In this document: in pieces, positions 1 to 50,781 of the stretch
Layout: each line of letters begins with the position of its first letter
Numbering within the stretch: position 1 is the first letter of the stretch
Source of the DNA: an uncultured Eubacteriales bacterium
GTDB taxonomy: Bacteria > Bacillota > Clostridia > Christensenellales > CAG-138
NCBI GenBank assembly: GCA_900319345.1
Contig: ONNZ01000026.1
Location: 1 to 50,781 of the forward strand
Direction: 5' to 3'
DNA length: 50,781 nt
The notes under the pieces: generated by a model
Databases searched by the model: none
What the model was told of the DNA's origin: nothing
Seen by the model: only the letters and a program-made list of their open reading frames with translations
Position numbers and translations under genes: made by a program

Positions 1-269
1 CCGTAGGCCGCCAGCTCGAAGGCCATGGCCGTGGCCGTGGGAAACAGGGGCGGCATGCCGAAGATCAGCGACCGCAGCAGGGGGGCCACCAGGCCCACCC
101 CCAGGCCCCACACCGGCCCGCAGAGAAAGCCGCACAGGAGCACGGGAATGTGCATGGGCAGCAGCTGGCTGCCGATCTGGGGGATCTGGCCCGTCAGCAG
201 GGGGAGCACCATACACAGCGCCAGGCAGAGGCCGGCGTAGGTCAGTTTCAGCACGTTTTTGTTTTTCAT
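1..269 (-). CDS. ECF transporter S component (C-terminus beyond window)
   Basis: Ninety residues are visible, beginning MKNKNVLKLTYAGLCLALC and running off the window edge. The sequence is strongly hydrophobic, with a Lys-rich start, at least two membrane helices and the segment QIGSQLLPMHIPVLLCG, which resembles the substrate-binding S subunits of energy-coupling-factor vitamin transporters. Such subunits bind a vitamin or cofactor precursor and dock onto the shared EcfT/EcfA module, which is not encoded here. The ATG at 269 is preceded by AAGGAAAGGAAG. The gene has its own promoter and an attenuator-like leader, so it is probably not simply read through from the lysine operon. The substrate cannot be told from this fragment. 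Confidence 0.75.
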   Translation of the reverse strand, partial: MKNKNVLKLTYAGLCLALCMVLPLLTGQIPQIGSQLLPMHIPVLLCGFLCGPVWGLGVGLVAPLLRSLIFGMPPLFPTATAMAFELAAY

Positions 270-292
270 ACGATCTTCCTTTCCTTGAACGC

Positions 293-400
293 AAAAAAGC
301 ACCGCCCTCCGTTCACGGAAGGCGATGCCTTCAAAGCATCCGTTCAAAATGAGTGTGTTTGGCGGGCGTGCGGCCCCTTGCCGACTTCCTGTCGACAAGG
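293..400 (-). promoter_or_regulatory. Structured 5' leader with terminator hairpin (candidate attenuator/riboswitch)
   Basis: On the minus strand the leader opens with a 10-bp hairpin (arms 391-400 and 376-385, loop AGGAA). It ends in a strong hairpin (299-328) followed directly by T6 (293-298), only 24 nt before the ATG. The 5' arm of this terminator contains GCATC (324-328). That segment can instead pair with GATGC (336-340), giving two mutually exclusive folds. The layout is that of transcription attenuation. I compared it by eye with the lysine, TPP, cobalamin, THF and preQ1 consensus cores and recognise none. Confidence 0.6.
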
Positions 401-403
401 GTG

Positions 404-433
404 AGTATAGCAGAGGGGCTTGCCCTCTGTCAA
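404..433 (-). promoter_or_regulatory. Sigma-A promoter for the ECF S component
   Basis: TTGACA (433-428) and TATACT (409-404) are separated by 18 bp. The start site should be near 397, at the foot of the first leader hairpin. The -35 box overlaps the stop end of the DUF3842 gene. Confidence 0.75.
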
Positions 434-846
434 TCCGCTTTTTGCAGGAGCGCAACGATCCTGCCCACGGCGTCCTCGATGAGCTCGCCCATGGGCCTCT
501 CCCCCACACCGGCCACCAGGGTGTCGCACCGGTTCATGGGGATCAGGACCCGGACGGCATCGCTCCTGCCCACGGCCATGGCCATGGCAGGGGTCACCTC
601 CCCCAGGAGGGCGTCCGCGATGACGATGCCCAGGGGGCCTGCGATGATCTTCGCCCGGCGGGCGTTGACGATGACGGCGTTCTCGCCGGTGGCGGCCCGG
701 TCCGCGCCGCCCTTCAACATATTCTCGGTGGCGGTGGAGTTGGTGCCCACGGCGGTGATGTCCGCCTGGGGCAAGGCCTCCCGCAGCCTTTTGGTCAGCA
801 GCTTCCCCAGGTTCCCGCCCTGGCCGTCGATGATCAGGATATCCAT
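430..846 (-). CDS. DUF3842 family protein
   Basis: A 138-residue soluble protein starting MDILIIDGQGGNLGKLL, with a Rossmann-like nucleotide-binding look (beta strand, then GGNLGK). It matches my memory of the DUF3842 family, whose function is unknown. The ATG at 846 has AGGAGG seven bases upstream. It lies about 10 bp after kamE and is the last gene of the lysine-fermentation operon, so a link to that pathway is suggested by position only. Confidence 0.7.
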   Translation of the reverse strand: MDILIIDGQGGNLGKLLTKRLREALPQADITAVGTNSTATENMLKGGADRAATGENAVIVNARRAKIIAGPLGIVIADALLGEVTPAMAMAVGRSDAVRVLIPMNRCDTLVAGVGERPMGELIEDAVGRIVALLQKAD

Positions 847-855
847 AGCGTCCTC

Positions 856-1647
856 CTATCGGTCCAGCCCCCGCCGGGTCAGCTCCTCCACGGCGAAGGA
901 GGCCACGTCCTCGGCGAACTTGCGGGGGCCGAAGCCCGCGTCGAAGCCCAGCTCCTTGGCGAGCTCGTGGGTGATCCGGGCGCCGCCGCAGATGACCACG
1001 AACCGGGATCTGAGGCCCTCCGCCTCCAAAAGCTCGATGAGCTCGGTCATGTTCTGGATGTGCACGTCCTTCTGGGTCACGGTCTGGGACACCAGCAGCA
1101 CATCCGCGTTCAGCTCTACGGCCTTCTTCACGAAGTCCTCGTTCTCCACCTGGGCCCCCAGGTTGTAGGCTTCAATCATCTCGTAGCGCTCCAGGCCGTA
1201 GTGGCCCGCGAAGCCCTTCCGGTTCATGATGGCGTCGATGCCCACGGTGTGGGCGTCGGTACCCGTGGAAGCGCCCACGAAGACCAGCTTCCGGCCGAAA
1301 TGGCTGCGGATGTAGTCGTTGACCTCCTCCATGGACATGACGCTGCTCTCCACGGTCTTGACCTCGATGTGCTCGTAGTCCACCGTGTGGACGCAGGAGC
1401 CGTAGACCACGTAGAAGGTGAAGTTCTCGTCCAGCTTCACGGCACCGGCCACGTTGGGCTCTTCAAGCCCCATCTTCCGGGCCAGCTGCCGGGCGGCCTC
1501 CATGCCCCGCTCGTCGTCCTTCACGGGCAGGGTGAAGCTCAGCTGCACCTTGCCGTCGTTCATGGTGTCGCCGTAGGCCTTGATCCGGGTCAAATCCAAC
1601 GTCCGGTCAAAGCTCTTGACGCTCATATCGTAGAGTCCGCCGCTCAT
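856..1647 (-). CDS. kamE: Lysine 5,6-aminomutase, beta subunit
   Basis: The B12-binding subunit of the adenosylcobalamin- and PLP-dependent enzyme that moves the terminal amino group of beta-lysine (or D-lysine), giving 3,5-diaminohexanoate (or 2,5-diaminohexanoate). The protein is 263 residues. The DxHxxG cobalamin motif is present (D131, H133, G136). MNRKGFAGHYG places a lysine at position 144, where the PLP-anchoring lysine of the family lies. Its ATG overlaps the kamD stop in an ATGA, so the two subunits are translationally coupled. Both key residues are intact. Confidence 0.96.
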   Translation of the reverse strand: MSGGLYDMSVKSFDRTLDLTRIKAYGDTMNDGKVQLSFTLPVKDDERGMEAARQLARKMGLEEPNVAGAVKLDENFTFYVVYGSCVHTVDYEHIEVKTVESSVMSMEEVNDYIRSHFGRKLVFVGASTGTDAHTVGIDAIMNRKGFAGHYGLERYEMIEAYNLGAQVENEDFVKKAVELNADVLLVSQTVTQKDVHIQNMTELIELLEAEGLRSRFVVICGGARITHELAKELGFDAGFGPRKFAEDVASFAVEELTRRGLDR

Positions 1648-3200
1648 TTCGTGCCTCCTTCCAGCAGGGTCAGGAAGGGATTGTAGTACCCCTCGGCCCG
1701 CAGCACCACGCCATTAAGGCCCTTGCCGCCGTCCCGCATGCGCTTGATGTCGGCGAAGGTGCCGTGCTCCAGGGTGGCGAAGAGGCCGTCGTGCTGGATC
1801 TTCTCCAAGAGGTCCGCGGCCTTGGTCAGCACCTCATCCGCCCGGTGGGCCATGATGCCGTCGGGCTTGAAGGTCATCTCCTCCCCCAGGTCCTTCATGG
1901 TGTTGAACACGTACCGGGCGTTCTCGATGGACAGGGCCCGATCCGACATGAAGGGGGTGTGGATGGCCTCGGTCATCATGCCCAAAAGGTGGATCTTTTG
2001 GCCCGTCAGGATGGTGACCATGTTGAACAGGGCGTCCTGCACGTGGCCCCGGAAGATGTTGCCTGTCATGAACTTGGTGGGCGGCATGTACTTGAGGGGC
2101 GCCTTGGGGAAGATCTCCCGGGCCATCTGGGCCTGAGCGAGCTCGTAGAGGAAGCCGTTCTCCCGGGCGGGGTCGATCTCGAAGGCGTGACCCAAGCCCT
2201 GCTGCTCCTCGGGGAGCCCGGCGCACAGGGCGAACTGCTCGTTGAGGAACTGGCTCGCCAGGACCGTGTGGGCCTCCTCCACCGCGTCCGCCGTGGTGAG
2301 ATAGTTGTCCTCGCCCGTGTTGATGATGACGCCTGCGAAGGCGTTGATCCGGCGGGAGAAGCTCTGGTCGATCAGCGTCCGCTGCATGTTGATGTCACGG
2401 AACAGGATGCCGTAGAGGGCGTCGTTCAGCATCACGTCCAGCCGCTCGAGAGCGCCCATGGCGGCGATCTCCGGCATGCACAGGCCCGAGCAGTAGTTGC
2501 ACAGGCGGATGTAGCGGCGCTCCTCCGCCCCCACCTCGTCGAGAGCCGCCCGCATAAGCCGGAAGTTCTCTTGGGTGGCGTAGGTGCCGCCGAAGCCCTC
2601 GGTGGTAGCCCCGTAGGGCACGTAGTCCAGGAGGCTTTGGCCCGTGGTGCGGATGACCGCGATCACGTCGGCCCCCTGCCGGGCGGCGGCCTTGGCCTGG
2701 ACGATGTCCTCGTAGATGTTGCCCGTGGCCACGATGACGTAGAGGTAGGGTCCCTCCTTGTCGCCGTACTCGGACAGATAGGCGTTCCTTTGGGCCACGT
2801 TTCGGCGGATGCGCTCTACGCTCTCCTTCGCCGCGGGCTCGATGGCGGCCCGGATCTCGTCGAAGCTGTGGGGGGCCACCTGGGAAAGGTCCAGCTCGCC
2901 TTTGTCCACGGCTTCGGCGATCTGCTGGGGCGTGAGCCCCGTCTCCGCCATGGCGTTGCCCAGGGCGTAGGCCGCCCCGTAGGGCAGCAGCCCCTTGTCG
3001 AGCAGGTGATCCACCACCACGTTAGGCAGGGGCACGCCCACCTCGTTCACCCCGTCGATGAGGAGCAAGCGGCAGACCGCCCGTTCCACGGTGACCGTGG
3101 TGTGCCGGTCGATGAAGGCCTGGGTGTCCACCGCCACCTGACGGGCGGCGGCCCTGGCCCGATCCACCTTATGTTGATCCAGATTCAGCTTGGATGCCAT
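1644..3200 (-). CDS. kamD: Lysine 5,6-aminomutase, alpha subunit
   Basis: The large TIM-barrel subunit (518 residues, full length for the family) that forms the PLP- and adenosylcobalamin-dependent aminomutase with KamE. The start MASKLNLDQHKVDRAR at 3200 was chosen because an open frame continues upstream into kamA but only this ATG gives the family N-terminus. It overlaps the kamA stop (TAATG). Conserved stretches such as RTTGQSLLDYVPYG, RLCNYCSGLCMPE and KYMPPTKFMTGNIF are intact. It acts third in the operon's pathway order, on the L-beta-lysine produced by KamA. Confidence 0.96.
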   Translation of the reverse strand: MASKLNLDQHKVDRARAAARQVAVDTQAFIDRHTTVTVERAVCRLLLIDGVNEVGVPLPNVVVDHLLDKGLLPYGAAYALGNAMAETGLTPQQIAEAVDKGELDLSQVAPHSFDEIRAAIEPAAKESVERIRRNVAQRNAYLSEYGDKEGPYLYVIVATGNIYEDIVQAKAAARQGADVIAVIRTTGQSLLDYVPYGATTEGFGGTYATQENFRLMRAALDEVGAEERRYIRLCNYCSGLCMPEIAAMGALERLDVMLNDALYGILFRDINMQRTLIDQSFSRRINAFAGVIINTGEDNYLTTADAVEEAHTVLASQFLNEQFALCAGLPEEQQGLGHAFEIDPARENGFLYELAQAQMAREIFPKAPLKYMPPTKFMTGNIFRGHVQDALFNMVTILTGQKIHLLGMMTEAIHTPFMSDRALSIENARYVFNTMKDLGEEMTFKPDGIMAHRADEVLTKAADLLEKIQHDGLFATLEHGTFADIKRMRDGGKGLNGVVLRAEGYYNPFLTLLEGGTK

Positions 3201-4459
3201 TACTTTATCCGTTCCTCTCTCAACAGGCCCTTGGGCGTCATGTACTTCTGCTCCACGCCCTGCTCCAGGCCCGCCACGCCCACCTTGCTCTCCCTCCGCT
3301 TGCCGGTGCACACGGGGCAATGGCAGTTCTCCTCGTAGTGGGTGGGCTCGGAATAGGTGGTGATGACGCCCTCGAAGTTCCGAAGCACGATCTTGCCGGG
3401 CTTCTGGGAGATCAGGTAGGTGGGCATCACCGGGGTCTTGCCGCCGCCGCCCGGGGCGTCCACCACGAAGGTGGGTACGCACAGGCCGCTGGTGTGGCCG
3501 CGAAGGCCCTCCATGATCTCGATGCCCTTCGATACCGGGGTGCGGAAGTGGGAAAGACCCAGGGAGGGGTCGCAGGCGTAGATGTAGTAGGGGCGCACCC
3601 GGATGTACACCAGCTCGTTCACCAGCTTTTTCATCACGTGGACGCAGTCGTTGACGCCGGCCAGCAGCACGCTCTGGTTCCCCAGGGGGATGCCCGCGTC
3701 AGCGAGGCGCGCGCAGGCCGCCGCCGCCTCGGGGGTGATCTCGTTGGGGTGGTTGAAGTGGGTGTTGACCCAGATGGGGTGATACTTCTTCAGCATGGCG
3801 CACAGCTCCGGCGTGATCCGCTGGGGACAGACCACGGGGGTGCGGGTGCCGATGCGGATGATCTCCACGTGCTCGATGGTCCGAAGCTCGGCGATGATCT
3901 GCTCGAGCAGGCTGTCGGAGAGCATCAGGGCATCGCCACCGGAGAGGAGCACGTCCCGGACCTCCTCATGCTGCCGGATGTACTCGATGCCTTTTTTGAT
4001 CTGCTCCATGGGCACGGCGCAGTCCTTCTGCCCGGCGAACCGCCGACGGGTGCAGTGGCGGCAGTACATGGAGCACTGGTCCGTGACCAGGAAAAGCACC
4101 CGGTCGGGGTACCGATGGGTCAGGCCCTTCACGGGGGAATCCGTGTCCTCGTGGAGGGGGTCCGCCGCCTCGTAGGGGGCCGATTCCAGCTCGTGGGCCG
4201 TGGGGATGGCCTGGCGGCGGATGGGATCGTATTTGTCGTTGAGGTCGATGAGGGACAGGTAGTAGGGGGTGATGGCCATGCGCAGCCGACCCAGGGTCCG
4301 GCGCACGCCCTCCTCCTCTTCCTCGGTCAAGTTCACGTACTTCTTCAGGCCCTCCAGGGTCTCTACCCGGTTCTTGACCTGCCAGTGCCAGTCGTTCCAC
4401 AGCTCATCCGGCACATCCCGGAACAGCCCGTTCCTCCGGGCGTAATTCTCAAAATGCAT
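3200..4459 (-). CDS. kamA: L-lysine 2,3-aminomutase
   Basis: A radical-SAM, PLP-dependent enzyme converting L-lysine to L-beta-lysine, the entry step of the pathway. The protein is 419 residues. The iron-sulfur motif CSMYCRHC has C129, C133 and C136. VVDAPGGGGK carries D334 and the PLP lysine K341, and D297 sits in YACDPS, matching the two substrate-binding aspartates of the family. Cysteines near 379-384 (CHCPVC) fit the C-terminal zinc site. The ATG at 4459 starts the third-last step of a tightly spaced gene run. Confidence 0.97.
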   Translation of the reverse strand: MHFENYARRNGLFRDVPDELWNDWHWQVKNRVETLEGLKKYVNLTEEEEEGVRRTLGRLRMAITPYYLSLIDLNDKYDPIRRQAIPTAHELESAPYEAADPLHEDTDSPVKGLTHRYPDRVLFLVTDQCSMYCRHCTRRRFAGQKDCAVPMEQIKKGIEYIRQHEEVRDVLLSGGDALMLSDSLLEQIIAELRTIEHVEIIRIGTRTPVVCPQRITPELCAMLKKYHPIWVNTHFNHPNEITPEAAAACARLADAGIPLGNQSVLLAGVNDCVHVMKKLVNELVYIRVRPYYIYACDPSLGLSHFRTPVSKGIEIMEGLRGHTSGLCVPTFVVDAPGGGGKTPVMPTYLISQKPGKIVLRNFEGVITTYSEPTHYEENCHCPVCTGKRRESKVGVAGLEQGVEQKYMTPKGLLREERIK

Positions 4460-4482
4460 ATCCAGACTCCTTATGCAATGAT

Positions 4483-5523
4483 TTATACGTATTTCTCGTC
4501 GAAGAGGGCGCGCAGTTTCGGGTTCTCCCGGAGCACGTTCAGGGTGATCTCGGCGTGGTCCTTGGTGTAGCCGTTGCCGATGATCATGTTCACGTCCTTG
4601 CCCACGCCCTCGGCGCCCAGGGCCGCCTTGGTGAAGCTGGTGGCCATGGAGAAGAAGTATACGAGGCCATCGTCCCGCACGGGCAGAATGGCGCTCATCT
4701 CGCAGTTGGGCTGGTTCACGCAGCAGATGGAGATGTCGTACTCCTTGCCGCCGTTGGCCGCCAGGGCCGCCTCCAGCACCGCCACGGGTTCCGTGGCGGA
4801 GGCCACGATGACCTTATGATAGACGCCCAGCTCCATGAGGGCGGGGACCTGCTTGGGGTTCCTCACGAGACCCACCACGTTGCCGGTGGGACCCACCTTC
4901 TTCATGGCCTCGTAGCCGCAGAGGACGGCGCTCTTGCCGTTGGCCCCCAGAATCAGGACGGAATCGCCCTCCTTGGGGAGCTTGCGGGCCTGGGCGGGGG
5001 CGCCGGCCACGTCCAGGGCGGCCAGGGCCAACGCTTCGCTCATGTCGGAGGGGAGCTTGGCGTAGATGCCGCTTTCGAAGAGGACGGCCTTGCCCACGAT
5101 GTCCACCCGGTCGATGTCCTTGTGGACGGCCAGGATCTTGTCGATGCGCAGCGGCGTCAGGGACAGGGACACCAGGGAGGCGATCTTGTCGCCCACCTTC
5201 AGATCCCGATCCTTCAAATCTTCGCCGATGTAGGCCACGGTGCCGATGAACATGCCGCCGGAGCCGGTGACCGGGTTCTGCTGCTTGCCCCGCTCAGCTA
5301 CGATGCCCATGATCATCTCGCCGATCTTCTTTTCGTCGCCGCCGCAGGCCTCCTCGATCTGGGTGAAGGAGGCGGAGTCGATGTTCAGGGACTGGACGTC
5401 GCAAATGATCTCGTTGGAGTAGAGGACGTCCATATTGTTGTCGATCCTATAGGCCGCCTGGGTCAATACGCCCTTGGGCTCGATGACGCGATGGGTGCCG
5501 TACTTGTTGCCTTTGAGTGCCAT
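4483..5523 (-). CDS. kdd: L-erythro-3,5-diaminohexanoate dehydrogenase
   Basis: An NAD(P)-dependent deamination of 3,5-diaminohexanoate to 5-amino-3-oxohexanoate. The protein is 346 residues, beginning MALKGNKYGTHRVIEPKGVL. A Rossmann-type segment DSVLILGANGKSAVLCGYEA lies in the middle of the protein. Identity rests on the overall match to Kdd proteins and on its position between kce and kamA, the usual gene order. About 50 bp separates it from kce upstream. Confidence 0.93.
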   Translation of the reverse strand: MALKGNKYGTHRVIEPKGVLTQAAYRIDNNMDVLYSNEIICDVQSLNIDSASFTQIEEACGGDEKKIGEMIMGIVAERGKQQNPVTGSGGMFIGTVAYIGEDLKDRDLKVGDKIASLVSLSLTPLRIDKILAVHKDIDRVDIVGKAVLFESGIYAKLPSDMSEALALAALDVAGAPAQARKLPKEGDSVLILGANGKSAVLCGYEAMKKVGPTGNVVGLVRNPKQVPALMELGVYHKVIVASATEPVAVLEAALAANGGKEYDISICCVNQPNCEMSAILPVRDDGLVYFFSMATSFTKAALGAEGVGKDVNMIIGNGYTKDHAEITLNVLRENPKLRALFDEKYV

Positions 5524-5574
5524 GTTTTCTTCCTCCGTATGAAATGTATTTTTATAAGTCTATGCTGTATATAT

Positions 5575-6417
5575 TCACTTGACGGGGCAGTTGGGACCGT
5601 CGATGAGGCCCAGGATGGCCCGGGCTTCCGCGGGAGAGGCGATCTCCCTCCCCAGCTCCCGGGAGAGGCGAACCACCTTCTCCACCAGCTCCCCGTTGCT
5701 CCGGGCCTTCACGCCCCGGGAGAGGTACAAGTTGTCCTCGAAGCCCACCCGGACGTTGCCGCCCATGACGATGGCGGGGGCTGCCAGGGTGAAGGCGCTG
5801 CGGCCCACGCCCGTGGCCGTCCAGGTGGACCCGGCGGGGATGGCGCTGGCCATCCAGACCAGGTTCTGGACCGTGGCGGGGGAACAGCCGGGGACGCCCA
5901 GCACGAAGTTGAACTGCATGGGCGCGCCGGGGACCTCCCCCTTGCGGGCCATGTTCAGGATGGTGTCCAGGTGACCCATCTCGAAGCACTCGTACTCGGG
6001 CTTGATATGGTTCTCGATCATCCGCTTCCCGAAGGCCCGCATGGTGGGCATGGTGTTGTCGAAGATCTCGTCGCCGAAGTTGCAGGTGCCGCAGTCCAGG
6101 GTGGCCATCTCCGGGAACAGCTCCGTGGGCTGCAATCTTTCCTCGGGCTTCATGCCCGTGGCGCCGCCGGTGGAGGGGATCATGATCACGTCCGGAAGCT
6201 CCGCCCGGATGGCGTCCATGACCACCCGGAACCGCTCCCTATCCTGGGTGGGGGTGCCGTCGTCCCAGCGGACGTGGACGTGGATGATGGAAGCCCCGGC
6301 GTCGTAGGCGGACCGGGCCTCCCGGACCATCTCCGCCACGGTGTAGGGGACGGCGGGATTCTGCTGCTTGGTGACCTCTGCGCCGCAGATGGCGGCGGTG
6401 ATGATGAGCTTCTCCAT
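5575..6417 (-). CDS. kce: 3-keto-5-aminohexanoate cleavage enzyme (BKACE family)
   Basis: Kce transfers acetyl-CoA onto 5-amino-3-oxohexanoate, giving acetoacetate and 3-aminobutyryl-CoA. The protein is 280 residues. HVHVR (H46, H48) supplies zinc ligands of the beta-keto acid cleavage enzyme family, and STGGATGM and MGGNVRVGFEDN are typical family stretches. The start MEKLIITAAICGAEV at 6417 lies one base from the kal stop, which points to co-translation. Confidence 0.95.
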   Translation of the reverse strand: MEKLIITAAICGAEVTKQQNPAVPYTVAEMVREARSAYDAGASIIHVHVRWDDGTPTQDRERFRVVMDAIRAELPDVIMIPSTGGATGMKPEERLQPTELFPEMATLDCGTCNFGDEIFDNTMPTMRAFGKRMIENHIKPEYECFEMGHLDTILNMARKGEVPGAPMQFNFVLGVPGCSPATVQNLVWMASAIPAGSTWTATGVGRSAFTLAAPAIVMGGNVRVGFEDNLYLSRGVKARSNGELVEKVVRLSRELGREIASPAEARAILGLIDGPNCPVK

Positions 6418-6418
6418 A

Positions 6419-6802
6419 TCAGTTGAACCTTTGCTTGTCCTTGGGGGTCACGCAGGTGCCGCTGGCCCGGCAGACCAGGATGGGCTCCGCCAGGACCTCC
6501 GCCGCGGAATCGCTGATGTCCGGCCGGGCGGTGATGACCTTGCGGGCCTCGAAGATCATCTTCCGGGAGGTGTTGCCCTCGGACACGATCTCTCCCGTGG
6601 CTTCGATGTAATCCCCGGCGTAGACCGGCGCCTTGAACTCTACCATGTCGTAGGCGCAGAACAGGCCCTCGTCCCCGTCCCGGCGGATCAGCAGCTCCGT
6701 CGCCACGTCCCCGAACAGCTCCAGCATCTTCGCACCGTCCACCAGGTTCCCGCCGTAGTGGGCGTCGTGGGCGCTCATGCGCACCCGAATGGTCACTTGC
6801 AT
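6419..6802 (-). CDS. kal: 3-aminobutyryl-CoA ammonia-lyase
   Basis: A hotdog-fold enzyme releasing ammonia from L-3-aminobutyryl-CoA to give crotonyl-CoA, which feeds butyrate formation. The protein is 127 residues with the family motif [19 protein letters not shown] at the N-terminus. It is the first gene after the lysine riboswitch. The ATG at 6802 is preceded by GGAGGCAGGAGT. No butyryl-CoA dehydrogenase or CoA-transferase genes are in the window, so the pathway must finish elsewhere. Confidence 0.94.
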
Positions 6803-6830
6803 ACTCCTGCCTCCTTATGCATTTTGAAAT

Positions 6831-6864
6831 AGAAAAACGCTATGGAAAAGGTCTTCCCATAGCG
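6831..6864 (-). terminator. Second terminator-like hairpin in kal leader (T2)
   Basis: CGCTATGG (6864-6857) pairs with CCATAGCG (6845-6838). The stem can extend inward with GAA/TTT pairs, and T5 (6837-6833) follows. Its 5' arm repeats the GCGCTAT found at the end of the riboswitch aptamer. Confidence 0.65.
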
Positions 6865-6872
6865 CTCCGTCC

Positions 6873-6913
6873 AAAGAAAAAGGCTATCGACGCGGAATGA
6901 CCGTATCGATAGC
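6873..6913 (-). terminator. Riboswitch-controlled terminator (T1)
   Basis: GCTATCGA (6913-6906) pairs with TCGATAGC (6890-6883), with an inner CGG/CCG helix, and is followed by CTTTTTCTTT. The 5' arm contains CTATC (6912-6908), which is also the 3' strand of riboswitch helix P1. The two structures therefore exclude each other. Confidence 0.8.
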
Positions 6914-7068
6914 GCTTCGTCAACCAGACGACAGTGGCCGAGCCATGTCCGCCCGACCCCCAAGAAGCGGAAGCGGCGAAGCTTCCTCCCCTTTCGGCGG
7001 CTGCGCCCCTTTCCCGGGGGACCGTTCGCCCGTTCCCCGCCGGGTACCCTGCGCGCCGCGCCTCTATC
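6908..7068 (-). promoter_or_regulatory. Lysine riboswitch aptamer, predicted ON switch
   Basis: On the minus strand a 161-nt element is closed by GATAG (7068-7064) and CTATC (6912-6908). It contains the lysine-riboswitch core segments GATAGAGGCGCG at the 5' end, AGCCGCCGAA in the middle (around 7003-6993), and ACTGTCGT followed by GACGAAGCGCTATC at the 3' end. Size and order of segments match the lysine riboswitch class. Lysine binding should stabilise P1 and so prevent terminator T1. This would induce lysine catabolism, the opposite of the usual OFF logic on biosynthesis genes. Confidence 0.88.
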
Positions 7069-7087
7069 TCCCTATTCTGTTGTAGGT

Positions 7088-7117
7088 ATTGTACCAAATA
7101 AGTTGCTGGCTTGTCAA
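7088..7117 (-). promoter_or_regulatory. Promoter of the lysine-fermentation operon
   Basis: TTGACA (7117-7112) and TACAAT (7093-7088) are 18 bp apart. Transcription should begin near 7081, about 13 nt before the riboswitch. The -35 box overlaps the end of the upstream MutS-like gene. Confidence 0.8.
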
Positions 7118-8568
7118 TCGGGACGGGTCATATATTCCTGCCGGATGGCTTGGAGCAAGCCCTCCTCCACCCCCAGCAGCTCCGCCACGGACAGGGCCTT
7201 TTGGGGCACGGCGGCATCGGTGATCTCCTCGATGCCGTAGTCCATGAAGCGACGAAGGACGGCGAGCTTGTCGGCCCCGGCTTCGATCATGCGGCGGCCC
7301 TCCGATACGTCCAGGTCCCGGATGCCCCGGGTGAGGAAGCGGCGGCTCGCCCGGGCGGCCACGGCCTCATAGTGGGTGACGAAGAGGCAGATGGAGCCGG
7401 AAGCGTTGAAGTAGGACAGGGCCCCCTGCTGGAGCTTCACGGCCTCGGCCGGGTTGGTGCCCCGGGCGAACTCGTCGAAGAGGACCAGGCAGAAACCATG
7501 CTGCACGGCCCGGGCGGCAGCGTCCGCGGCCATGAGCTCCCCGCCGAAGGAGGAAAGGCCCTCCCGGCCGTCCTCCCCCTCCCCCCGGACCAGGCACAGG
7601 CCGTCGAAGAGGGGTACGGTTGCTGCGTCGGCAAAGGGGAACAGGCCGCAGTGGGTGAGATACACGTTCAGGGCCAGGGTCTTGAGGCACACGCTCTTGC
7701 CGCCCATGTTGGCCCCTGTGAGCACGGCGGCCCCGGGAACGAGGGACAGGCTGAGGGGCGTGAAGGCGGCCCCCTGGCGCCGGAGGCTGTCCCGGATGGC
7801 GGGATGGACCATGTTCACGAAGGACAGCTCCTTGTGGGTCAGGGTGGGCCGGACGCCGCCCAGCTCCTGGACCAGGGCGGCCTTGGCGAAAAGTAGGTCC
7901 AGATGGGCCAGGGCGTCCAGGCTGTCAGCTATCGCTTTTCGATAGGGCAGCAGCTTTTGGGACAGGGCCGCGCACAGGCGTTGCTCCGCCTCCGCCTCCC
8001 GCATCACGATCCCCGTGCGCTGGACCAGCAGGGCTTCCCGGGCTTCCCCGGCAGCCTGGGCGATTTGTTTTTCAATGATCCGCTTCTCCTCCCGGACGGC
8101 GGTCAGGTCAGCCGACCACTGGTCCCGCAGGGAGAAGGATGGGTTGCCGGAGTTTTCCGGGTCCAGAACAGCGAAGGCCTCGGGCACCTCCTGCAGGGCC
8201 AGGTCCTCCCATCGGGCGGAGGCCTGCAGGGCGGCGAAGTCAGCCGCCAGGCCCCGCAGCAGCAGCAGATACCGCTTGAGCTCGAAGAGCTCCACTTGGT
8301 CCAGGTCCCGCTCCTTCAGCCTCGCTACGGTGGCGCGGATGTCCCTCACCTGCATGAGCCCCTGGCGAAAGCCGCGGAGAGCGGGATGGTCCCCCAGGGC
8401 CACGGCTTTGCCCAGGTCCTCGAGCTCCCGCTGCAGGGCGTCCCGTTCCGACGGGGCAAAGGGGGCTAGGGCCCGCTTCTTCTCCCGGCCCAGGGGGCTC
8501 AGGGGCAAGAGTCGGTCCAGCACGAAGTCGAGGCCTATATCCTGTTGCTGCTGCAAAGTCAATTCCAT
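7114..8568 (-). CDS. MutS-like ATPase of lysine-fermentation clusters
   Basis: A 484-residue protein containing only the core, clamp and ATPase parts of MutS. Walker A is TGANMGGKS (about residue 287) and Walker B is LVLFDEFARGTN (about 364). It has no mismatch-recognition domain, so a DNA-repair role is unlikely. Proteins of this type sit in lysine aminomutase clusters of other anaerobes, where I recall the names kamB/kamC. A role in handling or reactivating the B12 enzyme is inference. ATG 8568 has GGAGG nine bases upstream and overlaps the preceding gene by 10 bp; an upstream TTG at 8583 is less likely. Confidence 0.8.
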   Translation of the reverse strand: MELTLQQQQDIGLDFVLDRLLPLSPLGREKKRALAPFAPSERDALQRELEDLGKAVALGDHPALRGFRQGLMQVRDIRATVARLKERDLDQVELFELKRYLLLLRGLAADFAALQASARWEDLALQEVPEAFAVLDPENSGNPSFSLRDQWSADLTAVREEKRIIEKQIAQAAGEAREALLVQRTGIVMREAEAEQRLCAALSQKLLPYRKAIADSLDALAHLDLLFAKAALVQELGGVRPTLTHKELSFVNMVHPAIRDSLRRQGAAFTPLSLSLVPGAAVLTGANMGGKSVCLKTLALNVYLTHCGLFPFADAATVPLFDGLCLVRGEGEDGREGLSSFGGELMAADAAARAVQHGFCLVLFDEFARGTNPAEAVKLQQGALSYFNASGSICLFVTHYEAVAARASRRFLTRGIRDLDVSEGRRMIEAGADKLAVLRRFMDYGIEEITDAAVPQKALSVAELLGVEEGLLQAIRQEYMTRPD

Positions 8569-9521
8569 TGGGTTTCCTCCCAAATGTTCACCACGGGCAC
8601 GTCCACCTTCCGCGCCACCAGCTCCTGGAAGGCGGCGGCATCGTAGGGCGCGCCGTAGGCGGAAAAGGGGTTCACGGTCACGGCGATGAGGGCGTTCTGC
8701 CGGCGGACCCGGAAGGATACGCCCTGGGCCCGGAGCTTTTCGTAGTTCTCCCGGGACAGCAGGAGCCGGGTGCCGTCCTCCACGGCGACCTGCTTCGGAA
8801 GGGCTTTACGCCGCAACAAGGTCGAAGCCATGGCGTCCGTGAAGGCCCCGGTGGCGTAGAGGATATCCCCCGGCCCCTCCAGGGCTTCCGTCAGCTCGTC
8901 GAACAGGGCCTCTCCCCGGGCGAAGCGGCGGCCCGCCAACTGGGGCCAGGGGCCGCTGGTCGGCAGGGTCAGGAGTTCCGCCACAAAGGCCGTGTCCGCC
9001 GCCGTTTTTTCCATGTCCGGCCCGTAGCTGGCCCCGGTGGAGAGGATGACCCCCTCCGCCGCCTCGGGGTCGCACAGGCTCCGGCGGAACAGGGCTCCGT
9101 CGATGAGCACCTTCTGGGCGCCGAAGCCCTTGAGCTGCTCCGTCAGGGACACGATCTGGTCCCGCATGGAGGGGCCTGCCAGCTCCACGAACCCGTCGGA
9201 CAGGGCCCGCAGGATGACCACCTCGCCCAGGGGCGTGTGGATGCCGGTCATGTCCAGTATCTCCCCCGTGGCGTCGCACTTGGGGAGCAGCCCCCGGGCC
9301 GTGGCGAACAAAGTGCCCCCCGTCAGGTAGATGGGGGGCTTGTTGGTGCCGGTGACCAGATCCTCCCGCTCCCCGTCCCGACCGATGGAAGTGAGGGCAA
9401 GGGAAACGCCCCGAGCTCTGGCCCCGCGGATGAGGGCGTTGAGCGCGGTGGTCTTCCCCGCGTTCTTGCACATCCCCGCGAGGCACAGGGTGGTATAGGG
9501 AGCGACGAGGTCAAAGAGCAT
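8559..9521 (-). CDS. P-loop protein paired with the MutS-like gene
   Basis: A 320-residue protein with an N-terminal Walker A (GMCKNAGKTT, residues 16-25). It resembles the unnamed P-loop partner of the MutS-like protein in lysine-fermentation clusters. No membrane segment is visible. Starting at ATG 9521, it begins 3 bp after the nucleotidyltransferase stop and ends inside the start of the MutS-like gene, so all three are one transcription unit. The biochemical function is unknown to me; GTP- or ATP-dependent remodelling of the aminomutase is a guess from context. Confidence 0.7.
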   Translation of the reverse strand: MLFDLVAPYTTLCLAGMCKNAGKTTALNALIRGARARGVSLALTSIGRDGEREDLVTGTNKPPIYLTGGTLFATARGLLPKCDATGEILDMTGIHTPLGEVVILRALSDGFVELAGPSMRDQIVSLTEQLKGFGAQKVLIDGALFRRSLCDPEAAEGVILSTGASYGPDMEKTAADTAFVAELLTLPTSGPWPQLAGRRFARGEALFDELTEALEGPGDILYATGAFTDAMASTLLRRKALPKQVAVEDGTRLLLSRENYEKLRAQGVSFRVRRQNALIAVTVNPFSAYGAPYDAAAFQELVARKVDVPVVNIWEETQWN

Positions 9522-9524
9522 AGG

Positions 9525-10442
9525 TTACTTCCACAACTCGTCCGGGTATAGGCCCGCGGCCTTCATCTCCCGGATGCTCTGCTGCAGGGCGGGCATATCC
9601 TGCTTGTAGGTGACGCCGTGCCACTTGGCGGCACAGTGGAGCACCTTCACGCTGGCCTTGCCCTCCACGATCAGGTCGTTGGTGAGCCGGGGCACCAGGT
9701 ACTCGCACTTCATGGGGTTCTTGGGCAGGTTCTCGTCCAGGAACGCGGGGAAGCGCTTCTCCGCCTCCTCCAGGAAGTCGGGCATGTAGCCCCAGAAGTT
9801 CATAGAAACGGTGTCGTCGGGATCGAGAGCCGTGTAGGTCTTGCCCTCGTCCTCGGTGAAGGCGATGCCGCCGTCCCGCTTCTCGATGCGCAGGCGTTCC
9901 GCGATGGATGTCAGATTGTCGTTCTCGTCCACCACGCACACGCCCCGGGCCACGTGACCGTTGTCGGTGACGGTGTTCTTGAGAAGATACCCCACCATGG
10001 CGTACTCGCCCTTAGCATGGGGCTCCTTCAGGTAGTCGTAGATGGTCCTGTAGGCCTCGCGGCCGTAGAAGTCGTCGGCGTTGATGACGGCGAAGGGGGC
10101 GTCGCCGATCAGGTCCTTGGCGGCCAGGACGGCGTGGGTGGTGCCCCAGGGCTTCACCCGGCCCTCGGGTACGCTGTAGCCCTCCGGCAGGGCGTTCATA
10201 TCCTGGAAGGCGTATTCGAGCTCCAGGAAGGGCCGGACCCGGCTGCCGATGACCTCCTCGAAGTCCTCGGCCATCTCCCGCTTGATGATGCACACAGCCT
10301 TCTCGAAGCCGGCCCGTTTGGCGTCGAACAGGGAGAAGTCCATGATCACGTGGCCCTCCTTGTCCACCGGGTCCATCTGCTTCAAGCCGCCGTACCGGCT
10401 GCCCATGCCGGCTGCCATGATGACGAGAATGGGTTTGTTCAT
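9525..10442 (-). CDS. Sugar-phosphate nucleotidyltransferase
   Basis: A 305-residue NTP-transferase with the signature AAGMGSRYGGLKQ near the N-terminus, INADDFYG for the metal-binding aspartates, and KPWGTTHAVLAA for sugar binding. The ATG at 10442 (MNKPILVIMAAG) has GGAGG eight bases upstream; an in-frame TTG at 10457 is less likely. It lies downstream of galK across a repeat. It could form UDP-galactose or UDP-glucose from the sugar-1-phosphate and so stand in for GalT, but the substrate is not proven. It is physically coupled to the P-loop/MutS-like pair. Confidence 0.8.
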   Translation of the reverse strand: MNKPILVIMAAGMGSRYGGLKQMDPVDKEGHVIMDFSLFDAKRAGFEKAVCIIKREMAEDFEEVIGSRVRPFLELEYAFQDMNALPEGYSVPEGRVKPWGTTHAVLAAKDLIGDAPFAVINADDFYGREAYRTIYDYLKEPHAKGEYAMVGYLLKNTVTDNGHVARGVCVVDENDNLTSIAERLRIEKRDGGIAFTEDEGKTYTALDPDDTVSMNFWGYMPDFLEEAEKRFPAFLDENLPKNPMKCEYLVPRLTNDLIVEGKASVKVLHCAAKWHGVTYKQDMPALQQSIREMKAAGLYPDELWK

Positions 10443-10548
10443 TTCCAATACCTCCAATAGTTTTTTTGTTCGTAAACTGTTTATTCTGATTGCTTACCTT
10501 GTCAAAAACCTTTTGCCAGCGACATTCCTGCTCACCGGGTATCGTATA

Positions 10549-10747
10549 GCGCGTTGTAGACGCGCGCACTCAACCAGTAGAGGAAGAACGGGCGGCTTCC
10601 GTTATGTCAAATCCAGCGACATGTGCGGTGGATTTGACACCTTGCAGCTCTTGCCGCCCGGTGGTCCGAAAGGACCATAGGCAAGAGGTGAGAGCGAAGC
10701 GAAGGCGGAGCCCAGTACGTTGAAAAACGAAGTTTTTCGGCGGGCTG
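10549..10747. repeat. Structured intergenic repeat, family 1, copy 1
   Basis: About 199 bp, matched by a second copy at 25773-25969. It contains a small GC hairpin and an 11-bp perfect inverted repeat (TGTCAAATCCA 10605-10615 / TGGATTTGACA 10629-10639). A stem CTCTTGCC...GGCAAGAG encloses a GGTCC/GGACC hairpin. The last element is a stem at 10713-10747. It ends two bases past the galK stop codon (read on the minus strand it begins there). It could be a structured RNA or a miniature mobile repeat. Confidence 0.75.
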
Positions 10748-10749
10748 AA

Positions 10750-11916
10750 TTACAGCTCCCTGGGCCCGCCGCCGATGCTGGCCACGTAGAAGGCGCAGGG
10801 ATAGCCGACAGCCTTCTCGTAGGCTGCGCCCACCTGCTCCATGACGTCCTTCACGGCGTCCTTGTTCACGATAGCCACGGCGCAGCCGCCGAAGCCCGCC
10901 CCGGTCATCCGGGCCCCCAGGACCCCGGGACGCTTGCGCGCCTCGTCCACCAGGGTGTCGAGCTCCTTGCAGGACACGGCGTACAGGTCCCTTAGGGAAT
11001 CGTGGGAGGCATCCATGAGCCGGCCGAAGGAGATAAGGTCCCCGGCGCGCAGCTTCTTGCAGGCCTCCACGGTCCGGGCGCACTCATAGACCACGTGCTC
11101 CGCCCGGTTACGCTCCGTCTCGTTTTCGATCAGGCCCTTGTTGGCTTCGAAGGTGCGAAGGTCCACCGAGGCCAAATCCTTCACGTTCAGGACCTTCTGC
11201 AGGGCCTTCAGGGCGCTTTCGCACTCTGAACGGCGCTCATTGTACTTGGAGTCCGCCAGGGTGCGGCGCTTGCAGGTGTTCATGATGAGGATCACATTAT
11301 CGCCCAGTTCCACGGGCACGTACTCATAGCTCAGGGTGCCAGTGTTCAGGAACACGGCGGAGTCCTCCTGCCCAAGAGCGATGCTGAACTGGTCCATGAT
11401 GCCGCTGTTGAGGCCGATGAACCCGTTCTCCGCCCGCTGGCCCAACAGCGCCAGCTCCACGTTGGTCACGTCGAGATCGTAGCAGGCCCGAAAGGCTTCC
11501 CCCGCCACCATCTCCAAGGACGCGGAGGAGGACAGGCCCGAGCCGTTGGGGATGTTTCCATAGATCAAAAGCTCGAAGCCGGAATTGAGCACGATCCCCC
11601 GCTCCCCCAGGGCGAACAGCATGCCCAGCACGTAGTTGGTCCACTGGTTCCGCTCGTGGAAGCGGACGTTGCGCAGCGTCCCCTCCAGCACCCCCGCCTG
11701 GGGGAAGTTCAGGGAGTAGAACCTGAGCCGATCGTCGGTCCGGCGGCGGAGCAGGCCCCAGGTGCCCATGGTCAGGGCGCAGGGCAGCACGTGGCCGCCG
11801 TTGTAGTCCACGTGCTCGCCGATCAGGTTCACCCGGCCCCCGGCGAAGAAGACGCGGGGCTCGGCCCCGGGGCCGAAGGCCTCGTAGAAGGATCGGATCA
11901 GTTCCCCTTTGGTCAT
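10750..11916 (-). CDS. galK: Galactokinase
   Basis: A GHMP-family kinase phosphorylating galactose at C1. The protein is 388 residues. The galactokinase signature GRVNLIGEHVDYNGG is near residues 28-42, the GHMP ATP-binding motif is PNGSGLSSSASLE, and the C-terminal motif is GARMTGAGFGGCAV. The ATG (11916) overlaps the alpha-galactosidase stop as ATGA with AAGGAG upstream, so the enzyme is co-translated with the one that releases galactose. No galT or galE is nearby. Confidence 0.96.
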   Translation of the reverse strand: MTKGELIRSFYEAFGPGAEPRVFFAGGRVNLIGEHVDYNGGHVLPCALTMGTWGLLRRRTDDRLRFYSLNFPQAGVLEGTLRNVRFHERNQWTNYVLGMLFALGERGIVLNSGFELLIYGNIPNGSGLSSSASLEMVAGEAFRACYDLDVTNVELALLGQRAENGFIGLNSGIMDQFSIALGQEDSAVFLNTGTLSYEYVPVELGDNVILIMNTCKRRTLADSKYNERRSECESALKALQKVLNVKDLASVDLRTFEANKGLIENETERNRAEHVVYECARTVEACKKLRAGDLISFGRLMDASHDSLRDLYAVSCKELDTLVDEARKRPGVLGARMTGAGFGGCAVAIVNKDAVKDVMEQVGAAYEKAVGYPCAFYVASIGGGPREL

Positions 11917-14204
11917 GCTTCCACTCCTTTGATATAGTACAGCTCCGAGCCGAAGTCGCTCAGCATGCGGATATCCTTGTTGTAGCCCGTACCGATGAAC
12001 CGAGTGTTCAGGGGCACCCCCTCATTGAGGGCCCGGCCCGTAGCGGTGAAGGTAGCCTCCCCGTCGGGGAGCATGAAAAACTTGTCGATGGTGCGGATGA
12101 CGAACCCGCCCTTCTTGAGGCTCACCGGGGCCACGTGCTTCAGGAGGCTTGCCAGGGGGCCCACCCGGACACCCTTGGTCTGCCGCTCCACGGCGTAGGT
12201 CCTGTCAGGGTCCAGCCCCGGCACCCGCAGCACGTCCGCCGGGGCGGCGGCCTCGTTGTCCATGAGGAAGCGGGCGGCCATGGCCTCCTTCTCCCCCAGG
12301 GCCACCCAGGTCTCCATGCCGTTCTGACGGCCCAGGCGCTGGAAGCGGCCGAACTGGAAGGTCTTGCGGTGGGCCTTGTAGAAGGCCATGTCCTTCTTCG
12401 CTTCCTTCTTCTCCGCGGGGGTCAGGGTGCCGAGGTCCATCTCCCAGCCCAACGCCCCGAAGGCGGAGGTGTGGAAGCGGGTGGACAACGGCGTCTCCCG
12501 CAGGGTCTGCTGATGGGGCGCCTCGGAGATATGGGCCCCCATGGTGGATATGGGATACAAGTAGGAGAGCCCGCCCTGGATCTTCACCCGTTCGATGGCG
12601 TCCGTGTCGTCGCTGGCCCAGATCTGCTGGCTGTAGCATAGCATGCCGAGGTCGAACCGGTTGCCGCCGGAGGAACAGCTTTCGAAGAGGATGTGATGCC
12701 GGGGATAGAAGATGCGGCCCAGCACGTCGTAGAGGCCCTTGATGTACTCGTGGAAGAAGGCCCCGTTCTCGCAGAAGGGGGAATACATGTCGGACATATG
12801 CCGGTTCATGTCCCACTTCACGTAGGCAATGGGGCAGCTGTCCAATATGCAGCTCACGTTCTCCACGATGTAGTCCCGGACCGCCGGGTTCACCAGATCC
12901 AGCAGCAGCTGGTTCCGGCCGTAGGAGGGCTTGCGGCCCGGCAGCTTCACCGCCCAGTCGGGATGGGCCCGATAGAGGTCGCTGTTCTCGTTGACGCTCT
13001 CCGGCTCCACCCAGAGGCCGAAGCTCATGCCCAGCTTGTTGATCTTGGCGCAGAGGCCCTCGAGGCCGTGGGGCAGCTTCTTCTTATCCACGGTGTAGTC
13101 GCCGAGGCCCCCCTTGTCGTCGTTCCGGCCCTGGAACCAGCCGTCGTCCAGGACGAACAGTTCAGCGCCCGCCTTCTTCGCCCGCTTGGCCAGGGAGAGG
13201 AGCTTCCTCTCCCGAAAGGAAAAAAAACAGGCTTCCCAATCGTTGCAGAGCACCGGCCGTTCCTTTCCCTTCCAGTCGTGAAAGTGGGCGGACAGGCCGT
13301 TGAAGCCCCCGTCCGAATAGGTCATGACCCCCTCCGGCGTCTCGAAGGCTGCGCCGGGGGCCAGGGTGTACCTAAAGCACCGGGGGCTGATCCCCGCCAT
13401 GACGCGCACGAGGCCGTTCTCCGCCTTCTCCACGGCGGTATAGTGGTTGCCGCTGTAGAGGAGGTTGAAGCCCCAGCAGCGCCCCTGCTCCTCCGAGCAA
13501 TGGGCTTCGGAGAGGAGCACGCCCGGATTGTGCTTGTGGCCGGAGGCGCCGGTGCTGCCCTCGTTCACGTAGATGCCGGACATAACGGGCCGATCGTGGC
13601 GGCGGGCCTCCCGGATCCAGCCGCCGTCGAAGGTGGTAAAGGTGAGGTCGGCGGCGGGCACCAGGTCCAGCATGTAGCTCATGAGCTTGTCGACGATCAC
13701 GGGGGCCTCTCCCCCGTTCTTCAGCACCGCCCGGCGGGTGATCACGTCCTCATGGGGATAGACCGTGTAGACCAGGTCCAACGCCACGGGGGCCTCCTTT
13801 TCCTTCAGGTGGAGGATCAGCGTCTCGGCGTCGTCACCGTAGGCCGTGGGCAGGCCCTCCATGGGCAGGGGGCCGTCCTTCCGCTCGTGAGATTCGTAGA
13901 CGAAATCGTTGGTGAAGGCGCCGTCAGGGAGGGTCAGCTCCGCAGGCGGGTTCCGAAAATCGCCCTTGCCCACGCCGCTCCATTCGAGGGCCAGATCGTC
14001 CAGGCAGTAGGTGTCGCTGCTCTCGTCGTACAAGATGGAGGAGCCCCGGGCGATGGTGGTCTTGGCCGCCAGGGCCCCACCGTCCGCCAGGGACACGGGG
14101 CCGCCGTAGTGGAGGTGTTCGAGATGGCCGAAGGTGGTCACCCGAAAGAGGTAGGCGGTGTGGTCCGTGGCCAGGCGGAAAACTTTGTCGCTGCATTCGA
14201 TCAT
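11913..14204 (-). CDS. Alpha-galactosidase, GH36
   Basis: Hydrolyses alpha-1,6-galactosides such as melibiose and raffinose. The protein is 763 residues, normal for GH36, and has no signal peptide, so it acts inside the cell. The nucleophile motif YVKWDMNRH lies near residue 463 and the acid/base segment WASDDTD near 531, with SCSSGGNRFD between them. The ATG at 14204 (MIECSDKVFRLATD) was preferred over an upstream TTG because AAGGAG sits nine bases before it. Released galactose would go to the overlapping galK. Confidence 0.95.
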   Translation of the reverse strand: MIECSDKVFRLATDHTAYLFRVTTFGHLEHLHYGGPVSLADGGALAAKTTIARGSSILYDESSDTYCLDDLALEWSGVGKGDFRNPPAELTLPDGAFTNDFVYESHERKDGPLPMEGLPTAYGDDAETLILHLKEKEAPVALDLVYTVYPHEDVITRRAVLKNGGEAPVIVDKLMSYMLDLVPAADLTFTTFDGGWIREARRHDRPVMSGIYVNEGSTGASGHKHNPGVLLSEAHCSEEQGRCWGFNLLYSGNHYTAVEKAENGLVRVMAGISPRCFRYTLAPGAAFETPEGVMTYSDGGFNGLSAHFHDWKGKERPVLCNDWEACFFSFRERKLLSLAKRAKKAGAELFVLDDGWFQGRNDDKGGLGDYTVDKKKLPHGLEGLCAKINKLGMSFGLWVEPESVNENSDLYRAHPDWAVKLPGRKPSYGRNQLLLDLVNPAVRDYIVENVSCILDSCPIAYVKWDMNRHMSDMYSPFCENGAFFHEYIKGLYDVLGRIFYPRHHILFESCSSGGNRFDLGMLCYSQQIWASDDTDAIERVKIQGGLSYLYPISTMGAHISEAPHQQTLRETPLSTRFHTSAFGALGWEMDLGTLTPAEKKEAKKDMAFYKAHRKTFQFGRFQRLGRQNGMETWVALGEKEAMAARFLMDNEAAAPADVLRVPGLDPDRTYAVERQTKGVRVGPLASLLKHVAPVSLKKGGFVIRTIDKFFMLPDGEATFTATGRALNEGVPLNTRFIGTGYNKDIRMLSDFGSELYYIKGVEA

Positions 14205-14243
14205 GGTCTTTCTCCTTATGTCAAATACTTGGATATCCAAAAG

Positions 14244-15848
14244 CTACTTCTCTTCGATCAGCACCGCTTCCCAGGGCTGGAGCTGGCAGTCCAGCTTTTG
14301 GGTGCCGTGGGTGGAGAGGACGGGATAGCCCACCAGGGGGAGCTTCACGGGCTTCGGCGACCAGTTCACCGCCACGATGACCCGCTCATCCCCCAGCCGC
14401 CGCTCGATCTTTATCCAGTCCTTCTCCCGGCTGATGAGGCGGAAGCGGCCCTGCTTCAGCACGTCGCTGCCGTTCCGATAGGCCATGAGGGTGCGGAACC
14501 AGTTCAGCACGGAGTCGGGGTCCTGCTCCTCCGTCTCGGCGTTTATGGTCACGTGGTTGCCGTTGACCTTGATCCAGGGGGTGCCGGTGGTGAAGCCGCC
14601 CTCCGGGCCGGGGGTCCACTGCATGGGGGTCCGGGCGTTGTCCCGGCTGGCCTTCCTCATGCGCTCGAAGATCCGTCTGTCGTTGAGGCCCAGCTTTTTC
14701 AGGGTGGGGACCATGTTCTTGGACTCCACGTCCTGGATGTCGTCCATGGAGGTGAAGTCGAAGTTGGTCATGCCCAGCTCCTCCCCCTGGTAGACGAAGG
14801 GGGTGCCCCGGAGGGTGAGCAGCAGCGTCAGCATGGCCTTGGCGGAAGCCGGGCTGTCGTCCCCGAAGCGGGACACGGACCGGGGCTGGTCGTGGTTCTC
14901 CAGGTAGACCGCGTTCCAGGGGAGCTTTTTCTGCCACTTGATGAGGCTCCTGAAGAGCCGCTGGGTCTTGAACTTCCGCGGCAGCCACTTGACCAGGAAG
15001 CAATCCGCGTTCATATGCTCGAAGGAGAACACCATGTCGAGCTCGCCCCGGTTGGGGTCCGTCAGCTCCCTGGCCTTTTTGGTGGACACCAGCACGGTCT
15101 CTCCCACGGTGAAGCAGTCGTACCTTGAGAGGACCTCCCGGCGGAACCGCTGGAGGAGCTCATGACAGCCGGGGCGGCCGATGTAGTATTCGCTGCCCAC
15201 CAGGGCGCCCTTGGGGAAGCCGTTCTTCAGGCTGTCCTTCCACAAAAGGTTGATGACGTCGCACCGGAAGCCCGACACGCCCCGGGCGAGCCAGAAGTCC
15301 ATGACCCGCTCCACCGCGTCGATGACGGCGGGGTTCCGATAGTTGAGGTCCGGCTGGCCCTTGGCGAACAGGTGCAGATACCACTGCCCCCGGACCTCAT
15401 CGAAGGCCCAGGCCCTGCCGCCAAAGAAGCTGGTCCAGTTGTTGGGGGGCCGCTTACCATTCCCATCCCGCCAGATGTAGAAATCCTCATAGGGGGCTTC
15501 CCGGCGGCGGCTCTTCTGGAACCATTCGTGCTGATCGGAGGTATGGTTGATGACCAGGTCCATGACGATCCGAAGTCCCAGGGCGTTGGCCTTTTGGATG
15601 AGCTCGTCCATGTCACTTAGGGTGCCGAACTTGGGGTCGATATCGCAGTAATCGGAGATGTCGTAGCCGTTGTCCTCGCCGGGGGAGCGATAGACCGGGG
15701 AGAGCCAAAGGATGCCCACCCCCAAAGATTTGATATAGGGGAGCTTGGAGATGATGCCGGGGATGTCGCCCATGCCGTCGCCGTTGCTGTCGCAATAGCT
15801 CATGGGATAGATCTGATAGACTGCCTGTTCCTTCCACCACTTCTCCAT
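14244..15848 (-). CDS. GH13 alpha-glucosidase (oligo-1,6-glucosidase type)
   Basis: A 534-residue intracellular glycosidase of the oligo-1,6-glucosidase/sucrose-isomaltase subgroup. It starts MEKWWKEQAVYQIYPMSY. The nucleophile Asp is in GFRCDVI (about 195), the acid/base Glu in VGETVLV (about 249), and the transition-state Asp in ENHDQPR (about 319). ATG 15848 has AAGGAGG upstream. It works with the alpha-galactosidase on plant or host oligosaccharides; the exact linkage preference cannot be read from sequence alone. Confidence 0.93.
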   Translation of the reverse strand: MEKWWKEQAVYQIYPMSYCDSNGDGMGDIPGIISKLPYIKSLGVGILWLSPVYRSPGEDNGYDISDYCDIDPKFGTLSDMDELIQKANALGLRIVMDLVINHTSDQHEWFQKSRRREAPYEDFYIWRDGNGKRPPNNWTSFFGGRAWAFDEVRGQWYLHLFAKGQPDLNYRNPAVIDAVERVMDFWLARGVSGFRCDVINLLWKDSLKNGFPKGALVGSEYYIGRPGCHELLQRFRREVLSRYDCFTVGETVLVSTKKARELTDPNRGELDMVFSFEHMNADCFLVKWLPRKFKTQRLFRSLIKWQKKLPWNAVYLENHDQPRSVSRFGDDSPASAKAMLTLLLTLRGTPFVYQGEELGMTNFDFTSMDDIQDVESKNMVPTLKKLGLNDRRIFERMRKASRDNARTPMQWTPGPEGGFTTGTPWIKVNGNHVTINAETEEQDPDSVLNWFRTLMAYRNGSDVLKQGRFRLISREKDWIKIERRLGDERVIVAVNWSPKPVKLPLVGYPVLSTHGTQKLDCQLQPWEAVLIEEK

Positions 15849-15862
15849 AGGTCCCTCCTTGT

Positions 15863-16753
15863 TTATGCGTACACTGTGACCAGATACTTGGGGATGAGCT
15901 CGATGGGCTTGTAGTTCAGCTTGCTGTAGCGGATGCCCTCGTCCCCGGCATCGTCCTCCCGGTTCACATAGGTAAAGCCCGTGCCCATGAAGTTCACAAA
16001 GGCCTGGGCCATGGCCGGATAGGCGCCGGAGGCGTTCACGTCCGCCTTCTCCGCGTGGGCGAAGAGGGTGTCCCCCTTGATCTCGCCCACGGAAAGGGCC
16101 GTGATCCCCAGCCGGGTCACGAGACAGGCCGCCCGCTGGTTCAGCCGGCAGGCAAGCTCGATCAGGTCCATGGTGCCCTTCAGCTCGTTGCGCTCCACCT
16201 CGCTCATCTCCGGGTGCTCCGCCTCGATCCGCTCCAGAAAGGCGATGCACTCTGGGAACATGTCCTCGGTGATCTCCCGGCACTCCGCCTCGGGATACTC
16301 CTTGTAGAACCGGTTCACGTGGTTCTTCTGGCTGTGAAGCTTCTTGCCGCTGTAGGTGCGGAAGCTGTCCGCCTCATAGAGATAGTCGAACCAGTCCCGC
16401 TTCTCCTCCGCGATGTACAGATTCCCGTACCGGGCCTCGATGAGGGGCAACTGATCCGCCCCCACGCAGGCGAAGCGAAGCTCCTCGCCCAGCTCCCTGG
16501 CGTCCCGCTCGGCGGCGGCGAAGCCCTCGTTCACGTCCCCCGGGCCCACCGGCACGGACCAGCAAGGGCCGATGTGCTTATAGACGGACCGGGTCACCAG
16601 CGTGTCCCCGGCGACGGCGAAATGGGTCTGAAAGATGTTGCGCCACTGGAAGGTGACCCCCGCCGTATTGTCGCATATCCGATTGGTGCAGGCAGAAAAA
16701 TAAGGCTCCATCGCCTCGATGTTCCGACAGCTCACCGGCGAAAAAACGTTCAT
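15863..16753 (-). CDS. DUF2156 (acyltransferase-like) protein
   Basis: A 296-residue soluble protein resembling the DUF2156 family, whose fold is related to GNAT transferases and to the catalytic part of phosphatidylglycerol lysyltransferase. Visible family-like stretches are KLHSQKNHVNRFYKEYP and GIRYSKLNYKPIELIPKY at the C-terminus. The transferase domain stands alone, without the membrane part of MprF. It is the first gene of the glycosidase operon, with a leader of about 55 nt. The substrate is unknown. Confidence 0.75.
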   Translation of the reverse strand: MNVFSPVSCRNIEAMEPYFSACTNRICDNTAGVTFQWRNIFQTHFAVAGDTLVTRSVYKHIGPCWSVPVGPGDVNEGFAAAERDARELGEELRFACVGADQLPLIEARYGNLYIAEEKRDWFDYLYEADSFRTYSGKKLHSQKNHVNRFYKEYPEAECREITEDMFPECIAFLERIEAEHPEMSEVERNELKGTMDLIELACRLNQRAACLVTRLGITALSVGEIKGDTLFAHAEKADVNASGAYPAMAQAFVNFMGTGFTYVNREDDAGDEGIRYSKLNYKPIELIPKYLVTVYA

Positions 16754-16814
16754 GCTTCCCCGCTACCGGGGCCTCCTCCTCCGGGCCCGCCCAGGCGGGT
16801 CCTTTTGGCAATCA

Positions 16815-16843
16815 GTATACCAAAGAAACCGGGGTTTGTGAAG
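16815..16843 (-). promoter_or_regulatory. Promoter of the glycosidase/galK operon
   Basis: TTCACA (16843-16838) and TATACT (16820-16815) with a 17-bp spacer, reading towards the DUF2156 gene. Confidence 0.65.
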
Positions 16844-16861
16844 AGCTTCACAGCTTTTCCT

Positions 16862-16890
16862 TGACGGTATGCAAAAAAACGCATACAATA
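16862..16890 (+). promoter_or_regulatory. Promoter of the HAD phosphatase gene
   Basis: TTGACG (16862-16867) and TACAAT (16885-16890) with a 17-bp spacer. It is divergent from the glycosidase operon promoter. Confidence 0.75.
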
Positions 16891-16927
16891 AGGAAAATGA
16901 TTCATCCTGTTACCGAAAGGATACCCT

Positions 16928-17593
16928 ATGCAGCTGATCGCCTTTGATCTGGACGGCACGTTGTGCAACACCATTGAAGATATCGCCGGTTCCCTGAACC
17001 GCTCCCTCCAAAAGCACGGCATCGACCCCTATCCCCTGCCCGTGGTGCAGAACATGGTGGGCCGTAGCGTGGCCTACATGTGCCAGCGGGCCATGCCCCA
17101 CGGCCGGGAGAACGACTGGAAGCCGGTCATGGACAGCTTTTTCGAGGACTACACCCACCATTCCCTGGACCATACCCGCCCCTACCCCGGCGTGGCGGAG
17201 GCTCTGAAGGCCCTGAAGGACCGGGGGTATCTGCTGGCCGTGGTGACCAATAAGCCCCACGCCCACGCGGTGCACATGATCTCGGAGCTGTTCCCGCCCC
17301 ACGGGGACCTGTTCTGCCAGGTCCAGGGCCAGAACAGCAAGTTCACCCTGAAGCCCCACCCGGCCTCCCTGCAGTTCGTCCTGGACATGCAGAAGGTGAA
17401 GAACGCCAACGCCCTCTACGTGGGGGATTCGGAGGTGGATTTCCAGTTCGCCCGCAACGGCGGCCTCCACTTCTGCGGCGTGAGCTGGGGGTTCAAGGGC
17501 CGCCCCTTCCTGGAGGATCTGGGCAGCGAGTTCGTCATCGATGAGCCGAAGGAGCTGCTGGACGTGATGGACAGGCTGGAGAAGGAAAGCTGA
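16928..17593 (+). CDS. HAD hydrolase, phosphoglycolate phosphatase-like
   Basis: A 221-residue HAD-superfamily phosphatase. Motif I is FDLDGT (D7, D9), motif II VVTNK, motif III KPHP, and motif IV YVGDSEVD. The alpha-helical cap between motifs I and II fits the Gph/PGPase-like subgroup. Its true substrate could be phosphoglycolate or another small phosphoester. The ATG at 16928 follows GAAAGGA. It is a single-gene unit with its own promoter and terminator. Confidence 0.85.
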   Translation: MQLIAFDLDGTLCNTIEDIAGSLNRSLQKHGIDPYPLPVVQNMVGRSVAYMCQRAMPHGRENDWKPVMDSFFEDYTHHSLDHTRPYPGVAEALKALKDRGYLLAVVTNKPHAHAVHMISELFPPHGDLFCQVQGQNSKFTLKPHPASLQFVLDMQKVKNANALYVGDSEVDFQFARNGGLHFCGVSWGFKGRPFLEDLGSEFVIDEPKELLDVMDRLEKES

Positions 17594-17610
17594 AAAGCAT
17601 CGACAGGAAA

Positions 17611-17634
17611 GCGGCTCAGGGAGCCGCTTTTTTT
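17611..17634 (+). terminator. Rho-independent terminator
   Basis: GCGGCTC / GAGCCGC with loop AGG, followed by T7, 17 bp after the phosphatase stop. Confidence 0.9.
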
Positions 17635-17648
17635 CCGGGAATAGTTCC

Positions 17649-17676
17649 TTGACATCCCGGTATAATAGGATACAAT
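17649..17676 (+). promoter_or_regulatory. Promoter of the AI-2E family gene
   Basis: TTGACA (17649-17654) and TACAAT (17671-17676) with a 16-bp spacer. A TATAAT inside the spacer (17661) is too close to the -35 to be used with it. Confidence 0.7.
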
Positions 17677-17708
17677 GAAATGTACTATATCACACACGGG
17701 TGGACCAT

Positions 17709-18824
17709 ATGAACAAACGACTTCGGGAAAAGCCCTGGTATAATAACGCGGTGGCCCTGTGCATCGCCGTGACCCTGTTCGTGCTGCTGACCCACTGGGG
17801 CAACGTGCGGGAGAGCGTGGGCACCTTCTTCCGGTACTTCTCGCCGGTGATCCTGGGCGCCATCATCGCCTATATCGTGAACCCCCTGGCGGGGCTCTAC
17901 GGACGGACCCTGTTCTGCTGGATCAAGAAGGAGAAGGCGAAGACCTTCCTTTCGAACCTGCTGGCCATTCTGACGGTGATCCTGTTCCTGGTGTTCCTGC
18001 TGCTGATGCTCATTCCCCAGCTCATCGAGAGCGTGGCCACCTTCGCCGGGAACCTGGACGGGTACGTGGCCTCCCTCCACGCCATGCTGGATTCCCTGGG
18101 CGTGTCCTCCTCGGCTTTGGGGCTGGACAAGTTCATCGACTCCTCCGAGGCCCTCATCAAGACCGTCACCGACTTCGTGAAGCAGAATCTGAGCAAGATC
18201 CTGTCCGCCTCCGCCAGCGTGGGCAAGGGGGCGATCCAGTTCCTGGTGGGCTTTTTGCTGTCCATCTACCTGCTGGGCGACAAGTCCCGGCTGAAGAACG
18301 GGGGCCAGCGGCTGCTGACCGCCGCCCTGGGCGGGGCCAAGTACGAGAAGCTGGCCAAGGTCCTGCGGCGGTGCCACTCCATCCTGAACCGGTACATCGT
18401 CTTCAACCTCCTGGACAGCCTGATCGTGGGCAGCGCCAACGCCCTCTTCATGGCCATCGTGGGCATGCCCTACGTGGGCCTCGTATCCTTCGTGGTGGCC
18501 GTGTTCAACCTGCTTCCCACCTTCGGTCCCGTGTTCGGCGCCCTCATCGGCGGCTTCGTGCTGCTGATGGTGAACCCCTGGCACGCCCTGGCGTTCCTGA
18601 TCTTCACGGCGATCCTGCAGACCATCGACGGCTACATCCTCAAGCCCAAGCTCTTCGGGGACTCCCTGGGCGTGTCCGGCCTGTGGATATTGGTGGGCGT
18701 CATCGTGGGCGGCCGGGCCTTCGGCGTGGTGGGCATCCTTCTCGCTATCCCCGCCGTGGCCATCCTGGACTTCCTCTACCGGGAGCACTTCTTGCCCTGG
18801 CTGGAGGCGCGGCCCAAGGACTGA
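17709..18824 (+). CDS. AI-2E family transporter (UPF0118/PerM-like)
   Basis: A 371-residue integral membrane protein. Pairs of helices at the N-terminus and a run of helices in the C-terminal half surround a large soluble loop (about residues 100-200). The C-terminal motif VFNLLPTFGPVFGALIGG and the stretch QTIDGYILKPKLFGDSLGVS are typical of the family. Members export varied small molecules or ions; the AI-2 name comes from one member and should not be taken as the substrate. ATG 17709 was preferred over the in-frame GTG at 17700 because GGTGGA precedes it. Confidence 0.88.
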   Translation: MNKRLREKPWYNNAVALCIAVTLFVLLTHWGNVRESVGTFFRYFSPVILGAIIAYIVNPLAGLYGRTLFCWIKKEKAKTFLSNLLAILTVILFLVFLLLMLIPQLIESVATFAGNLDGYVASLHAMLDSLGVSSSALGLDKFIDSSEALIKTVTDFVKQNLSKILSASASVGKGAIQFLVGFLLSIYLLGDKSRLKNGGQRLLTAALGGAKYEKLAKVLRRCHSILNRYIVFNLLDSLIVGSANALFMAIVGMPYVGLVSFVVAVFNLLPTFGPVFGALIGGFVLLMVNPWHALAFLIFTAILQTIDGYILKPKLFGDSLGVSGLWILVGVIVGGRAFGVVGILLAIPAVAILDFLYREHFLPWLEARPKD

Positions 18825-18839
18825 TTTGATAATAATATA

Positions 18840-18875
18840 GGGGCTGCTGCCGAAGCGACAGCCCCTTGTTTTTTT
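18840..18875 (+). terminator. Rho-independent terminator
   Basis: GGGGCTG (18840-18846) pairs with CAGCCCC (18859-18865) and is followed by TTGTTTTTTT. It lies between convergent genes. Confidence 0.85.
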
Positions 18876-18879
18876 GCCC

Positions 18880-20475
18880 TTACTTGGTGCCGGTCAGGGC
18901 CACCCCGTCCACGTAGAGGGTGTGACCGTTGGCGATCACCTGGGAGGCGTCGCCGATGAAGGAGGTCACGTAGGTGTCGGCGGTCAGCGTCCAGGTGGAG
19001 GTGGCGTCCAGGGACACGTGGACGGTGCCCGCCTGGGTGGAGACCACGGACCCCTTGGCGTTGGTGATCTCGCCGGAGACGGCGCCGGTGAAGGCGGAGC
19101 CCTCGGTGAGCTCCAGCGTCAACGTGGCGTTATCGCCCACCAGCATAAGGCCCTCCAGGGTCTGCCCCTTGGCCTTCAGCACGGCGGTGTTCCCGGCCCC
19201 GGTCCAGCCGTCGTCACAAACGGAGAGGAGCACGTTCCCGCTGTCCTCGTTGACGATCTGCACGCCGTTCAGCGTGATGACGGCACTGGTGTTGGTCACG
19301 TGGAACACGTGGCCGCTCTTGCTGGTCAGGCTCCCGCCGGTCATGGTGAAGGCGGAGGTGCCGCTGTCCGCGTCCCCGGACATGGACTGGTAGATCATGA
19401 TGGTGTCCAGGAAGCTGGCGTTGCTGTTCATCTTCGTATTGTTGGCGGTCATGTCGCAGTTGGTGAGCTCGATGCTGTTTTTGCCCTCGATGCACACGCC
19501 CTCGGAGAGATTGGACGTGAGGGTGGCGTTGCTCACGTGGATCTCCGCCGTGGAGTAGATGGTGGGAGAGCCCAGGCCGTTGGAGGTGTAGGTGCCCCCG
19601 TCCACGTAGACCGTGCCGCCGCCCCGATCCGTGCGGATGGGCGCGGAGGACTGGCCGGAGGTGGTGACGGTGAGATCGTAGGCGTAGGTCACGCCGCCGC
19701 CCGTGGTCATGATGCCGCCGGAGCCGCCGCCCGTGGTGGTGATGACGGTGTCCCGGATGGTGAGGGTGGTGCCGTCCCCCGCGGCCCCGTTCCGACCCCC
19801 GTTGCCGCCGTAGCAGAAGACGCCGTTGGCGCCCATGGCGTCGGAGGTGATCGTGCCGCCGGTGATGGTCACGTCAGCCCCGTCCTTGACGAGGACCGCC
19901 GCGTTCAGGCCGTAGAAGTTGCAGCTGTCGCCGCCGTCGGAGCTGCCGGATTTGGTGACGGTGGGCTCGTCGACGGTCACCGCATCCTTGGTGCTGATGA
20001 GCAGGGCGCTTTCGTCCGCGGTGTCGGAAGCATAGGTTTGTCCGCTCTGGCTGTCGGCAGCGGTGATCTCCACCGCGCCCTTATAATCTATATCCGCGCT
20101 GCTGCCGCCGGGGCCGCCGCCGGGACCCCCTGCGGGAGGCTGGCCCATGCCGCCGGGCATGCCCCCGGGCGGGGTGCCGTCGGGCCGTTCAGGGGGCTGT
20201 CCCATACCTCCGGGCGGGGTGCCGTCAGGCCGTTCGGGCGGTTGTCCCATGCCCTCGGGCGGGGTGCCGTCGGGCCGTTCCCCCATATCGGCGGGCGGGG
20301 CGCCGTCGGGCGCTGCCGCTGTCGTCATTTCCGTGGTCTGGTCCGCAGCCTGGACCGCGTCCTCGGCCGAGGCCGTCTTCGTATCGTTTGCCGAGCTGCC
20401 GCAGCCCAGGGCCAGCCCCGTCAGGAGGCACAGGGCCAACCCCAGGCAGATCAGCTTCGTATGCTTGCGCTTCAT
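18880..20475 (-). CDS. Surface lipoprotein with beta-helix/carbohydrate-binding-like repeats
   Basis: A 531-residue protein. A lipoprotein signal peptide ends in LALGC (lipidated C25). A Pro/Gly-rich spacer (about residues 55-130) follows, with a 15-residue tandem unit (GQPPERPDGTPPGGM) that is also repeated at DNA level with a 45-bp period. The rest is a long Thr/Gly/Asn-rich region with strand-like repeats (for example DVTITGGTITSDAMGANG), which suggests a right-handed parallel beta-helix. It is probably anchored to the outer face of the membrane with the helix extending into the wall. The ligand is unknown. Confidence 0.8.
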   Translation of the reverse strand: MKRKHTKLICLGLALCLLTGLALGCGSSANDTKTASAEDAVQAADQTTEMTTAAAPDGAPPADMGERPDGTPPEGMGQPPERPDGTPPGGMGQPPERPDGTPPGGMPGGMGQPPAGGPGGGPGGSSADIDYKGAVEITAADSQSGQTYASDTADESALLISTKDAVTVDEPTVTKSGSSDGGDSCNFYGLNAAVLVKDGADVTITGGTITSDAMGANGVFCYGGNGGRNGAAGDGTTLTIRDTVITTTGGGSGGIMTTGGGVTYAYDLTVTTSGQSSAPIRTDRGGGTVYVDGGTYTSNGLGSPTIYSTAEIHVSNATLTSNLSEGVCIEGKNSIELTNCDMTANNTKMNSNASFLDTIMIYQSMSGDADSGTSAFTMTGGSLTSKSGHVFHVTNTSAVITLNGVQIVNEDSGNVLLSVCDDGWTGAGNTAVLKAKGQTLEGLMLVGDNATLTLELTEGSAFTGAVSGEITNAKGSVVSTQAGTVHVSLDATSTWTLTADTYVTSFIGDASQVIANGHTLYVDGVALTGTK

Positions 20476-20521
20476 GGTTTTTATCTCCCTTCCTGTATCT
20501 TTGCCCCTATCCTACGCCCTG

Positions 20522-20543
20522 AATCTTAAAACAATCTAAAAGG
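20522..20543 (-). promoter_or_regulatory. Candidate response-regulator operator (11-bp direct repeats)
   Basis: On the plus strand AATCTTAAAA begins at 20522 and AATCTAAAAG at 20533, exactly one helical turn apart and about 50 bp upstream of the lipoprotein ATG. On the coding strand this reads TTTTAGATT then TTTTAAGATT, the spacing bound by OmpR/PhoB-type regulators. No regulator gene is nearby. Confidence 0.4.
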
Positions 20544-20590
20544 AAACGGACAGCCAAAAGATTTTTTACAATGGCCGGTCCGGGTCGGGC

Positions 20591-20619
20591 TTGCTTTTCG
20601 GCCCTCAGGCGAGTAAGAT
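20591..20619 (+). promoter_or_regulatory. Putative promoter of the L,D-transpeptidase operon
   Basis: TTGCTT (20591-20596) and TAAGAT (20614-20619) with a 17-bp spacer. Confidence 0.45.
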
Positions 20620-20664
20620 ACTGTCAAGATCATATCATTTTCGGAGAGGATCGCCAATATCCCC

Positions 20665-21744
20665 ATGAAACGGTCCCGTCACTTCAACTGCATATGGCTG
20701 ATGGGCCTGCTGCTCCTGCTGGCCTGCGCCCGGCCCGCCGTTACGGTGGAGGCCGCGCCCTCGCCCACGGCGGAGCCGGCCACCGCCGCCCCCGTGACCG
20801 CCACGCCCCTACCCCCCGTCCAGGTGCTGGTGACGCCGGTGCCCACGCCCACGCCCTCCCCCACCCCCACGCCCAGCCCTACTCCGGTGCCTACGCCCAC
20901 CCCGGAGCCTACGCCCACCCCCGCCCCCTTCGCGGCCGTGGCCCTGCCCGCGGACCTGCGGCCCGCCCGGTATCTGACGGCGGCGGAGGCTGCCGGCCTG
21001 TTCTACTGGGCGGAGAAGGACATGTACCTGTCCTACGGCCAGGTGGGGAACGATGAGGTGGGCTTCTATCCCGCGGACGAAACGGGGCACGTGGCCCCCG
21101 GCTCTACGCCTGTGGACGGGCCCTGCCTGGTGCCCCTCTACACCCCCGCCGATCCGCCCACGAAGGAGGACGAAAAGCTCCTGGTCCTGTACCTGCCCAC
21201 CCAGAGCGTGGTGGCCTTCCACGGGGAGCACGGGGAATGGATCGAGGATCGGATCATGATCTGCTCCTCCGGCCGAGGAGGCAACGCCACCCCCGTGGGC
21301 CGATACACCATCTACGAGACCTACGACTACAAGCTCCTGGGCTCCGAGGAGGAGGACACCCTGTGCTACGGGTTCTGGGCCTGCCGGTTCTACAAGGGGC
21401 ACCTGTTCCACTCCGTGCCCATCAGCTACGACGCGGGCACGGACAAAGCCAAGGCCCACCGCATGACCAACATGCTCTCCTACCAGAAGCTGGGCTCCAC
21501 AGCCTCCCACGGCTGCGTGCGGATGACGGTGGCGGACGCCAAATACATCTACGATCTGGCCACCTTCTACACGGTGAACGTGTGGGTCACCAAGGACAGG
21601 GGCCCCACGCCGCCCAGGCCGCCCCAGATCATCTGGACGCAACCGTACACCTATCAGAAGAAATACGGCTGGGACCCCACGGACCCGGACCCGGCCAACC
21701 CCTACCTGGCCCTGGCCACCCCCTCCCCCGCGCCCCAGGGCTGA
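20665..21744 (+). CDS. L,D-transpeptidase (YkuD) lipoprotein
   Basis: A 359-residue protein. A hydrophobic signal ending LLLLAC suggests lipidation. A Thr-Pro spacer follows (about residues 50-90), then a YkuD catalytic domain with SHGCVRM (H282, C284) and the upstream histidine in LFHSVPIS. Such enzymes make 3-3 peptidoglycan cross-links or attach proteins. The ATG at 20665 has GGAGAGGA rather far upstream (about 14 bases). It begins a plus-strand group with a small membrane protein and an NlpC/P60 lipoprotein, all facing the cell wall. Confidence 0.9.
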   Translation: MKRSRHFNCIWLMGLLLLLACARPAVTVEAAPSPTAEPATAAPVTATPLPPVQVLVTPVPTPTPSPTPTPSPTPVPTPTPEPTPTPAPFAAVALPADLRPARYLTAAEAAGLFYWAEKDMYLSYGQVGNDEVGFYPADETGHVAPGSTPVDGPCLVPLYTPADPPTKEDEKLLVLYLPTQSVVAFHGEHGEWIEDRIMICSSGRGGNATPVGRYTIYETYDYKLLGSEEEDTLCYGFWACRFYKGHLFHSVPISYDAGTDKAKAHRMTNMLSYQKLGSTASHGCVRMTVADAKYIYDLATFYTVNVWVTKDRGPTPPRPPQIIWTQPYTYQKKYGWDPTDPDPANPYLALATPSPAPQG

Positions 21745-21768
21745 AGCACGTTTGAAAGGGCACCCCTC

Positions 21769-22269
21769 ATGTATTACGACAGCAAGCAATTCACGGCCCG
21801 GGTCGTCCTGGGCGACGACGGCGTCTATCGCTGGGTCTATCGAATGAATCCCCGCCGCAACAAGCACCCCCTGTCCGTGGTCGGCAAGGTGTTTTTGGCC
21901 ATGGGCATTGTCAGCGCCGTGGTCCTGCGCATCGTGGGGGCCCCCAACCCGTTGACCATGTCCGACTGGGATATGCCGCTCATGGTCCTGGGCCTGTTCC
22001 TGGGCGTGTTCCTGCTGGTGACGGCGCTCCTATACCTCCAGGGGGACGATCCCCTCCCCTTCGCCATGGACGAGAAGAGCATCACCACCTACCGGGCCAA
22101 GGGGGCCGGGCCCCACGCCTTCTGCCGGATGCGCCGGGTGCGGCTCATGCCCCAATACGACGCCATCCGCCTGGGCTTTGGGATGACCATCTACGTGCCC
22201 CCGGAGGATTACGACCTGGTGAAGACCTTCCTTTTGGAGCATCTGCCCCCTGAGACCGACGTTCGCTGA
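21769..22269 (+). CDS. Small membrane protein of unknown function
   Basis: A 166-residue protein with two predicted membrane helices (about residues 40-60 and 68-90) and a soluble C-terminal domain with a PH-like or YcxB-like strand pattern ([33 protein letters not shown]). The ATG at 21769 follows GAAAGGG with 8-base spacing. It sits between two cell-wall enzymes, 25 bp after the first and 15 bp before the second. I do not recognise a named family. Confidence 0.7.
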
Positions 22270-22283
22270 AAGTGCCATTCCCT

Positions 22284-23957
22284 ATGAAAGCTGTTTGGAA
22301 AAAAGCCATCGTCCTTTCGCTGCTGACGCTGCTGGCGCTGCCCGGCTGCGGGCCGGAGACCGCCCCTGAGCAGGTATCCTCCGCCACGACCGCCCCCGCC
22401 ATCACGGCCGCGCCCACCGCTGTGCCCGGGACCGCCGTGCCGGAGGCCACCGCTGCGCCGACCCCCACGCCTTCCCCCACGGCGACGCCCACGCCGACCC
22501 CGACCCCCACGCCTACGCCCACCCCTACGCCCACGCCCACGCCCATCCCCCTGGACCGGCTGGACGGCCGCAAGGACGTGGAGGCGCGGCTGTTCCCTCT
22601 GCTGAGCTCCACGCCGGAGCCCACCGCCACGCCCATGCCCCTCTCCTCCCCCGACCCGCTGCTGGAAGGCGTGGGCCATATGGGCGCCATGGTCTTCGCC
22701 CACGTGCCCATTTTGACCTATCCCTACGAGACCTCCCCCGTGAAGGGCCGGGAATCCTTCCATCTCTTTTACATCCGCAACGTATACAACCGCCTGTACT
22801 ACTACGTGACCACCCAGGAGGGGCTCACGGGCTACATCAAGGCCAGCCAGTGCGTGGTCCTGGACCAGGCGGACATAGACCGATACTTCGACGCCGTCAG
22901 CGAGCTGACCCGCACCGTGGACTTCTATTCCCCCGACGCCCTGATCCGGGAGCTGCAAACGGGGACGGACCAGGGGACCATGGCGGACAGGATCTACGCC
23001 GCCTTGAGCCGCCTGGGCCTGGACTTCGATCCCTTCTACTATCGGGTGTACCAGAAGGCCCTGGACGACGACGAGCGCTATCCCCTGTTCTACAAGGACG
23101 ACGTGTACAACTCCCTGCTGTTCCGGCTGTTCAACACGGCGGGGAATCTGGTGTATTACGACGGCCAGCCCACCCAGTGGGAGTACGTGCCGGCCGACGG
23201 GACGCTGCAGAAGGGGGACATCCTGTTCTTCACGGAGCCCCTTGAAAAGGGCAGCAGCGGCGTGCTGGACGGGTACGAGTTCGTGGTCAGGGGGCCCTAC
23301 TCCGGGGCGCTGACGGGCTGCGGCGTGTATATGGGCGACGATCAGGTCCTGCTGCTGCGGGGCGGCCAGGTGAAGGCCGTGGAATGGACGGCGGCCCTGC
23401 AGCGGACGCTGGACTCCGCCCGGCGCATCCATCTGGAGGTCTACGACGAGAAGCAGATGATCGTGGAGGACATGATCGCCCAGATCTACGACTGTCTGGG
23501 CACGCCCTACAACAACTTCCAGCGCAAGGGCGAGTACTCCTTTGACTGCTCCGGCCTCATCTCCTGGCTGTTCATCCGCATGGAGATCACCCCCGCCTTC
23601 ATGGGGCATCAACCCTTCACCGGCTCCAACGCCTCCGGCCTCTCCCAGATCGATTTCTACTACTGGCACCACAAAAAGCACATCCATTTCATGCGCCCCG
23701 CCCAGCGGGACGAGGCGAAGGGCCTGCCCTCCATGGACGTGCTGCAGCGAGGCGACCTGGTCTTCCTCCGCAAGGAGGCGGACAAGGGGCGGGTGGGCCA
23801 CGTGATGGTGTACCTGGGGAACGGGCGGGTCATCCACTCCACCACCATCGACGAGGATCACGGCGGCACAGTGGTGGCCTTCTTCCGGCCGGAGCTGCAG
23901 CAGCTGTACGAGACGGCCCTTAGGATCGACACCATCACCCTCCCCGGAGGACGATGA
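22284..23957 (+). CDS. NlpC/P60 cell-wall peptidase lipoprotein 1
   Basis: A 557-residue protein. The lipoprotein signal ends LALPGC. A spacer of TP dipeptides (residues about 55-92) is encoded by a near-perfect CCCACG-type hexamer repeat. An SH3-like region ([18 protein letters not shown]) follows, then a C-terminal NlpC/P60 domain with the catalytic Cys422 in [11 protein letters not shown], His in [11 protein letters not shown] and the third polar site in VIHST. It cleaves peptidoglycan stem peptides. ATG 22284 was preferred over an in-frame GTG at 22272 because it gives a normal MKAVWKK signal start. It is paralogous to the convergent gene at 24015-25673. Confidence 0.9.
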
Positions 23958-23965
23958 AACGCAGC

Positions 23966-24005
23966 AAAAAGCGCCTTCCGCAAAAAACGGGAGGCGCTGT
24001 TTTTA
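23966..24005. terminator. Bidirectional terminator
   Basis: AGCGCCTTCCG (23970-23980) pairs with CGGGAGGCGCT (23988-23998). T5 follows on the plus side and A5 precedes, giving T5 on the minus side, between the two convergent NlpC/P60 genes. Confidence 0.85.
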
Positions 24006-24014
24006 TGTTTGGTT

Positions 24015-25673
24015 TCAGGACACGCTTTCGATGCGCAGAGAGGTGTAGTAGAGCTTCTGCAGGGCGCGGCGGAAGTTGGCCACCACGGTGCCGGAATACT
24101 TGCTGTTGATATAGGTGGAATGGATCACGCGGCCGTCGCCCAGGTACACCATCACGTGGCCGATCTTGCCGCCGCCGGACCCCAGGAGGAACACGATGTC
24201 CCCCCGCTCGAAGCCGTCCAGGGACTTCTGCCCGTCCTCCAGGGCTACGGGCGCCACCATGTGGACCAGTTTCTTGCCATGCCAGACGTAGTCCATGATG
24301 CTGGCCCGGCCTGAAGCCGTGGTCTCGGTGAATTTGTAATACACGTACCCCTTGGGATACAGCTCCATCCGATCGAAGCACCAGGAGATGATCCCGGAGC
24401 AGTCGAAGGAGAAGTCCCCCGTGCGGTTGAAATTGCTGTAGGGGGTGCCCAGACAGTCGTAGATCTGGGCGATCAGATCCTCGATGATCAGCGCCTTGTC
24501 GTCAAAGACGTCGGTATGGATGCGGCGGGCGGAATCGAAGCTCTTGTATAGCTCGCTGCCCGCAAAGCCCTCCATCCGCTCCACCCGGCCCTCCTGGAGG
24601 CAGAGGACGCTGTCGTCCCCCAGGTACACGGCGCACCCGGTGATCCGCCCGGAATGCTGGCCGGCGATGACGAACTCACAGCCGTCGATGATGCCCTTGC
24701 TCCTCTTGGGCAGCTCGCTGAAGAAGAGGATGTCGCCCTTTTGCAGCTGGCCGCTGGCGGGCACGTACTCCCACTGGGTCCGGTGGCCGTCGTAGTACAC
24801 CAGGCTCCCGGTGGAGTTGAAGAGCTTGAAGAGGAGGGAATTGTACACGTCGTCCTTGTAGTACTGGGGATACTTCTTGTCGTCCTTCAGGTCCTTTTCA
24901 TAGACCCGATAGTAGAAGGGCTCGAAGTCCAGGCCCAGGCGGCAGAGGGCGGCGTAGACCCGCTCCTCCATATCGCCCACGCTCTCCACGTTCGTCAGCT
25001 CCTCCACGAAGGCGTCGGGGGAATACTTGGCGGCGGTGTAGGTGAGCCGCATGGCGGCGGACAAGTACGTCTCCAGCTGAGCCTCGTTGAGAGGCGTGAC
25101 CTGGCTGGTCTTCACGTAGCCCTTCCGACCCTCCTGGGTGGTGACGTAATAAAAATCCTTCTTGATGTTGTGGATGTAGACCAGGTGATAGGATTCCCGG
25201 CCCGAAACGTCGGCGGCTTCGTTGGGCTTCTCGTAGACGCCCACGTTAGCGAAGACCATGCCGGCGATGCTCCCGATGGCCTCGTTCCTTGGGTCCGGCG
25301 TGGCCAGGGGCTCCACCGTGGGCGTGGGCTCCGGCTCACCGGCCCACAGGGGGAAGAGCACCTGGCGTACCTCGCTTTCGAAGTCCCGCCGCCCCATGGG
25401 CACCGTGGTGGGCGTGGGGCTGGGGGTGGGCAGCGGCGTGTAGGTGGGTTCCGGCGTGGGCGTGGGGGACGCGGTGGGCACGGGCGACGGCGTGAAGGTG
25501 GGCGCCATGGTGATGGCCACCGGCTGCTGGGTGGCGACCGCCGGGGCGGCGGCTTCCACCGCTGGGGTCTCGGCCTTTTCGTATGCTTCCGCCTCCTTCT
25601 CCCCGCAGCCCGGCAGGGCCGTCAGCAGCAGGCAGAGGAAAGCGATGCAGAACAGTTTCCAAAAATCTCTCAT
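24015..25673 (-). CDS. NlpC/P60 cell-wall peptidase lipoprotein 2
   Basis: A 552-residue paralogue of the convergent gene at 22284-23957, with the same layout: lipobox LTALPGC, TP-rich spacer, SH3-like segment ([18 protein letters not shown]), and NlpC/P60 domain with catalytic Cys in FSFDCSGIISW, His in [11 protein letters not shown] and VIHST. The start MRDFWKLF at 25673 aligns with the paralogue and lies only 7 nt after a TATACT box, so the mRNA would be leaderless. An ATG at 25715 with AAGGA upstream would add 14 residues but has no visible promoter. Confidence 0.88.
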   Translation of the reverse strand: MRDFWKLFCIAFLCLLLTALPGCGEKEAEAYEKAETPAVEAAAPAVATQQPVAITMAPTFTPSPVPTASPTPTPEPTYTPLPTPSPTPTTVPMGRRDFESEVRQVLFPLWAGEPEPTPTVEPLATPDPRNEAIGSIAGMVFANVGVYEKPNEAADVSGRESYHLVYIHNIKKDFYYVTTQEGRKGYVKTSQVTPLNEAQLETYLSAAMRLTYTAAKYSPDAFVEELTNVESVGDMEERVYAALCRLGLDFEPFYYRVYEKDLKDDKKYPQYYKDDVYNSLLFKLFNSTGSLVYYDGHRTQWEYVPASGQLQKGDILFFSELPKRSKGIIDGCEFVIAGQHSGRITGCAVYLGDDSVLCLQEGRVERMEGFAGSELYKSFDSARRIHTDVFDDKALIIEDLIAQIYDCLGTPYSNFNRTGDFSFDCSGIISWCFDRMELYPKGYVYYKFTETTASGRASIMDYVWHGKKLVHMVAPVALEDGQKSLDGFERGDIVFLLGSGGGKIGHVMVYLGDGRVIHSTYINSKYSGTVVANFRRALQKLYYTSLRIESVS

Positions 25674-25680
25674 ACGCGAC

Positions 25681-25709
25681 AGTATACCAAAGGGAACGGC
25701 ATTTTGTAA
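25681..25709 (-). promoter_or_regulatory. Promoter giving a leaderless mRNA
   Basis: TTACAA (25709-25704) and TATACT (25686-25681), spacer 17 bp. The ATG at 25673 begins 7 nt after the -10 box, where transcription should start. Confidence 0.65.
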
Positions 25710-25772
25710 AGCCATGATTCCGTTCCTTTGTAGTTAATCAAGCAAGTATTTCTCTGCTGCCGAGAGCCAAAA

Positions 25773-25969
25773 GCGCGGTGTGACCACGCGAACTCAACCG
25801 GCGAAGAAAGAACGGCAGGCTGATGATCTGTCAAATCCAGCGACACGTGCGGTGGATTTGACACCGCACGGCTCTTGCCGCCCGGTGACCCGTCAGGGGC
25901 ATAGGCATGAGCCGCAGGCGAAGCAAAGGCGGAGCCCAGTCTGTTGAAATCGGAGATTTCGACAGACTG
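25773..25969. repeat. Structured intergenic repeat, family 1, copy 2
   Basis: The second copy of the element at 10549-10747. The 11-bp inverted repeat (25829-25839 / 25853-25863) is identical. The terminal stem (25937-25969) is a perfect 15-bp helix of different sequence from copy 1. In the internal hairpin one T-A pair has become C-G. As in copy 1, its terminal stem lies just past a minus-strand stop codon (here 6 nt, VanZ-VOC gene). Confidence 0.75.
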
Positions 25970-25975
25970 AATGTA

Positions 25976-27064
25976 TTACGGCTGTTCAATGACGGTGATG
26001 CAGACCCGGTCCGGGCCGGTGAAGGACAGGCACCGAAGGTCAGTATAGGGGTCCCGGTGGAACTCGCCCACCTCGATGCCGTTCATTTCCAGGCGCTTCT
26101 TGATGTTCACCAGGTTCCGGGCGGAGATGGTCAGGTACTGGACCGGGATCATCTTCCTTTTGTTGAAGCAGATGATCTCCACCTGGGAGCTGCCCATGAC
26201 CAGCAGGAACCGGGTGTCGATGTCGTCCAGGCTCATGACCTGCTTCTTCACCCGAAACCCCAGCTTATCCACGTAGAAGTTCCACACCGCCTCCTCGTAG
26301 GTGGCCAAAAGGGTGGTGCGGGAAAGGCCGATCTTCCGGGCGAAGGGGTACAGGGTCATGTGCCGGGCGTGACGCCGCCAGCGGTGATAGGCCTTTAGCT
26401 CCCGCCGCCAGTCGGGATGGGTCACCACGTAGGCGATGGAGATGAACAGCATCTGCCCGATGAACCCGCCCAGGGTGTTGGACAGCAGATCGTCCAGATC
26501 GTAGAACCCCCGGCGGAAGATGAGCTGCAAATTTTCCGTGGCCAATGACAGGATGAAGCAGGCCACCACGGGCCGGATGCGGGCGTTAGCGCGGAACCAG
26601 CCGAACACGTAGGGCAGCAGGTACCCCATGGGCACGAAGAGCATGATGTTGAGGTATACCTGGGCGATGTCCTGGGGTCGGATGACCTCCACATGGGAGA
26701 GCCCCTCCGTCAGCCCCTCCGTGAACACGGTCTGCAGGATGTCCACCAGGCCCCGGTCGGTCTCCACCGCGTTATAGAGGTCCTGGAAGGGGGCCACGTG
26801 GACCTGGTAGGATTCGGTGGTGGTGCGGGAGAAGAACGCGATCACGAGGAAGGCCGCCACGTACAGCAAAAACACCGCGTACAGCACCAGCTGCCGAAGC
26901 TTCAGCAGGGCGTCGGCGTTGGCGTTGGTGCTGAGGCCGTGCTGCAGGTTCAGGCCCAGCTTCTTGCAGACCCGCCGGTCGATATAGGGCAGCAGCACGA
27001 TGAACACCGCCACGGCGGCGGTGACGGTCAGCAGGGTGATGGGATGGTTCACATAGATCGTCAT
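25976..27064 (-). CDS. VanZ-like membrane domain fused to a VOC domain
   Basis: A 362-residue protein. The first part (to about 235) has four or five membrane helices and the VanZ-like stretch NIMLFVPMGYLLPY with TENLQLIFRRGFYDLDDLLSNTLGG. The C-terminal part (about 250-362) resembles a glyoxalase/bleomycin-resistance (VOC) domain: ATYEEAVWNFYVDKLGFRV and the ending DRVCITVIEQP. VanZ gives low-level teicoplanin resistance in enterococci; here the function is unknown. The ATG lies 6 nt after a TATACT box, so the mRNA should be leaderless. Confidence 0.75.
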   Translation of the reverse strand: MTIYVNHPITLLTVTAAVAVFIVLLPYIDRRVCKKLGLNLQHGLSTNANADALLKLRQLVLYAVFLLYVAAFLVIAFFSRTTTESYQVHVAPFQDLYNAVETDRGLVDILQTVFTEGLTEGLSHVEVIRPQDIAQVYLNIMLFVPMGYLLPYVFGWFRANARIRPVVACFILSLATENLQLIFRRGFYDLDDLLSNTLGGFIGQMLFISIAYVVTHPDWRRELKAYHRWRRHARHMTLYPFARKIGLSRTTLLATYEEAVWNFYVDKLGFRVKKQVMSLDDIDTRFLLVMGSSQVEIICFNKRKMIPVQYLTISARNLVNIKKRLEMNGIEVGEFHRDPYTDLRCLSFTGPDRVCITVIEQP

Positions 27065-27070
27065 GGGTAC

Positions 27071-27099
27071 AGTATACGCGAAAAAAGGCCCGTTGACAA
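27071..27099 (-). promoter_or_regulatory. Promoter giving a leaderless mRNA (VanZ-VOC)
   Basis: TTGTCA (27099-27094) and TATACT (27076-27071) with a 17-bp spacer. The ATG starts at 27064. Confidence 0.7.
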
Positions 27100-27114
27100 T
27101 ACGGTTTCCGGCGC

Positions 27115-27137
27115 AAAAAAACCCCGCCTAAGCGGGG
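27115..27137 (-). terminator. Terminator of hpf
   Basis: CCCCGC / GCGGGG (27122-27127, 27132-27137) followed on the minus strand by T7 (27121-27115). Confidence 0.9.
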
Positions 27138-27163
27138 CAAAGGGATGGGGGACAAGGTTGGGG

Positions 27164-27691
27164 TTATGCGCGCTCGATGAGGCCGTAGTTGCCGTCCTTG
27201 CGGACATAGAGCACGTTCACTTCGCCGGTCTCGGCATTCTCGAACACGAAGAAGGAATGGCCCAGCATCTCCATCTGGAGCATGGCCTCCTCCTCGCTCA
27301 TGGGCCGGATATCAAACTTCTTGGTACGCACGATCCGGGGCGTGAAGGCTTCCTTCTCCTCCGCTGCCACCGGAGCATAGTCCGCGATGACCTCGCCGGT
27401 ATGACGCCGGCGCTCCTGGCGGGTGCGATACCGCTGAACCTGTTTTTCCAGCTTGTACACCACGTTGTCCAAAGACGCGTACATGTCGCCGGAGGTCTCC
27501 TCCGCCCGGACGATGCGGCCTTCATAGGGAACGGTGACCTCCACGATGTGGCGGTTCTTCTCTACGGAAAGACTCACCTGGGCTTCTGCATCCTGGGGGA
27601 AGAACTTGGAGAGCTTGTTCAGCTTCTTCTCCGCGGTCTCCCGCATGTAGTCGGAGACTTCGAGGTTTTTTCCGGAAATGGAAATACGCAT
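27164..27691 (-). CDS. hpf: Ribosome hibernation promoting factor, long form
   Basis: A 175-residue protein. The N-terminal S30AE/HPF domain (MRISISGKNLEVSDYM to about residue 100) binds the 30S decoding region. The C-terminal domain (RIVRTKKFDIRPMSEEEAMLQMEMLGHSFFVF) makes the ribosome dimer of Gram-positive bacteria. The ATG at 27691 has GGGAG at proper distance; an upstream in-frame start at 27700 would add only three residues. It is a single-gene unit ending in a strong terminator. Confidence 0.95.
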   Translation of the reverse strand: MRISISGKNLEVSDYMRETAEKKLNKLSKFFPQDAEAQVSLSVEKNRHIVEVTVPYEGRIVRAEETSGDMYASLDNVVYKLEKQVQRYRTRQERRRHTGEVIADYAPVAAEEKEAFTPRIVRTKKFDIRPMSEEEAMLQMEMLGHSFFVFENAETGEVNVLYVRKDGNYGLIERA

Positions 27692-27741
27692 ATCTTTCAC
27701 TCCCTCTGGCGCGTTCTTATCGTTTCCACGCGCCTAATAGT

Positions 27742-27770
27742 ATATTACCACAGAATCCCGTTCTTGTCCT
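27742..27770 (-). promoter_or_regulatory. Putative hpf promoter
   Basis: AGGACA (27770-27765) and TAATAT (27747-27742) with a 17-bp spacer. An overlapping TATACT (27744-27739) has no good -35 box. Confidence 0.4.
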
Positions 27771-27839
27771 CGCCTTTTTTGAAAAAACTTTTTGCTTTTT
27801 CAAATCGTTCACTTTTCGTCAGAAATAGGCACGACGGCC

Positions 27840-27868
27840 TTGATTCTCACGCCGAACTGTCGTATACT
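27840..27868 (+). promoter_or_regulatory. Promoter of the ATP-grasp/esterase operon
   Basis: TTGATT (27840-27845) and TATACT (27863-27868) with a 17-bp spacer, about 50 nt before the ATG-grasp start codon. Confidence 0.75.
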
Positions 27869-27923
27869 ATATACCAATTATTTTTCATCGTCCTCTTTGG
27901 GCGATATAAAAAGAGGCAATCCC

Positions 27924-29117
27924 ATGAATTTTGTGTTTATTTCCCCCTACTTCCCCCACACCTACTGGAACTTCTGCGATCGGCTGAAGAAGAACGGCGT
28001 GAACGTGCTGGGCATCGGCGACGCCCCCTACGACAGCCTGGAGGGAGGTCTGAAAGCGGCGCTGACGGAATATTACCGGGTGGACACCCTGGAGAGCTAC
28101 GAGCAGGTCTTCAAGGCCGTGGCCTTCTTCTCCTTCAAGTACGGGAAGATCGACTATCTGGAGTCCAACAACGAGTACTGGCTCATCCAGGACGCCAAGC
28201 TTCGGACGGATTTCAACATCACCTCCGGCGTGAAGTACGAGGACATCGGCTCCTGGAAGCACAAGTACGGCATGAAGCCGGTCTACGCCTCCGCCAACAT
28301 CCCCACCGCCCGTTCCCACCTGGTCACGGACGAAAACGCGGCCAAAGCCTTCCTCAGCGACATCGGCGGCTATCCCGTCATCGTGAAGCCCGACGTGGGC
28401 GTGGGCGCGGCGGACACCTGGAAGCTGGAGAACGACCAGGACCTGGCCGACTTCTTCCGGTACAAGCCCAACGTGCCCTACGTCATGGAGGAGTTCATCT
28501 ACGGGGACATCTATTCCTACGACGCCATCGTGGATTCCCACAGCGAGGTGCTGTTCGAGAACTCCGCCGTGTTCCCGCCCTCCATCGCGGACCTGGTGAA
28601 CAACGATCTGGAGCTCGCGTACTACACGCTGAAGGAGGTGCCCTCCGCCCTTAAGGAGCTGGGCCGCCGGACCGTGAAGGCCTTTAAGGTCAAGAGCCGG
28701 TTCGTCCACTTCGAGTTCTTCCGGTTGACGAAAGCCCGCAAGGGTCTCGGGGAGGTGGGCGACTTCGTGGCCCTGGAGGTGAACATGCGGCCCGCCGGCG
28801 GGTACACCCCGGACATGATGGACTACGGCCACGCCACGGACGTGTACCAGATCTGGGCGGACATGATCACCGCCGACAAGCGGCTTTTGCCCCCCAGCGG
28901 CCAGGACCACTGGTGCGTGTACGCCAGCCGCAAGGACTCCCGCACCTATAAGCACACCCACGAGGAGATCCTGCAGAAGTACGGCGATAGGATCACCATG
29001 TGCGAGCGGATGCCCGAGATCATGTGGGCCACCATGGGCTGCATGATGTACATGGCCCACGCCTATAGCGAGCAGGAGGTCCAGGAGTTCATCCAGTTCG
29101 TCCAGGAATGGGCGTGA
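27924..29117 (+). CDS. ATP-grasp domain protein of unknown substrate
   Basis: A 397-residue protein starting MNFVFISPYFPHTYWNFCDR. It has a pre-ATP-grasp nucleotide-binding-like N-terminus and an ATP-grasp core: GGYPVIVKPDVGVGAADTW (ATP-binding Lys and Gly-rich loop), PYVMEEFIYGDIYSYDAI, and ALEVNMRPAGG (metal-binding Glu and Asn). Such enzymes ligate a carboxylate to an amine, thiol or peptide. The substrate is not evident. It is followed 12 bp later by an esterase-like gene, and the pair forms a two-gene operon with its own promoter and terminator. Confidence 0.8.
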   Translation: MNFVFISPYFPHTYWNFCDRLKKNGVNVLGIGDAPYDSLEGGLKAALTEYYRVDTLESYEQVFKAVAFFSFKYGKIDYLESNNEYWLIQDAKLRTDFNITSGVKYEDIGSWKHKYGMKPVYASANIPTARSHLVTDENAAKAFLSDIGGYPVIVKPDVGVGAADTWKLENDQDLADFFRYKPNVPYVMEEFIYGDIYSYDAIVDSHSEVLFENSAVFPPSIADLVNNDLELAYYTLKEVPSALKELGRRTVKAFKVKSRFVHFEFFRLTKARKGLGEVGDFVALEVNMRPAGGYTPDMMDYGHATDVYQIWADMITADKRLLPPSGQDHWCVYASRKDSRTYKHTHEEILQKYGDRITMCERMPEIMWATMGCMMYMAHAYSEQEVQEFIQFVQEWA

Positions 29118-29129
29118 GAGGAGCAACCT

Positions 29130-29861
29130 ATGCAGGAATGGTATGATCGTCAATACAGTCCCATCCTGAACCGGGACATGGAGCATGCCCTGATCGGTCA
29201 CGACGGGAAGCTGTGCCTGGCCTTCGCGCCCCAGAACGGGCACACCTGGGACTTTCGCAACTTTGGCATGGTGGAGACCGTGCGCCCCTGGATCGACGCG
29301 GGGCGGCTGAAGATATTGCTGGTGGACAGCATCGACGAGGAGACCTGGTCCGACGAGCACGGCGACGGCCGGTATCGGATCGAGCTGCAGGAGCGGTGGT
29401 TCCACTACATCATGGAGGAGCTGCTGCCCCAGTACCTTGGCTGGGACCAGAAGGCCATGGCCACGGGCTGCAGCATGGGCGGGGTCCACGCGGCCAACGC
29501 CTTCTTCCGGCGGCCGGACCGGTTCGACACGCTGATCTCGCTGAGCGGGCTGTTCGACGCCAGCCACTTCTTCCATGGGTACATGGACGATCTCGTGTAC
29601 GCCAACTCCCCCATCCACTTTCTGCCCAACATGCCCGCCGACCACCCCTGGATGGACCTGTATCGGCAGGGGAACATCATCTTCTGCTGTGGCCAGGGTG
29701 CCTGGGAGGACGATATGCGCCGCGATTCCCACGCCCTGGACGTGATCCTCACGGAGAAGGGCGTGCCCCACTGGGCCGACTTCTGGGGCTACGACGTGAA
29801 CCACGACTGGCCCTGGTGGCGTAAGCAGCTGCCCTACTTTATGGGGCACGTATTGGGATAA
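29130..29861 (+). CDS. Putative esterase (alpha/beta-hydrolase)
   Basis: A 243-residue alpha/beta-hydrolase of the esterase D/antigen 85-like type. The nucleophile Ser is in ATGCSMGGVHAAN and the likely catalytic His in DVNHDWPWWRKQ near the C-terminus. There is no signal peptide. The ATG at 29130 has AGAGGAGC upstream and starts 12 bp after the ATP-grasp stop. Together they could make and hydrolyse, or sequentially modify, one compound; this is inference from gene pairing. Confidence 0.8.
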   Translation: MQEWYDRQYSPILNRDMEHALIGHDGKLCLAFAPQNGHTWDFRNFGMVETVRPWIDAGRLKILLVDSIDEETWSDEHGDGRYRIELQERWFHYIMEELLPQYLGWDQKAMATGCSMGGVHAANAFFRRPDRFDTLISLSGLFDASHFFHGYMDDLVYANSPIHFLPNMPADHPWMDLYRQGNIIFCCGQGAWEDDMRRDSHALDVILTEKGVPHWADFWGYDVNHDWPWWRKQLPYFMGHVLG

Positions 29862-29869
29862 ACTATTTC

Positions 29870-29925
29870 TTTTGCCGCTTTTTTCTCTTCAGTGAAGAGA
29901 AGAAAAGCGGCGCAAAAAAGAGAAG
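29870..29925. repeat. Hairpin repeat, family 2, copy A
   Basis: A long hairpin (GCCGC...TCTCTTC / GAAGAGA...GCGGC, 29874-29911) followed by CAAAAAAGAGAAGCTC. It resembles 34683-34740 in layout and tail. It lies just after the esterase stop codon. Confidence 0.6.
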
Positions 29926-29964
29926 CTCAGGAAGTCCAATGTTTTAGGATTCCTGAGCTTTTTT
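29923..29964 (+). terminator. Terminator of the ATP-grasp/esterase operon
   Basis: AAGCTCAGGAA (29923-29933) pairs with TTCCTGAGCTT (29950-29960), and the T run continues to 29964. A further perfect hairpin (AACCCTTTC/GAAAGGGTT) follows near 29990-30010. Confidence 0.85.
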
Positions 29965-30031
29965 GTATTCCTAAAGTTCTTTGGGTTGAACCCTTTCTTT
30001 CAGGAAAGGGTTCGTGCTTTGAATAATACCT

Positions 30032-30364
30032 CTATTTCCTCCCCAAACAGCTCATGATCCTGAGGAGCTGCTGCATATCGAGGCCGTTGTTCTCCGGGGG
30101 CTTTTTGGGTGGCGGCGGGGGCGGCGTGGGGCCGGGAGGCGGCGCGGGGGGCGGCAGGGGCACGCCCAGGCGCTGGGAGAGCTCCACAGCGAGATTCGGG
30201 GGGAGCAGCGGGCCCACGCAGCGCACGTACTGCTCCACGCCGAGACGGCCTCTCTCCGCCCGGACCTGCTCCGCCAGGACCAGGGCGCAGGTCAGCGGGT
30301 GGGGTGGCGGTGAGGGCGGCCCCGCAGGGCAGTCGGGTCGGTTTTGATTCATAAATCCGTTCAT
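30032..30364 (-). CDS. Small Pro-rich hypothetical protein
   Basis: A 110-residue protein with a central helical stretch (LTCALVLAEQVRAERGRLGVEQYVRCVGPLLPP, shown only in part here by its ends LTCALVLAEQ and YVRCVGPLL) flanked by Pro-rich segments, and a C-terminal MQQLLRIMSCLGRK. The ATG at 30364 has GGAG very close; a second ATG at 30352 is possible. Codon use looks like the neighbours, but the Pro-rich composition makes a false open frame conceivable. It is divergent from the small charged gene at 30470. Confidence 0.45.
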   Translation of the reverse strand: MNGFMNQNRPDCPAGPPSPPPHPLTCALVLAEQVRAERGRLGVEQYVRCVGPLLPPNLAVELSQRLGVPLPPPAPPPGPTPPPPPPKKPPENNGLDMQQLLRIMSCLGRK

Positions 30365-30469
30365 ATCTCCATTCTATGCACCCCTCCCCTCCCTTGCCAC
30401 AGGGCATCCTTTGGGGAACCGGTGCATAGACTGATAGCAAAGGGGGTGATCCCAACGACGCCAGAGGAG

Positions 30470-30670
30470 ATGGAACGGTTTTTGCAGCAGCGGCAGAACA
30501 GCGGCGAGGACGCGCTCATGGACGAGCTCAAGCGCATGACGAAGGAGCAGGAGCAGGCTGGCGAGATGAGCCCCACCCGCATGGAGGAGATCTACCAAAC
30601 CCTATCCCCCTTCCTCACCGACCGCCAGCGGGAGAAGATGCGGGAGGTCATACGGCGGCTGAAGGAATGA
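30470..30670 (+). CDS. Small charged helical hypothetical protein
   Basis: About 66 residues starting MERFLQQRQNSGEDALM and ending FLTDRQREKMREVIRRLKE. It is highly charged and probably all-helical. The start is uncertain: AAAGGGGGTGATC (30439-30451) is a near-perfect ribosome-binding sequence but lies 18 bases from this ATG, and in-frame GTGs at 30422 and 30446 are alternatives. It is followed by a hairpin and the secA promoter. No family recognised. Confidence 0.55.
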   Translation: MERFLQQRQNSGEDALMDELKRMTKEQEQAGEMSPTRMEEIYQTLSPFLTDRQREKMREVIRRLKE

Positions 30671-30709
30671 ACGTGTCATCGGTGTGAATCTTTTGTCGGC
30701 AGCGGTTTT

Positions 30710-30744
30710 CCGCCCTTTACGGGGGCGGATTTTTGTGGTACACT
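30710..30744 (+). promoter_or_regulatory. Terminator hairpin overlapping the secA promoter
   Basis: CCGCCC (30710-30715) pairs with GGGCGG (30723-30728), then ATTTTT. The same stretch holds a promoter: TTTACG (30716-30721), 17 bp, TACACT (30739-30744) with an extended TG. One element appears to end the upstream gene and start secA. Confidence 0.5.
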
Positions 30745-30798
30745 TGCATATTGAAAAAGTATGCGGCGGCATACTGCCACGAAAGGTATAGGAACTGA

Positions 30799-33552
<2,754 letters not shown>

Positions 33553-33570
33553 AGTAGGGAGAATAAGACG

Positions 33571-34674
33571 ATGGTCGTATTGGACGAATACAAATTCAAG
33601 CTGGGCGAGCTCAGCAAGACCCTGGAACAGGCCAACGCCCAGATGCGCCCCGAGGAGCTGCAGACGGAGCTGAAGGGCCTGGAGGACCAGATGAGCGCCG
33701 CCGACTTCTGGAACGACGTGGACGCCGCCAACAAGGTGACCCAGCGGGTCAAGAGCATCAAGGGGAAGCTGGAGCGCCTGGACAAGCTCAACGGCAATCG
33801 GGAGGACATCCAGACCCTCATCGAGATGGCCGAGGAGGAGGACGACGAGAGCATCATCGAGGAGATCAAGACGGAGTTGGACGAGCTCGACAAGAAGGTC
33901 TCCGCCCTGCGGCTCGAGATGCTCCTCAAGGGGCCCTACGACGCCTACAACTGCGTGTTGAGCCTTCATGCGGGGGCCGGCGGCACCGAGGCCCAGGACT
34001 GGACGGAGATGCTGTACCGCATGTACAGCCGTTACTGCGAGCGCCGGGGCTGGTCCGTGAAGGAGATCGACCTTCTGATGGGCGACGACGCGGGCATCAA
34101 GTCCGTCACCTTCGAGGTGGACGGGGAGAACGCCTACGGGTACCTGAAGGCGGAGAAGGGCGTGCACCGGCTGGTCCGCATCTCCCCCTTCGACGCCAAC
34201 GCCCGGCGGCACACCTCCTTCTCCTCCCTGGACGTGACGCCCATCTTCGACGACGACAACAACGACATCAAGATCGACCCGGAGGATTTGAGGGTGGATA
34301 CCTACCGGTCCGGCGGCGCCGGCGGCCAGAACGTGAACAAGGTCTCCTCCGCCATCCGCATCACCCACATCCCCACGGGCATCGTGGTCCAGTGCCAGAA
34401 CGAGCGAAGCCAGCTCCAGAACAAGGAGATGGCTATGCGCATTTTGAAGGGCCGCCTGCTGGAGCTCCAGGAGCGGGAACGGGAGGCCCAGATGGCCGAG
34501 CTGAAGGGCGTCATGAAGAAGATCGAATGGGGCAGCCAGATCCGCTCCTACGTCTTCCAGCCCTACACCCTGGTGAAGGACCACCGGACCGGCGTGGAGA
34601 ACGGCAACATCCAGGCCGTCATGGACGACGGGGATTTAGACGCCTTCATCTCCGAGTATCTGGTGCAGAGTTAA
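33571..34674 (+). CDS. prfB: Peptide chain release factor 2, no programmed frameshift
   Basis: Recognises UGA/UAA and triggers peptide release. The protein is 367 residues in one continuous frame. SPF (in RISPFDANARRHTSF, about 206) is the RF2 stop-recognition tripeptide and GGQ (in GGAGGQNVNK, about 251) the catalytic loop. In many bacteria an in-frame UGA near codon 25 forces a +1 frameshift; here that region reads NAQMRPEELQTELKG without a stop. The ATG at 33571 follows AGGGAG. Confidence 0.96.
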   Translation: MVVLDEYKFKLGELSKTLEQANAQMRPEELQTELKGLEDQMSAADFWNDVDAANKVTQRVKSIKGKLERLDKLNGNREDIQTLIEMAEEEDDESIIEEIKTELDELDKKVSALRLEMLLKGPYDAYNCVLSLHAGAGGTEAQDWTEMLYRMYSRYCERRGWSVKEIDLLMGDDAGIKSVTFEVDGENAYGYLKAEKGVHRLVRISPFDANARRHTSFSSLDVTPIFDDDNNDIKIDPEDLRVDTYRSGGAGGQNVNKVSSAIRITHIPTGIVVQCQNERSQLQNKEMAMRILKGRLLELQEREREAQMAELKGVMKKIEWGSQIRSYVFQPYTLVKDHRTGVENGNIQAVMDDGDLDAFISEYLVQS

Positions 34675-34682
34675 GAGGGATT

Positions 34683-34740
34683 ATTTGCGACTTTTTCTCT
34701 TTATACAAAGGAGAAAAAGTCGCCTAAAAAGAGAAACTCA
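34683..34740. repeat. Hairpin repeat, family 2, copy B
   Basis: GCGACTTTTTCTC... pairs with ...GAGAAAAAGTCGC (34687-34723), followed by CTAAAAAGAGAAACTCA. It has the same layout and tail as copy A at 29870-29925, with compensating changes at the base of the stem. It follows the prfB stop. Confidence 0.6.
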
Positions 34741-34747
34741 TCCCACG

Positions 34748-34777
34748 AAAAAGGACCTGCCATATGGCAGGTCCTTT
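34748..34777 (-). terminator. Terminator of the ribosomal superoperon
   Basis: AAAGGACCTGCC (34750-34761) pairs with GGCAGGTCCTTT (34766-34777), loop ATAT. On the minus strand T5 (34752-34748) follows. It may also stop prfB transcription. Confidence 0.85.
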
Positions 34778-34796
34778 AGTTGCGTTGTGCGGTCTT

Positions 34797-35359
34797 TTAG
34801 ACCAGCTCCAGCACCACCATGGGGGCGGCGTCGCCGCGGCGGACGCCCAGCTTGTACATGCGGGTGTAGCCACCCTTCTTGCCTTCCTGGATGCGACCGT
34901 CGTACTTGGGGGCCAGCTCACGGAAGAGCTTCTCCACCACAGCGTGGTTGGTGCCCTTGGTGCGCTCCCGGTACTCCTTCTTGGTCTCCTTCTCCTTCTT
35001 GGGCTCGGGGATGTCGTACAGATAGCTCATGATCTGACGGCGCGCATGGAGCTTGGAAGGACGATCCTGGGGCTTCTCCTCCTTGGAGACCTGACCCTTC
35101 TCGTTGTAGACCTCTTTCTCCACCATGTCCGTGTTCTTGTATTCCTTCACCGCCAAGGTGATTAGACCTCTTTCTCCACCATGTCCGTGTTCTTGTATTC
35201 CTTCACCGCCAAGGTGATGATCTTCTCGGCGATGCTGCGGACTTCCTTGGCTCTGGTCTCGGTGGTGACGATCTTGCCGTTCCAGATGAGAGCGGTGGTC
35301 AGGTTCCGGAGCATTGCAACACGCTGGTCAGTGGGCTTTCCCAGTTTCCTGTTTGCCAT
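34797..35359 (-). pseudogene. rplQ: Ribosomal protein L17, frameshifted by a tandem duplication
   Basis: The N-terminal part ([20 protein letters not shown]..., 65 residues) stops at TAA 35164-35162. The rest (...[19 protein letters not shown] to [15 protein letters not shown]) continues in another frame. The break is caused by a perfect 56-bp tandem duplication (35107-35218). Removing one copy restores a single 168-residue frame ending at 34797. L17 is a core protein of the 50S subunit, so either this is an assembly error or an intact copy exists elsewhere. It is the last gene after rpoA, as usual. Confidence 0.9.
35107..35218. repeat. Perfect 56-bp tandem duplication inside rplQ
   Basis: Bases 35107-35162 and 35163-35218 are identical, and the flanking bases (35106 vs 35162; 35219 vs 35163) differ, so the period is exactly 56. 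As 56 is not a multiple of three the reading frame is shifted. Confidence 0.97.
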
Positions 35360-35375
35360 TGCTGCTTCCTCCTAA

Positions 35376-36317
35376 TTATTCTTCGTTGCTGCGCAGGGTC
35401 AAGCCGAGCTGCGCCAGTTTTTGCTGCACTTCTTCGAGAGACTTCCGGCCCAGGTTCCGAACCTTCATCATCTCGTCTTCGTCCCGCTGCACCAGCTCCT
35501 CCACGGTGTTGATGCCGGCCCGCTTCAGGCAGTTGTATGAGCGGACGGACAGGTCCAGATCCTCGATGTTCATCTCCAGGATCTTTTCCTTCTTGCTCTC
35601 CTCCTTCTCCACCATGATCTCCACGCCCTGGATCCGATCGGTCAGGTTGATGAAGAGCATCAGGTGCTCGGTGAGGATCTTGGCCGCGTAGCTGGCCGCC
35701 TCGTCGGGCTTGATGCTGCCGTTGGTCCAGATCTCGAGGGTGAGCTTGTCATAGTCGGTGATCTGGCCCACACGGGTGTTGTCCACGGTGAAGTTCACCT
35801 TGGTGATGGGCGTATAGATGGAGTCCACGGCGATCTCGCCGATGGGCATATCGGGCCGCTTGTTGCGGTCGGCCACCACGTAGCCCCGGCCGTGATCCAG
35901 CATGATCTCCATGTGGAGCTTGCCGTTCTCGTCCAAAGTGGCCAGGTGGAGCTCGGGATTGATGATCTCAACATCCGAATCGGGCAGGATGTCACCGGCG
36001 GTGACTTCGCACTCGCCCGCCGCGTCGATGATGACCTTCTTGGGGCCCTGGCTGTGGAGCTTGCAAATGAGGCCCTTCAGGTTCAGGACGATCTCGGTCA
36101 CGTCCTCCTTCACGCCCTCGATGGTGGAAAACTCATGGAGCACACCGTCGATGCGGATGGAGGTGGCGGCCACGCCGGGGAGGCTGGAGAGCAGCACCCG
36201 ACGCATGGAGTTGCCCAGCGTCATGCCGAAGCCGCGCTCCAGGGGTTCCACCACGAACCTGCCGTAGTTCTCAGACATCTCAACGCATTCGAGTTTGGGC
36301 TTTTCAAAATCCAACAT
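35376..36317 (-). CDS. rpoA: RNA polymerase alpha subunit
   Basis: A 313-residue protein. The N-terminal dimerisation domain ([26 protein letters not shown]) is followed by a linker and the C-terminal domain ([26 protein letters not shown]) that contacts UP elements and activators. Length and motifs are normal and intact. It lies between rpsD and the damaged rplQ. Confidence 0.98.
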
Positions 36318-36358
36318 AGTATACCCTCCTTCGGTAATGTCGTTTTGGTGAATAGAGC

Positions 36359-36985
36359 TTACCTGGAGTAGAACTCGACGATGAGGTGCTCCTCGATGGT
36401 GAGATCGATATCCTCTCTCTTGGGCAGAGCCACGACTTTACCGGAAAGGTTCTCGGCGTCCAGCTCCAGCCACTCGGGCACGGTGCGCTTGGCGCCCTGC
36501 TCCCGCAGGGTGGCGAACAGGGGGATCTGGCGGCTCTTCTCCTTGACGGAGATCACGTCGCCCACCTTCAGCTCGTAGGAAGCGATGTCCACCTTCTTGC
36601 CGTTGACCAGGATGTGACCGTGGGTCACCATCTGGCGGGCCATGGGGCGGGACTCACCGAAGTTCAGGCGGTAGCACACGTTGTCGAGACGGCGCTCCAA
36701 CAGCTGGAGCATGTTCTCGCCGGTGACGCCCTTCATGTTGGAGGCGGTCAGATAGTACTGATGGAACTGACCCTCCATGATGCCGTAGGCCCGGCGGACC
36801 TTCTGCTTCTCACGAAGCTGAATGCCGTACTCGGACTGCTTGCGGCGGCCCTGGCCGTGCATGCCCGGGGGGGTGTGGCGCAGGGTCATGGCGCACTTCT
36901 CGCTGTAGCAGCGGTCGCCCTTCAGAAACAGCTTGGCGCCTTCGCGGCGGCACTGTCTGCAAACGGAATCCGTATATCTTGCCAT
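36359..36985 (-). CDS. rpsD: 30S ribosomal protein S4 (zinc-binding C+ form)
   Basis: A 208-residue primary 16S rRNA-binding protein. Four N-terminal cysteines (C9, C12, C26, C31 in the [12 protein letters not shown] region) make the zinc-binding C+ type. The S4 RNA-binding domain follows around residues 95-155 ([21 protein letters not shown]). In other bacteria S4 represses the alpha operon. Confidence 0.97.
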
Positions 36986-37000
36986 AGTTTGTTTGCCTCC

Positions 37001-37405
37001 TTACACTCTTCTGCGCTTGGGCGGGCGGCAGCCGTTGTGGGGGATGGGGGTCACGTCCTTGATCATGTTGACCTCCAAGCCGGCCGTCTGCAGGGCGCGG
37101 ATGGCGGACTCACGGCCGGAGCCGGGGCCCTTCACGTACACTTCCACGGTCTTGAGGCCATGCTCCATGGCGGCCCGGGCGGCGGCTTCAGAAGCCATCT
37201 GGGCGGCGAAGGGCGTGGACTTGCGGGAACCGCGGTAGTTCAGGGAACCAGCGCTGGACCAGGCGATCGCATTGCCCTGCATATCGGTGATGGTCACCAG
37301 CGTGTTGTTGAAGGAGGAACGGATGTGGGCCTGACCGCGGTCGATGTTCTTCTTTTCACGACGCTTGCGGCTGACAGTCTTCTTGACTTTCGTTACTTTA
37401 GCCAT
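37001..37405 (-). CDS. rpsK: 30S ribosomal protein S11
   Basis: A 134-residue platform protein of the 30S subunit. [19 protein letters not shown] and the C-terminal [12 protein letters not shown] are typical and complete. It sits 15 bp after rpsM. Confidence 0.97.
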
Positions 37406-37420
37406 TCTCTTCTCCCCTCC

Positions 37421-37789
37421 TTATTTCTTCTTACCGCCCTGGGTGCGTTTCGGGCCCTTGCGGGTGCGGGCGTTCTGCTTGGTGCTCTGACCGCGGACGG
37501 GCAGGCCCTTGCGATGACGGACGCCCCGGTAGCAGCCGATCTCCACCAGGCGCTTGATGTTCATGGAGGTTTCACGGCGAAGATCGCCTTCCACCTTCAC
37601 ATTGTGGTCGATGTACTCTCTCAGTTTGTTGACATCGTTCTCCGAAAGATCACGTACCCGGATGTCGGGATCTACGCCCGTGGCAGCCAGGATCTCGTTG
37701 GACATCGCACGACCGATACCGAAAATATAGGTCAAGCCGATCTCGATCCGCTTGTCTCTCGGAAGGTCTACGCCAGCAATACGTGCCAT
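37421..37789 (-). CDS. rpsM: 30S ribosomal protein S13
   Basis: A 122-residue protein of the 30S head contacting the P-site tRNA and the 50S subunit. [21 protein letters not shown] and the basic tail [20 protein letters not shown] are intact. A 118-bp gap with a GC-rich hairpin separates it from rpmJ, the largest gap inside the spc-alpha part of the cluster. Confidence 0.97.
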
Positions 37790-37907
37790 ATGGTTTCTTA
37801 CCTCCGTAAAAATTTCAAAATGGGTATGTATCTATATCCGCTCGCAGGAAGCGCCTTTCCTTCAGGTCGGGCGCCAGCCGCCCCGCGAGTATTTTCTAAA
37901 GTCGTGC

Positions 37908-38021
37908 TTAGCCCTGACGCTGCTTGTGCTTGGGGTTCTCGCAGATGACCATGACGCGACCCTTGCGCTTGATGATCTTGCACTTCTCGCAAATCGGTTT
38001 CACAGACGGTCTGACTTTCAT
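37908..38021 (-). CDS. rpmJ: 50S ribosomal protein L36
   Basis: A 37-residue protein beginning [20 protein letters not shown] and ending [11 protein letters not shown]. The zinc ligands (CxxC, then C and H) are present, so this is the zinc-binding form. The gene is too short for many gene finders. Confidence 0.95.
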
Positions 38022-38054
38022 TGTTTTATCTCCTTAAACTTTAGTTCTGATGGT

Positions 38055-38276
38055 TCAGTTCTTGGCGCGCCAGGTGATGCGCCCCCGGCTCAAATCATAC
38101 ATGGACATCTCCACGGTCACCTTGTCTCCCGGCAGGATCCGGATGTAGTTCATACGAAGCTTTCCGGAGATGGTGGCCAAGATCTTCCGTCCATTCTGAA
38201 GGGTCACTTCAAACATGGCATTGGGGTATGCTTCCGTTACGACGCCTTCCAGCTCAAAAACATCTGCTTTGGACAA
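38055..38276 (-). CDS. infA: Translation initiation factor IF-1, TTG start
   Basis: A 73-residue OB-fold protein that blocks the 30S A site during initiation. The sequence (M)[15 protein letters not shown] to [10 protein letters not shown] matches IF-1 over its full length. The start codon is TTG at 38276, with AAAGGAGGT six bases upstream; no in-frame ATG is available at the right place. Confidence 0.95.
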
Positions 38277-38300
38277 GCTGTACCTCCTTTTCTTGATCCC

Positions 38301-38570
38301 TTAGGTTTCATCGGCTGCCGTGAGGGCGGCGATGCGCTTGCGGATATCCGCGTCGCAGAGGCCCTCAGCAAGTTCCATCCGGCAAGTGCCCTTCTTGGGG
38401 TAGGGCTTCACGTGCATCCGCTTCTTCTTCTTGGGCTTATCGAGCCGCCGAAGGTCTCCGTCCGCCAGATACACGAACCCTTCCTCGGCGCGAAGCACCA
38501 CGAAGGGGCGTCCCTTGTCCCGGCCTGCCCGGGAGACGACCAGATCGCCAACGCTCACTTCGACGCTCAT
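38301..38570 (-). CDS. KOW-domain RNA-binding protein (L14e/L6e/L27e-like)
   Basis: An 89-residue protein: an N-terminal KOW/SH3-like fold (VSVGDLVVSRAGRDKGRPFVVL) followed by a basic patch (LDKPKKKKRMHVKPYPKKG). This protein, related to archaeal/eukaryotic L14e-type proteins, occurs between map and infA in many Clostridia. It probably binds rRNA or the ribosome; its exact role is not established. The start overlaps the map stop by 4 bp. Confidence 0.85.
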   Translation of the reverse strand: MSVEVSVGDLVVSRAGRDKGRPFVVLRAEEGFVYLADGDLRRLDKPKKKKRMHVKPYPKKGTCRMELAEGLCDADIRKRIAALTAADET

Positions 38571-39325
38571 AGATCCCCCTCGTAGTAGGTGGTCATCACC
38601 GGGTCGCCCTCGGTAATGAGGATCGTGTTCTCAAAGTGGGCCGAAGGCAGTCCGTCCGCCGTCTCCACCGTCCATCCGTCGGCGAGGACCTTCACCTGAT
38701 AGGTGCCCAGGTTGATCATGGGCTCCACGGCGATGGCCATGCCGGCGTGGAGGCGCTGCCGCGCCCGGGGGGTGTAGTAGTTGGGGACCTCGGGGTCCTC
38801 GTGCATCTCCCGGCCGATGCCGTGGCCCACATAGTCGCGAACCACGCCGTAGCCGTATTGTTCGGCGTGCTGCTGCACGGCCTTGGAGATGTCGGAGATC
38901 CGATAGCCCACCCGGCAGAACTTGAGTCCTTCGAAGAAGCACTCCCGCGTCACCTTCACCAGCTGCTGGAGCTCCGGCTTCACCTCCCCGCAGAGGAATG
39001 TCCGGGCGGCGTCCCCGTGGAACCCGTCCAGGATGGCGCCGAAGTCGCAGCTGACGATGTCGCCGTCTCGCAGGACCCGCTTCCCGGGGATGCCGTGGAT
39101 CACCTGGTTGTTCACCGAGATGCACACGCTGGCGGGATAGCCCGCGTACCCCAGGAAGGAGGGCGTTGCGCCGCAGCTCATGACGTACTCGTGGGCCAGC
39201 TTGTTGAGGTGGGCGGTGGTGACGCCGGGGCGGATGTTCTCGCCCAACAGCTTCAGGGTCTCCCCCACCACCTTGCCGGCCGCCTGCATCTTCACGAGCT
39301 CGCTGGCGGACTTGATGGTGATCAT
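38567..39325 (-). CDS. map: Methionine aminopeptidase, type I
   Basis: Removes the N-terminal Met from nascent proteins. The protein is 252 residues, beginning MITIKSASELVKMQAAGKVV. Metal ligands are visible: D in VSCDFGAILDGFHGDAART (two Asp), H in GHGIGREMHEDPEVPN, and Glu in VEPMINLG and HFENTILIT. The ATG at 39325 overlaps the adk stop by 4 bp; an open frame upstream is read-through of adk in another frame. Confidence 0.97.
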   Translation of the reverse strand: MITIKSASELVKMQAAGKVVGETLKLLGENIRPGVTTAHLNKLAHEYVMSCGATPSFLGYAGYPASVCISVNNQVIHGIPGKRVLRDGDIVSCDFGAILDGFHGDAARTFLCGEVKPELQQLVKVTRECFFEGLKFCRVGYRISDISKAVQQHAEQYGYGVVRDYVGHGIGREMHEDPEVPNYYTPRARQRLHAGMAIAVEPMINLGTYQVKVLADGWTVETADGLPSAHFENTILITEGDPVMTTYYEGDL

Positions 39326-39939
39326 GCGTCCAGCTCCCTGGCGATCTCGTCGGCCACAGCGTCCACAGGAGCGTCGCCGTTGACCGTCAGGAGCTTGCCC
39401 TTCTGGGCGTAGTAGTCGATGAGAGGAGCGGTCTTCTTGTGGTACTCCGTGAGCCGCACCGCCACCGTCTCCGCCCGATCGTCGTCCCGCTGATAGAGGA
39501 CACCGCCGCAGGAGCACTTGTCGCTCCCGTAGGTGGACACGTGGTAGGTGGCGCCGCACAGGGGGCACATGCGCCGCCCGCTGATGCGGGCGATGAGCCG
39601 CTCGTCCGGGACCTCGATGTCGACGACCCGATCGATGTCGGTGATCTTCTCCAGAGCCTCCGCCTGGGCGATGGTCCGGGGAAATCCGTCGAAGAGGAAG
39701 CCTTTCTCACAGTCGGGCGCTGCGATGCGGTTCTTCACCATGCCGATGATGACCTCATCGGGGACCAGCTGTCCCTTGTCCATATAGGACTTGGCCTCAC
39801 GGCCCAGGGGAGTGCCCTCGCGGACCTCGGCCCGCAGCATGTCTCCGGTGGAGATATGCGCGATGCCGTACCGTGCGGCGATCCCCTTGGCCTGGGTGCC
39901 TTTGCCCGCGCCCGGCGGGCCTAACAGAATCATCTTCAT
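39322..39939 (-). CDS. adk: Adenylate kinase with zinc-binding LID
   Basis: Catalyses ATP + AMP to 2 ADP. The protein is 205 residues. The P-loop is GPPGAGKGTQ, the AMP-binding site is in STGDMLRAEV and GFPRT, and the LID has CPLC plus a CSC pair, fitting a Gram-positive zinc LID. It lies between secY and map as usual. Confidence 0.97.
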   Translation of the reverse strand: MKMILLGPPGAGKGTQAKGIAARYGIAHISTGDMLRAEVREGTPLGREAKSYMDKGQLVPDEVIIGMVKNRIAAPDCEKGFLFDGFPRTIAQAEALEKITDIDRVVDIEVPDERLIARISGRRMCPLCGATYHVSTYGSDKCSCGGVLYQRDDDRAETVAVRLTEYHKKTAPLIDYYAQKGKLLTVNGDAPVDAVADEIARELDA

Positions 39940-39943
39940 AGGC

Positions 39944-41209
39944 TTAGTTGAGGAAGCCCTTGTAATGCCGCATGAGCATCTGAGCTTCCAGCTGCTCGGT
40001 GGTCTCCAGAGCCACGCTCACCATGATCAGCACGCTGGTCGCGCCGAACATGCTGGTGATGTGCAGGGAGTTCAGCACGATGGTGGGGATGATGGCGATG
40101 ATGGCCAGGAACAGAGAGCCGAACAGGGTCAGGCGGTTGCTGATCTTGCCCAGGTATTCGCCCGTGGGACGGCCCGCCCGGATGCCGGGGATGAAGCCGC
40201 CGTTCTGCTGGAGGTTCTTGCTCATCTCCACCGGATTGAAGGTGATGGAGGTGTAGAAGTAACCGAAGGCGATGATCAGCAGGAAGTAGACCAGATAGTA
40301 GGGCACCGGCACCGCAGCGCTGGAGCTCATGTACTTCTCCCACCAGGTGTAGATCCCGGAGCCAGGGAAGAACTGGAGGATCATGGTGGGCACCTGCATG
40401 AGGGTCATGGCGAAGATCAGCGGCAGGACGCCGTTGGCGTTGGCCTTCATGGGCAGATAGGTGTTCTGACCGCCATAGAGCTTGCGGCCCACGACCCGCT
40501 TGGCGTACATGATGGGGATCTTCCGCTCCGCCTTCTCGATGAGCACCACGAAGGTGATCAGGGCGACGATGACGATGAGCGCTACGAAGAACTGCCATAC
40601 CTGAACGCCGGTGAACAGCATCCTGAACCGTTCGATGATCCAATCGGGGACCCGGCTCACGATGGAGGCGAAGATCAGCATGGAGATACCGTTGCCGATG
40701 CCCTTCTCCGTGATCCGCTCACCCAGCCACATGAGGAACGCCGTGCCCGCTGCGGAGCAGACGCAGATGGTCACGTAGGACCACCAGATGGGCTGACCGG
40801 TGACGATGGAGCTGCCGTAGGTCACGATGATGCCGAAGCTCTGGACGAGAGCCAAACCGACACCCACATACCGGGTGATCTGCTCGATCTTCTGGCGACC
40901 GTCCTCCTCCTTGCTCATCTTCTCGAGAGCGGGGATGGCGATGGCCAAAAGCTGCATCACGATGGAACCGGTGATGTAGGGCGAGATACCCATGGCAAAG
41001 ATGGTGAACTGGGACAGGGCGGAACCGGAGAGCAGGCTCATGAAATCGAAGAGAGCCAGACCCTCGATCTGCTTGGCCCAGGCCGCGGCGTCGATGCCCG
41101 GGATGGGGATAGCGCAGCCAAGACGGTAGACCACGATGAGGAGGAGGGTGTACAGGATCTTCTTCCTCAGGTCCTTGATCTTGAATGCGTTGATGAACGT
41201 GGTAAACAT
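39944..41209 (-). CDS. secY: Preprotein translocase subunit SecY
   Basis: A 421-residue channel protein with ten predicted membrane helices. GLALFDFMSLLSGSALSQF and ISPYITGSIVMQLL form the plug and TM2 region, and the cytoplasmic loops that contact SecA are present (AKRVVGRKLYGGQNTYLP). The ATG overlaps the rplO stop (TGATG). Together with secA at 30.8 kb it supplies the Sec core; secE and secG are not in the window. Confidence 0.97.
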   Translation of the reverse strand: MFTTFINAFKIKDLRKKILYTLLLIVVYRLGCAIPIPGIDAAAWAKQIEGLALFDFMSLLSGSALSQFTIFAMGISPYITGSIVMQLLAIAIPALEKMSKEEDGRQKIEQITRYVGVGLALVQSFGIIVTYGSSIVTGQPIWWSYVTICVCSAAGTAFLMWLGERITEKGIGNGISMLIFASIVSRVPDWIIERFRMLFTGVQVWQFFVALIVIVALITFVVLIEKAERKIPIMYAKRVVGRKLYGGQNTYLPMKANANGVLPLIFAMTLMQVPTMILQFFPGSGIYTWWEKYMSSSAAVPVPYYLVYFLLIIAFGYFYTSITFNPVEMSKNLQQNGGFIPGIRAGRPTGEYLGKISNRLTLFGSLFLAIIAIIPTIVLNSLHITSMFGATSVLIMVSVALETTEQLEAQMLMRHYKGFLN

Positions 41210-41649
41210 CAGAGCACCTCAACGTTTCCGCCGGCAGCCTTGATCGCTTCCTCGGCGGTCTTGGTGAACTTGGCCGCCTTGACGGTGAGCTTGCGATTGA
41301 GCTCGCCGCGACCCAGGACCTTCAGGCCGTCCTTCTCGATCTTGCTGAGGATGCCCATCTTCTTGAGCAGCTCAGCCGTCACTTCCGTGCCGTCTTCCAG
41401 ACAGTTCAGGTCGGAAATATTGATTACGGTGTACTCCTTGGCGTAGATGTTGGTGAAGCCGCGCTTGGGGAGACGGCGGGCCAGAGGCATCTGACCGCCT
41501 TCAAATCCGTTCTTCTTGGCGCCGCTGCGGGCCTTCTGGCCCTTGTGGCCCTTGGCAGAGGTCTTGCCAAGGCCGCTGCCGGTGCCGCGACCGACCCGCT
41601 TGGGGGCTTTGGTCGCGCCGACGGCCGGCTGTAATTCGTTCAACTTCAT
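41209..41649 (-). CDS. rplO: 50S ribosomal protein L15
   Basis: A 146-residue protein with the glycine-rich basic N-terminus ([20 protein letters not shown]) that threads into 23S rRNA and an intact globular C-terminus ending AAGGNVEVL. Confidence 0.97.
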
Positions 41650-41662
41650 GGTTTGACCCTCC

Positions 41663-41836
41663 TTATGCTTCTTCCACCTTGACCAGGTGCTTCACTTTGA
41701 AGATCTGGCCGCGGATGCAGGCGTTGTCGGGCTTTTCCACGGTCTGATAGACCTTGTGGAGGCCCAGGGCCTTCACGGTGTCCTGCTGATCCTTCAGAGA
41801 GGAGATGGGGCTCTTGATGAGCGTGATCTTCAACAT
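41663..41836 (-). CDS. rpmD: 50S ribosomal protein L30
   Basis: A 57-residue protein, [18 protein letters not shown]... to ...[13 protein letters not shown]. The length is typical of bacterial L30. It lies between rpsE and rplO in the usual order; 13 bp separate it from each neighbour. Confidence 0.95.
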
Positions 41837-41849
41837 GGCTGTTTCCTCC

Positions 41850-42365
41850 TTAGTCCAGCAGCTCTTCCACCGTCTTGCCGCGGAGAGCCGCGATCTGCTC
41901 GGCGGTGCGAAGCTGGGAAAGGCCGTTCAGGGTGGCCTTCACGCAGTTGCTGGGGTTGTTGGAACCGTAGGACTTGGTACGGATATCCTTGATGCCGACC
42001 ATCTCCAGGACCGCACGGACGGGACCGCCCGCGATAACGCCGGTACCTTCTTCAGCGGGGAGCATGCGGACATGGCCCTTGCCGAACTTGCCTTCCACCT
42101 GATGGGGGATGCTGGTACCCACGATGGGGACCTCGATCATGTGGCGCTTGGCATCCTCGACGCCCTTGCGGACGGCTTCGGGGATCTCCACGGCCTTGCC
42201 CAGGCCCACGCCCACCTTACCGTTCTCGTTGCCGACCACCATGAGGGCTGTGAACCGATAGTTCTTGCCGCCCTTGACGACCTTGGCGACCCGGTTGATG
42301 AACACGAGGCGCTCTTTGAATTCGGGAACTTCCTTCTCGAAATCTCTTCTTCTATCGTTACGCAT
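41850..42365 (-). CDS. rpsE: 30S ribosomal protein S5
   Basis: A 171-residue protein with the N-terminal double-stranded-RNA-binding fold ([22 protein letters not shown]) and the C-terminal domain ([16 protein letters not shown]). Full length and intact. It takes part in decoding accuracy. Confidence 0.97.
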
Positions 42366-42377
42366 GTTGTTTCCTCC

Positions 42378-42746
42378 TTAAAAGTCCAGTCCGGCGTCTC
42401 TGGCGCCCTGAGCCAGGGCAGCCACCCGACCGGTGTAGAGGTAACCGCCGCGATCGAACACGACCTTCTTCACGCCCTTCTCGAGAGCGCGCTCACCGAT
42501 GAGCTTGCCCACCAGCTTGGCCGCTTCGGTCTTGTTCTTGCCGGCGAGCTGCTCCTTGAGCTGTCCGTCCAAAGTGGAAGCAGCAGCCAAGGTGTTACCG
42601 GTGGTGTCGTCGATGACCTGTGCATAGATGTGCACGGTGCTGCGGTACACATTCAGGCGGGGACGCTCAGGCGTGCCGTTGATGTGAAGACGCATACGAT
42701 GGTGACGAGCTTTACGCACCGCATTCTTATCGATCTTAGAATACAT
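42378..42746 (-). CDS. rplR: 50S ribosomal protein L18
   Basis: A 122-residue 5S rRNA-binding protein: [23 protein letters not shown] at the start and the conserved [22 protein letters not shown] near the end. Its partner in the 5S complex, L5, is altered in this window. Confidence 0.97.
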
Positions 42747-42767
42747 CTTTCAGCTCTCCTTCCTCTC

Positions 42768-43310
42768 TTATTTCTTACCGGCTTTGCCTTCCTTGCGCAG
42801 GACCGTCTCGCCTTCATAGCGGATGCCCTTGCCCTTGTAAGGCTCCGGAGGCCGGACCTCGCGGATGTTGGCAGCGATCTGACCCACGACCTGCTTGTCG
42901 ATGCCCTTCACAGAGATCTTGTTGGGGGTGGGTACTTCGAAGGTGATGCCTTCGATGGGCTGGAACTCAACGGGATGGGAGTAGCCCATGTTGAGGACCA
43001 GGTTCTTGCCCTGAAGCTGGGCACGATAGCCGGTGCCCACGATCTCCAGCTTCTTCTCGAAGCCGGTGGTCACGCCCACCACCATGTTGTGGATGAGGCT
43101 CCGGGTCAAACCATGCAGGGCCCGATGGGCCTTGTCGTCGCTGGGACGCTTGACGGTGAGGACACCGTTGTCCTGCTCGATCTGCATATCAGGGTGCATC
43201 TGCTGTGACAACGTGCCCTTGGGGCCCTTGACGGTCACAACATTGCTGTCGTCGACCGTGATTGTCACTCCGGCGTCGATCTTCACCGGAAGTTTTCCGA
43301 TACGTGACAT
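42768..43310 (-). CDS. rplF: 50S ribosomal protein L6
   Basis: A 180-residue protein with two similar domains. The C-terminal signature [14 protein letters not shown] is present. Starts [15 protein letters not shown]. Normal length. Confidence 0.97.
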
Positions 43311-43330
43311 TTCTTTTCCTCCTGATTATT

Positions 43331-43723
43331 TTACCAAACGAAGGCCAGCACTTCGCCGCCAACGCCGAGCTTACGGGCTTCCCGATCGGTCATGACGCCG
43401 CGGGAGGTGGACAGGATCGCGATGCCCAGGCCGCCCAGGACCTTGGGGATCTCGTCCTTGCGGGCGTACACACGGAGGCCGGGGCGGGAGATCCGCTTGA
43501 TGCCCACGATGACGCGCTGCTTGTTGGGACCGTACTTGAGCTGGATGCGGATGGTCTTGGCGAGGCCGTCCTCGATGATCTCATAGGACTTGATGTAGCC
43601 TTCTTCCACCAGGATCTCGGCGATGGCCTTCTTGATGGTGGAGCAGGGCACGTCCACGGACTCATGCTTGGCAACGAGAGCGTTGCGGATGCGAGTCAGC
43701 ATATCTGCGATAGTATCAGTCAT
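43331..43723 (-). CDS. rpsH: 30S ribosomal protein S8
   Basis: A 130-residue primary 16S rRNA-binding protein: [15 protein letters not shown] at the N-terminus, and [19 protein letters not shown], the typical rRNA-binding loop, near the C-terminus. In E. coli S8 is the translational repressor of the spc operon. Confidence 0.97.
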
Positions 43724-43737
43724 CTTGGTTTCCTCCT

Positions 43738-43923
43738 TTACCAGCTGGCCTTACGGACGCCGGGGATGTTGCCCGCGTAGGCTTCGTTCCGGAAGCAGAT
43801 ACGGCAGATGCCATACTTGCGGAGCACGGAATGGGGCCGGCCGCAGATGCGGCAGCGGGTGTAAGCGCGGGTGCTGTATTTGGGAGCAGCCTGCTGCTTC
43901 AGTTTCTTGCTCAATTTAGCCAT
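43738..43923 (-). CDS. rpsN: 30S ribosomal protein S14, zinc type
   Basis: A 61-residue short form with two CxxC pairs (CRIC in RCRICGRPH and CRIC in GICRICFRN) that bind zinc, the type usual in Gram-positive bacteria (also called rpsZ or S14 type Z). It lies between rplE and rpsH. Confidence 0.97.
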
Positions 43924-43938
43924 GATCGCTCCTCCTTA

Positions 43939-44508
43939 TTACTCCTGAACGAAAGGCATGCCGAGGAGAGCGAGCAGCTCTTTGGCTTCCTCATCGGTCT
44001 TGGCGCTGGTGACGAACACGATGTTCATGCCGCGCACCTTGTCAACGTCGTCGTAGTTGATCTCGGGGAAGATCAGCTGCTCCTTGACGCCCATGGCGTA
44101 GTTGCCGCGGCCGTCGAAGGACTTGTCGGACACGCCGTGGAAGTCCATCTTGTCGCCGCGGAGGGTCACCTTGGCGCCGATGGTCATGCCTTCACGGACT
44201 TTGAAGTTCGCGACGGACTTCTTGGCCTTGGTCACCACGGCGGCCTGGCCGGCGATGGCGGAGAGCTGCTGCACGGCGGTCTCGATGCCCTTGGGGTTGT
44301 CCTTCTCGGAACCGAGGCCCATGTTGATGATGATCTTGTCCAGCTTGGGGATCATCATCACGTTCTCGTAGTGGAACTTCTCCTTGAGACCGGGGATGGC
44401 CGTCTCACGGTACTTCACCTTCAGGCGGGGTTCGCCGGTAAAGGGCTTGGCTTCTGCCGCGGCCTTCTTGGCCTTCGCGGGAGCCTGCTTGACTTCTTTC
44501 TTAGCCAT
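43939..44508 (-). CDS. rplE: 50S ribosomal protein L5 with an internal in-frame deletion
   Basis: A 189-residue protein. A Lys/Ala-rich N-terminal extension (about 27 residues) precedes the L5 body ([17 protein letters not shown]...). The family normally continues from the LRG(D/E)(K/R)M segment with a helix of about 16 residues (FLD..., ending LPRVR) before DFRGVS. Here M121 is followed directly by [15 protein letters not shown], with the junction at 44146/44145, so about 48 bp are missing. L5 binds 5S rRNA and the P-site tRNA. Either a real shortened L5 or an assembly gap. Confidence 0.92.
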
Positions 44509-44528
44509 TTAACGTTCCTCCTTCCGCC

Positions 44529-44858
44529 TTAGTCGATCTGCTTGCCGCACTGCTTGCACACGCGGACAGAGACCTTCTTGCCGTTCTTCTCCACGATGGC
44601 GTGACCAACGCGGGTAGGCATCTTGCAGTTGGGGCAAACCAGCTGCACATTGGACACGTGGATGGTGCCGGCCTGCTCGATGCGGCCACCGGCCTCACCC
44701 TGCCGACGGGGCTTCACATGGCGGGTGACCATGTTGCAGTCCTCGACGATGACCCGCTCCTTGGAGGGGAACGCGGTCAGGATCTTGCCTTCCTTGCCAG
44801 CGTCCTTGCCGGAGATGATACGGACCCGATCGCCCTTCTTGACGTTCAGCTTGTTCAT
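44529..44858 (-). CDS. rplX: 50S ribosomal protein L24
   Basis: A 109-residue assembly-initiator protein. The KOW motif VKKGDRVRIISGKDAGKEG is at the N-terminus. CPNC and CKQC pairs in the C-terminal half indicate a zinc-binding version. Length is slightly above the shortest family members. Confidence 0.96.
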   Translation of the reverse strand: MNKLNVKKGDRVRIISGKDAGKEGKILTAFPSKERVIVEDCNMVTRHVKPRRQGEAGGRIEQAGTIHVSNVQLVCPNCKMPTRVGHAIVEKNGKKVSVRVCKQCGKQID

Positions 44859-44870
44859 ATCTCTACCTCC

Positions 44871-45239
44871 TTACAGAACTTCGGGCGCGAGAGAAACGAT
44901 CTTCATGTAATCCTTCTCACGCAGTTCCCGGGCCACGGGCCCGAAGATACGGGTGCCGCGGGGTTGCTTGTCGTCGTTGATGATGACGGCCGCATTGTCG
45001 TCGAAGCGGATGTGGCTGCCATCGGGACGGGTGGTTTCGGCGACGGTCCGCACGACCACGGCCTTGACCACGTCCTTCTTCTTTACGGTGCCGCCGGGGG
45101 TGGCGGTCTTGACGGAGGCGACGATCACATCGCCGATGCCCGCGAACTTGCGGGAAGAGCCGCCCAGGACCCGGATGCACATGATCTCTTTGGCGCCGGA
45201 GTTGTCGGCTACCTTCAATCTGGTTTGAGGCTGAATCAT
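44871..45239 (-). CDS. rplN: 50S ribosomal protein L14
   Basis: A 122-residue intersubunit-bridge protein: [19 protein letters not shown] at the start and [20 protein letters not shown] near the end. Intact. Confidence 0.97.
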
Positions 45240-45251
45240 ACTTACCTCCCC

Positions 45252-45515
45252 TTACTTGGCCTTCTCGATGATCTCCACCACGCGCCAGCGCTTATCCTTG
45301 GAGATCGGACGAGTTTCCATGATGCGCACGGTGTCGCCGATGCCGCACTGGTTCTCCTCGTCGTGGGCCTTGAACTTACGGGTCCGGTTGACCATCTTGC
45401 CGTACAGGGGATGGCGGACCTTGGTGGAGATGGCGACGACCACCGTCTTATCCATCTTATCGCTGACAACGACGCCGGTGCGGGTCTTGCGATATCCTCT
45501 AATTACCTGTTCCAT
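45252..45515 (-). CDS. rpsQ: 30S ribosomal protein S17
   Basis: An 87-residue OB-fold 16S rRNA-binding protein: [20 protein letters not shown] and [20 protein letters not shown] are typical. Intact. Confidence 0.97.
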
Positions 45516-45529
45516 TTCTTACTTCCTCC

Positions 45530-45733
45530 TCACTCGGCACTGCCAGTCAGCTCGCGCTGCCGGAGAATGGTCTTGATCCGTGCGATGTCCTTCTTGCAGG
45601 CGCCGATGCGGCTGGGGTTGCTGATCTGACCGGTCACGGTCTGGAAGCGGAGGTTGAAAAGCTCACTCTTGAGGTCCTTCTCCTGCTTTTCCAGGTCAGC
45701 AACAGACATTTTTCTCAATTCTTCAGCCTTCAT
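45530..45733 (-). CDS. rpmC: 50S ribosomal protein L29
   Basis: A 67-residue coiled-coil protein near the exit tunnel: [20 protein letters not shown]. Its ATG overlaps the stop of the rpsC-rplP fusion (ATGA), as it would overlap the stop of a normal rplP. Confidence 0.96.
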
Positions 45734-46710
45734 GCTTCTGCTCCTTCCTGAGCGACTTCCTTCTTCACGATCTTGCAGCGGATGGGCAGCTTATGCCCGG
45801 CAAGACGAAGGGCTTCCTTGGCGATGCTCTCTTCAACGCCTGCGATCTCGAACATGACGCGACCGGGCTTGACCACGGCCACCCAGTATTCGGGGGAACC
45901 TTTGCCGGAACCCATGCGGGTCTCGGCGGGCTTTTCGGTAACGGGCTTATCCGGGAAGATCTTGATCCAGACCTGACCGCCACGCTTGGTGAAACGGGTC
46001 ATGGCCACACGAGCGGCCTCGATCTGGGTGCTGGTGATCCAGGAGGGCTCCAGAGCTACCAGGCCCTTGCGCTTGGCCTTGCCAAGCACTTCGCCCTTGT
46101 AGATCCAGACCTTGCAGCCGATCCGACCGTAGGTGGTGTGGGCTTCCGCGAACCCGTAGTGGATGTCCGCGCGCATGGTCTGCAGGGGGATGGAACCGTC
46201 ATGGTATCCCTCGCTGCGGGCGATCTCAGCGCCGCCGAGACGGCCGGCGCAGCTGAGCTTGATGCCCTTCACGCCGGGGCGCTGCATGGCGCGCTGCATG
46301 GCCTGCTTCATGGCCCGCCGGAAGCTGATGCGCTTCTCGAGCTGGGCGGCGATGTTCTCCGCCACCAGCTGGGCGTCGGCGTCAGGATCCCGGATCTCCA
46401 TGATGTTCACGTTGACGGGCTTGCCGATCTCGTTGGCGATGTCGGCCTTGATGGCGTCGATCCCGGCGCCGCCCTTGCCGATGAGCATGCCCGGACGGGC
46501 GGTGAAGATGCTCACGGAGATCTTGCCGGCGGCCCGGTCGATCCCGATGCGGGAGATGTTGGCCGCGTAGTACTTCTTCTTCACAAACTCACGGATCTTG
46601 TGATCCTCCACGAGGAAATCCGCAAAGTCCTTTTTCGGAGCGTACCAACGGGTGTTCCAGTCGCGAATGACGCCGATGCGGAAACCGTTGGGATTAACTT
46701 TCTGACCCAT
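45730..46710 (-). CDS. rpsC-rplP: S3-L16 fusion: rpsC joined in frame to truncated rplP
   Basis: One 326-residue frame. Residues 1-209 are S3 ([20 protein letters not shown] domain [15 protein letters not shown]; ending VWIYKGEVL). A short basic joint GKAKRKG (210-216, about 46083-46063) follows. From residue 217 it is L16 ([18 protein letters not shown] to KLPIRCKIV). The S3 tail and stop, the intergenic gap and about 32 N-terminal L16 residues are missing. No separate rplP exists here. S3 belongs to the 30S and L16 to the 50S subunit, so a permanent fusion is hard to reconcile with function; an assembly deletion is the first alternative. Confidence 0.93.
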
Positions 46711-46722
46711 GTTCTTTCCTCC

Positions 46723-47112
46723 TTACTTGGCCTGCTGATCGAGAATCACCGTGAGATGGCTGGTCCGCTTCAGAATGGAAGAGGCGGAGCCGCGCGCCCG
46801 GGGGCGGAAGCGCTTCAGGGTAGGACCCTGGTTGGCGAAGGCTTCGGCCACGAAGAGATCGTCACGGTTGAGTTCCAGGTTGTTCTCCGCGTTGGCGACG
46901 GCGGAGTTGAGGACCTTCAGCATGGGCGCCGCAGCCGCTTTCGGGCAGTAAGTCAGGATGGCCTGGGCCTCCTTCACGCTCTTGCCCCGGATCAAGTCCG
47001 CCACGATGGTGCACTTGCGGGTAGCGATGCGGATGTATCTCGCCGTGGCATGGGGCCGCTTGTCAGCGTGCTCATGACGATAGGCGGTTTTGGTTTTGCT
47101 TCTCGTTGCCAT
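46723..47112 (-). CDS. rplV: 50S ribosomal protein L22
   Basis: A 129-residue exit-tunnel protein with an N-terminal extension of about 20 residues before [20 protein letters not shown]. The tunnel hairpin region ([21 protein letters not shown]) is present. Confidence 0.97.
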
Positions 47113-47123
47113 AACTTTCCTCC

Positions 47124-47405
47124 TTACTTCGCGCCAGAGGACTTCTCAGAGCCCCTGTGGCCACGGAAGGTGCGGGTGGGGGCGAACTCGCCCAGCTTGT
47201 GCCCGACCATTTCCTCGGTGACGTACACCGGAACGTGCTTTTTCCCGTCGTGGACCGCGATGGTGTGGCCGACGAACTCAGGGAAGATCGTGGAAGAACG
47301 GGACCAGGTCTTAACAACGGTCTTCTTGCCGCTCTCGTTCATCGCCTGGATGCGATCGTAGAGAACATTGCTTACAAACGGTCCTTTTTTAACCGATCTG
47401 CTCAT
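47124..47405 (-). CDS. rpsS: 30S ribosomal protein S19
   Basis: A 93-residue 30S head protein: [15 protein letters not shown] and the conserved HNGKxHVPVY-like stretch (here [20 protein letters not shown]), ending [14 protein letters not shown]. Intact. Confidence 0.97.
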
Positions 47406-47423
47406 TATCCTTACTCCTTCCCG

Positions 47424-48260
47424 TTACTTACCGCCGTTCCTGCGGCGCACGATGTACTTGTTGCTCTTGTTCTTGGTCTTCCGAGTCTTGTAACCCAGCG
47501 CGGGCTTGCCCCAGGGGGTCACAGGACCGGGCCGGCCGATGGGGCTCTTGCCCTCGCCGCCGCCGTGGGGGTGGTCGTTGGGGTTCATGACGGAGCCGCG
47601 GACGGTGGGACGGATGCCCATGTGACGGGTCCGGCCGGCCTTGCCGATCATGATGTTCTGGAAGTCCACGTTGCCGACCTGGCCGATGGTCGCCCGAGCC
47701 TTCAGGGGGATCAGGCGGACCTCACCGCTGGGAAGACGAACCTGGCCGAAGCCGTTCTCTTTGGCGATGAGCTGGGCCGCGTTGCCGGCGGACCGGACGA
47801 GCTGAGCGCCCTTGCCGGGGACCAGCTCCACGCAGTGGATCATGGTGCCCACGGGGATGTTCTCGAGGGGCAGCGTGTTGCCGACCTTGATATCGGCAGC
47901 CGCGCCGGAGACGATCTGATCGCCCACCTTCAGGCCGAGGGGCGCAATGATGTAGCGCTTCTCGCCGTCGGCGTAATGGATCAGGGCGATGTTGGCGGAG
48001 CGGTTGGGGTCGTACTCGATGGAGAAGACCTTGCCGGGCACGTCGTCCTTGTTCCGCTTGAAGTCGATGATGCGGTACTTGCGCTTGGCGCCGCCGCCCT
48101 GATGCCGGACGGTGATGCGGCCGGAGAAGTTCCTGCCGGCCCGCTTGCGCATATCGGTGGTCAGAGACTTTTCGGGGGTGGTGCGGGTGATCTCCTCGAA
48201 AGCGGAGACGGTCATGCCGCGCTGGCCCGGAGTCGTCGGATTGATCTTGCGAATAGCCAT
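47424..48260 (-). CDS. rplB: 50S ribosomal protein L2
   Basis: A 278-residue protein needed for subunit joining and peptidyl transfer. [21 protein letters not shown] in the N-terminal half and the conserved C-terminal loop [13 protein letters not shown] (with the functional His) are present. Confidence 0.98.
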
Positions 48261-48271
48261 TTTCTTCCTCC

Positions 48272-48568
48272 TTACTGGGCGATGCCGTCGAAGAGCTCGA
48301 TGCCCTTGGACTCATTCGTCAGCTTCACATAGGCCTTCTTGGTGGAAGGACGACGGCCTTCATACCGGCCCTGCCGCTTGATCTTGCCCAGCTTGTTCAC
48401 GGTGTGCACGCTCTGGACTTTCACGCCGAAGATCTCTTCCACGGCCTTGGCGATCTCGATCTTGTTCGCCGTCTTGGCCACTTCGAACGTGTAGACCCGG
48501 TGGGCGATGTAATCGTAGCTCTTCTCGGTGAGGATGGGAGCCTTCACGATATCATAAGCGCTCTTCAT
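48272..48568 (-). CDS. rplW: 50S ribosomal protein L23
   Basis: A 98-residue tunnel-exit protein that docks trigger factor and [19 protein letters not shown] at the start. The ATG shares one base with the rplD stop (TGATG). Confidence 0.97.
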
Positions 48569-49188
48569 CAGACGTACACCTCCTCGATTTTTGCAACGGA
48601 ATCCTTGGTGAGGATCAGTTTCTTATACTTGAGCACCTCGTAGGTGTTCAGGGTGCCGACCTGGGTGGTCTTGACGCCGGGGATGTTGGCGGCAGCCCGC
48701 TCCACGGCCTCGTCCTTGTCGGCCAGAACGATCAGGGCTTTGTCCGCTTCGACGGCCTTGAGGACCTTCACCATTTCCTTGGTCTTAGGAGCTTCAATGT
48801 TCAGTGCATCGAACACGATGAGCTCGCTGTCGGCGACCTTGGAGGAGAGGGCGGACTTAAGGGCGATGCGGCGCACCTTGGCGTTGACCTTCTGGGAGTA
48901 GTCGCGGGGCTTGGGCGCGAACACCACGCCGCCGTGTGTCCACTGGGGGGCGCGGGTGGAACCCTGACGGGCGCGGCCGGTGCCCTTCTGACGATAGGGC
49001 TTCTTGCCGCCGCCGGAAACTTCACTGCGGGTCTTGGCGCTCTGGGTGCCCTGACGGCAGTTGGCGAGGTGAGCCACGACCACCTGATGGAGAACGGGCT
49101 CGTTGACGGGCTGACCAAATACATTCTCGGAAAGCTCGATATCGCCAATGACCTTACCGGTAATATCGTACAATGCTACGTTAGGCAT
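48568..49188 (-). CDS. rplD: 50S ribosomal protein L4
   Basis: A 206-residue protein starting [15 protein letters not shown]. The tunnel loop [19 protein letters not shown] is present. In E. coli L4 represses its own operon through the S10 leader. The ATG at 49188 was chosen for the family N-terminus; an open frame extends upstream through the end of rplC. Confidence 0.97.
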
Positions 49189-49202
49189 ATCTTCTTTCCT
49201 CC

Positions 49203-49829
49203 TTATTTCACGGTGCTCTTCACGGTGACCATGGTGCCCTTGGCGCCGGGGATGGCACCCTTGATGAGCAGCAGGTTCCGAGCGGCATCCACGCGGGCCA
49301 CCTCCAGGTTCTGGACGGTGACGGTCTCGCTGCCCATGTGGCCGGGCAGGCGCTTGGTGCGGAAGACTTCGCCGGGGTAGGTGCAGGCACCCAGAGAACC
49401 GGCCACCCGGTAGGAGTGGGAACCGTGGGTCTTGCGGCCCCGGGCCTGATTCCACCGCTTGATGTTGCCTTCGAAACCCTTGCCCTTGCTGACGCCGGTC
49501 ACGTCCACGCGCTCGCCCTCGGCGAACACGTCACAGGTGATGACCTGGCCGACTTCATAGCTGGCGGCGTCGTCGAGCTTGAGCTCGCGCAGGTACCGCA
49601 TGGCCTTCACACCGGCCTTGGCGCAATGGCCCTTGAGGGGCTTGTTGGCCAGCTTCTCGCGCAGCTCGCAGAACCCGACCTGCACGGCTTCGTAACCTTC
49701 CTTGGCTACGGTCTTCTTCTGAACGACGGGGCACGGACCGGCTTCGACGACTGTGACGGGGATCATGGTACCGTCAGCCCTAAAGAGCTGCGTCATACCG
49801 ATCTTCTTGCCCAAAATGGCTTTCTTCAT
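49203..49829 (-). CDS. rplC: 50S ribosomal protein L3
   Basis: A 208-residue protein: [16 protein letters not shown] at the N-terminus and [18 protein letters not shown] in the central extension reaching the peptidyl-transferase centre. Intact. Confidence 0.97.
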
Positions 49830-49850
49830 TGGTTCATACCTCCGTTAAAC

Positions 49851-50159
49851 TTACAGCTTGATCTCGATATCCACACCGGCGGGCAGATCCAGCTTCATGA
49901 GGGCGTCCACGGTCTTGGCGGAGGGCTGCAGGATGTCGATGAGACGCTTGTGCGTCCGGGTCTCGAACTGCTCGCGGGAATCCTTGTACTTATGGACAGC
50001 ACGCAGGATGGTCACTACCTCCTTCTCGGTGGGCAGGGGGATGGGTCCGGAGACCTGAGCCCCGGTCCGGCGGGCGGTTTCCACGATCTTCTCAGCGCTG
50101 GCGTCGACGAGACCATGCTCATAGCCCTTCAACTTGATGCGGATTCTTTGGTTTGCCAT
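49851..50159 (-). CDS. rpsJ: 30S ribosomal protein S10
   Basis: A 102-residue first gene of the superoperon: [20 protein letters not shown]. Also known as NusE, an antitermination factor. ATG 50159 fits the family start; an upstream in-frame codon at 50198 would add 13 unrelated residues. AGGAGG lies 11-16 bases upstream. Confidence 0.97.
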
Positions 50160-50406
50160 GTTATTGTTTCTTCCTCCTTCTAAGATTGGGCAGTACACGG
50201 GGCCGTGTGTTTCCTAACTCTTGGTTTATGCGCGGCCTTTCGGCCACACATTCCTCGTTTCAGGAAGCCACCCTGCCCGCTATTTTTGCCCCCGCTCCTC
50301 GTGTTTTTGAAGCGTTGGCCCGACAGAAATTACCCGGATGGCAGCCGGCAACCTCCTGCCTGGACCCACGTGAAGGCCATAGTTGTCCCTTGGCCTCAAC
50401 GCGAAC
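50160..50406 (-). promoter_or_regulatory. Long S10-operon leader
   Basis: About 247 nt from the predicted start to the rpsJ ATG. It contains GC-rich hairpins such as GGCC-GAAA-GGCC (about 50237-50250) and ACACGGCCCCGTGT near 50200. No protein-coding frame is convincing. A regulatory role (for example binding of L4 or antitermination) is possible but I recognise no known leader motif. Confidence 0.45.
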
Positions 50407-50412
50407 AGCAGA

Positions 50413-50441
50413 AGTATACTCTATCCTTTTATAAAATGCAA
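50413..50441 (-). promoter_or_regulatory. Promoter of the S10-spc-alpha superoperon
   Basis: TTGCAT (50441-50436) and TATACT (50418-50413) with a 17-bp spacer; an A/T-rich stretch (50440-50480) upstream could act as an UP element. Confidence 0.75.
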
Positions 50442-50549
50442 GTGTTTTTTTGCGAAAAAACAAACTTTTTTTGAGCTTTTTTCGCGGCCTTGTATGCAGT
50501 ATCTCCCTATATATACAATATGTAGTAATCGGTGATTTCACCAAAACGG

Positions 50550-50571
50550 AAAAGGGCTGCTTTCGCAGCCC
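50550..50571 (-). terminator. Terminator of tuf
   Basis: GGGCTGC (50554-50560) pairs with GCAGCCC (50565-50571) around a 4-base loop; T4 follows on the minus strand. About 18 bp after the tuf stop. Confidence 0.85.
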
Positions 50572-50588
50572 TTTCGTTTTGATTTCGC

Positions 50589-50781
50589 TTATTCAATTAC
50601 CTTGGACACGACGCCGGAGGCGACGGTGCGGCCGCCCTCGCGGATAGCGAACCGGAGGCCTTCCTCCATGGCGATGGGGGTAATCAGCTTGATCTCCATG
50701 GTCACGTGGTCGCCGGGCATGACCATCTCAACGCCCTCAGGGAGCTGGATGGAACCGGTCACGTCGGTGGTCCGGAAGTAG
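50589..50781 (-). CDS. tuf: Elongation factor Tu, C-terminal end only
   Basis: The last 63-64 codons of EF-Tu: [54 protein letters not shown] and the ending SKVIE. The start lies beyond the window. EF-Tu brings aminoacyl-tRNA to the ribosome; its position upstream of rpsJ is the usual str-S10 arrangement. Confidence 0.97.

Follow-up and report, generated by a model that had tools for sequence, protein, structure and literature searches.

The leader of the kal gene in the window, by which the whole 50,781-nt stretch of DNA analysed is meant, carries one lysine riboswitch aptamer that is followed by two terminator stem-loops, T1 and T2. The 3' strand of aptamer helix P1 is at the same time the 5' arm of T1, an arrangement that is conserved in and specific to kal leaders, and T2 is headed by a second copy of the aptamer 3' half that is complementary to the 5' strand of aptamer helix P5. 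This leader is likely to act as a whole as a transcriptional lysine-ON switch with two serial terminators controlling kal-kce-kdd-kamADE. Judged from its sequence, ON control at T1 by predicted lysine binding is very likely. We infer that the aptamer binds lysine and that lysine raises expression of the operon. For T2 we tentatively propose, with a confidence that falls a little short of even, that the single aptamer blocks T1 and subsequently T2 by swapping copy 1 of its 3' half for copy 2, which would result in a sharper and less leaky ON response.

Eight genes around the riboswitch exceeded their NCBIfam cut-offs, namely kamB, kamC, kal, kce, kdd, kamA and the genes for both lysine 5,6-aminomutase subunits. 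The aptamer is positioned between kamC (upstream) and kal (downstream), which are both on the minus strand (Table 1). The reactivase genes of lysine 5,6-aminomutase, kamC and kamB, occupy positions 7114-9521 of the window (minus strand), upstream of the riboswitch. The promoter-like site of the leader scored 11 out of 12, and one such site was found where 0.1 were expected in shuffles of positions 6000-8000. Its -35 box overlaps the end of kamC. Transcription reading through from kamB and kamC would also encounter T1 and T2.

Table 1. Genes of the operon and elements of the kal leader, in window coordinates.
Feature	Position	Strand	Details
kal, 3-aminobutyryl-CoA ammonia lyase	6419..6802	(-)	NF052388, 200.9 bits, cut-off 160
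kce, 3-keto-5-aminohexanoate cleavage enzyme	5575..6417	(-)	NF052387
kdd, L-erythro-3,5-diaminohexanoate dehydrogenase	4483..5523	(-)	NF052381
kamA, lysine 2,3-aminomutase	3200..4459	(-)	TIGR03820
kamD, lysine 5,6-aminomutase subunit alpha	1644..3191	(-)	NF052384, residues 98-607 of ORF; start approximate, listed ORF extends to 3482
kamE, lysine 5,6-aminomutase subunit beta	856..1647	(-)	NF052385
Promoter-like site, sigma-70-like	7088..7117	(-)	TTGACA 7117-7112, 18-nt spacer, TG, TACAAT 7093-7088
Lysine riboswitch aptamer, RF00168	6902..7074	(-)	cmscan 67.5 bits, cut-off 30, E 1.4e-15, model 1-182 complete
P1 5' strand GATAG	7064..7068	(-)	pairs with CTATC 6912-6908
P5 5' strand TCGTC	6927..6931	(-)	can pair with copy 1 or copy 2
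Copy 1, aptamer 3' half	6908..6921	(-)	P5 3' strand GACGA, J5/1 AGCG, P1 3' strand CTATC
Terminator T1, stem-loop	6883..6913	(-)	U run TTTTT 6881-6877; hairpin-plus-U-run scan
Copy 2, aptamer 3' half	6858..6871	(-)	GACGG AGCG CTATG
Terminator T2, stem-loop	6834..6868	(-)	U run 6837-6833; found by both scans

The RF00168 match (7074-6902, minus strand, 67.5 bits) was the only Rfam match in the window at the gathering threshold, and the lysine riboswitch that the first-pass annotation had read from the letters was thereby recovered with a covariance model. A tandem riboswitch or a whole second aptamer in the window was rejected on the basis of this single match. The P1 strands GATAG (7068-7064) and CTATC (6912-6908) as well as T1 (6913-6883) were found exactly where that annotation had placed them, with CTATC doubling as the T1 5' arm. 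As P1 and T1 need the same CTATC, a P1 that is stabilized by lysine excludes T1. The folding energy of T1 including its U run is -18.1 kcal/mol. A generic terminator scan of positions 6000-8000, for which 1.2 sites were expected in shuffles, listed T2 and did not list T1; a scan for a hairpin plus a U run recovered both. By itself the generic scan proves neither T1 nor T2, and the real evidence for them is their conservation in relatives. Energies were calculated with ViennaRNA, leaving out ligand and tertiary contacts. At the T1 decision in the window, T1 is better than the unliganded aptamer by 7.8 kcal/mol. The ligand, the tertiary folding and the head start of the aptamer must outweigh this advantage.

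The layout was compared within the GTDB family of the window in 103 genomes, 79 of which contained RF00168 and 69 of which contained kal above the cut-off; two kal matches below the cut-off (the second match in G019, and G089) were dropped before counting. The aptamer was present upstream of 62 of the 69 kal genes, at 43 to 302 nt from the kal match. Ahead of the other seven (G016, G018, G021, G022, G023, G032 and G100) the search gave no RF00168 match, this search being filtered in a way that loses weak matches. A layout was called ON-like if a hairpin of -8 kcal/mol or lower ended at four or more consecutive T and began 5 nt or more inside the aptamer 3' end; the scanned stretch extended up to kal, or up to the next ORF or 260 nt. 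Such a layout was observed in 60 of the 62 kal leaders (the exceptions are G025 and G078), whereas among the family's 38 lysine riboswitches that are not paired with kal it was seen in 4 (G006, G070, contig 200 of G013, and G065). Six of the genes behind these 38 riboswitches were searched. One aspartate kinase, one DapA and two diaminopimelate decarboxylases were above their cut-offs, and an ABC binding protein and an Na+/H+ antiporter-like protein were below them. The latter belongs to the second lysine riboswitch in the window's own genome, which lies on contig 25 ahead of the antiporter-like gene (L003, 899-1073, 80 bits). The hairpin-plus-U-run scan revealed no U-run terminator overlapping its aptamer end, so its platform is unlike that of the kal leader.

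One family thus offers a clean contrast, in which kal leaders are ON-like and the other lysine riboswitches are mostly not. The first-pass annotation had proposed that lysine, by blocking termination at T1, would induce kal-kce-kdd-kamADE, and that the same layout might be sought before kal/kamA in related genomes. The anatomy of the leader and the family counts agree with ON control, and the layout is indeed present before kal in the relatives. Relief of T1 is not sufficient for induction, because T2, which is headed by a second copy that the annotation had passed over, intervenes between T1 and kal. The same annotation had singled out the reversed logic on a catabolic operon as deserving a test. 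The accessible part of PMC5584792 describes the lysine riboswitches that precede kal/kce in C. sticklandii, F. nucleatum and Thermoanaerobacter as positively regulated; that of PMC2258182 refers to Rodionov 2003 in mentioning lysine riboswitches whose genetic logic is ON. As far as these texts go, the reversed logic has been predicted before, and the window adds one more member.

The distribution of the riboswitch was also studied in other lineages. The Rfam search covered 33 of at least 80 named kce loci. RF00168 was located upstream of kal or kce in 21 of the 23 searched loci titled as Clostridia and relatives, of which L094 is probably also within the family set. L088 and L099, the two loci without a match, start just 402 and 255 nt ahead of kce. 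The aptamer ended 122 to 163 nt before kce in L108, L132, L135 and L139, where there is no space for kal, and 427 to 654 nt before kce in the remaining 17. With a slightly laxer cut, the ON-like layout was present in 16 of the 21. RF00168 was not found at ten kce loci, one titled 'bacterium' and nine of Porphyromonas, Butyricimonas, Odoribacter and the like, which we take to be Bacteroidales-type genera. Of the 291 genomes in a class-wide survey, 20 had kal at E 1e-30, 16 of them above the cut-off. Of the 22 matches of this survey in all, 20 loci were searched and one (L212) contained RF00168. This rarity indicates that the pairing of kal with the riboswitch is confined to some lineages. In family f24, where 12 of 22 genomes had kal above the cut-off, no riboswitch was found at the 9 loci searched of the 15 matched.

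Ahead of the second terminator of the window stand a copied P5 3' strand, J5/1 and P1 3' strand: T2 starts with GACGGAGCGCTATGG, a near copy of the aptamer's GACGAAGCGCTATCG, 50 nt downstream. To count as a second copy, a stretch within about 110 nt had to contain the core G[CTA]GCT[AG]T and to match copy 1 at 10 or more of 13 positions. Second copies were present in 20 of the 62 kal leaders (0.07 expected from dinucleotide shuffles; G033, with a degenerate second copy, was left out), in 9 of the 21 named loci (0.02 expected) and in none of the 38 non-kal lysine riboswitches (0.03 expected). According to these shuffles, chance does not supply the block. An earlier and looser likeness test, which had selected 14 of the 62 leaders at p <= 0.02, was superseded by this stricter motif test. 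The 20 family leaders are spread over six genera. Among the nine named loci are Flavonifractor plautii ATCC 29863 (L135) and Pseudoflavonifractor phocaeensis An507 (L108), in both of which the layout precedes kce, as well as Candidatus Intestinimonas (L131) and two Oscillibacter MAGs (L132 and L139).

A phylum-wide pattern search yielded the double motif in 1 of 398 genomes (G704), which is the thirtieth case; this is no estimate of frequency, the exact pattern missing most variants, that of the window included. In G704 (L229) the double platform precedes kdd (NCBIfam 284 bits, cut-off 200; 56% identity to the Kdd of the window) and follows the second of two complete lysine aptamers (1075-1257 and 1338-1519). 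Its congener G745 (L231) has two aptamers before kdd as well, but only one platform after the second. Each aptamer in both genomes is followed by an ON-like hairpin, and a 39-nt stretch of the G745 platform recurs in the downstream platform of G704. Comparison of the two sequences suggests that a platform was gained or lost within this genus. In the reading that includes the proposed exchange of the 3' half, to which we give slightly less than even odds, an architecture of one aptamer with a duplicated platform recurs in lysine-fermentation leaders of at least three groups, i.e. the family of the window, Flavonifractor/Oscillibacter-like bacteria, and G704.

The two copies were compared in the 30 double-copy elements, the choice of which was based partly on likeness of the block itself, so that both the identity and the pairing figures are inflated. 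The copies agree in 24 to 30 of the 30 at offsets -6 to -3 and 0 to +6, in 10 and 19 at offsets -2 and -1, and in 3 to 15 at the other offsets between -20 and +25, except for +8 with 21. As far as the aligned copies tell, the conserved block is the aptamer 3' half and not the loop or upper stem of the terminator. In six fully folded T2s of the window's genus the stem starts at offset -3, which leaves most of the copy-2 P5 strand outside it. The P5 5' strand can pair with copy 2 in 147 of 150 cells; shuffles averaged 127.4, and none of 2000 reached that number (kinship uncorrected). Covariation was seen on both sides, pair 3 being A-U or G-C and pair 5 being C-G, G-C or A-U. For the six pairs of P1 on copy 2 the number was 149 of 180 cells versus a shuffle mean of 147.2, kinship again uncorrected; CUAU is nearly invariant, and the outer two pairs beyond it displayed no covariation. 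In the window, P1 on copy 2 amounts to 4 bp. The Rfam matches of G047 and G048 end at copy 2, i.e. these aptamers were closed with copy 2.

The proposed exchange would proceed as follows. Without lysine, T1 would take copy 1, and a polymerase escaping T1 would then meet T2, headed by copy 2. With lysine, the folded aptamer would keep copy 1 in P1 and P5, preventing T1. Once the polymerase is past T1, the T1 hairpin could form harmlessly, and the aptamer would re-close on copy 2, pairing its P5 5' strand with GACGG and its P1 5' strand with CUAU. An aptamer closed in this way would keep T2 from using its 5' arm. Just after the emergence of copy 2, the combination of T1 with the aptamer on copy 2 is 6.0 kcal/mol better in the window than the aptamer on copy 1. 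The same preference was computed for 29 of 29 evaluable elements, from which L131 was excluded since its contradictory constraints returned minus infinity. At the end of T2, the aptamer on copy 1 together with T2 is favoured over the aptamer on copy 2 in the window, by 4.4 or 5.9 kcal/mol in two calculations. In the window, an exchange would have to be kinetic. T2-end energies favour copy 2 in 11 of the 20 family elements and do not in 9; these counts were taken from a different calculation than the set of T2-end energies that is unreliable where the U-run finder stopped in the loop (e.g. G041, G043, G044, G046, G010 and G099).

Other explanations for T2 have to be weighed against this. By analogy with the c-di-GMP riboswitch Bc1, in which, according to the accessible text of PMC11218506, T2 is kept folded while the ligand unfolds T1 so that there is no net response, masking by T2 may be considered a serious rival. 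T1 would then be controlled by lysine, and T2, as an unregulated attenuator, would reduce or hide the response; copy 2 would be kept for the GCGCTAT in the T2 stem. The T2-end energies of the window, with their preference for copy 1 and T2, fit with this. However, masking offers no reason for the kept P5 3' strand of copy 2, most of which falls outside the T2 stem in the six fully folded elements from the window's genus and which tracks the P5 5' strand of the aptamer across lineages, nor for the absence of the copy from the 38 non-kal lysine riboswitches. Besides, the operon would be silenced if the leader always terminated at T2. We regard it as a doubtful explanation that nevertheless has to be taken seriously. 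Rather unlikely in our view is that copy 2 is the relic of a duplication of the expression platform, with no sensing function of its own. A local duplication is itself likely in view of the two platforms after the second aptamer of G704, the one in G745 and their common stretch, and duplication alone gives the initial complementarity of copy 2 to P5. Yet six genera of the family and several named loci outside it have kept the block, while its surroundings differ in sequence between the copies.

It is also conceivable that T2 is blocked by a relay, in which the 3' arm of T1 (ATAGC), free while the aptamer retains copy 1, base-pairs with the GCTAT of copy 2. The five base pairs are present in the window and would be available with any terminator led by GCGCTAT, but this leaves the kept P5 strand without a role. 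In the window the structure is 10.3 kcal/mol worse than the aptamer on copy 1 with T2 and 5.9 kcal/mol worse than the aptamer on copy 2 with T1. On these window energies it was set aside as very improbable. Still more improbable is an ordinary lysine OFF switch in which T1 is incidental. The accessible part of PMC11477304 describes lysine riboswitches on synthesis genes as OFF switches. This explanation was set aside for the kal leader because a strand is common to P1 and T1 and because kal leaders are set apart by their layout from the family's remaining lysine riboswitches. Six elements (G030 and G050-G054, at loci L149, L165, L171, L157, L156 and L174) have copy 2 in a stable hairpin with no clear U run, far from the kal start. 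These hairpins are poorly explained by any of the readings.

The leader was further compared with known systems. The kal/kce riboswitches of PMC5584792 and PMC2258182 have the aptamer family, the pathway genes and the predicted direction of control in common with the window; in the descriptions that these texts give, which are the sole basis of the comparison, no second aptamer 3' half or second terminator is mentioned. Bc1 resembles the window in that one aptamer is followed by two intrinsic terminators. It differs in that T2 stays folded with ligand, and the available text of PMC11218506 mentions no duplicated aptamer strand; its authors state that a dual terminator in one expression platform is rarely seen. 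Tandem lysine riboswitches (14 doublets in the part of PMC9481103 consulted) would, like the proposed exchange, provide two successive lysine terminator checkpoints per leader, but the doublets consist of two complete aptamers, as against one aptamer plus a copied 3' half in the window. G704 combines both arrangements, with tandem aptamers and a doubled platform ahead of kdd. Covariation models of whole lysine riboswitches include strand sharing between aptamer and platform, as is found in the window, and the post-aptamer stretch of 25-50 nt given in the accessible section of PMC13273304 would mostly fall short of the second copy. Among the best-ranked papers of the literature searched, with subscription journals mostly outside its coverage, no recognisable description of a copied aptamer 3' half was found.

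In that same literature, ON lysine riboswitches on fermentation genes have been predicted and not dissected. Should the exchange from copy 1 to copy 2 take place, one aptamer would check its ligand twice in each round of transcription, and no additional aptamer would be needed to sharpen the response. A design with a duplicated 3' half from a single aptamer, each duplicate heading its own terminator, is open to testing. Sequences from cultured gut bacteria can serve for this, since the layout is present in Flavonifractor plautii ATCC 29863 and in Pseudoflavonifractor phocaeensis An507.
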